52,101 nucleotides of DNA from Alistipes sp. (GTDB lineage Bacteria > Bacteroidota > Bacteroidia > Bacteroidales > Rikenellaceae), in the NCBI GenBank assembly GCA_017465575.1, contig JAFTVX010000005.1:1-52101 (forward strand), in the 5' to 3' direction. Numbering within the stretch: the stretch's first letter is position 1; every line of letters starts with the position of its first letter. Shown here in pieces: positions 1-52,101 of this stretch. The translations under genes were made by a program, and so were the position numbers. Under the pieces are notes generated by a model, which was given only the letters and a program-made list of their open reading frames with translations, was not told the origin of the DNA and did not search any database.

Positions 1-99
1 AATAAAATTACATAAAAACCCCTGGATATTTAAACAATACCAGGGGTCATTTTACTATCATATTGTAGGGGTCACTCTTAATTTAGATTTAAGGGGTCA
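1..99 (+). mobile_element. End of an IS21-like insertion element
   Basis: The heptamer GGGGTCA occurs at 43-49, 68-74 and 93-99, an exact 25-nt period, and an inverted copy of its core (CCCCTGG) lies at 20-26. Multiple spaced terminal repeats and a CA terminus are typical of IS21-family ends, so the element probably lies to the left of the window and ends at about position 99. The truncated catalase reading frame runs into it. No transposase gene is visible in the window, so the family call rests only on the repeats. Confidence 0.6.
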
Positions 100-839
100 G
101 CCGACACTGCTTCGCGCGGCCCAAAAACATCAAATTTTCCATCGGCCTCCTCGTCGGTTAAGTTCTTAATACCCTGCAAGGTGCGCAAGTGAAATTTTAC
201 CCATGTACGGCGGTTATCGGCATTGATAAAGCTATATGTATGGCTACCAAAGCCGTGCATATGGCGAAACGAGAGAGGTATGCCTCGTGGCGACATCGTG
301 ATAGTCACCTGGTGCAGCGCCTCGGGGAGCAGAGTCCAAAAGTCCCAGTTGCTATTTGCCGAGCGCATGCCTGTTCGTGGGTCGCGCTTTATGGCGTGGT
401 TAAGGTCGGGAAATTTCAGAGGGTCACGCAAGAAGAAGACAGGCGTATTGTTGCCCACCAAGTCCCAGTTGCCCGTGTCGGTGTAGAATTTCATAGCAAA
501 GCCACGGATATCGCGCTCGGCATCGGCGGCACCACGCTCGCCCGCCACGGTAGAGAAGCGCACAAAGCACTCGGTCGTCTTGCCCAGCGCCGAAAATATC
601 GAGGCGCGTGTATAGGCCGTGATATCGTGCGTGACGGTGAATGTGCCGTAGGCGCCTGCACCCTTGGCGTGCATACGACGCTCAGGTATTACCTCACGGT
701 CGAAGTGGGCTAACTTCTCCATAAGCCACGGGTCTTGAAGCGTTACAGGGCCACGAACGCCTGCGGTCTGCGTATTCTGGTTGTCGGCTATCAGCCGACC
801 ATTCTCTGCCGTTAGATGCTTTTTATCATCGTGTTTCAT
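78..839 (-). pseudogene. Catalase, 3'-truncated by an insertion element
   Basis: This is the N-terminal half of a clade-3-type haem catalase (H2O2 to water and oxygen). The start is set at the Met of [14 protein letters not shown] because catalase similarity begins there; a longer upstream frame exists but looks non-coding. The distal His region ([11 protein letters not shown]) and the Asn region ([11 protein letters not shown]) are present. Similarity ends after KNLTDEEA, about residue 238. About 15 unrelated residues follow and then codons supplied by the IS end at 99. The proximal haem-ligand Tyr and the C-terminal half are absent, compared with a usual length near 480 residues, so the product should be inactive. 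The unrelated residues suggest a small deletion or rearrangement besides the insertion. Confidence 0.85.
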
Positions 840-995
840 ATTCGAAAGATTTTTGTTACTCTTGTGCGGTATTTCCAAAAGCGTGCCATGGGTTATAAGA
901 GTAGTTTTTATTGTTGCTGGGCGTGGCACAAGATATGCTTCTCGGCATTATATAGTTACCGTTCAGTGAAAAAAGAGCATATTTTTTCGAGTTTT

Positions 996-1028
996 CTGAA
1001 CAATTTTGTGTTTTTGTTCTTATCTTTG
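996..1028 (+). promoter_or_regulatory. Promoter of the DHOD-like gene
   Basis: TATCTTTG at 1021-1028 matches the Bacteroidetes -7 box TAnnTTTG. A weak -33 (TTTCTG) lies about 22 nt upstream. It sits 30 nt before the start codon at 1059. Confidence 0.6.
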
Positions 1029-1058
1029 TATAGTTTTAGCATATAAATGTAACTATTT

Positions 1059-2033
1059 ATGGCAACAGATTTGAAGACCTCGTTTGCGGGCATCGAGCTG
1101 AAAAACCCCATTATAGCATCGGCAAGTCCTATGACGATGAGCGTTGAGCAGTGTGTGCAGTTGGAGAAGGCGGGCGTTGCCGCTATCGTCGTTAAGAGTA
1201 TCTTCGAGGAGAGCGTGCACTACAATGCCAACCGTCTCTCGGATATGCAGGCACATGGCGAGGAGAACTACTACCTCGACGGATATATTGGCGAGCACAT
1301 GCTCACCGAGTGGCGTGAGCAGTTGCGCGCTATCAAGGCAAACTGCACAATCCCCGTTATCGCATCTATCGCTGGCGTGAACCTCAAAACTTGGGAACGC
1401 TACGCTAAGGCGGCTGTCGAGGAGGGTGTCGACGGCTTGGAGCTTAACTTTATGAATGTGGGCATCGCCGACCGCAACACGCTCTTTGGCACTATCGAGA
1501 GGCAGTTTGTCGAGGTAGCAGCCACAGTGCGCAAGGTTACGAAGTTGCCTATCGCCGTGAAGATTGCATCTAACATCACAACATACGCCAAGCTCCTTGA
1601 CCGCATGGCGGCTATCGGCATCGAGGGTGCTGTGCTCTTCAACCGCCCCTACCCCGTGGATATCGATGTCGAGAAGCAGCAGTACACCTCGGGCAACCCC
1701 CTCACCTCAGTGAACAACCTCGCTACGCCTCTGCGTTGGACAGGCATCCTCTCGGCTGAGGTGCCCAATATCGACATAGCATTGTCGGGCGGTGTACAGC
1801 AGTGGCAGGATGTCGTTAAGGCTATCTTGGCGGGTGCTTCGGCAGTTGAGGTATGTAGCACCATTCTGCACAACGGCATGGAGCATATCGCAAAGATGCT
1901 TGACGGCATCAGCGATTGGCAGGAGCGCCACTTCGAGGAGAGCGTAGAGAGCTATCGTGGCCGTATGAACGCATCTAACGAGGAGTGTGCCAAGCAGTTA
2001 AAGCGTGCTCAGCACTTCCACTTCTCGATATAG
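1059..2033 (+). CDS. Dihydroorotate dehydrogenase-like flavoprotein
   Basis: A 324-residue TIM-barrel protein of the dihydroorotate dehydrogenase superfamily, likely FMN-binding and cytoplasmic. Visible features are the N-terminal GIELKNPIIASASPM segment, the LELNFMN strand, LPIAVKIASN with the substrate-side Lys, and ALSGGVQQWQD followed by AGASAVEVCSTI, which form the phosphate-binding end. A true class 1B pyrD/pyrK pair is in the pyr operon at 40-42 kb, so this is a paralogue and probably not the pathway enzyme. Members of this subgroup are usually annotated only as DHOD-like and the substrate is unknown to me. It has its own promoter and terminator and appears monocistronic. Confidence 0.85.
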   Translation: MATDLKTSFAGIELKNPIIASASPMTMSVEQCVQLEKAGVAAIVVKSIFEESVHYNANRLSDMQAHGEENYYLDGYIGEHMLTEWREQLRAIKANCTIPVIASIAGVNLKTWERYAKAAVEEGVDGLELNFMNVGIADRNTLFGTIERQFVEVAATVRKVTKLPIAVKIASNITTYAKLLDRMAAIGIEGAVLFNRPYPVDIDVEKQQYTSGNPLTSVNNLATPLRWTGILSAEVPNIDIALSGGVQQWQDVVKAILAGASAVEVCSTILHNGMEHIAKMLDGISDWQERHFEESVESYRGRMNASNEECAKQLKRAQHFHFSI

Positions 2034-2057
2034 TCGCATTACGAGATATTAAGAAAT

Positions 2058-2087
2058 AACCCCGAAGGTCGCAAGGCTTTCGGGGTT
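2058..2087 (+). terminator. Intrinsic terminator after the DHOD-like gene
   Basis: The arms AACCCCGAA and TTTCGGGGTT pair around a GC-containing loop and are followed by a T-rich stretch. The gene stops at 2033. The minus-strand uvrA ends at 2135, so the hairpin may serve both directions. Confidence 0.7.
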
Positions 2088-2089
2088 TA

Positions 2090-2117
2090 TAGTTTTTAGT
2101 TATTAGTTGTTAGTAAT
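2090..2117. repeat. Heptanucleotide tandem repeat (TAGTTNT)4
   Basis: Four consecutive heptads read TAGTTTT, TAGTTAT, TAGTTGT and TAGTAAT. The same set recurs after uvrC (14261-14288), and two heptads recur after the last gene (near 51951). All lie just beyond gene ends. Confidence 0.7.
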
Positions 2118-2134
2118 GCTCGGACTATTGCCTA

Positions 2135-4951
2135 TCACAGCACACCTTTCAGGTACTCGCCTGTAAAACTCTCGGGGTTGCGGGCGATATCGTCGGGAGT
2201 GCCCTCGGCGACTACCTTACCGCCACCACGGCCACCCTCGGGGCCCATATCGATAATCCAGTCGGCAACCTTCACGACATCGAGGTTATGCTCGATAACG
2301 ATTGCTGTATTGCCACAATCCACAAGTCGGTTGATGACCTCCAACAACTGGCGGATATCCTCAAAGTGCAGACCCGTGGTAGGCTCATCAAGGATATAGA
2401 GCGTACGCCCCGTATCGCGCTTAGCAAGCTCCGAGGCGAGTTTTATGCGTTGCGACTCGCCACCCGAGAGTGTTGTGCAGGGCTGACCGAGCGTGAGGTA
2501 GCCGAGACCGACTTGCTGTATAGCACGCAGTTTCTGATATATCGAAGGGATATTCTCGAAGAACTCAACGGCCATATTGATGGTCATATTCAGCACATCG
2601 TTGATGCTCTTGCCCTTATACTTAACCTCCAGTGTTTCACGATTATAGCGGTTGCCCCCGCAAGCACGGCACTTGACATATACATCGGGCAGAAAGTTCA
2701 TCTCGATAGTCTCAAAGCCCGCACCTCGGCAGGTCTCGCAACGACCACCCTTGACATTAAACGAGAAGCGACCCGCCTTATAGCCACGAATTTGTGCATC
2801 GGGCGTAGCCTCGAAGAGCTTGCGGATATCGGCAAAGACATTCGAATATGTTGCAGGGTTGCTACGCGGTGTACGACCGATTGGCGACTGGTCGACAACA
2901 ACAATCTTATCGATATTCTCCAAGCCCTCGATGCTATCGTAGGGCAGAGGTTGGTCGTAGGAGTGGTACAAATGGCGCGATAGGATAGGGCGCAGTGTGC
3001 CATTGATAAGCGACGACTTACCCGAGCCCGAGACACCCGTGATGCAGACGAACTTACCCAACGGAAAGCTGACATCCACCCCTTTAAGGTTATTTCCACG
3101 AGCACCACGCAGAGTCAAATATTCGCCACTTCCCTTGCGTAACTCCTTGGGGCGCTCAATCTTACGCCTTCCAGTGAGGTAGTCGGCCGTAATACTCTCC
3201 GAACGGCAAATATCTTCGAATGTACCCTGAGCGACAATCTTACCGCCACGCCTACCCGCCAAGGGGCCCACATCGACGATATAGTCTGCCGAGCGCATCA
3301 TATCTTCATCGTGCTCAACGACAATAACGGAGTTGCCCGCATCACGCAGGCTCTTCAAAGAGTCAATCAATCGGCGGTTATCCCTCTGATGTAGGCCGAT
3401 GCTCGGCTCATCGAGGATATAGAGTACATTGACCAACTTTGAGCCAATCTGCGTAGCAAGCCTAATACGCTGTGACTCACCGCCCGAGATAGTGCGCGAG
3501 GCACGCGACAACGACAAATATCCCAAGCCCACAGCAACCAAGAAACCAAGGCGCTCGCGTATCTCCTTGATAATATCGCGGGCAATCACCTGCTCCTTCT
3601 CCGAGAGGTGCTCCTCGATTGTCGCCATCCACTCCGAAAACTCAGCGATAGACATTGCCGAGACATCAGCAATGCTCTTACCGCCAATGCGGAATTGCAG
3701 AGCCTCTGACTTAAGGCGCGAGCCACCGCAGAGCTCGCAGGTCTGCATCACAAGGAACTGCTCACGCCACTTTTGCCCACGCTTCGACTCCTCGTCGACA
3801 TTGCGCATAATCCACTCCGAGAGCCCCGACCACTGCGTAAGTTGGTGGCCACCAAGCGATGAGAACTCCGAAAAGTTGACCATCAAAGGCTCGGCATCGC
3901 CATAGAGGATAGCGTTCATTCCCGCCTCCGAGATAGAGTCTATCGGGTCGTCAAGCGTAAAGTCGTAGCGGTGACCAAGCATCTCCAACAGCGCAAAGAG
4001 CATATTATTGTGATACTTGCCAAAGGGTTCGATACCCCCCTCACGCAACGACAATGAGCCGTCGGGAGCAATCTTTCGTAAATCGAACACCGCCCTCTCA
4101 CCCAGACCGTTGCACGCAGGGCAAGCACCCTTGGGCGAGTTAAACGAGAAGGTATGTGGCTGTGGCTCTTCGAATGCAGTGCCTGTCGTAGGGCACATCA
4201 AGTGGCGCGAGTAGTAGCGCAAGCCCTCGGTGGCGTAGTCGTAGAGCATCATCGTACCCTTGCCTTGGCGCATAGTCTCCTTAAGCGAGGTCATCATACG
4301 CTCACGATGCTCCTCGCCAACAACAAGGCGGTCGATGACCATATCAATGGTGTGTATCTTGTAGCGGTCAAGCTTCATACCTGCCGAGAACTCACGAATC
4401 TCGCCATCGATACGGGCATAGATATAGCCCTTACGCGACATCGTTTCGAACAACTCGCGGTAGTGGCCCTTACGACCCTTGACCACGGGGGCAAGGAAGG
4501 CAACACGCCTACCCGCAAAGCCCGAAATCATAAGGTCGCAAATCTGCTCGTCGGAGTACTTCACCATAGGTTCGTTCGTCACGGGCGAGTAGGCACGCGA
4601 TGCTCGAGCATACAACAGACGCAAGAAGTCGTTAATCTCCGTTACGGTGCCGACCGTGGAGCGGGGGTTCTTATTCGTCGTCTTCTGCTCGATAGCCACC
4701 ACAGGGCTAAGTCCCGTGATGCGGTCTACATCGGGGCGCTCCATAGTGCCCACAAACTGACGAGCGTATGCCGACAAGGTCTCCATATATCGGCGCTGAC
4801 CCTCGGCATAGATGGTGTCGAATGCCAACGACGACTTACCCGACCCCGACAAGCCCGTGATGACCACAAGACTATCGCGCGGAATCGAGACATCGACACC
4901 CTTCAGGTTGTGCACCCTCGCACCCGTAACCTCAATAGTTTTTCGTGCCAT
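2135..4951 (-). CDS. uvrA: Excinuclease ABC subunit A
   Basis: UvrA is the damage-recognition ATPase of nucleotide excision repair; it loads UvrB at lesions. The 938-residue protein has the two-cassette ABC layout. The first Walker A (GLSGSGKSS) is at residues 33-41 and a second (GVSGSGKSS) near 640. There are two ABC signatures (SGGESQR), two LDEP Walker B regions ([28 protein letters not shown]) and the zinc-binding CxxC pairs (CPACNG; CETCRG with CRACGG). Length is normal for the family. It is the last gene of a minus-strand run beginning at the CvfB-like gene and starts 6 nt after the TSUP permease gene stops. The other excision nuclease gene, uvrC, lies at 12.4 kb on the opposite strand. 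Confidence 0.98.
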
Positions 4952-4957
4952 AATCCG

Positions 4958-5734
4958 TTACAAGAGTGCCGAGAGCATCGACTGCAAAGATATCCAACCC
5001 ATAAGGTCGATAAAGAATACGACGATGATAAATAGCGTAAACCAACGCACAAACTTAACACCCCACGACATAGCCCAGTGCGATGCAAGAACAGCGCCAA
5101 GGATATTGCCTACGCCGTGCAGAAGACCCGCCATCCACTCGACCTGACCGTTGTAGATAAAGACGCCAAGTGCAAAGGGGGTAGAGAGGAAAATCACAAA
5201 GCCCTTGATGACATTTGCCGTGATAATATCGAGGTTCATAGTCCAGATGGCGATAGCCAAAATCAGGAAGCCAAGACCGATATAGATATAGCCTCCGTAG
5301 AAGCCGATAATGAAGAACAGGATATAGTGCCACCACTTGATTTGTAGTCCGTGGCCACCCGTAACTTGCTGACGGTCTTTGCCCAAAAGCAGATAGACGA
5401 GAATGATGACAAGCACCACGCTAAGGCAAATCTTGAATATCGACTCGCTAACTTCGGTAGCAACCATAGCACCGAAGATATTACCCAAAATGGCGGGAAT
5501 AGAGAGCTTCAATCCGCTGCCTATATGCAACATACCCTTGCGCACAAAGGCCACCGTAGCCGAGAGATTTTGCAGTAGCACCGCTATACGATTAGTGCCA
5601 TTTGCAATGCCGATAGGCATACCCATAGCCATAAATAGCGACATGGTGATGACCGAGCCACCACCGCCCAAGGTGTTGATAATGCCGACGATAATGCCCG
5701 ACACCAACAGCAATATAATCTCATTTACTGACAT
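4958..5734 (-). CDS. TSUP (TauE/SafE) family membrane permease
   Basis: A 258-residue integral inner-membrane protein with about eight hydrophobic segments. The N-terminal GIIVGIINTLGGGGSVITM and the later IGFYGGYIYIGLGFLIL are the glycine-rich repeats of the TauE/SafE family, which moves sulfite, sulfoacetate or related anions. The substrate cannot be told from sequence. The start codon overlaps the last 10 nt of the upstream nitrilase-family gene and uvrA follows at 6 nt, so it is embedded in the operon. Confidence 0.88.
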   Translation of the reverse strand: MSVNEIILLLVSGIIVGIINTLGGGGSVITMSLFMAMGMPIGIANGTNRIAVLLQNLSATVAFVRKGMLHIGSGLKLSIPAILGNIFGAMVATEVSESIFKICLSVVLVIILVYLLLGKDRQQVTGGHGLQIKWWHYILFFIIGFYGGYIYIGLGFLILAIAIWTMNLDIITANVIKGFVIFLSTPFALGVFIYNGQVEWMAGLLHGVGNILGAVLASHWAMSWGVKFVRWFTLFIIVVFFIDLMGWISLQSMLSALL

Positions 5735-6489
5735 ATCTTTATCTCGAATTTATCGGCATCTGCCGACACATTAAACTTACTTCTAAACGCTTCTAAACCC
5801 TCCATATCCAACTCCACAACCTCTACACCCTCCTTCGCTTCGAGGTCGGCAACCGAGCGACCATAGTAGTCGATAACCGCCGAGTCGCCCGCATACTTTA
5901 GTCCAGGCTCCTCGCCAATGCGATTGACACCTACCACATAGGCTTGATTTTCGATAGCACGGGCACGGAGCAGTGTACGCCACACCTCACGACGAGGTGC
6001 TGGCCACAGAGCCGAGAAGAGCAAGACATCGTAGTCGCCCTCAGTTCTGCACCAGACGGGGAAGCGCAAATCGTAGCATATATTGAGCAGATACCTTACG
6101 CCTCGCCACTCGACAACCTTGCGCTCAGCGCCTGCAGTAAAAAACTTCGACTCGCCACCCACCGAGAATAGATGGTGCTTGTCGTAGTGCTCCACCTCGC
6201 CCGTGGGCTTCACGAATTACATACGATTGCGATACTCCTCGCCAACCACGACCGCCACCGAGCCAACAATGGCAGAGTCCATCTTGCGGGCAAGCGCCAC
6301 CATCCACTCCACAACCGAGCCTCTATCTGCCACCTCGCGAGGGTCGGTAGCAAAGCCCGTCGGGAACATCTCCGAGAGCACAACAACATCTGCCTCGACA
6401 CCCCCCAACATCTGCTCTAAGGCTTGCAGATTATGTTCGGTATCAAGCCACCGAATATCGCGCTGAACTATTGCCACCCTATGTTTCAT
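5725..6489 (-). pseudogene. Nitrilase/omega-amidase-family gene with an in-frame stop
   Basis: Read through, this frame gives about 254 residues, the normal size of YafV/Nit2-type omega-amidases, which hydrolyse alpha-ketoglutaramate-type amides. The catalytic triad is intact across the break: Glu40 (VVLSEMF), Lys104 (YDKHHLF) and Cys138 (NICYDLRFP). Codon 91 is TAA (6217-6219), between RNRM and FVKPTGEV, where an aromatic residue such as Tyr (TAC/TAT) is expected. No frameshift is needed. The first part alone ends before Lys104 and Cys138. A GTG at 6211-6213 could restart the second half, but that piece lacks Glu40. The gene is probably recently inactivated, or a sequencing error or strain variant. 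It sits between the methyltransferase and TSUP genes. Confidence 0.85.
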
Positions 6490-6493
6490 ACCT

Positions 6494-7252
6494 CTACTTC
6501 GTTGCTATATAAAATAGGTCAAAGCACTTATTATCAACCCTATCCAAATAGTAATCCTCCAAGCAAATGGAGTCCGTAAGCTCGGTATTCGCACTATGCA
6601 GTCTACGACGATTTAAGCGATTCATCACATCGTAGGGCAGTTGCAAAATCCAGCGGGGCAACCACCACTGCATACGCAGGATATCGAAGCGCATAATACG
6701 CCTTACCGACTCGCGGTTCTTCTCATAGTACGCCCACACACGCTCACCACCCTTGACACCCAGAGCCTCGACAGCCGAGAAGTCGCCCAAAAGCGCCGAA
6801 AACTCCTCCGATGAATACTCCCTCACATGCCACGGATTGCGTGTAAGCGACATCGGGCGATTGGGGGTTGACACGATAAACTTGCCACCCGGTTTTAGCA
6901 CACGGCGCACCTCGGCGACAAACTCCCTATCGCGCTTGATATGCTCGATAACCTGAAACGACACCACGCAGTCGAACGACTCATCCTCAAATGGCAACGG
7001 CGGCACGGTAGCCTCCCTAAACTCCACACCCTCGGGTAAGCGCTCGACCTCTGCCGAACGGAACTTATCGAGCGTTACAAACTCGTCAGCCGAAGGCGCT
7101 ATAATCTCGATGCCGTAGCCTGTGCCTGTGCCAATCTCGAGCACACGACCACCCACACGGCGTGCCGCCTCGACATACGCAAGGCGTGAGCGCTGAAAGA
7201 CAAAGTTGTCGCTACGCTCGCGTGATACCCTCTCTGCCGTTTGGAGTGCCAT
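6494..7252 (-). CDS. Class I SAM-dependent methyltransferase
   Basis: A 252-residue protein with a Rossmann methyltransferase core. Motif I is VLEIGTGTGYGIEIIAP near residues 37-53. The acidic strand-2 end (FVTLDK) follows. Motif IV is FDCVVSFQVIEHI, and LKPGGKFIVSTPNRPMSL matches the post-motif loop of the Methyltransf_11 group. The C-terminal third is basic and Trp-rich and does not reveal a substrate. It starts 3 nt after the CvfB-like gene stops and ends 4 nt before the nitrilase-family gene, so it is co-transcribed. A small-molecule or quinone/lipid substrate is possible, but none can be named. Confidence 0.85.
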   Translation of the reverse strand: MALQTAERVSRERSDNFVFQRSRLAYVEAARRVGGRVLEIGTGTGYGIEIIAPSADEFVTLDKFRSAEVERLPEGVEFREATVPPLPFEDESFDCVVSFQVIEHIKRDREFVAEVRRVLKPGGKFIVSTPNRPMSLTRNPWHVREYSSEEFSALLGDFSAVEALGVKGGERVWAYYEKNRESVRRIMRFDILRMQWWLPRWILQLPYDVMNRLNRRRLHSANTELTDSICLEDYYLDRVDNKCFDLFYIATK

Positions 7253-7255
7253 AGC

Positions 7256-8092
7256 CTACTTAATTCGCTCGATGCCGTGCTCAGTCTGGCGCACACGACC
7301 CTGCTTGAGCAACATACCCAACGCACGCTTAAAGACCTTCTTGCTCATACCCGTGAGGCGTGCCACATCCTTGGGGTCGCTATGGTCGTTTACCGATAAC
7401 ACGCCACCGTGGTCCGAGAGCAACTTCTCGATGCGCACCACCGAATCCTCAACCTCTGCCAAGCCAGTCTGCTGAAGGCTCACATCGATGCGGAAATCGT
7501 CGGTAATCTTTCGCACCCAGCCACGGCAACTGTCGCCAATATGAATAGGTCTAAATAGCTGATTCTTATATATCATCGCCCAGTGGCGGTTGTTGATAAC
7601 CACACGATAGCCAATAGGCGTTTCGAAGGCAACCAACACCCTAACCTCGTCGCCAACCTTGACGGTCAAGGGGTCGTCGTTGTATACAAAGGGCTTTATC
7701 TTGTTGGTCGCCACACAGCGACCTGTGCGGTCGTCGATATACATATATACCACCGTCTTCTGTCCAGCAACGACGCCACCCTGCTGATTGCGGTTTGGCA
7801 AGAATAGATGCTTGCCCGATAGTCCCCAGTCGAGGAATGCGCCGTGAATGCTCTTATCCACAACCTTCAATGCTGCCACCTCGCCCGCCTTGATAAGGGG
7901 CTTTTCGGTAGATGCCACCAAGCGGTCCTCGGAGTCGTGGTATACGAATACCTCGACCTCGTCGCCAACCTTCATATCGAGTCGTGTAAATCGGTTAGGG
8001 AGAAGCACTTCTGCGCCCTCGCCATCGGTTAAAAAGAGTCCGTAGTCGGAGATGCGTGCCACGGTGAGCACCTGAATTTGTCCTGTTTTCAT
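7256..8092 (-). CDS. CvfB/YitL-like S1-domain RNA-binding protein
   Basis: The 278-residue protein has a sequence of S1-like OB-folds (GQIQVLTVARISDYGLFL; EVAALKVVDKSIHGAFLDWGLSGKHLFLP; GDEVRVLVAF; GDSCRGWVRKITDDFRIDVSLQ) and a C-terminal winged-helix (DVARLTGMSKKVFKRALGMLLKQGRV). This is the architecture of CvfB, a conserved RNA-binding virulence regulator in Firmicutes that also occurs widely elsewhere. It is cytoplasmic. It is the first gene of the run through uvrA, with its own promoter at 8115-8145. Confidence 0.88.
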   Translation of the reverse strand: MKTGQIQVLTVARISDYGLFLTDGEGAEVLLPNRFTRLDMKVGDEVEVFVYHDSEDRLVASTEKPLIKAGEVAALKVVDKSIHGAFLDWGLSGKHLFLPNRNQQGGVVAGQKTVVYMYIDDRTGRCVATNKIKPFVYNDDPLTVKVGDEVRVLVAFETPIGYRVVINNRHWAMIYKNQLFRPIHIGDSCRGWVRKITDDFRIDVSLQQTGLAEVEDSVVRIEKLLSDHGGVLSVNDHSDPKDVARLTGMSKKVFKRALGMLLKQGRVRQTEHGIERIK

Positions 8093-8114
8093 ACTTCATT
8101 ATATGTGTAGGGTG

Positions 8115-8145
8115 TAAAGATAGAAAAAAAAGAGCAAAGTTCAAA
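8115..8145 (-). promoter_or_regulatory. Promoter of the cvfB-like to uvrA run
   Basis: On the minus strand, TTTG (8145-8142), 19 nt, TATCTTTA (8122-8115), 22 nt upstream of the CvfB-like start codon. One base departs from TAnnTTTG. Confidence 0.5.
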
Positions 8146-8167
8146 GCGGAATGAGGCGCAAACAATA

Positions 8168-8276
8168 GAGAATTTATGGAAATTAGGGAATTTTGAGAAT
8201 TTAAGGATAACGCTAACAACATTTACCCCAAAACTCCCTACTCTCCCTAAACTCATTAAATTCCCTAACAAACCAC
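8168..8276. repeat. AT-rich imperfect palindrome, copy 1
   Basis: Repeated GGGAATTT/TTAGGG-type words on the left are mirrored by TCCCTAA/AAATTCCC words on the right, around a centre reading AACGCTAACAACATTTACC. It closely resembles 20783-20893 (centre AGCGCTACCGACATTTATCC), and a shorter relative is at 24626-24706. In both full copies it is followed directly by the ~128-bp stem-loop element. Confidence 0.65.
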
Positions 8277-8296
8277 TTTCCAATCAGCACCCAGCC

Positions 8297-8424
8297 AATT
8301 TCTTGTCAGAAGGCATTAGATACAACGCTCGGCAAAAAAAATGGCGATGGGCTGTACTTGTCGTACTGCTCATTGCCATTTTATTTTGTTAGCGGCAGTA
8401 GATGATGCCTTATCACAAGAAATT
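8297..8424. repeat. ~128-bp stem-loop element, copy 1
   Basis: The ends are AATTTCTTGTCAG and ATCACAAGAAATT. An outer stem (AAGGCAT with ATGCCTT) and a second stem (CGCT with AGCG) lead to an apical hairpin at 8339-8382 with GATGGGCTGTAC facing GTACTGCTCATT. Several pairs are G-U if the plus strand is transcribed. The left end abuts no gene, while the right end overlaps the last codons of the DUF819 gene, whose final residues Asn-Phe-Leu and stop are read from the element. Confidence 0.8.
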
Positions 8425-9582
8425 AAGTAGGGTGTAGATTAAATACCCCAAATAATTTCCCACGGCATAGCCTGCAAGACCGTTGGTGATACCCACCACG
8501 ATAACATCGCGATTCTTCATCGTAGCGGCAATCATCGGCACGCAGATAGGCGAGTTGATAAGAGTATTCGAGGTAATCACCGCAGTGTCGGCATCGATGC
8601 GGAAAAGGCGTGCTGCAAGGATTGTGGCGAACAACGAGCCAAAGACAATAACCGCCTGGAACACAAGGATATATACACTCTGCTCCCAGTCGATAGACTT
8701 CAAATCCGCCATCGTAGCCATAACGAAGCAGAAGATGTAGATAAGGTACATACCTGCATCGTAGCTCTTATCCCAACTACGCACCTCTTTATGGAGTGTC
8801 ATAAGTAGCGAAATCGTTGTGATAGTGAGGATTAGCGCCACCATAGAGATACCACTCTCACCACCGACAACCGTGGCCACAGCAACCGATATGCCCATCA
8901 CAACAACCGAGGCACCAAGGATTTTGAGAAGCTGGACAAGCACACCACGCTTAGCAAAGTCGCGGTAGGGGTTTTCGTCAATCTCCGCCTCGACAACCGT
9001 AGATTGCACCTTGCGACCACGACCGCCCACGATACGGCGAGCAAGTGCCACACCGCCACCCATAAGGAACATAAGGTAGAAGAACGAGACGATAAGGTTG
9101 CAGGTCGAGAGCATCACAAAGTTCTCGGTAGAGAGTCCCACCATCTGCTTAATGGCTGCGAGGTTGCCCGCACCACCAGTATACTGACCAGCCAATGCTG
9201 CACCCATCTTTGCACCCTCATCGCCAAGATGCTCGCCGCAGAGCATATAGCCACCAACGACCAATGCCGCAACAGCCACAACGCCAACAACCAGAGCACC
9301 AAGGCTTTCGCCAAGCTTAAAGCGCTTGAAGTCGCAGCCAAAGAGCATCATCGGCAGAGCCAACGGAATAAGCACCTCGGATACCGACTCTTGGAACGAG
9401 AGCAGTTCGGCACGAGCCTCCGCCACCGAGGGGAAGATGCCGATATTGGCGACGATAACGCCAAGTATATAGAGTGTGAGAACGACGCCGAGCTTGCCCA
9501 AAATCTTTACCTTACGGCAAGCGTAGAGCACGCCAGCGGGTGCTAAAAGATATAACGCAATAAGAGATATTTTTGCTATCAT
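8413..9582 (-). CDS. DUF819 family membrane protein
   Basis: A 389-residue polytopic membrane protein of the DUF819 (YjcL-like) family, function unknown. The start is set at MIAKISLIALYLL because the upstream frame is Ser/Arg-rich, not family-like, and a good promoter lies at 9612-9644. About ten hydrophobic helices are visible. Conserved-looking intramembrane motifs include GQYTGGAGNLAAI and the C-terminal TSNTLINSPICVPMIAA and GLAGYAVGNYLGY. The topology resembles two-fold repeated anion or amino-acid transporters, but no substrate can be assigned. The last three residues and stop come from the adjacent stem-loop repeat. Confidence 0.85.
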   Translation of the reverse strand: MIAKISLIALYLLAPAGVLYACRKVKILGKLGVVLTLYILGVIVANIGIFPSVAEARAELLSFQESVSEVLIPLALPMMLFGCDFKRFKLGESLGALVVGVVAVAALVVGGYMLCGEHLGDEGAKMGAALAGQYTGGAGNLAAIKQMVGLSTENFVMLSTCNLIVSFFYLMFLMGGGVALARRIVGGRGRKVQSTVVEAEIDENPYRDFAKRGVLVQLLKILGASVVVMGISVAVATVVGGESGISMVALILTITTISLLMTLHKEVRSWDKSYDAGMYLIYIFCFVMATMADLKSIDWEQSVYILVFQAVIVFGSLFATILAARLFRIDADTAVITSNTLINSPICVPMIAATMKNRDVIVVGITNGLAGYAVGNYLGYLIYTLLNFL

Positions 9583-9611
9583 AGTCCCATTCAAAATGGT
9601 TAACAATAGGA

Positions 9612-9644
9612 CAAAGGTAGCAAAAATATCCCAAAAAGACCAAA
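9612..9644 (-). promoter_or_regulatory. Promoter of the DUF819 gene
   Basis: Minus-strand TTTG (9644-9641), 21 nt, TACCTTTG (9619-9612). Start codon at 9582. Confidence 0.7.
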
Positions 9645-9658
9645 TATGTAGTAATATT

Positions 9659-10003
9659 TTACTTCTTGCTCTTGACCTCGAGCGACAACCCGAGCAGAGC
9701 AAGGCGCTCTTGGAGCTTCGGCAACTCCTCCTCCATAAACTTCTGGCGCTCCAAGCCTCGGATATGCTCCACCGCACCCTCCGAGACGAAGAAGCCGATG
9801 CCACGACGGTTGAAGATGATGCCGTCACGCTCAAGGTTTTCGTAGCTACGCATCACGGTATTGGGGTTTACACCCACCTCCGCGGCAAGCTCTCTTACCG
9901 ACACAATACGACTACCCTCCGCCCACTCGGTGGAGAGCACACGCATAGCAATCAGTTCGTAAATCTGTCGCCAAATAGGCTTATCATCAGTAAATTGCAT
10001 CAT
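9659..10003 (-). CDS. GntR-family (YtrA-like) transcriptional regulator
   Basis: A 114-residue DNA-binding protein with an N-terminal winged helix (PIWRQIYELIAMRVLSTEWAEGSRIVSVRELAAEVGVNPNTVMRSYENLERDGIIFNRRGIGFFV) and a short C-terminal tail. This is the size and form of the YtrA subfamily, which commonly represses its own ABC-transporter operon. It is the last gene of the four-gene unit beginning at 12233. The 22-bp palindrome at 12314-12335, at the operon's transcription start, is its likely operator. Confidence 0.9.
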   Translation of the reverse strand: MMQFTDDKPIWRQIYELIAMRVLSTEWAEGSRIVSVRELAAEVGVNPNTVMRSYENLERDGIIFNRRGIGFFVSEGAVEHIRGLERQKFMEEELPKLQERLALLGLSLEVKSKK

Positions 10004-10026
10004 AATCCTAATTTATAGAGTCTCCC

Positions 10027-10686
10027 TTACCCTTTAAATTCAAACTTTTTCAGCATAAAATATCCTGCTACCCACGCCACAGCGATAAACGCAAAATTAA
10101 CCACCACAAGCACCGCTTCACGCTCCTCGGCATCGAAAATCTCCGCAAGCAAGAACTGCACAGCCCAGACCACAGCAAGGGCGATAACGACGCTTACGAT
10201 GGGCTTTAGACGGCTATTCAAGACCACCAACACGAAGATTGTGGCGGTGGAGATAAGACCTACCCACGAGCTTAAATCGTCGCAGAAGAGGTAGCGAGCC
10301 ACCCACTCATCGGGCATATTGTGAGGATAGAGCCTATCGGCAATCTCCAACGAGGGGTGGATAGCGGCGTAGTTGAGCACCACGCACCACACCAAGGTGT
10401 TGAGCAGAATAAAGCTATATCGCTCAAATACCGACACGGGGAGCGTAAAGGCCAAGGTAGCCTGCTCACGCCTCCACATCGAGCGTGTCGAGAGGTCTAC
10501 AACAAATCCCAAGGCGACAAGCATCACCACCGAGCTCGTACCTACCGCCACCGTGGAGTCTGCCGACAGCACGGCGACGAGCAGAGGCACAGCGAAGGCA
10601 CCGAACAAGATGACAAGATGCTTTGCCTTGCTCTCGGCATAGTGCTTCGTATAGAGTCGTTTAAGGTTGATAAAATACTCCTTCAT
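10027..10686 (-). CDS. ABC-2-type membrane permease subunit, second gene
   Basis: A 219-residue membrane protein with about six hydrophobic segments, for example HLVILFGAFAVPLLVAVL, VVMLVALGFVVDLS and FAFIAVAWVAGYFML, and the segment REQATLAFTLPVSVFERY. It resembles the adjacent permease (MREMTLPVSVEER in a similar place), so the two likely pair as the membrane domains of one ABC exporter with the ATPase at 11403. It starts 3 nt after the upstream gene. The substrate is unknown; YtrA-controlled transporters often respond to cell-envelope stress or acetoin. Confidence 0.75.
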   Translation of the reverse strand: MKEYFINLKRLYTKHYAESKAKHLVILFGAFAVPLLVAVLSADSTVAVGTSSVVMLVALGFVVDLSTRSMWRREQATLAFTLPVSVFERYSFILLNTLVWCVVLNYAAIHPSLEIADRLYPHNMPDEWVARYLFCDDLSSWVGLISTATIFVLVVLNSRLKPIVSVVIALAVVWAVQFLLAEIFDAEEREAVLVVVNFAFIAVAWVAGYFMLKKFEFKG

Positions 10687-10689
10687 ACC

Positions 10690-11400
10690 CTACCACTTCA
10701 TTTGACGACGGCGCAAAGCCCAATAAGCAAACGCATAGATTATCACAGGCACCAAGCAGAAGAGCGTAATGCCCACAGCCTCGGGAACATAGATATTCAT
10801 AAACATCGCATCCTCAGCCCAACGGTCGATATGTAGCACAACTAAACGACCCGTAATGGCGAAGAACGCCACAACGCCCGCAAAAGCACCGAGATAGGCA
10901 ATAAAGAGGTTACGGCGTGCCAAGAGGTTGATTAGCAACGACGAAGAGGCAATAATCTGCACGACAATATATATTGGCCACTCAAGGAAACCATCTACCA
11001 ACAACTGCTCAAAGGCAGCGCCAATCTCGCGCGAATAGCTAAACGGATAGACAACAAATATCGCCAACGATGCCGTGATAAGGCATGCCAATGGGAAGGC
11101 AACAGCGAGGTTGAAAAACATAAATGTCATTCGCTCCTCTACCGACACGGGCAAGGTCATCTCCCTCACCTTCGAGCTGCGCTCACGCATCGAGAAGGTT
11201 GTGCGCACAGCAAAGCCGATTGCGCCAAAGATGTAGATTGCCAGCGCAACACCCGGCACATCGTGCATATTGCGCGCCATAATTCCGATAATCGCAGGCA
11301 TAGCAAACATCGTAAACAGAAGCGACAAGTAGTTCTTGCCCTGCGAAATATAGTGATAGCGAGCATACTGCGCTACCCTACTCAACGAATAACCCTTCAT
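10690..11400 (-). CDS. ABC-2-type membrane permease subunit, first gene
   Basis: A 236-residue polytopic membrane protein (LSLLFTMFAMPAIIGIMA, LAIYIFGAIGFAVRT, FFNLAVAFPLACLITASLAIFVVYPF, GAFAGVVAFFAITG, ITLFCLVPVIIYAFAYW). A short basic end after the last helix is cytoplasmic. The segment REMTLPVSVEERMTFMF is shared in form with the next permease gene, indicating ancient duplication. It starts 2 nt after the ATPase gene stops and is translationally linked to it. Confidence 0.75.
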   Translation of the reverse strand: MKGYSLSRVAQYARYHYISQGKNYLSLLFTMFAMPAIIGIMARNMHDVPGVALAIYIFGAIGFAVRTTFSMRERSSKVREMTLPVSVEERMTFMFFNLAVAFPLACLITASLAIFVVYPFSYSREIGAAFEQLLVDGFLEWPIYIVVQIIASSSLLINLLARRNLFIAYLGAFAGVVAFFAITGRLVVLHIDRWAEDAMFMNIYVPEAVGITLFCLVPVIIYAFAYWALRRRQMKW

Positions 11401-11402
11401 AA

Positions 11403-12233
11403 CTATCTCTCCTCAAAAATGGCGGCAATAACATTGCGGTTTGCCGTCGTTGCGTTAAACAAAAGCTCGATGCTTAGCTGACTCTCCTCGTCGTCAACAT
11501 TGCGCATAACAGCCATATCGCCCTGAATGGTGCGCTCCGAGTAGAGCACCTCATCCTCTGCCGTAGCCTTGCCAAACTTTAGCTTTGCGCCAATCTCCGC
11601 CGTTGTGGCATTGAGCGCTACACCCTGCTGGTCGAGGATTACGATATTATCCAAAAGTTGCTCGATATCCGCCACCTGATGTGTCGAGATAACGACCATA
11701 CGGCTGTCATCGACATAGCCAGCCAAGAGTCGGCGGAAGACACCCTTCGAGGGGATGTCAAGACCGTTGGTCGGCTCGTCGAGCAACAACATCGAGACAT
11801 TGCACGCCAAGGCAAAGGCGATATATGCCTTCTTGCGCTGACCCATCGACATCGAGTGCAGACGCTCGGCGGGGTTTACCGCGAACTCGGCGCAGTAGCG
11901 GTGCATATCGTTGCGGTTGAAGCGGGGATAGAATGGCGAGGTGATTGTCGCAAACCTATCGAGCGAGATATTCGGAAGGTCGAACTCCTCGGGGATAATC
12001 ATCAACTCACGGAAGGTATCTACACGGCGCTCGGCGAGGTCTATGCCATCGACACGCACCTCGCCCTGCTGTGGGCGCATAATGCCCGAGATAAGCTTAA
12101 GGAGAGTAGTCTTGCCGATGCCGTTGCAACCAAGCAATCCGTGAATATGCCCCTTGTCGAGCTTAAGCGAGATATTGTGCAACACGGGGCGGAATGCAGA
12201 ATACCCGAACGAAAGTGCCTTTGTAGTAATCAT
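11403..12233 (-). CDS. ABC transporter ATP-binding protein
   Basis: The 276-residue ATPase energises the two permeases that follow. The start is the Met of MITTKALSFGYSAF, because ABC similarity begins there and the operon promoter lies about 100 nt upstream. Walker A is GCNGIGKTT, the signature is the variant MSMGQRKKAY, Walker B is SMLLLDEPTNGLD, and the switch His is ISTHQV. The C-terminal extension (DEEsQLSIELLFNA) is variable. It is the first gene of the operon ATPase, permease, permease, GntR. Confidence 0.92.
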   Translation of the reverse strand: MITTKALSFGYSAFRPVLHNISLKLDKGHIHGLLGCNGIGKTTLLKLISGIMRPQQGEVRVDGIDLAERRVDTFRELMIIPEEFDLPNISLDRFATITSPFYPRFNRNDMHRYCAEFAVNPAERLHSMSMGQRKKAYIAFALACNVSMLLLDEPTNGLDIPSKGVFRRLLAGYVDDSRMVVISTHQVADIEQLLDNIVILDQQGVALNATTAEIGAKLKFGKATAEDEVLYSERTIQGDMAVMRNVDDEESQLSIELLFNATTANRNVIAAIFEER

Positions 12234-12254
12234 ACCTATAATAATTAAAGAATT

Positions 12255-12296
12255 AGCAATGAGCAATTAGCAATGAGGAATTAGCAATTAGCAATA
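12255..12296. repeat. Heptanucleotide tandem repeat (AGCAATN)6
   Basis: Six uninterrupted 7-nt units: AGCAATG, AGCAATT, AGCAATG, AGGAATT, AGCAATT, AGCAATA. It lies in the 5' leader of the ABC operon between promoter and start codon. Related words recur near 17605 and 50110. Confidence 0.75.
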
Positions 12297-12313
12297 ATTT
12301 ATTTTTTCTTTTG

Positions 12314-12335
12314 GTGTATTAGTTAAGTAATACAC
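12314..12335. promoter_or_regulatory. Palindromic operator, probable GntR/YtrA site
   Basis: GTGTATTA (12314-12321) is an exact inverted copy of TAATACAC (12328-12335), separated by GTTAAG, whose TTAA core is itself symmetric. It lies 2 nt downstream of the -7 box of the ABC operon, covering the expected transcription start. The operon encodes a GntR-type regulator, so autoregulation is the simple reading. Confidence 0.75.
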
Positions 12336-12337
12336 TG

Positions 12338-12368
12338 CAAAGGTAGTGATAATTTCCGAACCTCCAAA
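12338..12368 (-). promoter_or_regulatory. Promoter of the ABC-GntR operon
   Basis: Minus-strand TTTG (12368-12365), 19 nt, TACCTTTG (12345-12338), a full consensus match, next to the operator palindrome. Confidence 0.75.
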
Positions 12369-12403
12369 TTTTCCCCCAACTTTTTTCAAAAAAAATTTTT
12401 CAT

Positions 12404-12411
12404 TACCTTTG
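12404..12411 (+). promoter_or_regulatory. -7 box of uvrC, giving a leaderless start
   Basis: TACCTTTG ends only 4 nt (TCGT) before the uvrC ATG at 12416. Transcription should begin at or within a base or two of the start codon. The purine leader ORF has the same TTTGTCGTATGAA arrangement. Confidence 0.65.
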
Positions 12412-12415
12412 TCGT

Positions 12416-14227
12416 ATGAACACATCGATACGAGAACACATCAAAGATATGGTGGCACAGTTGCCGCACGAGCCGGGGGTATATCAGTTCCTTGACCGTA
12501 GTGGCAAGATTATCTATGTGGGCAAGGCAAAGGATTTGCGCAAGCGTGTGTCGTCGTATTTTGTCGAGAACCGCGAACACTCGGCAAAGGTTATCGTATT
12601 GGTGCGACAAGTCGTCGACATTCGCCATATTGTCGTAAATAGCGAGCAGGATGCCCTACTCCTTGAAAACTCGCTAATCAAGAGCCTACAACCCCGCTAC
12701 AACATTCTTCTTAAAGACGACAAGACCTATCCGTGGATTGTGATTCGCAAGGAGCCATTTCCGCGTGTGCAGTCCACCCGTCAGCTGGTGCGTGATGGCT
12801 CGGAGTATTATGGTCCCTACGGCTCGATATCGACACAGCGCAATATCCTCGAATTTATCCGCGAGGTGGTGCCGTTGCGTACCTGCAAGCTCAACCTATC
12901 GCCCGACGCCATTGCCCGTGGGAAGCACTCGGTATGTCTGCAATACCACCTCGGCAACTGCAAGGGTGGCTGCGTGGGTGCCGAGAGCGAGGCGGAGTAC
13001 AAGGAGCATATCGACCTTGTGCGCTCAATACTCAAAGGCGACCTTCGCCCTGTGCGCCGATGGCTCGAGAGCGAAATGATGAGTGCCGCCGAGGAGCTGA
13101 AATTCGAGGTTGCCGAGCGTTTCAAGCAACGCCTACGCCTACTTGGCGACTACCAGTCGAAGTCGGTGATTGTGAGTGCCAAGATTGTAGATTGCGATGT
13201 CTTCACGATTCTTCCCGATGACGATGTCGCCTACTGCAACTTCCTACGCATACGCCACGGCTCGATTGTGGCGGTGCAGACTGTGAGAATGACTACGGGT
13301 GTCGACACCACCGAGGAGGAGCTACTCTCGACAGCGATACAGCATATCGTCGAAAACATAGCGGGAGGTCTTGCCAAGGAGGTTATCGTGCCCTTTATCC
13401 CCTCGGCAGCGATACTCTTCGATGGCGTAACCTTCACCGTGCCCAAGCGTGGCGAGAAGGCAGAGCTCCTGGAGTTCTCGTTGAAGAGTGCCCGCATCTA
13501 CCGCGCCGAGGTGATGAAAAACCTCGAGATAAAGAACCCCGAGCGCCACACCGAGCGTCTGATGAACGCTATGCAGAAGGAGCTACACCTCAAGCATCAG
13601 CCCCGCCATATCGAGTGCTTCGACAACTCCAACCTCCAAGGCACAAATGCCGTGGCGGCGTGTGTCGTATTCCGTGATGGCAAGCCCTCACGCAAGGAGT
13701 ACCGCCACTTCAACATCAAGAGTGTGGAGGGCATCGACGACTTCGCCTCGATGCGCGAGATTGTCCACCGCCGCTACTCTCGCCTCTTGGAGGAGGGCTC
13801 ACCACTCCCCGACCTTATCATCGTTGATGGTGGCAAGGGACAGCTGTCGAGTGCCTACGGCGTACTTCGGGAGTTGGGCATCGCCGACCGTGTGCCTATC
13901 GTGGGTCTTGCCGAAAGGTTGGAGGAGGTATTCTACCCCAACGACTCGCTGCCCTACTACCTTTCACGCACGGGCGAGCCCCTAAAGGTTATCTGCCATA
14001 TCCGTGATGAGGCGCACCGCTTTGGCATCACCTTCCATCGCCAGAAGCGCAGCAAGAACTTTATCGTCAGCGAGTTAGATAGCATCAAGGGTATTGGCGA
14101 AAAGAGCCGCACAGCCCTACTCCGCCACTTTCGCAGCGTTGCCGCCATCCGCCGAGCCTCGACAGAGGATATCGCCACCATCGTAGGCGATGCCAAGGCG
14201 AAGATAATCAAGGAGGCGTTGAAATAA
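12416..14227 (+). CDS. uvrC: Excinuclease ABC subunit C
   Basis: UvrC makes both incisions in nucleotide excision repair after UvrB binds damage. The 603-residue protein has the GIY-YIG nuclease at the N terminus (PGVYQFLD with IIYVGKAKDLRKRV, residues about 20-42), a UVR domain (EELKFEVAERFKQRLRLL, about 222-240), the RNase H-like C-terminal nuclease (HIECFDNSNLQGTNAVAACVVF and LIIVDGGKGQLSSA) and terminal helix-hairpin-helix DNA-binding motifs (IKGIGEKSRTALLRHF). Length is normal. It starts directly at a promoter -7 box, suggesting a leaderless message, and ends in a perfect hairpin terminator. Confidence 0.98.
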   Translation: MNTSIREHIKDMVAQLPHEPGVYQFLDRSGKIIYVGKAKDLRKRVSSYFVENREHSAKVIVLVRQVVDIRHIVVNSEQDALLLENSLIKSLQPRYNILLKDDKTYPWIVIRKEPFPRVQSTRQLVRDGSEYYGPYGSISTQRNILEFIREVVPLRTCKLNLSPDAIARGKHSVCLQYHLGNCKGGCVGAESEAEYKEHIDLVRSILKGDLRPVRRWLESEMMSAAEELKFEVAERFKQRLRLLGDYQSKSVIVSAKIVDCDVFTILPDDDVAYCNFLRIRHGSIVAVQTVRMTTGVDTTEEELLSTAIQHIVENIAGGLAKEVIVPFIPSAAILFDGVTFTVPKRGEKAELLEFSLKSARIYRAEVMKNLEIKNPERHTERLMNAMQKELHLKHQPRHIECFDNSNLQGTNAVAACVVFRDGKPSRKEYRHFNIKSVEGIDDFASMREIVHRRYSRLLEEGSPLPDLIIVDGGKGQLSSAYGVLRELGIADRVPIVGLAERLEEVFYPNDSLPYYLSRTGEPLKVICHIRDEAHRFGITFHRQKRSKNFIVSELDSIKGIGEKSRTALLRHFRSVAAIRRASTEDIATIVGDAKAKIIKEALK

Positions 14228-14256
14228 ATATACTCGGCTGATTGCCGAGTATATTT
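14226..14256. terminator. Bidirectional terminator between uvrC and a lipoprotein gene
   Basis: A perfect 13-bp stem (AAATATACTCGGC and its complement) with loop TGATT is flanked by A and T runs. It begins at the uvrC stop codon and lies downstream of the convergent gene ending at 14313. Confidence 0.85.
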
Positions 14257-14260
14257 ATTT

Positions 14261-14288
14261 TAGTTTTTAGTTATTAGTTGTTAGTTTT
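14261..14288. repeat. Heptanucleotide tandem repeat (TAGTTNT)4
   Basis: TAGTTTT, TAGTTAT, TAGTTGT, TAGTTTT. The first three units are identical in sequence and order to those at 2090-2110. Confidence 0.75.
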
Positions 14289-14312
14289 TAGAAGTGAGCA
14301 AACCAACCAAGT

Positions 14313-15269
14313 CTACAAATAGAGCGGATAAGCCCAAACATTGGCATCGCCAATCTTAATACATTCGACCTCCTCGCCATCAATCTTAAAGCTGTTTTTA
14401 AAGAAGAGCTCGTTGCAGATAATATCGAGCCTATAGACATACTCTACGCTCCATTCCTTATCACAGAAGTTGATAGTGTAGCTACCCTTATCGTTGTGAT
14501 AGAAATCGCCAAAATTCAAACGATACGGGTAGTCGTTATCGGTATATAGTGCCAAAGGCTCAATCGGCAATGCGCGGGTCAAGCCTTCATAGCTATAGAC
14601 CTTATCGTTGAAGGTAATCGTAAAGTCGTACATCGAATCAGGGTCACTCTCAAAGATATTATTACCCTCGTTATCGAGAACTACAAAACTTTGAACTGGG
14701 TAGACAATATCCCAAATCATCATATCAGCACACTTAAGACCGAGGCGCGTATTACGCTTATTTGTAGCATCGTAGTAGTCCAATATCATATAATCTTGTC
14801 CGATGCCCACAACCTTATATTCACACTCCTTACCGATCTCGTATACCACAGTAATAGTCTTGCTTTTGCTGTCGTAGCTCCACTGATTATATGTGAGCGA
14901 ATAAGGCTCGTCTGGACCAGCTGTACTACGAACACACTTAAGCATCTCACCATTACCATAAAAGAGATAATGTGGCGTAGCTACACCCTCGGCATAGTGC
15001 TCACCAAAGAGCAAATAGATATCCTCAATACAGCACCACTCATCGTCATAGGTAATAATCGTATCACACACCCACTCTCCGAAGAGTAGCTTCGTAACTT
15101 CCTCGGCATCAAAATTACCAATCTCTGCCAACTTCTGCTCAACCATCTGCTCGGTCTTGCTCTTAAGCGGATCGCTATCGTTATTAGACATATGGGAGAT
15201 ATCCTTGTTTTTATGGCAAGCACCCAAGAGCAACGCAACAGTAAGCGAAAGCAAATAAAACTTTTTCAT
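14313..15269 (-). CDS. Hypothetical lipoprotein, 318 residues
   Basis: The N terminus MKKFYLLSLTVALLLGAC is a lipoprotein signal with lipobox LLGAC and Cys18 as the lipidation site. The next residues (HKNKDISHMSNNDSD) are polar; no acidic export signal immediately follows the Cys. The mature part is rich in aromatic and acidic residues with repeated beta-like strands (YEIGKECEYKVVGIGQDYMILDYYDATNKRNTRLGLK). I recognise no family. It has its own promoter (15313-15320) and shares a terminator with convergent uvrC. It is probably an envelope protein; I cannot assign a function. Confidence 0.8.
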   Translation of the reverse strand: MKKFYLLSLTVALLLGACHKNKDISHMSNNDSDPLKSKTEQMVEQKLAEIGNFDAEEVTKLLFGEWVCDTIITYDDEWCCIEDIYLLFGEHYAEGVATPHYLFYGNGEMLKCVRSTAGPDEPYSLTYNQWSYDSKSKTITVVYEIGKECEYKVVGIGQDYMILDYYDATNKRNTRLGLKCADMMIWDIVYPVQSFVVLDNEGNNIFESDPDSMYDFTITFNDKVYSYEGLTRALPIEPLALYTDNDYPYRLNFGDFYHNDKGSYTINFCDKEWSVEYVYRLDIICNELFFKNSFKIDGEEVECIKIGDANVWAYPLYL

Positions 15270-15312
15270 AGTATCAGTTTTGTTTATTGATTTTTTGGAC
15301 TTTTCCTTTCTG

Positions 15313-15320
15313 CAAAGTTA
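15313..15320 (-). promoter_or_regulatory. -7 box of the 318-residue lipoprotein gene
   Basis: Minus-strand TAACTTTG matches TAnnTTTG. It lies 43 nt upstream of the start codon. Confidence 0.6.
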
Positions 15321-15516
15321 GGGCTAAATGCAGCGGTCACCAAAAAATCAAGGGTCGAATTTTTCAAAATCGACCCCTGTAATTCACTGATTATCAATCA
15401 AATGAATGGTTGAAATTTTCGAATTTTTCAAGTCGTTGATTTTCAGCGAGTTACGAGCACTCTCAAAGAACAATTTATACATCATTGAAAATCAATGACT
15501 TAAACGTAACAACCCT
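15321..15516. other. Intergenic region with nested inverted repeats
   Basis: I see no gene here. GGGTCGA (15352-15358) mirrors TCGACCC (15370-15376). GTCGTTGATTTTCA (15432-15445) mirrors TGAAAATCAATGAC (15486-15499) with one mismatch across a 40-nt spacer. Their role is unknown; a structured 3' end of the downstream minus-strand gene or an old mobile-element end are possibilities. Confidence 0.45.
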
Positions 15517-15837
15517 CTACTCTACAGGTACAGCCAATGGGCGAGGATACTTTATGGGCGAAGGCTTGCCGATTCGCTTAATAATCTTCGACTTCTTATT
15601 ACCCTTGCCATCGTTGGGGTCGACAGGCTCGGTAACAGTGTCTCCTATATCTCCTTCATCTGGCTTGACAGGCTCGGGTTCAGGCTCGGGTTCAGGCTCT
15701 TCGCCATTGTCATCACCATCAGTTGTGGCATCATTCGAACTCTCAACCATGGGTTCGTCAAATGCAAACTCCTCCTTCTCGCAACCAACAAAGGCGACAG
15801 CGAGAAGCAAAACCAACAATATCGAAAATCTCTTCAT
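15517..15837 (-). CDS. Small lipoprotein with Glu-Pro repeat
   Basis: A 106-residue predicted lipoprotein: MKRFSILLVLLLAVAFVGCEKEE with lipobox FVGC, Cys19 as the lipidation site and acidic residues just after it, as is common for surface lipoproteins in Bacteroidetes. An acidic, disordered stretch includes a (EP)n tract near residues 48-57 encoded by a short direct repeat. The C-terminal part is basic (GNKKSKIIKRIGKPS). It has no recognised domain. It is separated by 42 nt from the TPR gene and has its own promoter at 15862-15869. Confidence 0.7.
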   Translation of the reverse strand: MKRFSILLVLLLAVAFVGCEKEEFAFDEPMVESSNDATTDGDDNGEEPEPEPEPEPVKPDEGDIGDTVTEPVDPNDGKGNKKSKIIKRIGKPSPIKYPRPLAVPVE

Positions 15838-15861
15838 AGCGGTAGAGTATCTAACCAGTTA

Positions 15862-15869
15862 CAAATATA
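15862..15869 (-). promoter_or_regulatory. -7 box of the small lipoprotein gene
   Basis: Minus-strand TATATTTG, 24 nt upstream of the start codon at 15837, between this gene and the TPR gene stop. Confidence 0.55.
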
Positions 15870-15879
15870 CGAAAATTTC

Positions 15880-17538
15880 CTAATCCGTTAGCGCATTTGC
15901 CAACGATTCGGCATCCTTTGCACCCGAGTTACGAATCTTCTGCTTCAGCTGATAGCGCAACTTCGACACCGTGATAGGGTCGCTGTCGATAAATATCGAG
16001 ATTGCACGATTCGAGAAACCCGCATAGCTATATAGCGCAATGCTCACCTCGCGAGGTTTAAGGTCAGTAATCTCGTCACGAAGGCGTTGCATAATGTTAT
16101 TGCGATAGCGGTTTACGGCACTCTCCAACTCTGCCACACGGCGGCGACTGTGCTTCAGCTCCTCGACAATATCGCACATCTGGTCGTAGATAATATTCTT
16201 TTGGCGCGATGAGCCACTATGGTCGTAGTAGGTATCGAGCAAGCCGTTAAGCTCGGCAAAGCGGTCGCGATACATCGAGCTAATTGTCTCAGTCATAGCA
16301 CTATTACTACTCTCAACTGCCGTCTGCATCTCCTCGACAATGGCGGCATAGCGCGAGATATCGGCATTCTTGAGTCTGATACGATAGCGCACATAGATAA
16401 GCAGCAAAACGACCACCACGACAAATACTACAACAAGCCATACGATGCGCTCACGCGACAGTTGCTCCTCACGAATCTTGCTCTGCAAACGGCTATCGAG
16501 CAGCTCCACCTGCATATTTAGCACCGACTTATCGAGCACCTCGAACATCAACGCATCCTGCGCGTGCTTCGAATATTCGTGGTAGCGAAGCGCAACACGA
16601 TAGTTGCCAAGGGTGCGGTGCGTAACATAGCTTGCATAGTTGATAGCACCCTTATCGGCATCTTCTGCCTGCGAAGCCAACTCCAAGGCCTTGACAGCAT
16701 CCGCCCCACGACCCTCCGAAGCCGAAATCATAGCATCGAGAGTGTAGAAATGGCTTTCATCAAACTGCACAAAATCTTCTGCCACTACCCTATCAAGCAC
16801 CTTGCGACACTCGGTGTACTCATCAACCTCATTATATAGGTCCGCCAAAAGGTAGAGCGTTTCGCAAAGGAGCATTCTATCTTCGCTCTCCTCGGCTATA
16901 CGGCACACCTCCTCAAAACACGATTTCGCCGAGTCGTAATTGCGCAAGCTGAGTGCCACACGCCCCATATCAAGCATCGCAAAGGTTGCGTGGCTCTGAA
17001 GATTGGCTCTCTCGAAGCACTCTTTTGCCAAGGCGTGCTCTTCATAAGCGTTGCTAAACAAACACTCTACACCATAAATCTCGCCCTTGGTGCGATGCAC
17101 AAGACCCTGCAAGCGTGGTTTATCAATGTGTTCGCAGAGTTCCAACGACTTATCCGCCTCCAACAAAGCATATAGTGCCTCGGCATTTTCGCCCTCGGAT
17201 TGCATCACAAGGGCGTATTGATACATTGCACGGGCACGCAGAGAGTGGTCGTTGCTCGTTAGGTAGTAGTCGAACAGTGGTTGCGCCACCTCCTCCCTAC
17301 CGGGCGTAAGGCGGTTGTAGTACATCACCTCCGCCTCGACCAAACGATAGTGCGCCTTGTCACCTTCTCCCCTAACCTTCATAGGATCAACACCCTCAAT
17401 CACCTTAAGTGCAGAATCGGGCAACTCGCGAGCAATGGTCTCGGCACGGTGAATAGCCTCCTTGGTTGCTCTATCTGTCGAACAACCCGCAATCACCAAC
17501 GCAACACAGAGAGTGAATATTTTCAGTGCAATCCTCAT
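15880..17538 (-). CDS. Membrane-anchored TPR protein with C-terminal HTH
   Basis: A 552-residue protein. The N terminus (MRIALKIFTLCVALVIAGC) is a lipoprotein-like signal. Residues about 25-350 are helical TPR-type repeats (ARAMYQYALVMQSEGENAEALYALLEADKSLELC; ATFAMLDMGRVALSLRNYDSAKSCFEEV). A transmembrane helix follows at about 365-385 (IVWLVVVFVVVVVLLLIYV), then a coiled coil to about 480, then a LuxR/response-regulator-like HTH at about 490-535 (LKPREVSIALYSYAGFSNRAISIFI...KLRYQLKQKI). This plan is common in Bacteroidetes, where the periplasmic TPRs are thought to sense and the cytosolic end to bind DNA. The target is unknown. The promoter is only 6 nt upstream of the start. Confidence 0.85.
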   Translation of the reverse strand: MRIALKIFTLCVALVIAGCSTDRATKEAIHRAETIARELPDSALKVIEGVDPMKVRGEGDKAHYRLVEAEVMYYNRLTPGREEVAQPLFDYYLTSNDHSLRARAMYQYALVMQSEGENAEALYALLEADKSLELCEHIDKPRLQGLVHRTKGEIYGVECLFSNAYEEHALAKECFERANLQSHATFAMLDMGRVALSLRNYDSAKSCFEEVCRIAEESEDRMLLCETLYLLADLYNEVDEYTECRKVLDRVVAEDFVQFDESHFYTLDAMISASEGRGADAVKALELASQAEDADKGAINYASYVTHRTLGNYRVALRYHEYSKHAQDALMFEVLDKSVLNMQVELLDSRLQSKIREEQLSRERIVWLVVVFVVVVVLLLIYVRYRIRLKNADISRYAAIVEEMQTAVESSNSAMTETISSMYRDRFAELNGLLDTYYDHSGSSRQKNIIYDQMCDIVEELKHSRRRVAELESAVNRYRNNIMQRLRDEITDLKPREVSIALYSYAGFSNRAISIFIDSDPITVSKLRYQLKQKIRNSGAKDAESLANALTD

Positions 17539-17544
17539 ACCTTA

Positions 17545-17552
17545 CAAAGATA
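17545..17552 (-). promoter_or_regulatory. -7 box of the TPR/HTH gene
   Basis: Minus-strand TATCTTTG ends 6 nt before the ATG, so the message has at most a very short 5' leader. Confidence 0.6.
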
Positions 17553-17559
17553 ATGAAAA

Positions 17560-17745
17560 AGAGGGAAAGAGCAAAGAGAATGAGGGAGAAATAGTTGTTA
17601 AAATGAGCAATTAGAAATGAGAAATGAGATTTTTTAAAGACGATAGGACAAGTAAGACAATAGGACGATAAGAAAAAAAATCCTAAGGTCTTAAGGTCAT
17701 ACGGTCATAATGGTCTTTATTCTCTTTCCTCCCAACCAGCACTCA
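17560..17745. repeat. Mosaic of degenerate short tandem repeats
   Basis: No gene is visible. The stretch consists of imperfect ~7-nt units: AGAAATGAGAAATGAG near 17610, AGGACAAGTAAGACAATAGG near 17648, and GGTCTTAAGGTCATACGGTC near 17690. It links the TPR gene promoter to the stem-loop repeat array that starts at 17749. Confidence 0.5.
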
Positions 17746-17748
17746 GCC

Positions 17749-17816
17749 AATTTCTTGTCAAAAGGGGCATAATTTGGCACCGATAAAGAAATTGCCACCC
17801 TACAAGATGTAAGACC
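17749..17816. repeat. Stem-loop element, truncated copy
   Basis: It begins with the family terminus AATTTCTTGTCA. The upstream flank (CAGCACTCAGCC) matches that of copy 1 (CAGCACCCAGCC). TGGCA and TGCCA in the middle can pair. The right half and closing terminus are missing and copy 2 begins immediately. Confidence 0.55.
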
Positions 17817-17945
17817 AATTTCTTGTTAGAAGGTAGTAGATACAACGCTCGGCAAAAAAAATGCGGATGGGCTGTACTCAAGCGTACTGCTCATTCGCAT
17901 TTTCTTTTGTTAGCGGCAGTAGATGCTGCCTTATCACAAGAAATT
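17817..17945. repeat. ~128-bp stem-loop element, copy 2
   Basis: The termini are AATTTCTTGTTAG and ATCACAAGAAATT. The apical hairpin has AATGCGGATGGGCTGTAC facing GTACTGCTCATTCGCATT. Relative to copy 1, GGC/GCC in the stem has become GCG/CGC on both sides, a compensatory change. Confidence 0.8.
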
Positions 17946-17946
17946 C

Positions 17947-18073
17947 AATTTGTTGTCAGAGTGGTGCTAATGTGGCGCTGACACGAGAAATGGCGGATGG
18001 GACATACTTAAGCGTATTTCCCATTCGCCATTTTGACTGAAGCGTCGCAGTAGCGCCGCTATCACAACAAATT
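17947..18073. repeat. ~128-bp stem-loop element, copy 3
   Basis: The termini are AATTTGTTGTCAG and ATCACAACAAATT. The C-to-G change in the left terminus is matched by G-to-C in the right one. The apical hairpin has GATGGGACATAC facing GTATTTCCCATT. The right end coincides with the stop codon of the 54-residue gene at 18072. Confidence 0.8.
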
Positions 18074-18236
18074 ACTTTGTAAGTAGTTGGTCGGGCGTTA
18101 ACCGCACAACCTCTCCGTCGCGAACAACAACCAAGTCGCCATTGTCGCGGCGTGTACGCTCGATAAGTCGGCGCTGTGCCAACAATATTCCCGCATCTAT
18201 ACGCTCCTGCAGCTCTCTTAACTCAAAATCACTCAT
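18072..18236 (-). CDS. 54-residue protein, putative antitoxin partner
   Basis: The start is MSDFELRELQERIDAGI at 18236, because its ATG overlaps the stop of the zeta-like gene by 8 nt (ATGAGTGA) and the longer frame is out of context. The small charged protein has a helical first half (LRELQERIDAGILLAQRRLIERTRR) and a beta-like second half (GDLVVVRDGEVVRLTPDQLL). Tight overlap with a zeta-like kinase suggests a toxin-antitoxin pair in reversed order. I do not recognise a characterised family. The stop codon coincides with a stem-loop repeat. Confidence 0.65.
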   Translation of the reverse strand: MSDFELRELQERIDAGILLAQRRLIERTRRDNGDLVVVRDGEVVRLTPDQLLTK

Positions 18237-18801
18237 ACTCCAAAATCTTATTATAAGCCGTGGGATCGACAATCTCCTTAATCTCGCTCTTCGAGCCATA
18301 GGCAATCTTGCGCACGCCCTCGGCGGTGCTGTTGTCGTAGATTACCCAGTAGTCGCAGATGGGCACATAGAGCGAGGTGAGGTTACGCATGCTGCTCTCA
18401 TAACGGCGGCGTATGGTGTTGGTGGGGATGTTATGACCTCCGAGGCTCACGCGCTTTGCCACACGCTCGATTGCCTGCTCAGGGGTGGGCAGCCAGAAGT
18501 AGAGAAGCGACACAAAGTAGCCGCGTTCGTGGGCACGATGAACAAATTTTTGGTATGTGCGTGTTGAAAGTGTAGTCTCGAAGGCAAAATCGGCACCCTC
18601 CTCCAGTAGGTCGTTGATACGCTTGAGCATCAGGCGACCCGCCTCGATAGCCATACTATCGGGGTTAAAGGGCGAAAGACCGCGCGCTATCTCATCGGCA
18701 TTGACAAACTCGTGGCAGTGCAACAACTCGGGCAACATAGTATATGATGCCGTGGTCTTGCCTGCGCCGTTACAGCCTGCTATGATATAGAGCTTCTGCA
18801 T
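18229..18801 (-). CDS. Zeta-toxin-like P-loop kinase (COG4185 type)
   Basis: The 190-residue protein has Walker A GCNGAGKTT at residues 9-17, FVNADEIARGLSPFNP (the substrate-lid region with Asp) and FAFETTLSTRTY, matching the zeta-toxin/COG4185 group. Zeta toxins phosphorylate UDP-N-acetylglucosamine-type substrates in well-studied cases; whether this one does is not known. It has a consensus promoter (18824-18854) and is followed by an overlapping 54-residue gene. A housekeeping nucleotide-kinase role is the alternative. Confidence 0.85.
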   Translation of the reverse strand: MQKLYIIAGCNGAGKTTASYTMLPELLHCHEFVNADEIARGLSPFNPDSMAIEAGRLMLKRINDLLEEGADFAFETTLSTRTYQKFVHRAHERGYFVSLLYFWLPTPEQAIERVAKRVSLGGHNIPTNTIRRRYESSMRNLTSLYVPICDYWVIYDNSTAEGVRKIAYGSKSEIKEIVDPTAYNKILEYE

Positions 18802-18823
18802 AAAAACCTTGTCAGTGTTGCCA

Positions 18824-18854
18824 CAAAGATACGAAAAAAAAGGAAAAGCACAAA
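18824..18854 (-). promoter_or_regulatory. Promoter of the zeta-like gene pair
   Basis: Minus-strand TTTG (18854-18851), 19 nt, TATCTTTG (18831-18824), 22 nt upstream of the start codon. Confidence 0.7.
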
Positions 18855-18899
18855 ATATGCCCTTCCTTTTCAGTTATTTTTTCTTTTTCACCTACCCTG

Positions 18900-19790
18900 C
18901 TACCAAGTCGTATAGCGTTCGTACTTGGCGGGATAGATAGACTCTACGGGAACAAGAATGCCTGTTTCGTAGACATCGCCAAGCTCGGGGTTGTGCACCG
19001 AGTCGAAGACACGCATCGAGGCGGTGATGTTGATATAGGCGTTGAACATAGGAGGGATAATCTCCTCGTGGTCGCGGATGCTGCTACGCAGGATTTTGTA
19101 GTCCTCATCGAAAGAGGCACCTGTGAAGAGAGCATCGTAGAGCTCGGTGTTGATATCCATCTTCAAGGGGTGAATACCCTCGACCAGTTTGTCGGTATCG
19201 GGGTAGTATTTGCGCAAGAAGTAGAAGAACATATTGCGTGCCTCGATATTATACGATGAGTACATCGTAACCTTGCCCAAGAGATACTTCACCTCGGGGT
19301 GTGTCTTGAGCAGTGCGCCGATGCCGTCCCAGAGGTTGTCGAGGGCGTAGATACTCTTCATAGCATCGCCCGAGCTACTTACAAAGGCACGACCAAGCTC
19401 CAAGGTGTGAGGCAGATACTCCTCGCGGAACTGCTGGCTAAAGTTGAAGTAGTGCTCGGTAGAGAGGTGTGCGGGCTGTGAGTCACGACAGATGATAAAG
19501 CGGTAGCCACCGATAATCTCCTGAGCCACAGGGTCCCAGGCGATAAGCTGCTCATAGCCATCTGTTGCCAAGTCATCGGCATCGACATCGAGTTCGTTGC
19601 CCGAGCCACCACCGCCACTACGGAACGACAGCTCACGCAGACGACCTACCTCGCGCATAAGGTTGGGCGACGACTGGGCATTAAAAACATATATCTCGTT
19701 GGCACCGTGGCGCGTTGTACGCAACATATCGAGCTTCGAGAGTTCCTCAAGGATTACGGCACGGTCTACAGCGGGAATAATCTCCTTCAT
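18900..19790 (-). CDS. glsB: GNAT-like N-acyltransferase, GlsB type
   Basis: The 296-residue protein belongs to the acyl-ACP-using GNAT group (hemolysin-like/ornithine-lipid OlsB relatives). Visible features include FNAQSSPNLMREVGRLRELSFR, the repeated Gly/Asp segment near residue 60, IIGGYRFIIC and LELGRAFV. In Bacteroides the GlsB/GlsA pair makes glycine lipids: GlsB adds a 3-hydroxy acyl chain to glycine and GlsA adds a second acyl chain by an ester bond. The neighbouring acyltransferase at 19833 supports this. Gene order here is glsA then glsB. Assignment is by family and context, not by residue-level comparison. Confidence 0.75.
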   Translation of the reverse strand: MKEIIPAVDRAVILEELSKLDMLRTTRHGANEIYVFNAQSSPNLMREVGRLRELSFRSGGGGSGNELDVDADDLATDGYEQLIAWDPVAQEIIGGYRFIICRDSQPAHLSTEHYFNFSQQFREEYLPHTLELGRAFVSSSGDAMKSIYALDNLWDGIGALLKTHPEVKYLLGKVTMYSSYNIEARNMFFYFLRKYYPDTDKLVEGIHPLKMDINTELYDALFTGASFDEDYKILRSSIRDHEEIIPPMFNAYINITASMRVFDSVHNPELGDVYETGILVPVESIYPAKYERYTTW

Positions 19791-19832
19791 ACAGTATGGG
19801 GTTAGTCTTCGTTTATTTAAGTTTGGGTGGGG

Positions 19833-20624
19833 TTAACGCTCTAAAGCATATGCACGGCGACGAATCTCCTTGCAGATATCGCCTCGGTTGCCCTCAAGGG
19901 TTGTAACATCTACGGGCGCACCAACATGAATATGGATATGGTTGCCTCGCTGGCGGAACATCTCGTCCACGAGCAATACAAGCTCCAAGTTGACATTTAG
20001 GTGTAGGAAACGGCGCAGACGGTAGATGCGGTAGAAGCGCTTCGAGAGAGTGCCCTCGACGAATACGGGAACCACCTTACGGTTGTAGCGCAAGGCATCC
20101 TTCACAAAGTGGCTACGCCACTCGATATCCTGCACACGACCATCGATATAGCGTGAGCAGAAGCCTGCGGGAAAGGTCAAGACCTGCTTCGTAGGCGAGC
20201 TAAATGCCTCATCGTAGCGACGACCCTTCTCGGCACTCTGCTTGCCATATTTGTTGATAGGAATCCACAACGGCTCAAGGAATGAGATATTCATCAGAAG
20301 GTCGTTGACCACCGCACCAGCATCGCCAAAACGCTCGACAAGGGCATCGACAAGCAACATGCCGTCGAGACCACCAAAGGGGTGATTCGATGCAAAGATA
20401 TATCGCTCATCATCGGCAAGAGGTGCTGTGTACTCCACCGTGTGGGTGACATTCAGAAACTCAAAGGCCTTCTTCAGGAACTCTTCGGGTGTTGCACCCT
20501 CGCAGGTAGCAAAGAAGCCGTTAAGCTCATCCTGATGTATCAACTTTTCAAGAGGGCGAGAGATAAACTTAGGCAAACGACGACCGATGCGCTTGCTTAG
20601 AATCTCGCGAATATCCAAGTGCAT
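19833..20624 (-). CDS. glsA: PlsC-like O-acyltransferase, GlsA type
   Basis: A 263-residue 1-acyl-glycerol-phosphate-acyltransferase-like protein with the catalytic block SNHPFGGLDG near residues 79-88 (a modified NHX4D with one extra residue, as in hemolysin-type members) and a second block FPAGFCSRYIDGRVQDIEWRSHF, followed by VVPVFVEG. It probably O-acylates N-acyl glycine to form the mature glycine lipid, working with the GNAT-like enzyme 42 nt downstream. It acts at the inner membrane face. It has its own promoter-like box (20648-20655) after the purine operon and the repeat cluster. Confidence 0.78.
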   Translation of the reverse strand: MHLDIREILSKRIGRRLPKFISRPLEKLIHQDELNGFFATCEGATPEEFLKKAFEFLNVTHTVEYTAPLADDERYIFASNHPFGGLDGMLLVDALVERFGDAGAVVNDLLMNISFLEPLWIPINKYGKQSAEKGRRYDEAFSSPTKQVLTFPAGFCSRYIDGRVQDIEWRSHFVKDALRYNRKVVPVFVEGTLSKRFYRIYRLRRFLHLNVNLELVLLVDEMFRQRGNHIHIHVGAPVDVTTLEGNRGDICKEIRRRAYALER

Positions 20625-20647
20625 AGTTAGTAGTGTAATAATCGTTG

Positions 20648-20655
20648 CAAAGTTA
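20648..20655 (-). promoter_or_regulatory. -7 box of the glsA-glsB unit
   Basis: Minus-strand TAACTTTG, 23 nt upstream of the start codon at 20624. No clear -33 is at the usual spacing. Confidence 0.5.
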
Positions 20656-20782
20656 CGAATAATATCCCAAACGGCTCAGTGGTATATATACCTATTTTTT
20701 CGACTTTCGGAACAATATAAAGAGAGAGTAACCGACCAAAGGAGCAAAAACGGAGAGGAAAGAGCAAAGAGAGCGCATGCGA

Positions 20783-20893
20783 TAGGGAATTTAGAGAGAT
20801 TAGGGAATTTAAAGAATTTAGGGATAGCGCTACCGACATTTATCCCTAACCTCCCTACATTCCTTAAACTCATTAAATTCCCTAAAAAACCAC
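20783..20893. repeat. AT-rich imperfect palindrome, copy 2
   Basis: AGGGAATTTA and TTTAGGGATA words on the left are mirrored by TATCCCTAA and TTAAATTCCCT on the right around AGCGCTACCGACATT. It is homologous to 8168-8276 along its whole length, including the centre and the ACTCATTAAATTCCCTAA arm. Confidence 0.65.
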
Positions 20894-20913
20894 ATTCCCC
20901 ACCCCCACGACCT

Positions 20914-21043
20914 AATTTCTTGTCAAAAGTCGTGAGATGTGGTGCCAAATGAAAACTCCTCGGATGGGACATACTGAGAGTATTTCCCATTCGGGGAGTT
21001 AAGTTTGGTGCCGCAGATTGCGGCTTTTCACGGCAAAGACCCC
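20914..21043. repeat. ~128-bp stem-loop element, copy 4 (degraded right end)
   Basis: The left end is AATTTCTTGTCAA. GGTGCCA pairs with TGGTGCC, and an apical hairpin has CTCCTCGGATGGGACATAC facing GTATTTCCCATTCGGGGAG. The right terminus is altered (TTCACGGCAAAGA). It is followed directly by copy 5. Confidence 0.7.
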
Positions 21044-21173
21044 AATTTCTTGTCAGAAGGGGTATAATTTGGACTATCGCAAAAGAATCCCCCAAGGGAT
21101 AGTACAAAAAAGGTACAGCCCTTGGGGATTACTTTTGGGATAGTTCTAAGGATGCCCCTTATCACAAGAAATT
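21044..21173. repeat. ~128-bp stem-loop element, copy 5
   Basis: AATTTCTTGTCAGAAGGGGT on the left pairs with GCCCCTTATCACAAGAAATT on the right with small internal bulges. ACTATC/GATAGT and AATCCCC/GGGGATT extend the stem to a loop of A residues. The closing end overlaps the purB stop codon at 21172. Confidence 0.8.
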
Positions 21174-22467
21174 ACTTGATACCTACTCTATCAAAGATAA
21201 AGTCTACATTCTTGAGGTAGTACTCCAAAGTGAAGCAGCTATCAAGTTCCTCGCGCGAAAGCACCGCCATAACCTCGGGGGTCTCGGCAAGAAGCTCCTG
21301 ATAGTCGGCACGCTCGCTCATAGCACGCATAGCCACGGGCTGCACGGTGTCGTAGGCCTTCTCGCGAGAGAAGCCCTTCTCGATAAGGGCGTTCATCACA
21401 CGCTGTGCGAAGATAACCTTGCGTGTACGGTAGATATTCTCCATCATAACATCCTTGAATACCACAAGGTTCTCGAGGATGCCACGGAAGCGGTTGAGCA
21501 TATAGTCGAGGAGCATTGTAGCATCGGGGAGAATGATACGCTCTGTCGATGAGTGCGAGATATCGCGCTCGTGCCAGAGTGCCACATTCTCGTAGAACGA
21601 TGCCATATAGCCACGCATAACACGGGCGCAACCACACATATTCTCCGACGAGATGGGATTACGCTTGTGAGGCATAGCGCTTGAGCCCTTCTGACCCTTG
21701 CCAAACGACTCCTCAACCTCGTGTACCTCGGTGCGCTGGAGGTTGCGAATCTCCATAGACATCTGCTCGATGGTCGATGCTATAACCGCAAGAGTTGCCA
21801 TATAGTAGGCGTGACGGTCACGCTGGATTACCTGTGTCGAGATATTTGCGCTCTCGATTCCGAGTTTCTCGCATACATAGTCCTGAATGAAGGGAGGGAT
21901 ATTTGCGAAGTTGCCCACAGCGCCCGAAATCTTACCTACCTCGACACCACGCGCAGCGCTCTTGAAACGCTCCAAGTTGCGCTTCATAGCCTCGTACCAC
22001 AACGCCCACTTAAGGCCGAAGCTGGTGATATCGGCATGGATACCGTGGGTACGGCCGATGGCGGGGGTATCCTTGAACTCGATGGCACGCTGGCGCAACA
22101 CCTCGAGCATCTTCTCCAAGTCCTCCAAGAGGATAGCGTTTGCCTGGCTGAGGAGGTAGCCGTTGGCGGTATCAACAACATCGGTGCTTGTAAGGCCGTA
22201 GTGCACCCACTTGCGCTCGTCGCCAAGGGTCTCGCTCACGGCACGGGTGAAGGCCACGATATCGTGGCGTGTTTGCTGCTCAATCTCGTAGATGCGGTTG
22301 ATGTCGAACGATGCGTTCTTCCACAACTTCTCGACATCCTCCTTGGGCACTACGCCAAGCTGGCTCCAAGCCTCCGAAGCCAAAATCTCAACGCGAAGGT
22401 AGGCATCGAACTTGTTCTGCTCGGTCCACACCTTGCGCATAGTCTCTCTGCTATATCTTTCAATCAT
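21172..22467 (-). CDS. purB: Adenylosuccinate lyase
   Basis: PurB splits SAICAR to AICAR plus fumarate in IMP synthesis and adenylosuccinate to AMP plus fumarate. The 431-residue length is typical. The fumarase-superfamily signature [16 protein letters not shown] is present with the flexible-loop Ser. TSTDVVDTA and [16 protein letters not shown] mark the other two active-site regions. It is the last gene of the minus-strand purine operon, 25 nt after folD. Its stop codon coincides with the end of a stem-loop repeat that may act as terminator. Confidence 0.97.
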
Positions 22468-22492
22468 AAGGCAGGTTAGTATTTTAGGTTTA

Positions 22493-23344
22493 TTATTTTG
22501 TCATTCTATTTACAAATGCCTCTACGGTATTCTCCATAAGGCAGGCGATGGTCATAGGACCTACACCACCAGGCACGGGGGTGATAGCGGCAGCTACATT
22601 CTGCGCCTCCTCGAAGTCGACATCGCCACAGAGCTTGCCGTTGCGGGTATCGCGGTTGACACCCACATCGATAACCACAGCGCCGGGCTTAATCATATCG
22701 GCCGTAATAAAGCGCTCACGACCAACCGCCGCAACAAGGATATCGGCACGGCGAGTAACCTCGGCAAGGTTCTTAGTCTTTGAGTGAGCGACAGTTACCG
22801 TAGCGTTGGCATCCAAAAGGAGCTTTGCCACGGGCTGACCCACAATATTGCTACGACCAACAACCACAGCCTCCTTGCCAGCGATATCTACACCCGCAAA
22901 GTGCAGCAACTTGATGATACCCTTGGGGGTGCAGGGCAGTACGCAGGGCTGCTTAAGCCACAACTTCGCCACATTCATAGGGTGGAAGGCATCTACATCC
23001 TTCTCGGGTGAAATAGCTGCGATAACCTTGTTCTCGTCGATATGCTTGGGAAGAGGCAACTGCACGAGGATGCCATCTACCGAGTCATCGTTGTTGAGCT
23101 GGTCGACAAGTGCCAAGAGGTCTGCCTCGGCAATAGTGTCTGCCAAGCGAATAGTGTTGTTGGCGATGCCCACCTCGGTGGCAGCCTTCGCCTTACCTGT
23201 AACATACGAGACGCTACCGGGATCCTCGCCAACGAGGACAACCACGAGATTGGGCGTACGACCGTACTGATTCTTCAGCACCTCGACACGCACCTTAAGC
23301 GCCTCTTTGATTGATGTTGATAAATCTTTACCTTTAATTATCAT
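22493..23344 (-). CDS. folD: FolD methylene-THF dehydrogenase/cyclohydrolase
   Basis: This bifunctional cytoplasmic enzyme interconverts 5,10-methylene-THF and 10-formyl-THF, the formyl donor used by PurN and PurH in this same operon. The 283-residue protein has [14 protein letters not shown] (catalytic Lys region), [14 protein letters not shown], the NADP-binding segment [17 protein letters not shown] and [14 protein letters not shown]. Placement between purD and purB links one-carbon supply to purine synthesis. Confidence 0.97.
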
Positions 23345-23365
23345 AATTCTCTAATTTTTAATCTA

Positions 23366-24610
23366 TTAGCGGAACGCCTTTGCGCCGATATCGGTACGAT
23401 GGAAGAGGTTGTCGCACTCGATATTCGCTATCTCCTTGCGAGCCTTCTCGAGCGCCTCCTCCAACGAGGGTGCCGATGCCACGACAATCATCACACGACC
23501 ACCTGCCGTAACCAACTCGCCATCTTTGCGCGCTGTACCCATATGGTAAATCTTGGCATCTACACGCTCGGTGCCACAGATTACGAAGCCCTTGTCGTAG
23601 CTACCAGGATAGCCCTTTGATGCAAGTACAATGCCGAGCGTTGCCTCATCGGTCCACTCTGTTGTGGGCTGCTCGTTGTTAGCAACCGCCATAAATACAT
23701 CGACAGCATCGCTCTTCAAGCGGGGCAATACAACCTCGGTCTCGGGGTCGCCAAAGCGAGCGTTAAACTCGATGACCTTGATGCCGTTGGAGGTCTTCAT
23801 AAGACCGCCATAGAGGACACCCGTGAAGGGCACACCCTCAGCAACCATAGCATCTGCCACACGCTGCATAATATTCTCCATGGCGTAGGCGTGATCCTCC
23901 GCCGAGATAAACGGAAGCTCGGTATAGGCACCCATACCGCCAGTATTGGGGCCCTCGTCGTTGTCGTAGGCACGCTTGTGGTCCTGTGCCACGGGCATAG
24001 GGCAAATCTTGTTGCCCGCAACGAAGCACATCAACGAGAACTCCTCGCCAGTGAGGAACTCTTCGATAACCACCCTACCCTCGCCAAACTTGGTATCAAG
24101 GAGCATATCACGAAGCGTTGCCTCTGCCTCCTCCATAGTCTCGGCAATAACTACGCCCTTGCCCGCTGCAAGGCCGTCGTACTTGAGCACCGTAGGCAAC
24201 GAGCCCTTGCGGACATATGCCATAGCCTCCTCGAAGTCGGTGAAGGTGGCGTATGCTGCGGTGGGAACATCGTACTTAACCATAAGGCGCTTAGCAAAAT
24301 CCTTGCTCGCCTCAATCTCGGCAGCAGCCTTGGTAGGGCCAAAAATCTTGAGACCCTCCTCGCGGAAGCGGTCTACAACACCCACAGCGAGTGCCGCCTC
24401 GGGGCCAACAACCGTAAGCTCTACATCGTGGCTCTTGGCAAACTCCACAAGCTTCTCTACCTCGGTATCCTTGATTGCCACACACTCGGCCAACTCGGCG
24501 ATACCAGCGTTGCCAGGTGCAGCATAAATCTTTGTGGCCATCGATGAACGCGACATCGCCTCAACAATAGCGTGCTCACGACCACCCGAGCCTATAACTA
24601 AAACATTCAT
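23366..24610 (-). CDS. purD: Phosphoribosylamine-glycine ligase
   Basis: PurD (GAR synthetase) joins glycine to phosphoribosylamine with ATP, step 2 of IMP synthesis. The 414-residue ATP-grasp protein has the N-terminal MNVLVIGSGGREHAI, the glycine-rich LKYDGLAAGKGVVIA and the metal-binding NARFGDPETEVVLPRL. It is 102 nt from purH, the widest gap in the operon, with an AT-rich inverted repeat in that gap; there is a 21-nt gap to folD. Confidence 0.97.
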   Translation of the reverse strand: MNVLVIGSGGREHAIVEAMSRSSMATKIYAAPGNAGIAELAECVAIKDTEVEKLVEFAKSHDVELTVVGPEAALAVGVVDRFREEGLKIFGPTKAAAEIEASKDFAKRLMVKYDVPTAAYATFTDFEEAMAYVRKGSLPTVLKYDGLAAGKGVVIAETMEEAEATLRDMLLDTKFGEGRVVIEEFLTGEEFSLMCFVAGNKICPMPVAQDHKRAYDNDEGPNTGGMGAYTELPFISAEDHAYAMENIMQRVADAMVAEGVPFTGVLYGGLMKTSNGIKVIEFNARFGDPETEVVLPRLKSDAVDVFMAVANNEQPTTEWTDEATLGIVLASKGYPGSYDKGFVICGTERVDAKIYHMGTARKDGELVTAGGRVMIVVASAPSLEEALEKARKEIANIECDNLFHRTDIGAKAFR

Positions 24611-24625
24611 AACTTACAATTAATA

Positions 24626-24706
24626 AGGAGTTTAAGGAAGTTAATGAATTTAGGGAGATTAGGGAAAAACTAAATTCACTACACTCACTAAATTCCCTAA
24701 ATTCAC
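24626..24706. repeat. AT-rich inverted repeat between purH and purD
   Basis: GAATTTAGGGA (24648-24658) is an exact inverted copy of TCCCTAAATTC (about 24694-24704). The words resemble the AT-rich palindromes at 8168 and 20783. Within the operon it could act as a processing or partial termination site. Confidence 0.55.
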
Positions 24707-24712
24707 TCTATT

Positions 24713-26242
24713 CTAATGCTTAAAATGGCGCATACCAGTCATCAACATCGTCATTCCGAACTCGTTCGCCTTCTTCACCGAGTCCTCATCGCGTACCGAG
24801 CCACCGGGCTGAACAAGGGCTGTTACGCCATACTGCTCTGCAAGGGTTACGGTGTCGTCGAAGGGGAAGAAGCCGTCAGATGCGAGCACAAGACCCTCGG
24901 TAAAGCCCGCAGCATGTGCCTGTTTGAGGGCAATCTCTGCCGAGCCTACACGGTTCATCTGACCTGCACCAACACCTACGGTGTGACCATCCTTAACAAC
25001 AACGATAGCGTTAGACTTAACATGCTTAACGATGCGCCAGCCGAAGTTCATATCCTCCAACTCCTCTGCCGAGGGCTTACGCTCCGTAGCGCACATATCC
25101 TTAACTACCTCCTTGGTCTCGGTGTCGAGCTGCTGAACAAGCAAGCCACCATTTACGGTAACATACTGGTTCTGAACAGCATCGGTTTCGTACATATCGA
25201 CCTGCAAGAGGCGAAGATTCTTCTTTGTAGAGAGCACCTCCAACGCCTCATCCGAGAACGAGGGCGCCATAATAATCTCCAAGAAGATGGGCTTCATCAA
25301 CTCGGCAACCTCCTTCGTTAGCTCACGGTTAACAGCCACGATACCGCCGAAGATACTTACCGTATCGGCAGCGTAGGCCTTCTCCCAAGCCTCCTTGATA
25401 TCCTTGCCGATAGCAGCGCCACAAGGATTCATATGCTTCAAACCTACGGCAAAAGGCTCCTTAAACTCACGAACGATGTTAAGTGCAGCGTTGGCATCCT
25501 GAATGTTGTTGTACGACATCTCCTTGCCATTGAGCTGCTTTGCGGTAGCCAACGAGTAGGGAACACGCTCTGCCGAGGCATAGAACTTTGCCTGCTGGTG
25601 AGGGTTCTCGCCATAGCGCAACGACTGCACAAGGTCGAACGAAGCAAACAATTTCTCGTTCAACTCTGCCTGCTTACGCATATATGTAGCGATGCACATA
25701 TCGTACTCTGCGGTATGGGTATAGGCCTTTGCCGAGAGCTGAAGGCGTGTCTCACGCTTGGTGTTGCCACCCTCCTCAATCTCGGCGATGATACGCTCAT
25801 AGTCCGAAGGGTCGCAAACAACGGTTACATCGCGGTAGTTCTTGGCTGCCGAACGCAACATCGAAGGGCCACCGATATCGATATTCTCGATAGCGTCCTC
25901 CATCTTTACATCGGGCTTCGAGATTGTCTGGCGGAAGGGATAGAGGTTTACGCAGACCATATCGATAAACTCGATAGCGTTGTCCTTCAACGCTTTGAGG
26001 TGGTTCTCATCATCACGACGCGCCAAAAGACCACCGTGCACCTTGGGGTGAAGGGTCTTGACACGACCGTCGCAAATCTCGGGGAAGCCCGTAACCTCGC
26101 TGATGCCGATAGTCTCGACACCGCTATCCTCCAACAACTTCTGGGTACCGCCCGTAGCGATAATCTCCCAGCCCAGACGGCGAAGATTGCGGCAGAAATC
26201 CACAACACCCGTCTTATCGCTAACGCTAACTAAAGCTCTCAT
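24713..26242 (-). CDS. purH: Bifunctional AICAR transformylase/IMP cyclohydrolase
   Basis: PurH does the last two steps of IMP synthesis. The 509-residue protein has the N-terminal IMP cyclohydrolase (MRALVSVSDKTGVVDF; ATGGTQKLLED; RVKTLHPKVHGGLLARRD) and the C-terminal transformylase (LRYGENPHQQAKFY; KHMNPCGAA; VLASDGFFPFDD). Residues Lys-His in FAVGLKHMNPCG are the known catalytic pair region. The 15-nt gap after purN indicates co-transcription. Confidence 0.97.
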   Translation of the reverse strand: MRALVSVSDKTGVVDFCRNLRRLGWEIIATGGTQKLLEDSGVETIGISEVTGFPEICDGRVKTLHPKVHGGLLARRDDENHLKALKDNAIEFIDMVCVNLYPFRQTISKPDVKMEDAIENIDIGGPSMLRSAAKNYRDVTVVCDPSDYERIIAEIEEGGNTKRETRLQLSAKAYTHTAEYDMCIATYMRKQAELNEKLFASFDLVQSLRYGENPHQQAKFYASAERVPYSLATAKQLNGKEMSYNNIQDANAALNIVREFKEPFAVGLKHMNPCGAAIGKDIKEAWEKAYAADTVSIFGGIVAVNRELTKEVAELMKPIFLEIIMAPSFSDEALEVLSTKKNLRLLQVDMYETDAVQNQYVTVNGGLLVQQLDTETKEVVKDMCATERKPSAEELEDMNFGWRIVKHVKSNAIVVVKDGHTVGVGAGQMNRVGSAEIALKQAHAAGFTEGLVLASDGFFPFDDTVTLAEQYGVTALVQPGGSVRDEDSVKKANEFGMTMLMTGMRHFKH

Positions 26243-26257
26243 ATACCTTATAATCGC

Positions 26258-26833
26258 TTAAAATCTCTTGTTAATCAATTTGTTAATAGTCTTTACATAG
26301 AGCTTATGCTCGATGTTGTGAATCATCGTCGTGAGCTCCTCGATATCGTTGCCCTCGTAGGCCACAGCACCCTGGTCGATGATGCGACCACCGTCCAAAG
26401 TCTCGTCTACGAAGTGGGTGGTAACGCCAAAGACCTTGACACCGAACTCCATAGCATCCTGAATGGCGTGAGCACCCTTGAACGAGGGGAGCAACGAGGG
26501 GTGAATGTTGATGATACGCTGCTCGAAACGCGAGAGTAGCACCTTGCCCACGATACGCATATAGCCCGCCAAGCAGATATAGTCCACTTTGTGGTCGTCG
26601 AGCATCGTGGCAAGCATCGTCTCATACGCCTCGCGCGACTCATAGTCCTTGGGGTTAAAGGCAAAAGACTTTGTGCCAAACTTCTCGGCACGCTCCAAGA
26701 CCTTTGCACCAGGCTTGTCGCAGACCAAAAGCACAACATCGGCATCTATTCTGCCATCTATACAAGCCTCGACGATAGCCTGATAGTTGCTACCGCTGCC
26801 GCTTGCGAAGACTGCCAATCTTGCTTTTTTCAT
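26258..26833 (-). CDS. purN: Phosphoribosylglycinamide formyltransferase
   Basis: PurN transfers formyl from 10-formyl-THF to GAR, giving FGAR. A 191-residue protein of normal length with N-terminal LAVFASGSGSNYQAI for the phosphate and ribose, and the catalytic segment IINIHPSLLPSFKGAHA with Asn-His, plus GVTTHFVDETLDGG with the catalytic Asp. It starts 5 nt after purM stops. The formate-dependent alternative PurT is not seen here. Confidence 0.97.
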   Translation of the reverse strand: MKKARLAVFASGSGSNYQAIVEACIDGRIDADVVLLVCDKPGAKVLERAEKFGTKSFAFNPKDYESREAYETMLATMLDDHKVDYICLAGYMRIVGKVLLSRFEQRIINIHPSLLPSFKGAHAIQDAMEFGVKVFGVTTHFVDETLDGGRIIDQGAVAYEGNDIEELTTMIHNIEHKLYVKTINKLINKRF

Positions 26834-26838
26834 AGCTC

Positions 26839-27867
26839 TTAGATGATTGTTACGCCCTCGCCCTCGATAACACGGCCGATAACCGAAGCACGCTCACCCG
26901 ACTCTGCCAAGATGGCGATAGCCTTCTCTGCATCTGCCTCGGGCAATGCGATAACCATACCGATACCCATATTGAAGATGTTGAACATCTCACGGTGCGA
27001 CACCTTGCCATACTTCTCCAAGAGGCGGAATACGGGCAAAATCTCCCAAGTGCCCTCCTTAACCTCGACACCCTGACCATCCTTCAAGATTCGGGGAATA
27101 TTCTCGTCGAAACCACCGCCAGTGATGTGGCTGATGCCGTGAACATCGCACTCTGCGATAACCTTCAACACCTGCTTAACATAGATGCGTGTGGGCTCCA
27201 ACAAAGCCTCGCCAAGTGTACGGCCAGGAATCTCGGGATAGTTCTCGTTGAGCTTGAGGTTATTATCGCTAACAACCTTACGCACAAGGCTAAAGCCGTT
27301 AGAGTGAACACCTGTTGATGCGATACCTACCAAGACATCGCCAACCTTAACACGCTCGCCAGCGTCGATAAGCTTCGAGCGCTCAACAACACCCACGGTG
27401 AAGCCAGCGATATCGTACTCGCCATCCTGATACATACCGGGCATCTCGGCGGTCTCGCCACCAACCAATGCACAACCAGCCTGACGGCAACCCTCGGCAA
27501 CACCCGACACGATAGCCTCAACCTTAGCGGGCTCGTTGTGACCAACAGCCACATAGTCGAGGAATACCAGAGGCTCGGCACCCTGTGCCAAGACATCGTT
27601 TACGCACATTGCCACAGCATCAATACCGATGGTGTCGTGCTTATCCATCTCGAACGCCAACTTAAGCTTTGTGCCCACACCGTCGGTACCGCTAACCAAC
27701 ACAGGCTCCTTGATGTTGAGCGCTGCAAGGTCAAACATACCGCCAAAGGCGCCAATATTACCCATAGAGCCTACACGCTTGGTAGATGCTACATGAGACT
27801 TAATGCGTCGTACAACTTCGTAGCCGGCCTCAAGGTTTACACCAGCTGCTTCGTAACTTTTTGCCAT
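26839..27867 (-). CDS. purM: Phosphoribosylformylglycinamidine cyclo-ligase
   Basis: PurM (AIR synthetase) closes the imidazole ring of FGAM with ATP. The 342-residue protein shows [32 protein letters not shown], the [11 protein letters not shown] motif and [15 protein letters not shown]. It is homologous to the synthetase core of PurL. A 20-nt gap separates it from purF. Its start is preceded by an AT-only stretch typical of Bacteroidetes translation starts. Confidence 0.97.
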
Positions 27868-27887
27868 ACCTATATATATATTTATTA

Positions 27888-29291
27888 TTATTTATCTTCA
27901 ACTTTGTTCTGATAGAGTGATGTGGGATAGCAGCCATTGAAGCATGCCATACACAACTCCGAGCGATTACCCGCCTTAAGCAACGACTCCTCCGAGAGGA
28001 ACTCCAACGAATCAGCCTCGATAGCCTTCGCTGCCTCCTCTATCGACATACGCGCGCAGAGCAACTCGGCACGAGTCGACATATCAATACCGTAGAAGCA
28101 GGGATGCGTAATTGCGGGGCTTGCGATACGCACATGCACCTCCTTAGCACCCGCCTCCTTCAACAAACGCACGATGCGCAACGAGGTTGTACCACGCACA
28201 ATAGAGTCGTCGATAAGCACTACTCGCTTGCCCTTAACCAACGAACGCACCGCCGAGAGTTTCATACGCACACCCCTCTCACGCATCTCCTGCGAGGGCT
28301 GGATAAAGGTGCGGGCGATGTACTTATTCTTGATAAGACCCATCTCGTAGGGGATACCACTCGCCTCCGAATAGCCGATAGCGGCACTGATACTCGAGTC
28401 GGGAACACCGATAACGACATCTGCCTCGATAGGCGACTGCTCATAGAGGTAGCGACCCGAGAGCTTACGGAACGAGTGGACATTGCAGCCCTCGATATCG
28501 CTATCGGGGCGGGCAAAGTAGATAAACTCCATAGCGCACATCAGGTGGCGCTGATAGAGCGAATAGTGATTCGAGCGAATACCGTGGTGGTCGATAGTAA
28601 CAATCTCACCCGGCTCGATATCGCGGATATACTCCGCACCGATGATATCAAAGGCGCAAGTCTCCGAACTGATAACATAGCCATCGCCCAACTTACCGAT
28701 AGCCAAGGGGCGCAAGCCGTGCTTATCGCGGCAAGCGTAGATACGATTCTTGGTCATAATGAGGAAGGCAAAGGCACCCTCCAACATATTCAGCGCCTCG
28801 ATGATGTTGTCGATACGGCTATTCTCGCTCTTCTCCTTCTTGATAAGGTGGGCAAGAAGCTCGCTATCCGACGATGAGTGGAACAGACTGCCACGCACCT
28901 CGAGGTAGCGTGCCAACTCGCGTGAGTTAACAAGGTTGCCGTTGTGAGCCAAGGCAAAGTCGCCAGTATAGTGGTTGAACGAGAAGGGCTGAACATTGTT
29001 CGCACCGCCACCACCCGTTGTCGAGTAGCGCACATGGCCGATAGCGATACGACCCTTCAACTTCGCCAACTTCTGCTGATTGAAGACCTCCGTTACGAGA
29101 CCCTCGCCCTTGACCGTATTTAGCTTATCGCCATCAAATGCCGAGATACCGCAGGCCTCCTGACCACGGTGCTGCAAGGCGTGAAGACCATAGTAGGCAA
29201 GGTTGGGGGCATCCTCAACGCCAAAGATACCAAAGACACCACACTCCTCGTGCAGGTCGTCGCCATAAATATCTAATGAATCTTTAAGCAT
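27888..29291 (-). CDS. purF: Amidophosphoribosyltransferase
   Basis: PurF makes phosphoribosylamine from PRPP and glutamine, the committed step. In the 467-residue protein the nucleophile is Cys17 of [10 protein letters not shown], after a 16-residue propeptide that must be cleaved. The glutaminase domain continues with [13 protein letters not shown] and GHVRYSTTG. The C-terminal half has the PRPP loop [14 protein letters not shown]. It is likely feedback inhibited by purine nucleotides, by family. Confidence 0.97.
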
Positions 29292-29298
29292 AGTTTCG

Positions 29299-30015
29299 TT
29301 ATTTTAGTGCATTAGCAAGGCGTGAGGCAACCTCCTCATAGGTCTCTCTCACACGACCCAAGTCGCGACGGAAACGATCCTTGTCCATACGCTCGCCCGT
29401 AGCCTCGTCCCACAGACGGCAGGTGTCGGGCGTAAGCTCGTCGGCAAGGATAAGTTCGCCCGAAGCGGTACGACCAAACTCAATCTTGAAGTCGACGAGG
29501 ATGATGCCCGCCTTGTGGTAGAGCTCCACAAGCAGGGCGTTAATCTTTGCCGAAGCCTCGTAGATTGTTGCCAACTCCTCGTACGACACCAAGCCGAGAG
29601 CTACGGCGTGGTGGTCGTTGATAAGAGGGTCGCCAAGCTCGCTATCACGCAAGCAGAGGTCGAAAATGGTGTTATCGGGAACAAGACCCTCCTCCAAGCC
29701 GAGGCGCTTAGCCATAGAGCCAGCAATGATGTTGCGCACGATAACCTCGATGGGGAAGTGCTCAACAACACGGCAGAGCTGACCATCGTTGCCATCACGC
29801 TCAACAAAGTGGGTCTTGATGCCATTGCGGTTGAGATAGTCCAAGACGAGCGACGAAATCTCGGCATTCATCTTACCCTTATTCTCAATCTTTGCCCTCT
29901 TGATGTTGTAGAAGGCGGTGGCATCGTCCTTAAAACGAATGATTATATGCTCATCGCTTTCGGTCTTATAGACCTGCTTGCTTTTACCCTCGTGGAGTAA
30001 CTCAAGCTGCTTCAT
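29299..30015 (-). CDS. purC: SAICAR synthetase
   Basis: PurC ligates aspartate to CAIR with ATP. It has 238 residues, the usual size of the short bacterial form. Visible are LLHEGKSKQVYKT (ATP loop), FKDDATAFYNIKRA, PIEVIVRNIIAGSMAKRLG and LVDFKIEFGRTASGELILADELTPDTCRLWD. There is a 7-nt gap to purF downstream and 12 nt from purL upstream. Confidence 0.97.
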   Translation of the reverse strand: MKQLELLHEGKSKQVYKTESDEHIIIRFKDDATAFYNIKRAKIENKGKMNAEISSLVLDYLNRNGIKTHFVERDGNDGQLCRVVEHFPIEVIVRNIIAGSMAKRLGLEEGLVPDNTIFDLCLRDSELGDPLINDHHAVALGLVSYEELATIYEASAKINALLVELYHKAGIILVDFKIEFGRTASGELILADELTPDTCRLWDEATGERMDKDRFRRDLGRVRETYEEVASRLANALK

Positions 30016-30027
30016 AATCCTTACCTT

Positions 30028-33000
30028 TTATTTATTACGAAAGTAGTTAACTGCATTCGAGAAGATATCCTGAACCTTCTCGCCGTGGATGTTCTTCATA
30101 AGGTCGCGCTCGTAACGCTCCGTATGTCCCATCTTGCCGAGAATCTGACCCGAGGGATCAATGATACCCTCGATACCGAAGCTCGAGCCGTTGGGGTTGT
30201 AGGGCGAATCGGTAGTGGGTCGACCCTCCGAATCTACATACTGGAATGCCACCTGACCATTGCGGAAGAGCTCTTCGGCAAGCTCGTCGCTAACGACAAA
30301 CTTACCCTCACCGTGGCTAACGGCGATAGAGTGGATATCGCCCACCGAGAACGACGACAACCAAGGCGAAGCAACAGTACCTACGCGCGTAGATACAATC
30401 TGCGAGATATGGCGGTTGATATCGTTACGGAACAGGGTAGGTGATGCCTTCGTCACCTTACCCAAGCGACCATAGGGCAACAAGCCCGACTTAACCAAAG
30501 CCTGGAAGCCGTTACAGATACCGAGCATCAAGCCACCACGGTCAAGCAGTGCGTGGATAGCATCGGCGACATCCTTGTTGTTGAGCACATTTGCGATAAA
30601 CTTACCGCTACCATCGGGCTCATCACCTGCCGAGAAGCCACCCGAAAGCATCATAACATGACACTCGTCGATATGCTCCTTCATCTCCTTGATAGACTCC
30701 AAGACATCGTCGCCCGTGAGGTTTTTGAAGACGGCGATATCGACCTCGGCACCAGCACGCTCAAAGGCGCGGGCAGTATCGTAGTCGCAGTTGGTACCTG
30801 GGAATACGGGGATATAGACCTTAACCTTATCAACAGGCGCACCCTCATAGCGCTTAACCAATCCCTTGCCATCGCTAACGCGGGTAGGCTCGCCCTTCTT
30901 GCCCTTGTCGGCATATACCGAGGTATACTTCTCGGTGTTCGCCTCCAACAACTCCTCCAACGGCAGGCGTGTGCCATTTACGAAGATTGCCTCCTCGGCT
31001 ACGGTCTTACCGATAAGCTCTGCCGAGGGGTGGTTCAAGGTACGGCGGCTCTCAACAACGATTGAGCCGTACGAGAGGTTGTAGAGCATCTGCTCGTCGC
31101 ACTCCAACGCAGCACCAATCTTATTACCGAACGACATCTTAGCCACAGCCTCCGCTACGCCACCAAAGCCAACGGCATAGGCTGCAACGATATCGCCCGA
31201 GAGAATCTTATCGGCAACGAAGTTAAAGTTCTCCTTAAGCTGGTCGGTATTGGGCATATAGTTAGCCTCGGGAGTATGGCGCACAACATAGATATTGTGG
31301 CCGCCCTCCTTAAACTCGGGGCTGATAACATTGCGGGCATCGACAGTTGTGATACCAAATGCCATAAGCATAGGAGGCACATTGATATCGCGGAAAGTAC
31401 CGCTCATAGAGTCCTTACCGCCAATCGAAGGCAAGCCGAGCTCTACTTGCATCTTCAAAGCGCCAAGCAATGCTGCAAGGGGCTTACCCCACGACTTAGC
31501 ATCGGTCATACGCTCGAAGTACTCCTGATACGAGAAGCGCATATTATCGTAGCGAGCACCCGCTGCAACAACCTTAGCACAAGCATCCACCACGGCATAT
31601 GCAGCACCGTGATAGGGGCTCCACTTAGCGATGAAGGGGTTGTAGCCAAACGCCATAATACTTGCCGTATTGGTAAAGTGGTTGCCCACGGGCAACTTCT
31701 GCACCGACACCTGTGTCTCTGTCGTCTGTGTCTTACCTCCAAAGGGCATCAACACGGTAGATGCACCGATGGTAGAGTCGAACATCTCGATAAGACCCTT
31801 CTGCGAAACGACATTGTCGTCAGAAAGGTTGTTCTTCATACGCTTCGTTGTCGTTACACCCTCAACCTTGCGCTCGAAGGGGTTGATATTCTCAACGCCA
31901 CCGATAGCAATCTTGGTGTAGTGCTTAGCACCAGCCGAGTCGATGAAGTCGCGCGAGAGGTCTACGACAACCTTGCCGTCCCAGTACATACGCATACGGC
32001 GAGTATCCGTAACATCGGCAACATAGGTAACCTCGACATTCTCCTCGTGGCAGTAGCCGATAAACTCATCCATATCCTTGCGCTCGATAACCACCGACAT
32101 ACGCTCCTGCGACTCCGAGATAGCGAGCTCCGAGAAGTTCAGACCGTTGTACTTGGTGGGAACGCGGTCGAGGTAGATATCCAGTCCATCGGTAAGCTCA
32201 CCGATAGCAACGCTCACGCCACCAGCACCAAAGTCATTCGACTTCTTGATAAGGCGTGTAACATCGCCACGACGGAACAGACGCGAGAGTTTGCGCTCCT
32301 CGGGAGCATTACCCTTCTGCACCTCTGAGCTACACTCCTCCAACGAGGTGAGCGTATGCTCCTTTGATGAGCCAGTAGCACCGCCAACGCCATCACGGCC
32401 TGTACGGCCACCGAGCAACAATACCACATCGCCAGGTGTGGGGCTCTCACGGCGCACATTGTCTGCCTTAACAGCACCGACAACGGCACCTACCTCCAAG
32501 CGCTTAGCCACATAGTCGGGGTGGTAGACCTCGCGAACATGGGTTGTGGCAAGACCTATCTGGTTGCCATAGCTCGAATAGCCCACAGCAGCCTTGGTAG
32601 AGATGATGCGCTGGGGCAACTTACCCTCCATAGTCTCATCAACAGGCTTATAGATATCACCAGCACCCGTTACACGCATCGCCTGGTAGACATAGCTACG
32701 GCCTGACAATGGGTCACGGATAGCGCCACCAAGACAGGTAGATGCGCCACCAAAGGGCTCAATCTCGGTGGGGTGATTGTGTGTCTCGTTCTTAAACTGC
32801 AACAACCAACGCTCCATCTGGCCATCAACATCGACATTTACAAAGATGCTGCAAGCGTTGTTCTCCTCACTCTGCTCCATATCGTCGAGCTTACCCATCT
32901 TCTTAAGATAGCGAGCACCGATAGTAGCAAGCTCCATAAGGCAGAGGCTCTTTTGCTCTCGGCCAAGCTCCTTGCGAATCTTGCGCATAAGGTCGAGCGA

Positions 33001-33735
33001 CGATGCCATCTCCTCCTTCATAAACGACTCGTCGAGCGTAATCTCCTCGATTTCGGTGGTGAAGGTGGTGTGGCGACAGTGGTCGCTCCAGTAGGTATCC
33101 AAGATACGAAGCTCTGTCTCCATAGGGTCACGACCCTCCTCACGGAAGTAGTTCACTACCTCACGCAAGTCGTCGGCATTCATCGCCAAGCCATTTGCCT
33201 TGCAGTAGGGCGCCAACTCCTCCTCACGCATCTCGCGGAAGCCCTCCAAAACGGCTACGGGCTTAACCTCGGCACTCTCCAAGTCAGAGAGAATCTCGAG
33301 GTTCTTTTTGCGTGACTCAACGGCATTGATTAGATACTTCTCGATGCGAGCCATAGCCTCGGCGTTGATGCTATCGTCGAAGATATAGAGGCGCGACGAC
33401 TTAATCTTAACCTCGGCCTTGGGGTCGATAAGGTGAACACAGTCTACGGCAGATGCTGCACGCTGGTCGAACTGACCAGGCAGGAACTCAACAGCCAAGG
33501 CGGGCTTACCGCCAAAGTCGCACTCGTCGGTAACCGAGTCGGTAACGACCTCGCCAAAGACCGAGTAGCGGCTCTTCTCCAACAGCTCGTCGCTGAAGCC
33601 GAAGAGGTCATAGACATTGATAAAGCGTAGTTGCTCGATATTTAGTCCCAAATTGGTATTCAGCTCGTGGCGCAGGGTATCGGCCTCGACCTGAAAACGG
33701 GGATACTTCTCAACAAAAATACGGCGATTCTTCAT
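30028..33735 (-). CDS. purL: Phosphoribosylformylglycinamidine synthase, large type
   Basis: The 1235-residue single-chain FGAM synthase converts FGAR to FGAM with glutamine and ATP. The synthetase half contains DHCRHTTFTTEIEEI, ETHNHPTEIEPFGGASTC and GGKDSMSGTF. The C-terminal class I glutaminase has PGTNCDYDTARAF, MLGICNGFQALVKSG with the Cys nucleophile, and a His/Glu pair region. The length matches the gamma-proteobacterial/Bacteroidetes large form, so separate purQ and purS are not needed. It lies 30 nt after purE. Confidence 0.97.
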   Translation of the reverse strand: MKNRRIFVEKYPRFQVEADTLRHELNTNLGLNIEQLRFINVYDLFGFSDELLEKSRYSVFGEVVTDSVTDECDFGGKPALAVEFLPGQFDQRAASAVDCVHLIDPKAEVKIKSSRLYIFDDSINAEAMARIEKYLINAVESRKKNLEILSDLESAEVKPVAVLEGFREMREEELAPYCKANGLAMNADDLREVVNYFREEGRDPMETELRILDTYWSDHCRHTTFTTEIEEITLDESFMKEEMASSLDLMRKIRKELGREQKSLCLMELATIGARYLKKMGKLDDMEQSEENNACSIFVNVDVDGQMERWLLQFKNETHNHPTEIEPFGGASTCLGGAIRDPLSGRSYVYQAMRVTGAGDIYKPVDETMEGKLPQRIISTKAAVGYSSYGNQIGLATTHVREVYHPDYVAKRLEVGAVVGAVKADNVRRESPTPGDVVLLLGGRTGRDGVGGATGSSKEHTLTSLEECSSEVQKGNAPEERKLSRLFRRGDVTRLIKKSNDFGAGGVSVAIGELTDGLDIYLDRVPTKYNGLNFSELAISESQERMSVVIERKDMDEFIGYCHEENVEVTYVADVTDTRRMRMYWDGKVVVDLSRDFIDSAGAKHYTKIAIGGVENINPFERKVEGVTTTKRMKNNLSDDNVVSQKGLIEMFDSTIGASTVLMPFGGKTQTTETQVSVQKLPVGNHFTNTASIMAFGYNPFIAKWSPYHGAAYAVVDACAKVVAAGARYDNMRFSYQEYFERMTDAKSWGKPLAALLGALKMQVELGLPSIGGKDSMSGTFRDINVPPMLMAFGITTVDARNVISPEFKEGGHNIYVVRHTPEANYMPNTDQLKENFNFVADKILSGDIVAAYAVGFGGVAEAVAKMSFGNKIGAALECDEQMLYNLSYGSIVVESRRTLNHPSAELIGKTVAEEAIFVNGTRLPLEELLEANTEKYTSVYADKGKKGEPTRVSDGKGLVKRYEGAPVDKVKVYIPVFPGTNCDYDTARAFERAGAEVDIAVFKNLTGDDVLESIKEMKEHIDECHVMMLSGGFSAGDEPDGSGKFIANVLNNKDVADAIHALLDRGGLMLGICNGFQALVKSGLLPYGRLGKVTKASPTLFRNDINRHISQIVSTRVGTVASPWLSSFSVGDIHSIAVSHGEGKFVVSDELAEELFRNGQVAFQYVDSEGRPTTDSPYNPNGSSFGIEGIIDPSGQILGKMGHTERYERDLMKNIHGEKVQDIFSNAVNYFRNK

Positions 33736-33765
33736 AATCGGGTAGTTGTAGAAAGGGTTAATGGG

Positions 33766-34233
33766 TTATAATTCTGCTGCAAGAACCTTCTCGGTCTGTG
33801 CCTTGCGGAAGGCGATAAGACGCTCCTCGAGAGCCTTGTCCGTAAGAGCAAAGATTGAGGCTGCGATAAGCGCTGCATTCTTCGCACCGTTGATTGCGGT
33901 TGTCGATACGGGGATACCGCCAGGCATCTGAACGATAGAGAGCAATGAGTCCATACCGCCAAGCGCCGAAGTCTTGATAGGTACGCCGATAACGGGAACG
34001 GTGGTCAAGGCAGCGGTAACGCCTGCAACATGCGCAGCACCGCCCGCGCCCGCGATAATAGCGCCTATACCGCGCTCGCGAGCCGACTCGGCATATTCAA
34101 CCATAAGATGGGGTGTGCGGTGTGCCGAGATAACGCGCTTCTCGTACTCGATGCCCAACTCCTCCAAAGTCTCAACAGCGGCCTTCATAATATCCCAGTC
34201 GCTGGTAGAGCCCATAATAACTGCTACTTTCAT
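33766..34233 (-). CDS. purE: N5-CAIR mutase / AIR carboxylase
   Basis: The 155-residue PurE makes CAIR. It has [24 protein letters not shown] with the catalytic His, [17 protein letters not shown] and [16 protein letters not shown], consistent with the class I (N5-CAIR mutase) type, which needs PurK. No purK is in the window, so it is either elsewhere or this enzyme uses CO2 directly; sequence alone does not settle that. It is the first gene of the purine operon, preceded by a long structured leader with a terminator-like hairpin. Confidence 0.95.
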
Positions 34234-34266
34234 AATCTAAGTTTTATAATTTTTGATTCAATTTTT

Positions 34267-34307
34267 CAAAAAACAAACGACCGCCTGTACCATAGGTACA
34301 CGCGGCC
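34267..34307 (-). terminator. Terminator-like hairpin in the purE leader
   Basis: On the minus strand, a GGCCGCGTGTACC arm (34307-34295), loop TAT and GGTACAGGCGGTC arm (34291-34279) form an 11 of 13 bp stem, followed by GTTTGTTTTTTG. It lies 33 nt upstream of the purE ATG and 9 nt after the stop of the 56-codon leader frame, suited to act as an attenuator. Confidence 0.65.
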
Positions 34308-34315
34308 TTTAACCC

Positions 34316-34486
34316 TTAAAAATCGCACTTTTTGCCCTCAATAGCCACAATGTGAGCCTGATACGCCCTTTGTATTGGCTGCTTCGAAGTAGTCCACAAC
34401 GAATCCAACAACCTCCCCCATCGTCGAGTACGATGAAGAATGTGGCCTTTTACGCCAAATCGGTGTTGATGGGTAAGTCGATTCAT
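34316..34486 (-). CDS. 56-codon leader ORF upstream of purE (putative)
   Basis: The frame begins MNRLTHQHRFGVKGH and ends with GKKCDF and TAA. Its ATG lies 4 nt after the -7 box TATCTTTG, the same spacing as uvrC, so it could be translated leaderlessly from the transcript end. The stop is 9 nt before the terminator-like hairpin. A second candidate is a 27-codon frame at 34421-34338, starting MGEVVGFVVDYFEAAN, in another frame and with more protein-like codons. Both could be fortuitous; a 56-codon open frame is not rare by chance at this GC. The position suggests a regulatory peptide. Confidence 0.4.
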   Translation of the reverse strand: MNRLTHQHRFGVKGHILHRTRRWGRLLDSLWTTSKQPIQRAYQAHIVAIEGKKCDF

Positions 34487-34490
34487 ACGA

Positions 34491-34522
34491 CAAAGATATA
34501 TTTTTTTTCGCGATTTGGGAAA
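34491..34522 (-). promoter_or_regulatory. Promoter of the purine operon
   Basis: Minus-strand TTTC (34522-34519), 20 nt, TATCTTTG (34498-34491). Transcription should begin about 250 nt upstream of purE. Confidence 0.65.
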
Positions 34523-34531
34523 CCTAAATAG

Positions 34532-34586
34532 AGATTTTTCAAAAAAAAATCAACAATTTCAAAAAATTAAAAAAATTGAAAAATCT
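34532..34586. promoter_or_regulatory. Inverted repeat between divergent pur and pyr promoters
   Basis: AGATTTTTCAA (34532-34542) is an exact inverted copy of TTGAAAAATCT (34576-34586), with CAATTT/AAATTG nested inside. It lies between the two promoters and could be an operator or simply AT-rich upstream DNA; no regulator is encoded nearby. Confidence 0.4.
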
Positions 34587-34599
34587 TCCTATAAAATAG

Positions 34600-34630
34600 T
34601 TGCGAGATTTCGAAAAAATACTTACCTTTG
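34600..34630 (+). promoter_or_regulatory. Promoter of the pyrimidine operon
   Basis: TTG (34600-34602), 20 nt, TACCTTTG (34623-34630). The leader ORF starts 30 nt downstream at 34660. Confidence 0.75.
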
Positions 34631-34659
34631 CACCAATTTAATAAGATATTAATTCCACT

Positions 34660-34764
34660 ATGAAGCATCGTTCAAATAATCAGCCAACTTCGTCTCCGCA
34701 GACTCTGTCGGCATTGGTATCTTGTCGAGGCTTCAATAATGATGGACATATTGTTTTTAACTAA
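34660..34764 (+). CDS. 34-residue leader peptide ORF upstream of pyrC (putative)
   Basis: The frame starts MKHRSNNQPTSSPQ and ends GHIVFN with TAA at 34762-34764. A U-rich tract (GTTTTTAAC) lies at its end, and the stop is 3 nt before the base of a strong terminator hairpin. In E. coli pyrBI, a leader peptide ending next to a terminator allows a trailing ribosome to block termination when UTP is low and RNA polymerase pauses. The same layout is present here. The peptide itself shows no special codon run. Confidence 0.6.
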   Translation: MKHRSNNQPTSSPQTLSALVSCRGFNNDGHIVFN

Positions 34765-34767
34765 TAC

Positions 34768-34795
34768 GGGCGACTCTTTGGGTCGCCTGTTTTTT
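34768..34795 (+). terminator. Attenuator hairpin immediately before pyrC
   Basis: GGCGAC (34769-34774) pairs with GTCGCC (34782-34787), loop TCTTTGG, followed by TGTTTTTTG. The pyrC ATG is at 34801, so the hairpin can only serve to stop transcription before the operon. Confidence 0.8.
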
Positions 34796-34800
34796 GATAT

Positions 34801-36066
34801 ATGGCTACCAACAGAATTATCATCAAAAATGGCTCGGTTTTGGGCCGCAAAAGCGAGGACATCGCTATCGTAGATGGTCGCATTTCAGAGCGCAGTGAGC
34901 ACATCGAAGCTACCGCCAACGACACCGTAATAGATGCCAAGGGCTTGGTTGTAGCACCCGCATTTGTCGATGTTCATGTTCACCTTCGTGAGCCTGGCTA
35001 TGGCTACAAGGAGCGCATCGCAACAGGCACTATGGCGGCTGCCCGTGGCGGCTACTCTACCGTCTGCTCGATGCCCAACCTCAACCCCGTACCCGACTGC
35101 GTAGAGAACCTCAAGGTGCAGCAGGACATCATCGACCGAGATGCCAAGATTGAGGTGTTGCCCTACGCCGCTATCACCATCGGTCGCAAGGGCGAGGAGC
35201 TGGTGGATATCGCATCGCTCAAAGGCAAGGTTTGCGCCTTCTCTGACGATGGTAGCGGTGTTCAGGTTGATGGTATGATGGAGCGCGCGATGACCGAGGC
35301 GGTGAAGCACGACCAGCTGATTGCTGCACACTGCGAGGTCGAGGAGTTGCTCAAGGGTGGCTATATCCACGATGGCGAGTATGCCAAGCAGAATGGACAC
35401 AAGGGCATCTGCTCCGAAAGTGAGTGGGCACAAGTGAAGCGCGATATCGAGATTGCCGAAAAGGTTGGCTGTCGTTATCATGTTTGCCATATCTCGACCA
35501 AGGAGACCGTAGAGCTTGTTCGTGAGGCAAAGGCTCGTGGCGTAAAGGTTACTTGCGAGACAGGCCCCCACTACCTAATCTTTACGGATATGGACCTCGA
35601 GGAGGATGCTCGTTGGAAGATGAATCCCCCACTTCGCTCGGCAGAGGACCGTGCAGCACTTATCGAGGGTATTAAGGACGGCACAATTGATATGATTGCT
35701 ACCGACCACGCACCCCACAGCGTAGAGGAGAAGTCGAAGGGCTTGAAGGATAGCGCAATGGGCATCGTAGGTTTGGAGACCGCCTTTGCAGCACTCAACA
35801 CCCACCTTGTACGCAAGGGCATTATCTCGCTTGAGCGCCTCATCGAGCTTATGAGCTACAACCCCCGCCGAGTATTCCGCATCGAGGGTGGCTTGGAGGT
35901 TGGCGACCGTGCCGACATCGTCTTACTCGATACCGAGAAGGCTTGGCGTGTAGATAGTAAGAAGTTCTTCTCGATGGGCAAAATTTCGATGTTCGACGGA
36001 AGAGATATGGTGGGCGACATCGCTATGACGATACATCGTGGCGAAGTGGTCTACAAAGCAGAATAA
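34801..36066 (+). CDS. pyrC: Dihydroorotase
   Basis: PyrC cyclises carbamoyl aspartate to dihydroorotate. The 421-residue protein is the type I amidohydrolase with metal ligands in VDVHVHLREPG, and with HICHISTKETV, DMIATDHAPHSVEEK for later metal and substrate residues; CSDAS-like FSDDGSG lies between. It is the first gene of the pyr operon, directly after the leader attenuator. carA follows at 40 nt. Confidence 0.95.
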   Translation: MATNRIIIKNGSVLGRKSEDIAIVDGRISERSEHIEATANDTVIDAKGLVVAPAFVDVHVHLREPGYGYKERIATGTMAAARGGYSTVCSMPNLNPVPDCVENLKVQQDIIDRDAKIEVLPYAAITIGRKGEELVDIASLKGKVCAFSDDGSGVQVDGMMERAMTEAVKHDQLIAAHCEVEELLKGGYIHDGEYAKQNGHKGICSESEWAQVKRDIEIAEKVGCRYHVCHISTKETVELVREAKARGVKVTCETGPHYLIFTDMDLEEDARWKMNPPLRSAEDRAALIEGIKDGTIDMIATDHAPHSVEEKSKGLKDSAMGIVGLETAFAALNTHLVRKGIISLERLIELMSYNPRRVFRIEGGLEVGDRADIVLLDTEKAWRVDSKKFFSMGKISMFDGRDMVGDIAMTIHRGEVVYKAE

Positions 36067-36106
36067 TAGGACAAAAATCAAAAACAAAATAATAAATCAA
36101 AAGTAG

Positions 36107-37195
36107 ATGAAACCTTTTACCAAGAAACTTGTACTTGAGAACGGCAAGGAGTTTCCGGGCTATGGCTTTGGCTCGAACCGCGTTGCGGTATGCGAGTTAG
36201 TCTTCAACACCTCGATGGTGGGCTATCAGGAGATTGTTTCCGACCCGACTTACACCGACCAGATTGTGGTGATGACCTACCCTCTAATGGGCAACTACGG
36301 CTTTATGGACGAGGACTACGAGAGCAAGTTCCCCGCAATGGGCGGTATGGTTGTTCGTGAGTGCTGCGAGGCACCCAGCAACTTCCGCTACACAAAGACC
36401 ATGAACGAGACCTTCGAGGAGTTGGACATCCCAGGTATCGCAGGTGTCGACACCCGTATGATTACCCGCATCATTCGTGAGGAGGGCACTCAAAAGGCTG
36501 TTATCGTAGACTACGCAATGCCCCACGACGAGGCTATGAAGCTTATCGCCGATAACGACCTTCGCCACGACCAGCTGGAGCGTGTCAGCTGCAAGAAGCG
36601 CTGGTTCTCGCGTACGCCCAACCACAAGTGGGATGTAGTGGCTATCGACTGCGGTATTCGCTACGGCTTTGTGCGTCAGTTCAATGCCAAGGGCTGCAAT
36701 GTAACTATCGTACCCTACAACTCTACAGCCGAGGAGATTATGGCATTCAACCCCGACGGCATCTTCGTATCGAATGGTCCTGGCGACCCCGCAGATGCTG
36801 CTATCGTGAGCAAGACCATCGCCGAGTTGCGTGGCAAGTTGCCCATCTTCGGCGTAGACCTCGGTCATCAGCTTATCGCCATCAGCTATGGCGCCAAGAA
36901 CGACAAGCTCCGCTTCGGCCACCGTGGTGCTAACCACCCCGTGAAGTATCTCGACAACCCCAAGCTCGAGATTGTAACTCAGAACCACGGCTATGTAATC
37001 AACGAGGAGTCGTTGAAGGCTACCCCCTTGAAGGTTACACACCGCAACCTTCTCGACAACACCATCGCTGGTGTCGAGGCTGTCGAGGACAAGGTATTCT
37101 CGGTGCAGTATCAGCCCGATTGCACGCCCGAGGCGAGCAGCAACTATCTTTTCGATAAATTCATTAAATTGATGGAGGACGAGAAAAATGCCTAA
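36107..37195 (+). CDS. carA: Carbamoyl-phosphate synthase small subunit, catalytic triad lost
   Basis: CarA normally hydrolyses glutamine and passes ammonia to CarB. The 362-residue protein has the full N-terminal domain ([18 protein letters not shown]) and a class I glutaminase fold ([16 protein letters not shown]). The nucleophile motif GxCLGHQ reads GVDLGHQ with Asp251. The His-Pro-Glu motif reads Gln336-Pro337-Asp338. Spacing fits Cys269, His353 and Glu355 of the E. coli enzyme. All three residues are replaced, so glutaminase activity should be lost and the synthase may depend on free ammonia. The gene is otherwise intact and its last 8 nt overlap carB. Confidence 0.93.
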
Positions 37196-40100
37196 GAGAA
37201 CAGATATTAAGAAAGTAATGGTTATCGGCTCAGGCCCTATCGTTATTGGTCAGGCAGCCGAGTTTGACTACGCAGGTACGCAGGCTTGTCTTGCACTCAA
37301 GGAGGAGGGTTATCAGGTAATCCTCGTGAACTCTAACCCTGCAACAATTATGACCGATACCCATATTGCCGACAAGGTATATATGGAGCCTCTCACCTTG
37401 GAGTATGTAGCGAAGATTATCCGCTATGAGCGCCCCGACGCTATCGTTCCTGGTCTTGGTGGCCAGACAGGTCTTAACCTCGCCGTACAGCTCGCCAAGA
37501 AGGGTATCTTGGAGGAGTGCGGTGTCGAGATTCTCGGTACCTCGTTCACCTCTATCGAGGAGGCTGAGGACCGTGAGCTCTTCAAGGAGCTCTGTATGCG
37601 CATTGGCGAGCCCGTTATCCCCTCGCACATCACCAACTCTATCGAGGAGGGTATCGAGGCAGCTAACGAGATTGGCTACCCCGTAGTTCTTCGCCCCGCA
37701 TTTACGCTTGGCGGTACAGGTGGTGGTTTTGCCGACAACGAGGAGGAGTTGCGCGACATTATGCGTAACGCTCTCGCCCTCTCGCCCATTCATCAGGTAT
37801 TGGTCGAGAAGAGCATCAAGGGCTACAAGGAGATTGAGTTCGAGGTAATGCGCGACAAGAACGACACGGCTATCGCCATCTGCTCGATGGAGAATGTCGA
37901 CCCCGTAGGTATCCACACTGGTGACTCTATCGTGGTTGCTCCGAGCCAGACCTTGGCAGCTAAGGAGTACAATATGCTCCGCTCAAGCGCCTTGAAGCTT
38001 ATCCGTGCCCTAAAGATTGAGGGCGGTTGCAATGTGCAGTTTGCACTCGACCCCCTCTCGTTCAAATACTTCATCATCGAGGTTAACCCCCGCGTGAGCC
38101 GCTCATCGGCACTTGCTTCGAAGGCGAGTGGCTACCCCATCGCCCGAGTTACGGCAAAGGTGGCTGTGGGTATGACCCTCGACGAGATTCGTATCGCCAA
38201 CACCCCGGCAAGCTTTGAGCCCACCTTGGACTACATCGTTACGAAGGTTGCCCGCTTCCCCTTCGATAAGTTTAGCGACGCATCGAACGAGCTTGGCACA
38301 CAGATGAAGGCTACGGGTGAGGTTATGTCTGTTGGTCGTACCTTCGAGGAGGGCTTGTTGAAGGCTGTTCGCTCGTTGGAGACTGGCGTATGCCACATCT
38401 ACCACAAGAAGTTCGACACTATGTCCGTAGAGGGCATCTTGGCATATATCCGTAAGGGTACCGACGACCGTCTGTATGCTATCGCCGAGCTTATCCGCCG
38501 TGGTGTAGACCTACTTCATGTTTACGACAATACGAAGATTGACCTCTTCTTCCTCGAGAAGCTCAAGAACATCGTCGAGATGGAGAACATGCTCAAGGAG
38601 AATGTCAAGGATATCGAGACCCTGCGCGATGCAAAGCGTATGGGCATCAGCGATAAGTTTATCGGTCAGCTATGGTCGATGACCGAGAGCGAGGTATTCC
38701 TTATGCGTAAGGCAAACAACATCTTCCCCGTATACAAGATGATTGATACCTGCGCTGCCGAGTTCGACTCGAAGGTGCCTTACCTATACTCTACCTACGA
38801 GCAGGAGAACGAGTCGATAGTATCGGACCGCAAGAAGATTGTGGTTCTCGGCTCTGGTCCTATCCGTATCGGTCAGGGTGTCGAGTTCGACTACTCTACC
38901 GTGCACGCCATCTGGGCTATCCGTGAGGCTGGCTACGAGGCTATCATCGTCAATAACAACCCCGAGACCGTATCTACGGACTACACCACCAGCGACAAGC
39001 TCTACTTCGAGCCTTTGACCGTCGAGGATGTGATGAATGTTATCGACTTGGAGAAGCCTACGGGTGTCGTTGTATCGTTGGGTGGCCAGACCGCTATCAA
39101 CCTTGCTAAGCCCCTTGCCGACCTCGGCGTAAATATCGTAGGTACCGGCATCGAGGCTATCAACAATGCCGAGGATAGAAAGTGCTTCGAGGCTATTATG
39201 CGCCGTGCAGGCATCCCACAGCCCGAGGCTGAGGCTATCACCGACATCGAGCGTGGTGTGGCAGCTGCCGAGCGCATCGGCTATCCCGTATTGGTACGCC
39301 CCAGCTATGTGTTGGGTGGTCGTGCTATGCAGATTGTCTCGAACGAAGAGGCTTTGCGCCACTACCTTAAGACCGCCGTTGAGATTAACGAGGACCAGCC
39401 CGTGTTGGTTGACAAGTATATTATGGGTAAGGAGTTGGAGGTTGATGCTATCTGCGACGGCACCGATGTCTTTATCCCCGGTATTATGGAGCATGTCGAG
39501 CGCACCGGTATCCACTCGGGCGACTCTATCTCGGTATACCCCACCTTCAGCGTTAGCCAGAAGGTTAAGGATACAATCATCGACTACACCATTCGTCTTG
39601 GTAAGGAGATTGGCATCATCGGCTTGTACAATATCCAGTTTATCGCCGACGACCGCGATATGGTCTATGTCATCGAGGTTAATCCACGCTCATCGCGTAC
39701 CGTGCCCTTCCTCTCGAAGGCTACTGGCACACCTATGGCGAAGATTGCCACAAATGTTATGCTTGGCTCGTCGCTCAAGGAGCAGGGCATCAATGTCATC
39801 GTTCCCGAGGAGAAGAAGCGCTGGTATGTTAAGACCCCTGCATTCTCGTTCGCCAAGATTCGTGGCGTAGACTCTTACCTCTCGCCCGAGATGAAGTCTA
39901 CGGGTGAGGCTATCGGCTACGACTCGTCGTTGCGCCGTGCGCTCTACAAGTCGTTGCAGTCGTCGGGTATGACCATCGTCAACTACGGTACTATCTTCGT
40001 GTCGATTGCCGATGCCGACAAGCCTCGTGCTCTGCCTCTTATCCGCCGCTTCTACGAACTCGGCTTCAATATCGAGGCTACGAGTGGCACTACGAAGTTC

Positions 40101-40370
40101 TTGCGCGAGAATGGCATCCGCACTCGTTGCTTGAAGAAGCTCAGCGAGGGCTCTACCGAGATTTTCGACTCGATCCGCAAGGGCCATGTAAACTATGTTA
40201 TCAACACCATCGACATCAACCAGCATAGCTCACGCCTCGACGGCTACGATATCCGTCGTTGCGCTGTGGAGAACAATGTTACAATCTTCACCGCATTGGA
40301 GACTGTGAGCGTACTTCTCGATGTATTGGAGGAGATCACGCTGGGTGTATCGACAATTGATGCAGAATAA
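37188..40370 (+). CDS. carB: Carbamoyl-phosphate synthase large subunit
   Basis: CarB makes carbamoyl phosphate from bicarbonate, ammonia and two ATP. The 1060-residue protein has the duplicated ATP-grasp halves ([41 protein letters not shown]), [15 protein letters not shown] and [15 protein letters not shown], and a C-terminal MGS-like regulatory domain ([25 protein letters not shown]), where UMP or ornithine act in other bacteria. Overlaps carA by 8 nt; its stop shares TAATG with pyrK. The synthetase half shows no obvious loss. Confidence 0.97.
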
Positions 40371-41110
40371 TGTATAAGAAAGGTATCTATACGATTTTGA
40401 GTAACGAGCCTCTAACACCTGCGGTATACCGTATGGTGTTGGAGGGCGATACCCAATATATCACCCGTTCGGGACAGTTTATCAATATTGAGCTTACGGG
40501 CAAGTTCTTGCGCCGCCCTATCTCGGTAGCTGACTACGACGAGCGCACCGTTACTATTATATATAAGGTAGTAGGTAGCGGCACGGAGCAGATGCGTGGT
40601 ATGGTTGCGGGCGAGAAGCTCGACATCCTCACAGGTCTTGGCAACGGCTTTTCTACGGATAACGATGCCAAGCGCCCCTTGCTTGTTGGCGGTGGCGTAG
40701 GTGTTCCTCCTATGTATAACTTGTGTAAGCGTTTGCTCTCGGAGGGCAAGCGCCCCACGGTTATCATCGGCTTCAACACCAAGGCGGAGCTCTTCTACGA
40801 AGAGGAGTTCAAGGCGTTGGGCGTAGATGTCGTTGTGGCTACGGCTGATGGCTCGGCTGGCGTCAAGGGCTTTGTTACCGACGCTATCCGCGAGGCAAAG
40901 GTCGAGTTCGATTACCTCTACACTTGCGGTCCTCTGCCTATGCTCAAGGCGCTGTACGATGCTACGGACACCCCCGCAGAGTTTAGCTTCGAGGAGCGTA
41001 TGGGTTGTGGCTTTGGTGCTTGTATGGGTTGCTCGTGCAAGACCAAGTATGGCAACAAGCGCATTTGCAAGGATGGTCCAGTACTTAAACGAGAGGAGAT
41101 TATATGGTAA
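40370..41110 (+). CDS. pyrK: Dihydroorotate dehydrogenase electron-transfer subunit
   Basis: PyrK carries FAD and a [2Fe-2S] cluster and passes electrons from dihydroorotate (via PyrD) to NAD+. The 246-residue protein has RRPISVADYD (FAD binding) and LLVGGGVGVPPMYNL (NAD binding). The cluster Cys are in MGCGFGACMGCSCKT and RICKDGP. Overlaps the carB stop by 1 nt and pyrD by 7 nt, so translation is coupled. Confidence 0.95.
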   Translation: MYKKGIYTILSNEPLTPAVYRMVLEGDTQYITRSGQFINIELTGKFLRRPISVADYDERTVTIIYKVVGSGTEQMRGMVAGEKLDILTGLGNGFSTDNDAKRPLLVGGGVGVPPMYNLCKRLLSEGKRPTVIIGFNTKAELFYEEEFKALGVDVVVATADGSAGVKGFVTDAIREAKVEFDYLYTCGPLPMLKALYDATDTPAEFSFEERMGCGFGACMGCSCKTKYGNKRICKDGPVLKREEIIW

Positions 41111-42024
41111 AGCACTACGACACATCGGTTGAGCTTTGCGGAGTGAAGCTCGCCAACCCCGTGATTCCCGCATCGGGCACCTTTGGCTTTGGTAGAGAGT
41201 TCGCCGAATACTACGACCTCGACTGCCTTGGCGCTATCTCGTTTAAGGGTACTACGCGCGATGCCCGCTTTGGCAACCCCACACCCCGTATTGCGGAGTG
41301 CACATCGGGTCTTATCAACTCGGTAGGCTTGCAAAATCCTGGTATCGACAAGGTTATCTCGGAGGAGCTACCCCACCTTCGCCAAATCTTCCACAACCCC
41401 ATCGTAGCCAACATCAGCGGCTTCTCGTTGGAGGAGTACGAGGAGTGTTGCGCAAAGATTGACAAGGAGGAGCAGGTCGAGATTATCGAGGTCAATGTAT
41501 CGTGTCCCAATGTTCACAATGGCGGTATGAGTTTCGGCACACAGCCCGAGTCGGCAGCCGAGGTAACACGCCGTGTTAAGGCCGTAACGACGAAGCCCGT
41601 GTTTATCAAGCTCAGCCCTAATGTTACGGATATCGTGGCTATCGCCCGTGCTTGCGAGGAGGCAGGTGCAGATGGTATCTGTTTGATTAACACTCTGTTG
41701 GGTATGCGTATCGACACTGTTCGTCGTAAGCCCGTTATTGCCAACAAGATGGGTGGTTTCTCGGGTGATGCTATCTTCCCCGTGGCTGTTCGTATGGTCT
41801 ATCAGGTGGCAAATGCTTGTAAGATTCCCGTTATGGGTTGCGGTGGCGTAAGCTCGGCATCGGATGTTATCGAGATGATGATGGCGGGTGCTACGGCTGT
41901 TCAGGTGGGAGCTGCCAACCTCAAGAACCCCTATGCTGCAAAGGAGATTATCGAGGCTCTGCCCAAGGAGATGGAGCGCCTTGGTATCGAGCGCCTTAGC
42001 GACATTATCGGTATTGTAAAGTAA
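41104..42024 (+). CDS. pyrD: Dihydroorotate dehydrogenase, class 1B catalytic subunit
   Basis: PyrD oxidises dihydroorotate to orotate. The 306-residue protein has [39 protein letters not shown] with the catalytic Cys typical of class 1 enzymes, and [26 protein letters not shown] at the FMN phosphate site. The paired pyrK gene confirms the NAD-linked heterotetramer. The separate DHOD-like gene at 1059 is a distinct paralogue. Confidence 0.96.
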
Positions 42025-42050
42025 ATTATAACCTTAAAACTGAATATATT

Positions 42051-42752
42051 ATGTCAAAGCGTGATGTTATTATTGCTTGCGATTTTAGCAGCAAGGAGCA
42101 GACACTCAACTTTTTAGATAAGTTCACAGGTCGTAAGCCCTTTGTGAAGATTGGTATGGAGCTCTTCTATGCCGAGGGTCCCGAGATTGTACGCACCATC
42201 AAGGAGCGTGGCCACCGTATCTTCCTCGACCTTAAGTTGCACGATATTCCCAACACCGTTAAGAAGGCGATGTCGGTATTGCGTAACTTGGATGTCGATA
42301 TGACCAATGTACACGCTGCGGGTACGGTAGATATGATGAAAGCGGCTATCGAAGGTCTTACTCGTGAGGATGGCACTCGTCCCTTGCTTATTGCCGTTAC
42401 ACAGCTCACCTCGACTTCGGAGGAGCGTATGCAGAAGGAGTTGCTTATCGGCGCTTCGATTAACGACACTATCGTTAAGTATGCCGAGAATGCCAAGGCT
42501 GCAGGCCTCGATGGCGTTGTTTGCTCACCCCTCGAGGCTGCAATGGTTAAGGAGGCTTGTGGCAAGGAGTTTATGACCGTAACCCCCGGTGTTCGCTTCG
42601 CAGATGGCGATGTTGGCGACCAGGTGCGTGTAACTACCCCCGAGCGTGCCAAGGAGATTGGCTCGGACTTTATCGTCGTAGGTCGCCCCATTACTGCTGC
42701 CGACGACCCCGTTGCCGCATATGAGCGTTGCATGCGTGAATTTGCTGAATAA
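42051..42752 (+). CDS. pyrF: Orotidine 5'-phosphate decarboxylase
   Basis: PyrF decarboxylates OMP to UMP, the last step. The 233-residue TIM-barrel protein has [17 protein letters not shown], the signature Asp-Lys-Asp region, and VTPGVRF at the phosphate site with FIVVGRPIT. There is a 26-nt gap after pyrD and 23 nt before pyrE. Confidence 0.97.
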
Positions 42753-42775
42753 TTAACGAATAAAACAATATCACT

Positions 42776-43405
42776 ATGGAGAAGAAAATAGCAAAAGACC
42801 TTTTGTCTATCGGCGCGGTATTCTTGCGCCCCGAGCAGCCCTTCACTTGGGCAAGTGGCATCAAGAGCCCTATCTACTGCGATAACCGCCTTACACTCAC
42901 AGCCCCCGAGGTGCGCAACCATGTCGAGGAGGGTTTGGCAGAGCTTATCCGCAAGCACTACCCCGAGGTGGAGGTGTTGATGGGTACATCGACCGCAGGT
43001 ATCGCCCACGCTGCTATCACCGCTACAATTCTTAACTTGCCTATGGGCTATGTTCGCTCTGGCTCGAAGGACCACGGCCGTGGCAACCAGATTGAGGGTA
43101 AGTTGGAGAAGGGTCAGAAGGTCGTTGTTGTCGAGGACCTTATCTCTACCGGCGGTAGCTGTATCGAGGTTGTCGAGGCTTTGCGCAATGCAGGTGCCGA
43201 TGTTTTGGGCATCGTGAGCATCTTCACATACGGTATGCAGAAGGGCTTGGATCGCTTGGCAGCTGCCGAGGCAAAGAACTATTCGTTGTCGAACCTCGAC
43301 GCTTTGGTAGAGGTTGCTGCCGAGGAGGGTTATATCAAGCCAGAGGACAAGGAGCGCATCCTTAAGTTCCGTAGCAACCCCTCAGACGAGAGCTGGATTA
43401 AGTAA
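42776..43405 (+). CDS. pyrE: Orotate phosphoribosyltransferase
   Basis: PyrE joins orotate and PRPP to OMP. The 209-residue protein has [27 protein letters not shown], the flexible loop [17 protein letters not shown], and the PRPP motif [13 protein letters not shown]. Between pyrF and pyrB; no fusion with pyrF. Confidence 0.97.
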
Positions 43406-43429
43406 TTAAGAGTTATTGAGTTACAAGGT

Positions 43430-44497
43430 ATGAAGCATTTGATTGACCCTACCGATTTGTCTGTTCAGGAGATTTCGGAGATTATTGCGTTGGCAGAGGA
43501 TATCATCGCCAACCGCGAGAAGTATAGCGAGGTTTGCCGTGGCAAGAAGCTCGCAACGCTCTTCTATGAGCCCAGCACACGCACACGCTTGAGCTTTACC
43601 TCGGCGATGATGGAGCTTGGTGGCAATGTCATCGGCTTTGCCGATGCCAAGTCGTCGTCGGTATCTAAGGGCGAGACGGTGCAGGACACCGTGAGGGTTA
43701 TCAACTGCTTTGCCGATATTATCGCTATGCGCCACAAGGTCGAGGGCGCACCCTTGGCAGCTACCGAGGTGTCGCGCACACCCATCATCAACGCGGGCGA
43801 TGGCTCACACAGCCACCCCACGCAGACGATGACCGACCTTCTTACGATTAAACGCGAGTTGGGCACGCTCAACAACCTAACAATAGGTCTTGTGGGCGAT
43901 TTGAAGTATGGCCGTACCGTACACTCGCTTATCAAGGCGATGACACGCTACGAGAACACCAAGTTTGTGCTTATCGCACCTCCCGAGTTGGCTCTCCCCG
44001 ACTATATCAAGCACGATGTATGCGACCGCTATGGCATCGAGTACCGCGAGTCGAACGATATCGAGAGCGTTATCGGCGATGTCGATATCCTCTATATGAC
44101 ACGCGTACAGCAGGAGCGCTTTACCGACCTCGACGAGTACGAGCGCGTTAAGAATTGCTTCGTGTTGGATGCCGAGAAGATGCGTGGTGCCAAGGAGCGT
44201 ATGGCAGTTTTGCACCCTCTGCCCCGTGTCAACGAGATTGCAATTGATGTAGATAGCGACCCCCGTGCCGCCTATTTCCGTCAGGTCGAGAATGGTAAGT
44301 TTGTGCGTATGGCGCTTATACTCAAGCTCTTGGAGTGGCAGAAAGACCCCTCTCGCCAGTTCGACCACGGTGGCAAGGACCTTGGTTGCAAGTGTTCGAA
44401 CCCCTTGTGTATCTCGAACCTTGAGCCTGTGCGCCGCCGCTTCGAGACCACCGATGGCACAACACGCTGTGTCTACTGCGAGTGGAAGGCAGAGTAA
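43430..44497 (+). CDS. pyrB: Aspartate carbamoyltransferase with PyrI-like zinc tail
   Basis: PyrB condenses carbamoyl phosphate and aspartate. Catalytic residues lie in [12 protein letters not shown] (Ser-Thr-Arg-Thr-Arg), [10 protein letters not shown] with the inter-subunit Ser/Lys, [10 protein letters not shown] and VLHPLPR. The usual chain of about 305 residues ends near LKLLEW; here a tail continues to 355. Residues Cys322, Cys327, Cys347 and Cys350 ([13 protein letters not shown] then CVYCEW) follow the C-x4-C and C-x2-C zinc site of E. coli PyrI, with shared CIS-EPV wording. The allosteric nucleotide-binding domain of PyrI is absent. No separate pyrI is in the operon. Ends with a terminator at 44519. 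Confidence 0.93.
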
Positions 44498-44518
44498 CGA
44501 ACAACCTAAAAACAGCAC

Positions 44519-44550
44519 AAAGGCTATCCTATCAAGGGGTAGCCTTTTGC
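44519..44550 (+). terminator. Terminator of the pyr operon
   Basis: AAAGGCTA (44519-44526) pairs with TAGCCTTT (44540-44547), continued by T-rich sequence. Confidence 0.75.
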
Positions 44551-44577
44551 TTTTAAGGAAAAAACTCAATGGTTAAA

Positions 44578-44608
44578 TTGAAAAAGTCCGATATTATCAC
44601 TATATTTG
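44578..44608 (+). promoter_or_regulatory. Promoter of the restriction-modification island
   Basis: TTG (44578-44580), 20 nt, TATATTTG (44601-44608). The first methyltransferase ATG is at 44637. It lies at the left edge of the AT-rich island. Confidence 0.7.
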
Positions 44609-44636
44609 TACGATAAAAAGATTCACATATATAGCG

Positions 44637-45596
44637 ATGACCGAGTATTACATTCATAATATTGATGATACAATAAGTGATAACATAGTGTCTGATATTT
44701 CATCAGACTATGGCTATATATGCTCACCGATGAATTACATAGGAGGTAAATATAAATTATTGAGCCAAATCATACCTCTGTTCCCGACTCAAATAGACAC
44801 ATTTGTAGACCTCTTTTGCGGTGGATGTAATGTTGGAATTAACGCACATGCAAATAAATATGTTTTCAATGATAATCTACTATACTTAATTGATTTGTAC
44901 AAAGCATTCAACAATTCTAGTTATGAGGAGATTATCAAGCACATAGAGAGTAGAATCTCTGATTATGGTCTTTCTATGACAAACAATGAGGGATACAATA
45001 ATCTTAGAAGGATATATAATACAGAGCGCAACCCATTAGATCTCTTTGTGCTTGTTGCATATTCATTTAATCACCAAATAAGATTCAACAACTCACATGA
45101 GTTTAATAATCCATTTGGCAAGGAGAGGAGTTGTTTCAATCCTAAGATGAACAAAAATCTATATGCTTTTGTAAATACTATTCAGAAAAAGAATGTAGAG
45201 TTTACTTGTTCTAATTTCGATGATTTTGATTTCTCATCTATCACTAAAAATGATTTTATATATTGCGACCCGCCATACCTAATTACCACTGGTACATATA
45301 ATGATGGAAAGCGAGGTTTTACGGGTTGGGGTATAGCTGAAGAGACAAAGCTATTAAATTTACTCACTGAACTTAATACCCGCGGAGTTAGATTTGCGCT
45401 TTCAAATGTTATTAGACATAAAGGAAAGACTAATGATTTATTGACTGCATGGATTGAAAACAATAATTTTAATGTAATCCATGTTAATAAAGACTATGCA
45501 AACTCTAACTACCATACAATAAATAGAGATAAGCAAGCAACAGATGAAGTTCTAATAACCAATTATCAACCTCAAAAAGAACTTGCACTGTTTTAA
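44637..45596 (+). CDS. D12-class adenine-N6 DNA methyltransferase (first)
   Basis: The 319-residue Dam-like enzyme has NYIGGKYKLLSQI near residues 34-46, the SAM motif FVDLFCGGCNVG and the catalytic DPPY in FIYCDPPYLITTG. D12-class enzymes methylate N6 of adenine. Together with the second methyltransferase and the following putative endonuclease it forms a type II restriction-modification system; two enzymes suggest an asymmetric site with each strand modified separately. Codon use is strongly AT-biased relative to neighbours. The recognition sequence cannot be read from the protein. Confidence 0.9.
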   Translation: MTEYYIHNIDDTISDNIVSDISSDYGYICSPMNYIGGKYKLLSQIIPLFPTQIDTFVDLFCGGCNVGINAHANKYVFNDNLLYLIDLYKAFNNSSYEEIIKHIESRISDYGLSMTNNEGYNNLRRIYNTERNPLDLFVLVAYSFNHQIRFNNSHEFNNPFGKERSCFNPKMNKNLYAFVNTIQKKNVEFTCSNFDDFDFSSITKNDFIYCDPPYLITTGTYNDGKRGFTGWGIAEETKLLNLLTELNTRGVRFALSNVIRHKGKTNDLLTAWIENNNFNVIHVNKDYANSNYHTINRDKQATDEVLITNYQPQKELALF

Positions 45597-45607
45597 TAAT
45601 ATATTAG

Positions 45608-46669
45608 ATGAGATATATCGGCAATAAAGAGAATATTATTGACAAGATACACAACATTCTAACAGTCAATGGAGTATCCGGAGAATCATTTTTTGATTTT
45701 TTCTCTGGCACTACAAATGTGGCTAAATTTTATAAAAAGTTAGGATACACAGTATCATCATCCGATATCATGTATATGTCATTCTGTTTACAGAAGGCCT
45801 ATATAGAGAACAATGACGAGCCTCAGTTTGCCTCGTTAATTTCCACATTGCAACTATCAAGTCAATCTCTACTCTTTTCTACACCATTGGAAGTAGTAGT
45901 CGATTACTTAAACAGTATTGACGATGTAGAGGGATTTATTTATCAGAATTATACACCTGACGGTACAGCCAACTTGGAAATTCCTCGCATGTATTTTAGT
46001 AGCGAGAATGGTAAAAGGATTGATGCAATCAGACAACAGATAGAATCTTGGAAAATTAAGGCACTTATCACCGACTCCGAATATTATATTCTATTAACAT
46101 GCCTAATTGAATCTGTTTCATTTTATGCGAATATATCTGGCGTGTATGCTGCCTTTCAGAAGAAATGGGATCCTCGAGCGACAAAAAAATTTATGTTACG
46201 CCCGATAAAGACCATTAACAATAACAAACTCAATCAGGTTTACAATGCAGATAGCATGTGTATTGCTGACAAAATCACAACTGATATTCTGTATTTAGAC
46301 CCCCCATACAATGAGCGACAATACCTTCCTAATTATCATATATTAGAAACTATTGCGAAATATGATAATCCTGAGATAAAAGGTGTTACAGGAATGAGAA
46401 AGTATGGCAACGAAAAATCTCTGTTCTGCAATGCCAAGACCGCTATTGAGAGTCTTAATTATATAGCTAGAACTGCAAATTACAAGCACCTCGTATTGAG
46501 TTATAATTCCGAAGGTATAATGAAACAAGAGGATATTTTAGCTATACTATCCCAGTATGGCAATGTACGACTTGAGCAGTTTCAATACGCTAGATTTAAG
46601 AGCAATAGCAACGGTTTATCAAAAACCAAGAAACACATATTTGAACAACTATATATTTTGAGCAAATGA
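45608..46669 (+). CDS. D12-class adenine-N6 DNA methyltransferase (second)
   Basis: A 353-residue enzyme with N-terminal MRYIGNKENIIDKI, motif I FFDFFSGTTNVAKFYKKLG, and LDPPYNERQYLPNYHILETIA. The DPPYNxRQY form is that of methyltransferases from type IIS systems such as the FokI group, as I recall the family. It is not close to the first enzyme beyond the shared core, which suits opposite-strand recognition of one asymmetric site. It starts 12 nt after the first gene and overlaps the endonuclease gene by 4 nt (ATGA). Confidence 0.88.
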   Translation: MRYIGNKENIIDKIHNILTVNGVSGESFFDFFSGTTNVAKFYKKLGYTVSSSDIMYMSFCLQKAYIENNDEPQFASLISTLQLSSQSLLFSTPLEVVVDYLNSIDDVEGFIYQNYTPDGTANLEIPRMYFSSENGKRIDAIRQQIESWKIKALITDSEYYILLTCLIESVSFYANISGVYAAFQKKWDPRATKKFMLRPIKTINNNKLNQVYNADSMCIADKITTDILYLDPPYNERQYLPNYHILETIAKYDNPEIKGVTGMRKYGNEKSLFCNAKTAIESLNYIARTANYKHLVLSYNSEGIMKQEDILAILSQYGNVRLEQFQYARFKSNSNGLSKTKKHIFEQLYILSK

Positions 46670-48069
46670 CGACAAATAGTAAAAACTTATGGATTTTAAC
46701 AGAGGAACGACCTAAAAAGGGTGTTCTTCAAATGATATTGTCATATTTTGCCAAAGACCATGAGTGTGGATTTTTTGGACAAGATCTTAAAATTCTACCG
46801 ATACTAGATGATAAGAAATGCTTTAGCTTCACATACGAAGTGATAGGTTTTAACTCATCTATTGTTAATCATATATACATTAAAACCATCTCAGGTGTAT
46901 CAAGTTTTACAGATTTTCTTATCTACTATCAGAACGATATTCCAAGAGTTAGCGACACTCCATTATATGCTATAGAGGAGACAAAAACTGATGATAAGGA
47001 GAGCCGAAACACGGGTGTATATCAGCGTTGTTCTAAATTTGTGTATATAAAAAATTTCTACCCAAAGACTAAAATGGTAATGCTATACGCATTAAAAGTT
47101 GGGCAGAAGGAGAAACCGACAAACACATATATCTTTGGCACAAGGCTATTACTAACATTGGGAGTAGACATTATTGGCAAAGAGTTAGATTCAAACATTT
47201 TTAAACCTTTCGCAAATATAAATGAAGTGATTAGGTTTAAGAATAATATGCCTAGACCTAAGTCATCTACCAATATACCTATTTTGCTTAGAAAGACATG
47301 TAATGCAATATATATTTCTGGTCGTTTATATAAGAACAACTCACTAACTCACGACCCCAATATTGGAGCAATCAGCATCATTTCTGCTGTTATTCGCAAA
47401 TTAGGATGGCAGAAAGATATTATTGTTACAGAACATGGACTAAGTCAAAACCATGTAGGCAAACGAAACAAATTTGTACAGATTGCCAATCTTCTAGACA
47501 TATCGTTGAGTAGACTAACCATTCCAAAAATACCATTGCCTACAGAGTATTGGCATTATGATATAACTGGAGAGAAACTCGGAACGATATTTATCCATAC
47601 CGTTGTAGAGAACTTCACAGAAGGCTACTCAATTTTCGATAATCATGCAGGATGCGAGAAGAGCTACTTTATGACTTCGAAGCAAGAGTATATACCATTA
47701 CAAAAATACTCCGATAGAGAAGCATACAAAGCTGGAGACAAAACCAAAATTGTATCAATCCCAGATTTAGTTCTACTTGATATAAGCGAAAATGAGATTA
47801 TAACAATTGAAGGAAAGAAGTATTGCAATAAACAAGATGGCATAGATGAGCTCAATGGCTACGATTCATTTGACAAGCTATATTTAAATGTGCACTATCC
47901 GCATTTTAAGATTGTACGAACGGTCGTATTGTATGGTAGCAATAACGAAAAAATATGCGAGATTGAGGTAGGTTTCTTACTTAACGAAAAAGGTAAATTG
48001 ATTTTGGGTGTAAAAGCGCCAAAAATATTCACAAGAGCTATCACGAATTTACTTGATTATTGGAAATAA
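46666..48069 (+). CDS. Probable type II restriction endonuclease
   Basis: A 467-residue protein of no family I recognise, called by position directly after two methyltransferases and by a PD-(D/E)XK-like motif. IPDLVLLDISENEIITIEGKK has Pro-Asp followed 15 residues later by Glu-Gly-Lys, in a beta-strand context near residues 366-385. An earlier YAIEETKTDD is a second candidate acid/Lys pair, near residue 105. The site and cut pattern are unknown. It would be toxic without the methyltransferases, consistent with its place last in the operon. Confidence 0.7.
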   Translation: MTTNSKNLWILTEERPKKGVLQMILSYFAKDHECGFFGQDLKILPILDDKKCFSFTYEVIGFNSSIVNHIYIKTISGVSSFTDFLIYYQNDIPRVSDTPLYAIEETKTDDKESRNTGVYQRCSKFVYIKNFYPKTKMVMLYALKVGQKEKPTNTYIFGTRLLLTLGVDIIGKELDSNIFKPFANINEVIRFKNNMPRPKSSTNIPILLRKTCNAIYISGRLYKNNSLTHDPNIGAISIISAVIRKLGWQKDIIVTEHGLSQNHVGKRNKFVQIANLLDISLSRLTIPKIPLPTEYWHYDITGEKLGTIFIHTVVENFTEGYSIFDNHAGCEKSYFMTSKQEYIPLQKYSDREAYKAGDKTKIVSIPDLVLLDISENEIITIEGKKYCNKQDGIDELNGYDSFDKLYLNVHYPHFKIVRTVVLYGSNNEKICEIEVGFLLNEKGKLILGVKAPKIFTRAITNLLDYWK

Positions 48070-48074
48070 TTATT

Positions 48075-48104
48075 ATGAGGGGTGTTTTAACACTCCTCAT
48101 TTTG
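48075..48104 (+). terminator. Terminator of the restriction-modification island
   Basis: ATGAGGGGTGTT (48075-48086) pairs with AACACTCCTCAT (48089-48100), followed by TTTTG. It marks the right edge of the AT-rich island. Confidence 0.75.
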
Positions 48105-48131
48105 TTTGAATAATAAATTGTATTACCTTTG
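48104..48131 (+). promoter_or_regulatory. Promoter of the BACON-like lipoprotein gene
   Basis: TTG near 48103, about 19 nt, TACCTTTG (48124-48131). Start codon at 48165. Confidence 0.6.
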
Positions 48132-48164
48132 TCAGCAGTTAGGAAAATCAAACTATAAACTACT

Positions 48165-49496
48165 ATGAAAAAGCTTTTTACACTCATTACTTTGGTTGTG
48201 GCAGTGCTCTTTGCTGCGTGCAATAACGAGCAGCAGGAGGCTGTACAGCACCTCTTCGTTACGGAGACTGTTCTCGAGGCTGACGCTAAGGGCGAGACCG
48301 TAACCGTATCGTACAACCTTGTAGCTCCCGTCGAGGGTGAGGTGGTTAAGACCAAGGTTGTCGAAGGCGAGGAGATGCTCGGCAATATCACTCAGCCAGC
48401 CGTAGGCATTATCCGCATCGAGGTTAAGGCTAACGAGGGCGACAAGCGCGAGGCTATCGTGGAGATTAGCTACATCAACGAGACCACATCTATCATTATC
48501 GAGCAGGCTACTGGCAATGGTGGCAATGGCGGTGGTGGCAACAACGACGACAACAACGACGACGAGGTTACCTTCAAGGCGTTGTGTCTCGATGGCTACT
48601 ACTACGGCCAGAAGTATGGCGAGGGTGCTGACCGCTACGCCTTCTTCCTCTCGGACCAGGGTCTTAACAATGCAGGCCAGGCCTACACCAACGGCACATA
48701 CTACTACATCGATGCCTTTGCGCCCGTTACAGGTAGCACAACGCTTCCCAACGGTATCTACCTCTTCGACAGCAAGAACACAGGCGCACCTAACACCATC
48801 AACAGCGAGAACAGCCAGCTTATCATCACTGGTGAGAGTGTCGAGGACACCCAGATTAAGTACCTTGATAATGCCACTATGATGGTTTCGGAGAACAAGA
48901 TTGTGCTTGAGGTCGTTATCGATGGCACTACCCACAAGGTAACCTACAACGGTGGCCTTGAGTTGGAGGATGCCACCGAGGATAATGGCGATGGTGGCAA
49001 CGACGACCCCACAGGCGGTCAGGATAAGGATGCGCAGTCTACCCTTACCGAGGACCACAATGTTTCGTTCGACGGCGAACACCGCGTAAAGTGGGTTTAT
49101 GAGGGCGACTACTGGCAGACAGGCTACTCGAACTACACAATTATGATGATGAACAAGGCAAATGGCTATGTTTCGGGCGACACCTTGCAGCTCGATATCA
49201 TCACCGACAACACATCGAAGACGGGCGACTTCTACGGCACATACAAGTGTTCGTATACTGCGGATAAGGGTGTTATGATGGCAGGCTTTACCAACGATTA
49301 CTCTATGCCTGTAGGCTCTTGGCTCTATGACTACAACAACGGTGGCGCTTCGTATAAGGGCTACGCCATGATTGTTGCAGGCGAGCTTACAATCAGCGAT
49401 GCTGGCAACGGCAACTCGACCATCGTTCTCGATGCCGAGGACTGCCTTGGCAACAAGATTACCTGCAACTGGACAGGCGTTATCGAGGAGGACTAA
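48165..49496 (+). CDS. Lipoprotein with BACON-like domain
   Basis: The 443-residue protein starts MKKLFTLITLVVAVLFAAC, a lipoprotein signal with Cys19 as the lipidation site. Residues about 28-112 resemble a BACON domain (a beta-sandwich often found in Bacteroidetes surface proteins), ending in SIIIEQATG. An Asn/Gly/Asp linker follows, then two similar ~120-residue beta-rich modules (one with LCLDGYYYGQKYGEGADRYAFFL, the other with HRVKWVYEGDYWQTGYSNYTIMM), the linker DNGDGGNDDPTGGQ between them. It probably acts on the outer surface or in the periplasm; function is unknown. GC returns to the chromosomal level here. Confidence 0.8.
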   Translation: MKKLFTLITLVVAVLFAACNNEQQEAVQHLFVTETVLEADAKGETVTVSYNLVAPVEGEVVKTKVVEGEEMLGNITQPAVGIIRIEVKANEGDKREAIVEISYINETTSIIIEQATGNGGNGGGGNNDDNNDDEVTFKALCLDGYYYGQKYGEGADRYAFFLSDQGLNNAGQAYTNGTYYYIDAFAPVTGSTTLPNGIYLFDSKNTGAPNTINSENSQLIITGESVEDTQIKYLDNATMMVSENKIVLEVVIDGTTHKVTYNGGLELEDATEDNGDGGNDDPTGGQDKDAQSTLTEDHNVSFDGEHRVKWVYEGDYWQTGYSNYTIMMMNKANGYVSGDTLQLDIITDNTSKTGDFYGTYKCSYTADKGVMMAGFTNDYSMPVGSWLYDYNNGGASYKGYAMIVAGELTISDAGNGNSTIVLDAEDCLGNKITCNWTGVIEED

Positions 49497-49517
49497 GCCT
49501 TCGGCATAACATAATAA

Positions 49518-49556
49518 CGACAAGAGAGTCTATCGGTTTCGATAGGCTCTCTGTCG
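49518..49556 (+). terminator. Hairpin terminator after the BACON-like gene
   Basis: CGACA...GAGAG...CTATCG pairs with CGATAG...CTCTC...TGTCG around a GTTT loop, followed by TTTC. Confidence 0.75.
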
Positions 49557-49638
49557 TTTCAGGGGGCTATTTGGGCGCTTCACCCCCACCCTTGGGCGAT
49601 TGACCGAGGGGTGAGCAATAAATGGCGAAATATGATAG

Positions 49639-49646
49639 TAACTTTG
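49639..49646 (+). promoter_or_regulatory. -7 box of the first small secreted gene
   Basis: TAACTTTG, 37 nt before the ATG at 49684. No clear -33 at standard spacing. Confidence 0.5.
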
Positions 49647-49683
49647 TAATAGCAACAGTAATAAACCTTAAAATTTCAGCATT

Positions 49684-50094
49684 ATGAAGAGACTTTTTAC
49701 TATCATCGTGGCACTCGCCATCAGTGGCATCTGCTACGCATCGGAACCCTACACCGCCTACTGCACAATCCGTGGCGAGGAGTCGATGAGCAACCCCGGA
49801 AACCTCATCGGCAATGTCGAGATTGACTATGGGCAGAGCGCAAAGCGCAAAAGCTACCTCACCGACTCCACAGGCAAGCGCCTTGAGTTTGAGTCGATGG
49901 TGGCGGCAATGAACTATATGGCGGGCTATGGCTGGTCGCTCCACGACAGCTACACCACCATCAAGCGTATGCCAATAGACAACCGCCAACTCGACCGCAT
50001 TGTGGTGGTCTGGATACTTAAAAAGGAGGTCACGACCTCTGCCGAGATTACCGAGGGGTTGGCAAGCAGTAGCCTCGACTACCTTAGTTACTAA
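49684..50094 (+). CDS. Small secreted protein, paralogue 1
   Basis: 136 residues with a signal peptide (MKRLFTIIVALAISGICYA, cleavage likely before SEP). The mature part has PYTAYCTIRG, a VEIDYGQ strand, a GKRLEFESMVAAMNYMAGYGWSLHDS segment and an ending KKEVTTSAEITEGLA. The next gene is a clear paralogue with the same order of blocks. No known family is recognised. One Cys in the mature protein; periplasmic or secreted. Confidence 0.78.
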   Translation: MKRLFTIIVALAISGICYASEPYTAYCTIRGEESMSNPGNLIGNVEIDYGQSAKRKSYLTDSTGKRLEFESMVAAMNYMAGYGWSLHDSYTTIKRMPIDNRQLDRIVVVWILKKEVTTSAEITEGLASSSLDYLSY

Positions 50095-50232
50095 TGAGAA
50101 ATGAGCAAATAGCAAAGTGCAATTAGCAATAATTTTTTCATTATCTATATGTCAGATATTCCCTCGCTCTGTGTATAAATATGTAGATATGCAAATATTT
50201 TGGCTCAAAAGAGTAAATAATTGGTCAAAAAT

Positions 50233-50262
50233 TTTGTGGGGGGGGGAAATATATTAACTTTG
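50233..50262 (+). promoter_or_regulatory. Promoter with a G9 tract in its spacer
   Basis: TTTG (50233-50236) and TAACTTTG (50255-50262) are separated by 18 nt that contain nine consecutive G (50238-50246). The usual spacing is 19-21 nt, so slippage by one to three G would bring it into range. The downstream start codon is at 50297. Confidence 0.6.
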
Positions 50263-50296
50263 TGGAAGTGAAACGAAATCAAAAACTTACAATAAT

Positions 50297-50677
50297 ATGA
50301 GAAGACTTATTTTAGCACTCGTTGCACTTGTGTGCGTAGGTGCAGTATCGGCACAAGAGCCCTACAAGGTCTTTTGCTCAATATCAGGTTCGTCATATCT
50401 TAAATCCAAAACGGGTCATATTGATATCAACTACGGTCAGGAGAACCCAAATAAGAGTTGGCTTGTAGATGAGACGGGCAAAGAGTTGGAGCTCAACTCT
50501 GTACCCGCAGTAGCAAATTACCTCTCGAAACTCGGTTGGGAGTTTGAGGATAGCAGCACTTGGGGAGAAGAGGGAAGACACTATGTTTGGGTGATGTCGA
50601 AGATGGTTACAGACGACAGCCAGATTACCGAGGGCTTTACCACGGCTCTTATGTATCAAAAAGCAAATAAACAATAA
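50297..50677 (+). CDS. Small secreted protein, paralogue 2
   Basis: 126 residues with signal peptide MRRLILALVALVCVGAVSA followed by QEPYKVFCSISG. The blocks match the 136-residue protein at 49684: PYxxxC.I.G, IxINYGQ, GKELELNSVPAVANYLSKLGWEFEDS, and SKMVTDDSQITEGF. Function unknown. Its promoter carries the G9 tract, so expression may switch. Its signal-peptide DNA is nearly identical to that of the next gene although the mature proteins are unrelated. Confidence 0.78.
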   Translation: MRRLILALVALVCVGAVSAQEPYKVFCSISGSSYLKSKTGHIDINYGQENPNKSWLVDETGKELELNSVPAVANYLSKLGWEFEDSSTWGEEGRHYVWVMSKMVTDDSQITEGFTTALMYQKANKQ

Positions 50678-50694
50678 CTAATAAACTTAATAAT

Positions 50695-51207
50695 ATGAAA
50701 AGACTTATTTTAGCACTCGTTGCGCTCGTATGCGTAGGTGCAGTATCGGCACAGGATGTAAAACTATTGGGTGGTCAGAATATCCCCGTGAGATTGATGA
50801 CCGAGATTAACAGCAAGTATCGCACACAGGTTGCGCCCTATGGCATTGTCGATGCCAATATTATGGACTCAAAGGGCGAGAATATCGTAATCAGCCGTGG
50901 CACTCCCGTGGTGATGGACATCGAGATTCAGCGCGCCAAGGGCGTAGGCAAGGCGGGCTACATCAAGATTAACTGCGTATCGACCACCGCAGTAGATGGT
51001 CAGCGCATCAACCTTATCGGCACAAACATCGCACAGGGCGACGACCGTAAGGGCTTGGCAATCGGTCTTGGCGTAGGTCTTGGCATCGTGGTATGTCCTC
51101 CCTGCTTCTTCTGCCTCTGCATCAAGGGCGAGAATGTCGTAATCCCCGAGAACACCATATTGAGCAATATCGTGGTGAACGAGAACTACACAATCAGCGT
51201 TCAGTAA
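50695..51207 (+). CDS. Secreted/periplasmic protein, 170 residues
   Basis: The signal peptide MKRLILALVALVCVGAVSA is nearly the same as in the upstream gene. The mature part (QDVKLLGGQNIPVRLMTEI) has beta-strand-like segments, VVMDIEIQRAKGVGKAGYIKI, a Gly-rich LAIGLGVGLGIVVCPPCFFCLCIKG stretch that could be a membrane segment with four clustered Cys, and PENTILSNIVVNENY. No family is recognised. It is 17 nt after the previous gene and probably co-transcribed, ending in a perfect 18-bp hairpin. Confidence 0.72.
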   Translation: MKRLILALVALVCVGAVSAQDVKLLGGQNIPVRLMTEINSKYRTQVAPYGIVDANIMDSKGENIVISRGTPVVMDIEIQRAKGVGKAGYIKINCVSTTAVDGQRINLIGTNIAQGDDRKGLAIGLGVGLGIVVCPPCFFCLCIKGENVVIPENTILSNIVVNENYTISVQ

Positions 51208-51213
51208 CCGAAT

Positions 51214-51257
51214 GAGTAAATAGGAGAAAAATCGACGAATTTTTCTCCTATTTACTT
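51214..51257 (+). terminator. Perfect 18-bp hairpin terminator
   Basis: AGTAAATAGGAGAAAAAT (51215-51232) is an exact inverted copy of ATTTTTCTCCTATTTACT (51239-51256), loop CGACGA. It ends within a T-rich run and lies 8 nt past the stop codon at 51207. Confidence 0.8.
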
Positions 51258-51266
51258 AAATTATGT

Positions 51267-51274
51267 TATCTTTG
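51267..51274 (+). promoter_or_regulatory. -7 box of the outer-membrane protein gene
   Basis: TATCTTTG, 41 nt before the ATG at 51316. It overlaps the tail of the hairpin region. Confidence 0.6.
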
Positions 51275-51315
51275 TTCTACCAAATACCTAAATACCTAAA
51301 AACTTTTAATTAACT

Positions 51316-51939
51316 ATGCGTAAGATTTTACTTTCAATCGTTGCCATTGTCGCAGTCGCTTTCTCCGTTTCGGCACAGCAGAAGGGCGAGAGCTACTTTG
51401 GCGTAAACCTCGGCTATGAGACTGCAAAGGGTTGGTCAAAGGTTACCGTTCACTCGGCATATATCGATGATATCGAGGAGGTTACGCTCGGTGGCGATGA
51501 CTTCGGCTTTGGCTTGGAGTATGGTTACTTCGTGGCTAACAACCTACTTCTCAAGGCACATATCGGCTACGGCTTCGATAAGGCGGGCGAGGATATCAGC
51601 CACTCGCTTAACATCACCCCCGGCTTGGCATACTATGTTCGCCTTGCCAAAGGTTTCTACTACACGCCTAATATCTCGCTTGGCTATGGTATGTCGATGA
51701 CCAAGCAGAGCGACAATAGCTATCTTGCAGCAAATGGCCTTGTAGCAGAGTTGCAGCCCTTGGCTGTGGAGTTCCGCCCCACCAGTCGCTTTGCTATGAC
51801 CGTGAGCCTTGCATCGTTGCAGTACGCCTTCCTCTCATCTGAAACCGAGATGCTCAATACCCCCGTTTCGATGGATGTTCAGGGCTTAAGCTTCTCACTC
51901 TTGACAAATGCTCAGGTAGGATTTAAGCTATACTTCTAA
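51316..51939 (+). CDS. Outer-membrane beta-barrel protein
   Basis: 207 residues with signal peptide MRKILLSIVAIVAVAFSVSA. The mature part alternates hydrophobic and polar residues in strands (YFGVNLGYETAKGW, FGFGLEYGYFVANNLLLKAHIGYGF, TPGLAYYVRLAKGFYYTPNISLGYGM) and ends in VGFKLYF with the C-terminal Phe expected for insertion by the BAM machinery. It resembles small OmpA-like 8-stranded porins. Ligand unknown. Confidence 0.8.
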   Translation: MRKILLSIVAIVAVAFSVSAQQKGESYFGVNLGYETAKGWSKVTVHSAYIDDIEEVTLGGDDFGFGLEYGYFVANNLLLKAHIGYGFDKAGEDISHSLNITPGLAYYVRLAKGFYYTPNISLGYGMSMTKQSDNSYLAANGLVAELQPLAVEFRPTSRFAMTVSLASLQYAFLSSETEMLNTPVSMDVQGLSFSLLTNAQVGFKLYF

Positions 51940-51944
51940 AAGGG

Positions 51945-52101
51945 AGATGTTAGTTATTAGTTGTCACTAGTGTCCACTAAAAAAAGTGGACGATTAAAAA
52001 TTAAATAAATTTGGTTCACTAGAACCGAATCGTTCATTGACATTGTTGATATTTGATTTGTCGAAGAGGTCTCTCAAATGAGTTTTATCAGTAAGTGAGA
52101 T
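51945..52101. other. Window-edge region, possible mobile-element end
   Basis: Two TAGTTNT heptads (TAGTTAT, TAGTTGT) precede CACTAGTG, a perfect palindrome, and GTCCAC/GTGGAC separated by seven A-rich bases. AT-rich DNA then runs to the edge with no complete gene. It could be the end of an insertion element, but no transposase is visible. Confidence 0.35.

Follow-up and report, generated by a model that had tools for sequence, protein, structure and literature searches.

A predicted glutaminase-dead carbamoyl phosphate synthetase in gut Bacteroidales related to Alistipes

Described carbamoyl phosphate synthetases and the operon in the window

The closest described systems are the Escherichia coli-type carbamoyl phosphate synthetase II (CPS II; CarAB) and the vertebrate CPS1. 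In E. coli, CarB makes carbamoyl phosphate from ammonia, and its carboxyphosphate and oligomerization domains contact CarA (PMC6245113). Human CPS1 keeps an inactive glutaminase-like domain in which the Cys is changed to Ser294, and uses ammonia, not glutamine (PMC4655335). Among other bacterial amide-forming enzymes, single-domain NAD synthetases use free ammonia in vivo, and the ammonia form is described as likely ancestral (PMC3376133); in the CPS reported here, by contrast, the glutaminase appears to have been lost secondarily and repeatedly. The loss of carA together with carB and argF was described for an endosymbiont (PMC11842425). Among the titles and abstract openings listed from the open-licence literature, none names a CPS from bacteria in which CarA is dead or missing.

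The window (i.e., the whole analyzed stretch of 52,101 nucleotides from Alistipes sp.) carries a pyrimidine operon in the order pyrC-carA-carB-pyrK-pyrD-pyrF-pyrE-pyrB (Table 1). Its carA product (362 aa) was identified by a full-length match to TIGR01368 (396.8 bits; cut-off, 307.35). The initial annotation had proposed that the catalytic Cys-His-Glu is replaced by D251-Q336-D338 in an otherwise conserved frame, and alignment with E. coli and Bacteroidales CarA confirmed both the replacements and the open frame. The E. coli reference has C/H/E at residues 269/353/355, and a phmmer alignment to E. coli structures agrees with the D/Q/D assignment; the Cys-His-Glu triad of class I glutaminases is thus lacking. 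The same D/Q/D is found in two relatives (97 and 99% identity) from other named assemblies. A frameshift or pseudogene was ruled out by the open frame and by the median dN/dS of carA in the clade of the window (0.118). On the basis of the sequence, this CarA is very likely unable to hydrolyze glutamine, and by the known mechanism glutamine would be excluded as its donor. The label "glutamine-hydrolysing" that TIGR01368 gives to such proteins is very likely wrong.

The surrounding pocket is changed as well. The column of Cys339 contains Ser in all 61 triad-bearing CarA of the window type and Cys in 35 of the 36 readable sequences of the window's clade. Thr48 aligns to E. coli S47, which we take to be a glutamine ligand.

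The CarB partner had been annotated as seemingly intact, and its model score (Table 1) and conserved key columns support this. The two genes are overlapping neighbors, and their products are predicted to bind each other. The window enzyme has the same two subunits and family models as E. coli-type CPS II but is without the glutaminase triad. It resembles vertebrate CPS1 in that a glutaminase-like moiety is kept while its nucleophilic Cys is replaced (by Asp in the window). It differs in that CPS1 is a single mitochondrial polypeptide activated by N-acetylglutamate, whereas the subunits here are separate, bacterial, and encoded in a pyrimidine operon; in addition, the window has D/Q/D, and other members of the genus are without the small subunit. 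We infer an enzyme that is CPS1-like in its working yet, being unfused, is not a CPS I; by sequence descent its subunits belong to the CarA and CarB families, with the glutaminase residues missing.

A PyrI-type metal-binding domain (PF02748; 1.3e-8) is fused to the C terminus of PyrB in the window, and no separate PyrI gene was found among the open reading frames neighboring the operon. Directly after the operon lie two neighboring genes for D12-class adenine DNA methyltransferases.

Table 1. Features of the pyrimidine operon of the window and its surroundings
Feature	Description	Position	Strand	Evidence
pyrC	dihydroorotase, directly 5' of carA; adjoins carB in carA-deleted genomes	34801..36066	+	
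carA	CPS small subunit, catalytically dead by sequence	36107..37195	+	TIGR01368; D/Q/D for E. coli C269/H353/E355
Thr48	replaces Ser aligned to E. coli S47	36248..36250	+	
Asp251	codon GAC; replaces nucleophile Cys (E. coli C269)	36857..36859	+	
Gln336-Pro337-Asp338	replace His-Pro-Glu (E. coli H353-P-E355); Q336, CAG, 37112-37114; D338, GAT, 37118-37120	37112..37120	+	
Cys339	adjoins triad; loop after Cys339 one residue shorter	37121..37123	+	
carB	synthetase subunit, intact; 8-nt overlap with carA	37188..40370	+	TIGR01369, 1476.5 bits (cut-off, 1027)
pyrK	electron-transfer subunit of dihydroorotate dehydrogenase	40370..41110	+	PF10418
pyrD	dihydroorotate dehydrogenase	41104..42024	+	PF01180
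pyrF	orotidine phosphate decarboxylase	42051..42752	+	translation reading and synteny
pyrE	orotate phosphoribosyltransferase	42776..43405	+	translation reading and synteny
pyrB	aspartate carbamoyltransferase, consumes carbamoyl phosphate	43430..44497	+	TIGR00670, 346.7 bits
D12-class methyltransferase	adenine DNA methyltransferase	44637-45596		
D12-class methyltransferase	adenine DNA methyltransferase	45608-46669		

Distribution and origins of CarA without the triad

Whether the change is shared across the lineage had been left open, and it proved to be widespread. Of the 180 genomes of the genus, CarA was read in 158, carA was absent from 4, and 18 were unread (no full match or not fetched). 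The triad was present in 56 of the 158 and absent from 102, of which 36 belong to the clade of the window (referred to here as the D clade) and 66 carry other dead pockets (including G395, whose sequence ends before the second site). The D-clade genomes have the states DQD (30 genomes), GQD (3), DQA (1), DQS (1), and GHN (1). In a scan of named genomes, 75 of the best 80 of 122 confirmed loci were labeled Alistipes or Rikenellaceae, and many of their titles mention ruminant caecum, colon, or rectum; the group is presumably the RC9 or Cryptobacteroides lineage.

We aligned 235 distinct CarA sequences from the named genomes and from the family and order of the window (236 rows with the E. coli reference). 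The states at positions 269/353/355 were CHE in 119 rows (two of them E. coli), DQD in 31, SHE in 26 (i.e., the Cys-to-Ser change of human CPS1), GHE in 12, GNE in 11, and SYE in 6, with rarer states in the rest. Cys and His-Pro-Glu were kept in all 29 order-level CarA other than that of the window, a set of best-scoring matches and not a random draw. Dead states of Bacteroidales-type CarA also occur in two other genera of the family, one with R-N-E, G-H-E, and C-Q-E and one with three cases of C-Q-D. Triad-bearing CarA of the window type was found at three loci (L069, L070, and L106) on contigs labeled Oscillospiraceae or Clostridia, which suggests operon-type transfer between phyla or mislabeled bins.

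The initial annotation had named a second, intact carA as the finding that would make this subunit a bystander. The window genome (94.28% complete; 47 contigs) contains no second CarA over the TIGR01368 cut-off, and its only other match to the model (26.6 bits) lies inside GMP synthetase; the bystander role was rejected on this basis. In this genus, intact CarA reaches scores of about 435 to 478 bits, and no second intact copy was found for the 36 D-clade genomes among the matches listed, which reach down to about 411 bits, although a second copy of lower score is conceivable; the second, partial CarA of one D-clade genome (G407) is likewise D-Q-D. Among the matches listed, second copies over the cut-off occur in four genomes of the genus (G430, G441, G470, and G472), each with a G-H-E copy of the window type and a triad-bearing one, and in two genomes of other genera (G540 and G545).

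Trees of CarB place the dead and deleted forms in several lineages. In a FastTree phylogeny pruned to 138 sequences of the window type, these forms make up nine maximal clades, and an IQ-TREE phylogeny of 31 CarB sequences again gave nine dead lineages and rejected a single origin (deltaL, 428; p-AU, 1e-56). Among the well-supported placements are those of the D clade beside triad-bearing G312, G421, and G459, of the deletion clade next to four relatives that bear the triad, and of a G-D-A/T clade beside triad-bearing G467. The CarA tree is weaker than the CarB tree, with several weak and different group placements. In a PurL tree of 30 genomes, contrary to the CarB tree, the D clade is sister to a G-N-E/N-H-E group (support, 100); assuming irreversible loss and a midpoint root, this tree requires at least five losses. 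These sequence-based trees indicate that loss of the glutaminase is recurrent in the genus, while the number of lineages depends on the tree; transfer of the operon, or fewer losses than nine, is possible.

The nitrogen donor and other amidotransferases

We propose that CarB takes its nitrogen from free ammonia, with CarA kept as a noncatalytic subunit, as in vertebrate CPS1; we hold this to be the probable explanation with good confidence. Free ammonia, bicarbonate, and ATP would feed CarB directly, yielding carbamoyl phosphate for pyrimidines. The gut is presumed to be rich in ammonia. Once ammonia suffices, the glutaminase triad of CarA would be free to drift, the triad-less subunit would at first be retained in a structural role beside CarB, and carA would finally be deleted in one branch. 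The reading implies that ammonia is the donor in vivo, that cellular ammonia is sufficient, and that CarA still binds CarB. It is favored by the loss of the triad, the intact CarB and operon, the recurrence, and the absence of the gene in some relatives. Several points count against it: the ammonia levels required by E. coli CPS were called likely physiologically irrelevant (PMC6245113); glutamine is still used, since GuaA and PyrG of the window genome are of the glutamine type and an intact PurL was seen in each of the 30 genomes tested; D251, Q336, and D338 vary rather little in the D clade; the pooled triad-bearing class has a higher carA dN/dS than the D clade; and the number of dead lineages depends on the tree.

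Four genomes (G330, G347, G405, and G409) have the operon pyrC-carB-pyrK-pyrD-pyrF-pyrE-pyrB, from which carA is cleanly absent. Their CarB is about 77 to 78% identical to that of the window, and at four separate junctions the carB ATG lies about 40 to 100 nt past the pyrC stop, with neither a carA remnant nor a new gene between pyrC and carB at any of the four. No TIGR01368 match was obtained anywhere in these genomes at an E value of 0.001 (completeness, 92, 85, 81, and 65%, respectively). For any one of them taken singly, a copy in unassembled DNA is conceivable, but the operon itself is continuous in each. Since no replacement gene lies between pyrC and carB, free ammonia is favored over a docked replacement glutaminase. 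The initial annotation had offered free ammonia and a separate glutaminase as alternatives; the four unreplaced deletions point to the former and speak against the latter in its docked form.

A glutaminase encoded elsewhere might still supply CarB, either docked in the place of CarA or by raising local ammonia. Other amidotransferases are indeed still present (the window genome has GuaA and PyrG, and every one of the 30 genomes tested has PurL), but no new gene entered the operon where carA is absent. Moreover, PF00117 detected only CarA, GuaA, and PyrG in the window genome, the last two retaining Cys-His-Glu, and in the carA-deleted genomes it detected only a GuaA remnant (G330, G347, and G405) or had no match (G409). 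We consider this alternative improbable.

A wider pattern is seen in GuaA. We compared GuaA across 150 genomes of the genus among the matches listed, with the short form defined as under 500 aa. Within these matches, the short form occurs in 0 of 46 triad-bearing genomes, 0 of 31 D-clade genomes, 49 of 54 other genomes with dead CarA, and 3 of 3 genomes lacking carA; for 28 genomes of known CarA state the matches listed include no GuaA, and in one of these, D-clade genome G325 (98% complete), none at all was found. The Cys and His-Pro-Glu motifs are missing from 17 aligned short GuaA. Four of the five exceptions are G430, G441, G470, and G472, which keep a full GuaA; since these same genomes hold a second, triad-bearing CarA, they fit the pattern. 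In the fifth (G333), GuaA in fact belongs to the short type, but its frame is extended.

The short GuaA is a separate family, its ATPPase part being 46 to 52% identical to that of the full form. This divergence ruled out truncation in place and points to replacement or differential loss. Relatives at 85 to 87% identity occur in Bacteroides and Parabacteroides records, and the form is also present in Subdoligranulum records, so that the short form is not special to the genus of the window. GMP synthetases of about 435 aa without the glutaminase active site were observed in 17 genomes (L392-L408) and in NZ_OY725764, NZ_OY725961, and OY725880; Parabacteroides and Bacteroides records annotate this short enzyme as glutamine-hydrolysing.

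Of 30 genomes, 21 gave a PyrG match; in five of these (G320, G323, G348, G363, and G463), all of which have a dead CarA and a short GuaA, the Cys and/or His of PyrG are gone. PyrG is intact in all six D-clade and all six triad-bearing genomes with a match, as well as in four other genomes with dead CarA, and had no match in G384, G399, G362, G376, G351, and G330 (completeness, 92 to 98%). PurL kept Cys, His, and Glu throughout the 30 genomes tested. With PurL intact, PyrG partly so, and GuaA short in some genomes, the erosion of glutaminases is selective; unlike most other dead lineages, the clade of the window retains GuaA and PyrG of the glutamine type. Reviews describe that added ammonia can serve as a substrate of GMP synthetases and of CTP synthase (PMC10526850 and PMC9138612), but the NH4+ constants seen for GMP synthetases are high (26, 103, and 174 mM; PMC10526850).

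We lean, by a modest margin, toward a broader proposal, i.e., that a gut Bacteroidales lineage is shifting its nucleotide synthesis from glutamine to ammonia, repeatedly in CPS, in most of those lineages also in GuaA, in some cases in CTP synthase, and not in PurL (the clade of the window having shifted only CPS among these), and that CarB of the carA-deleted branch is physiologically glutaminase-free. If so, this CarB would be, per the searches made, the first bacterial CPS to work without a glutaminase subunit. The rule that glutamine is the donor, as stated in a 2018 review, would be broken by this genus, where the triad is missing from 102 of the 158 genomes read and carA from 4 more. The genus would then provide a replicated natural experiment in turning a glutamine enzyme into an ammonia enzyme, a step of the kind seen in vertebrate CPS1, and would make testable both the roles of the small subunit beyond ammonia supply and the CarB changes needed at natural ammonia levels.

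Selection on CarA and CarB

In the D clade, the median NG86 dN/dS values were 0.118 for carA and 0.049 for carB (203 pairs), the latter a mark of strong purifying selection on CarB. The pooled triad-bearing class gave 0.194 and 0.131 (1,100 pairs, with two CarA types mixed and often saturated), which for carA is at face value the opposite of relaxation. Because of this mixing and saturation, we relied on the ratio of CarA to CarB protein distances, which is 3.72 in the D clade versus 2.06 in triad-bearing genomes of the window type (54 gene pairs); other dead groups gave 3.28 (Ser/Ala), 4.01 (G-D), 2.93 (G-H-E), and 2.53 (G-N-E). Selection on D-clade CarA together with its raised ratio indicates a subunit that is kept, yet changes faster relative to CarB.

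Such retention might reflect a repurposed site, in which D/Q/D with Cys339 and Thr48 forms a ligand sensor or supports hydrolysis with a relocated nucleophile. T48, D251, Q336, D338, and C339 are largely fixed in the D clade (among 37 sequences, D251 in 33, Q336 in 36, and D338 in 34), and 13 CarA columns switched residue between the triad-bearing class and the D clade, five or more of which coincide with the triad or adjoin it. Ranked by conservation within the clade, however, the triad columns fall at the 30th to 44th percentile, no higher than a typical column; this offers no hint of a new dedicated site and weakened the candidate of a new conserved pocket. Neither His nor Glu remains at the triad positions of the window, and in other lineages the Cys was lost in pockets of a very different make-up, or carA itself was lost. 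We regard repurposing as very unlikely.

The catalytic residues of CarB (which we take to be R129, R169, E215, Q285, E299, N301, R715, E761, Q829, E841, and N843) and the presumed tunnel-gate columns (C232/A251/A314) show no change in any of the dead or deleted groups, and mild variation was seen at columns 210, 242, and 754 of the presumed pocket. For each of the 299 CarB columns that changed six or more times, we counted changes on dead and intact branches symmetrically (P < 0.01); 16 columns were enriched on dead branches versus 4 on intact ones, with 3 expected for each. Of the 16, 13 lie in the two domains that contact CarA in E. coli (carboxyphosphate and oligomerization; PMC6245113), 3 in the carbamoyl-phosphate domain, and none in the allosteric domain. 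Three columns pass Bonferroni correction (E. coli positions 485, 258, and 882), one of them outside the carboxyphosphate and oligomerization domains. An earlier list of CarB columns altered in many dead lineages was discarded as reference-biased, because E. coli shares several of the residues.

It is also conceivable that CPS is dying altogether, with pyrimidines salvaged and CarA decaying first. Of 268 genomes of the family, 46 gave no CarA match above the cut-off and 41 gave none for CarB, and some of these genomes are nearly complete (for example, G521 and G522; 99%). The low dN/dS of carB in the D clade, the high CarB score of the window, and the complete pyr operon, which persists even in the carA-deleted genomes, make this very unlikely. 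Finally, although nearly all named relatives are metagenome-assembled genomes, an artefact of assembly or binning is exceedingly improbable given 102 genomes of the genus (the D clade of 36 ruling out an assembly error), named assemblies of several sources and hosts, open frames, identical changes in close relatives, and four separate carA-less junctions.

A separate clade of stand-alone CarB (L204-L209, L212-L215, and L217), about 40% identical to that of the window and with no adjoining carA, was also observed. In G488 it adjoins amino-acid-kinase and class-III aminotransferase genes (argB/argD-like), in G355 and G357 GAF-domain genes, and in G357 an ABC-transporter gene. These proteins are possibly further ammonia-dependent synthetases.
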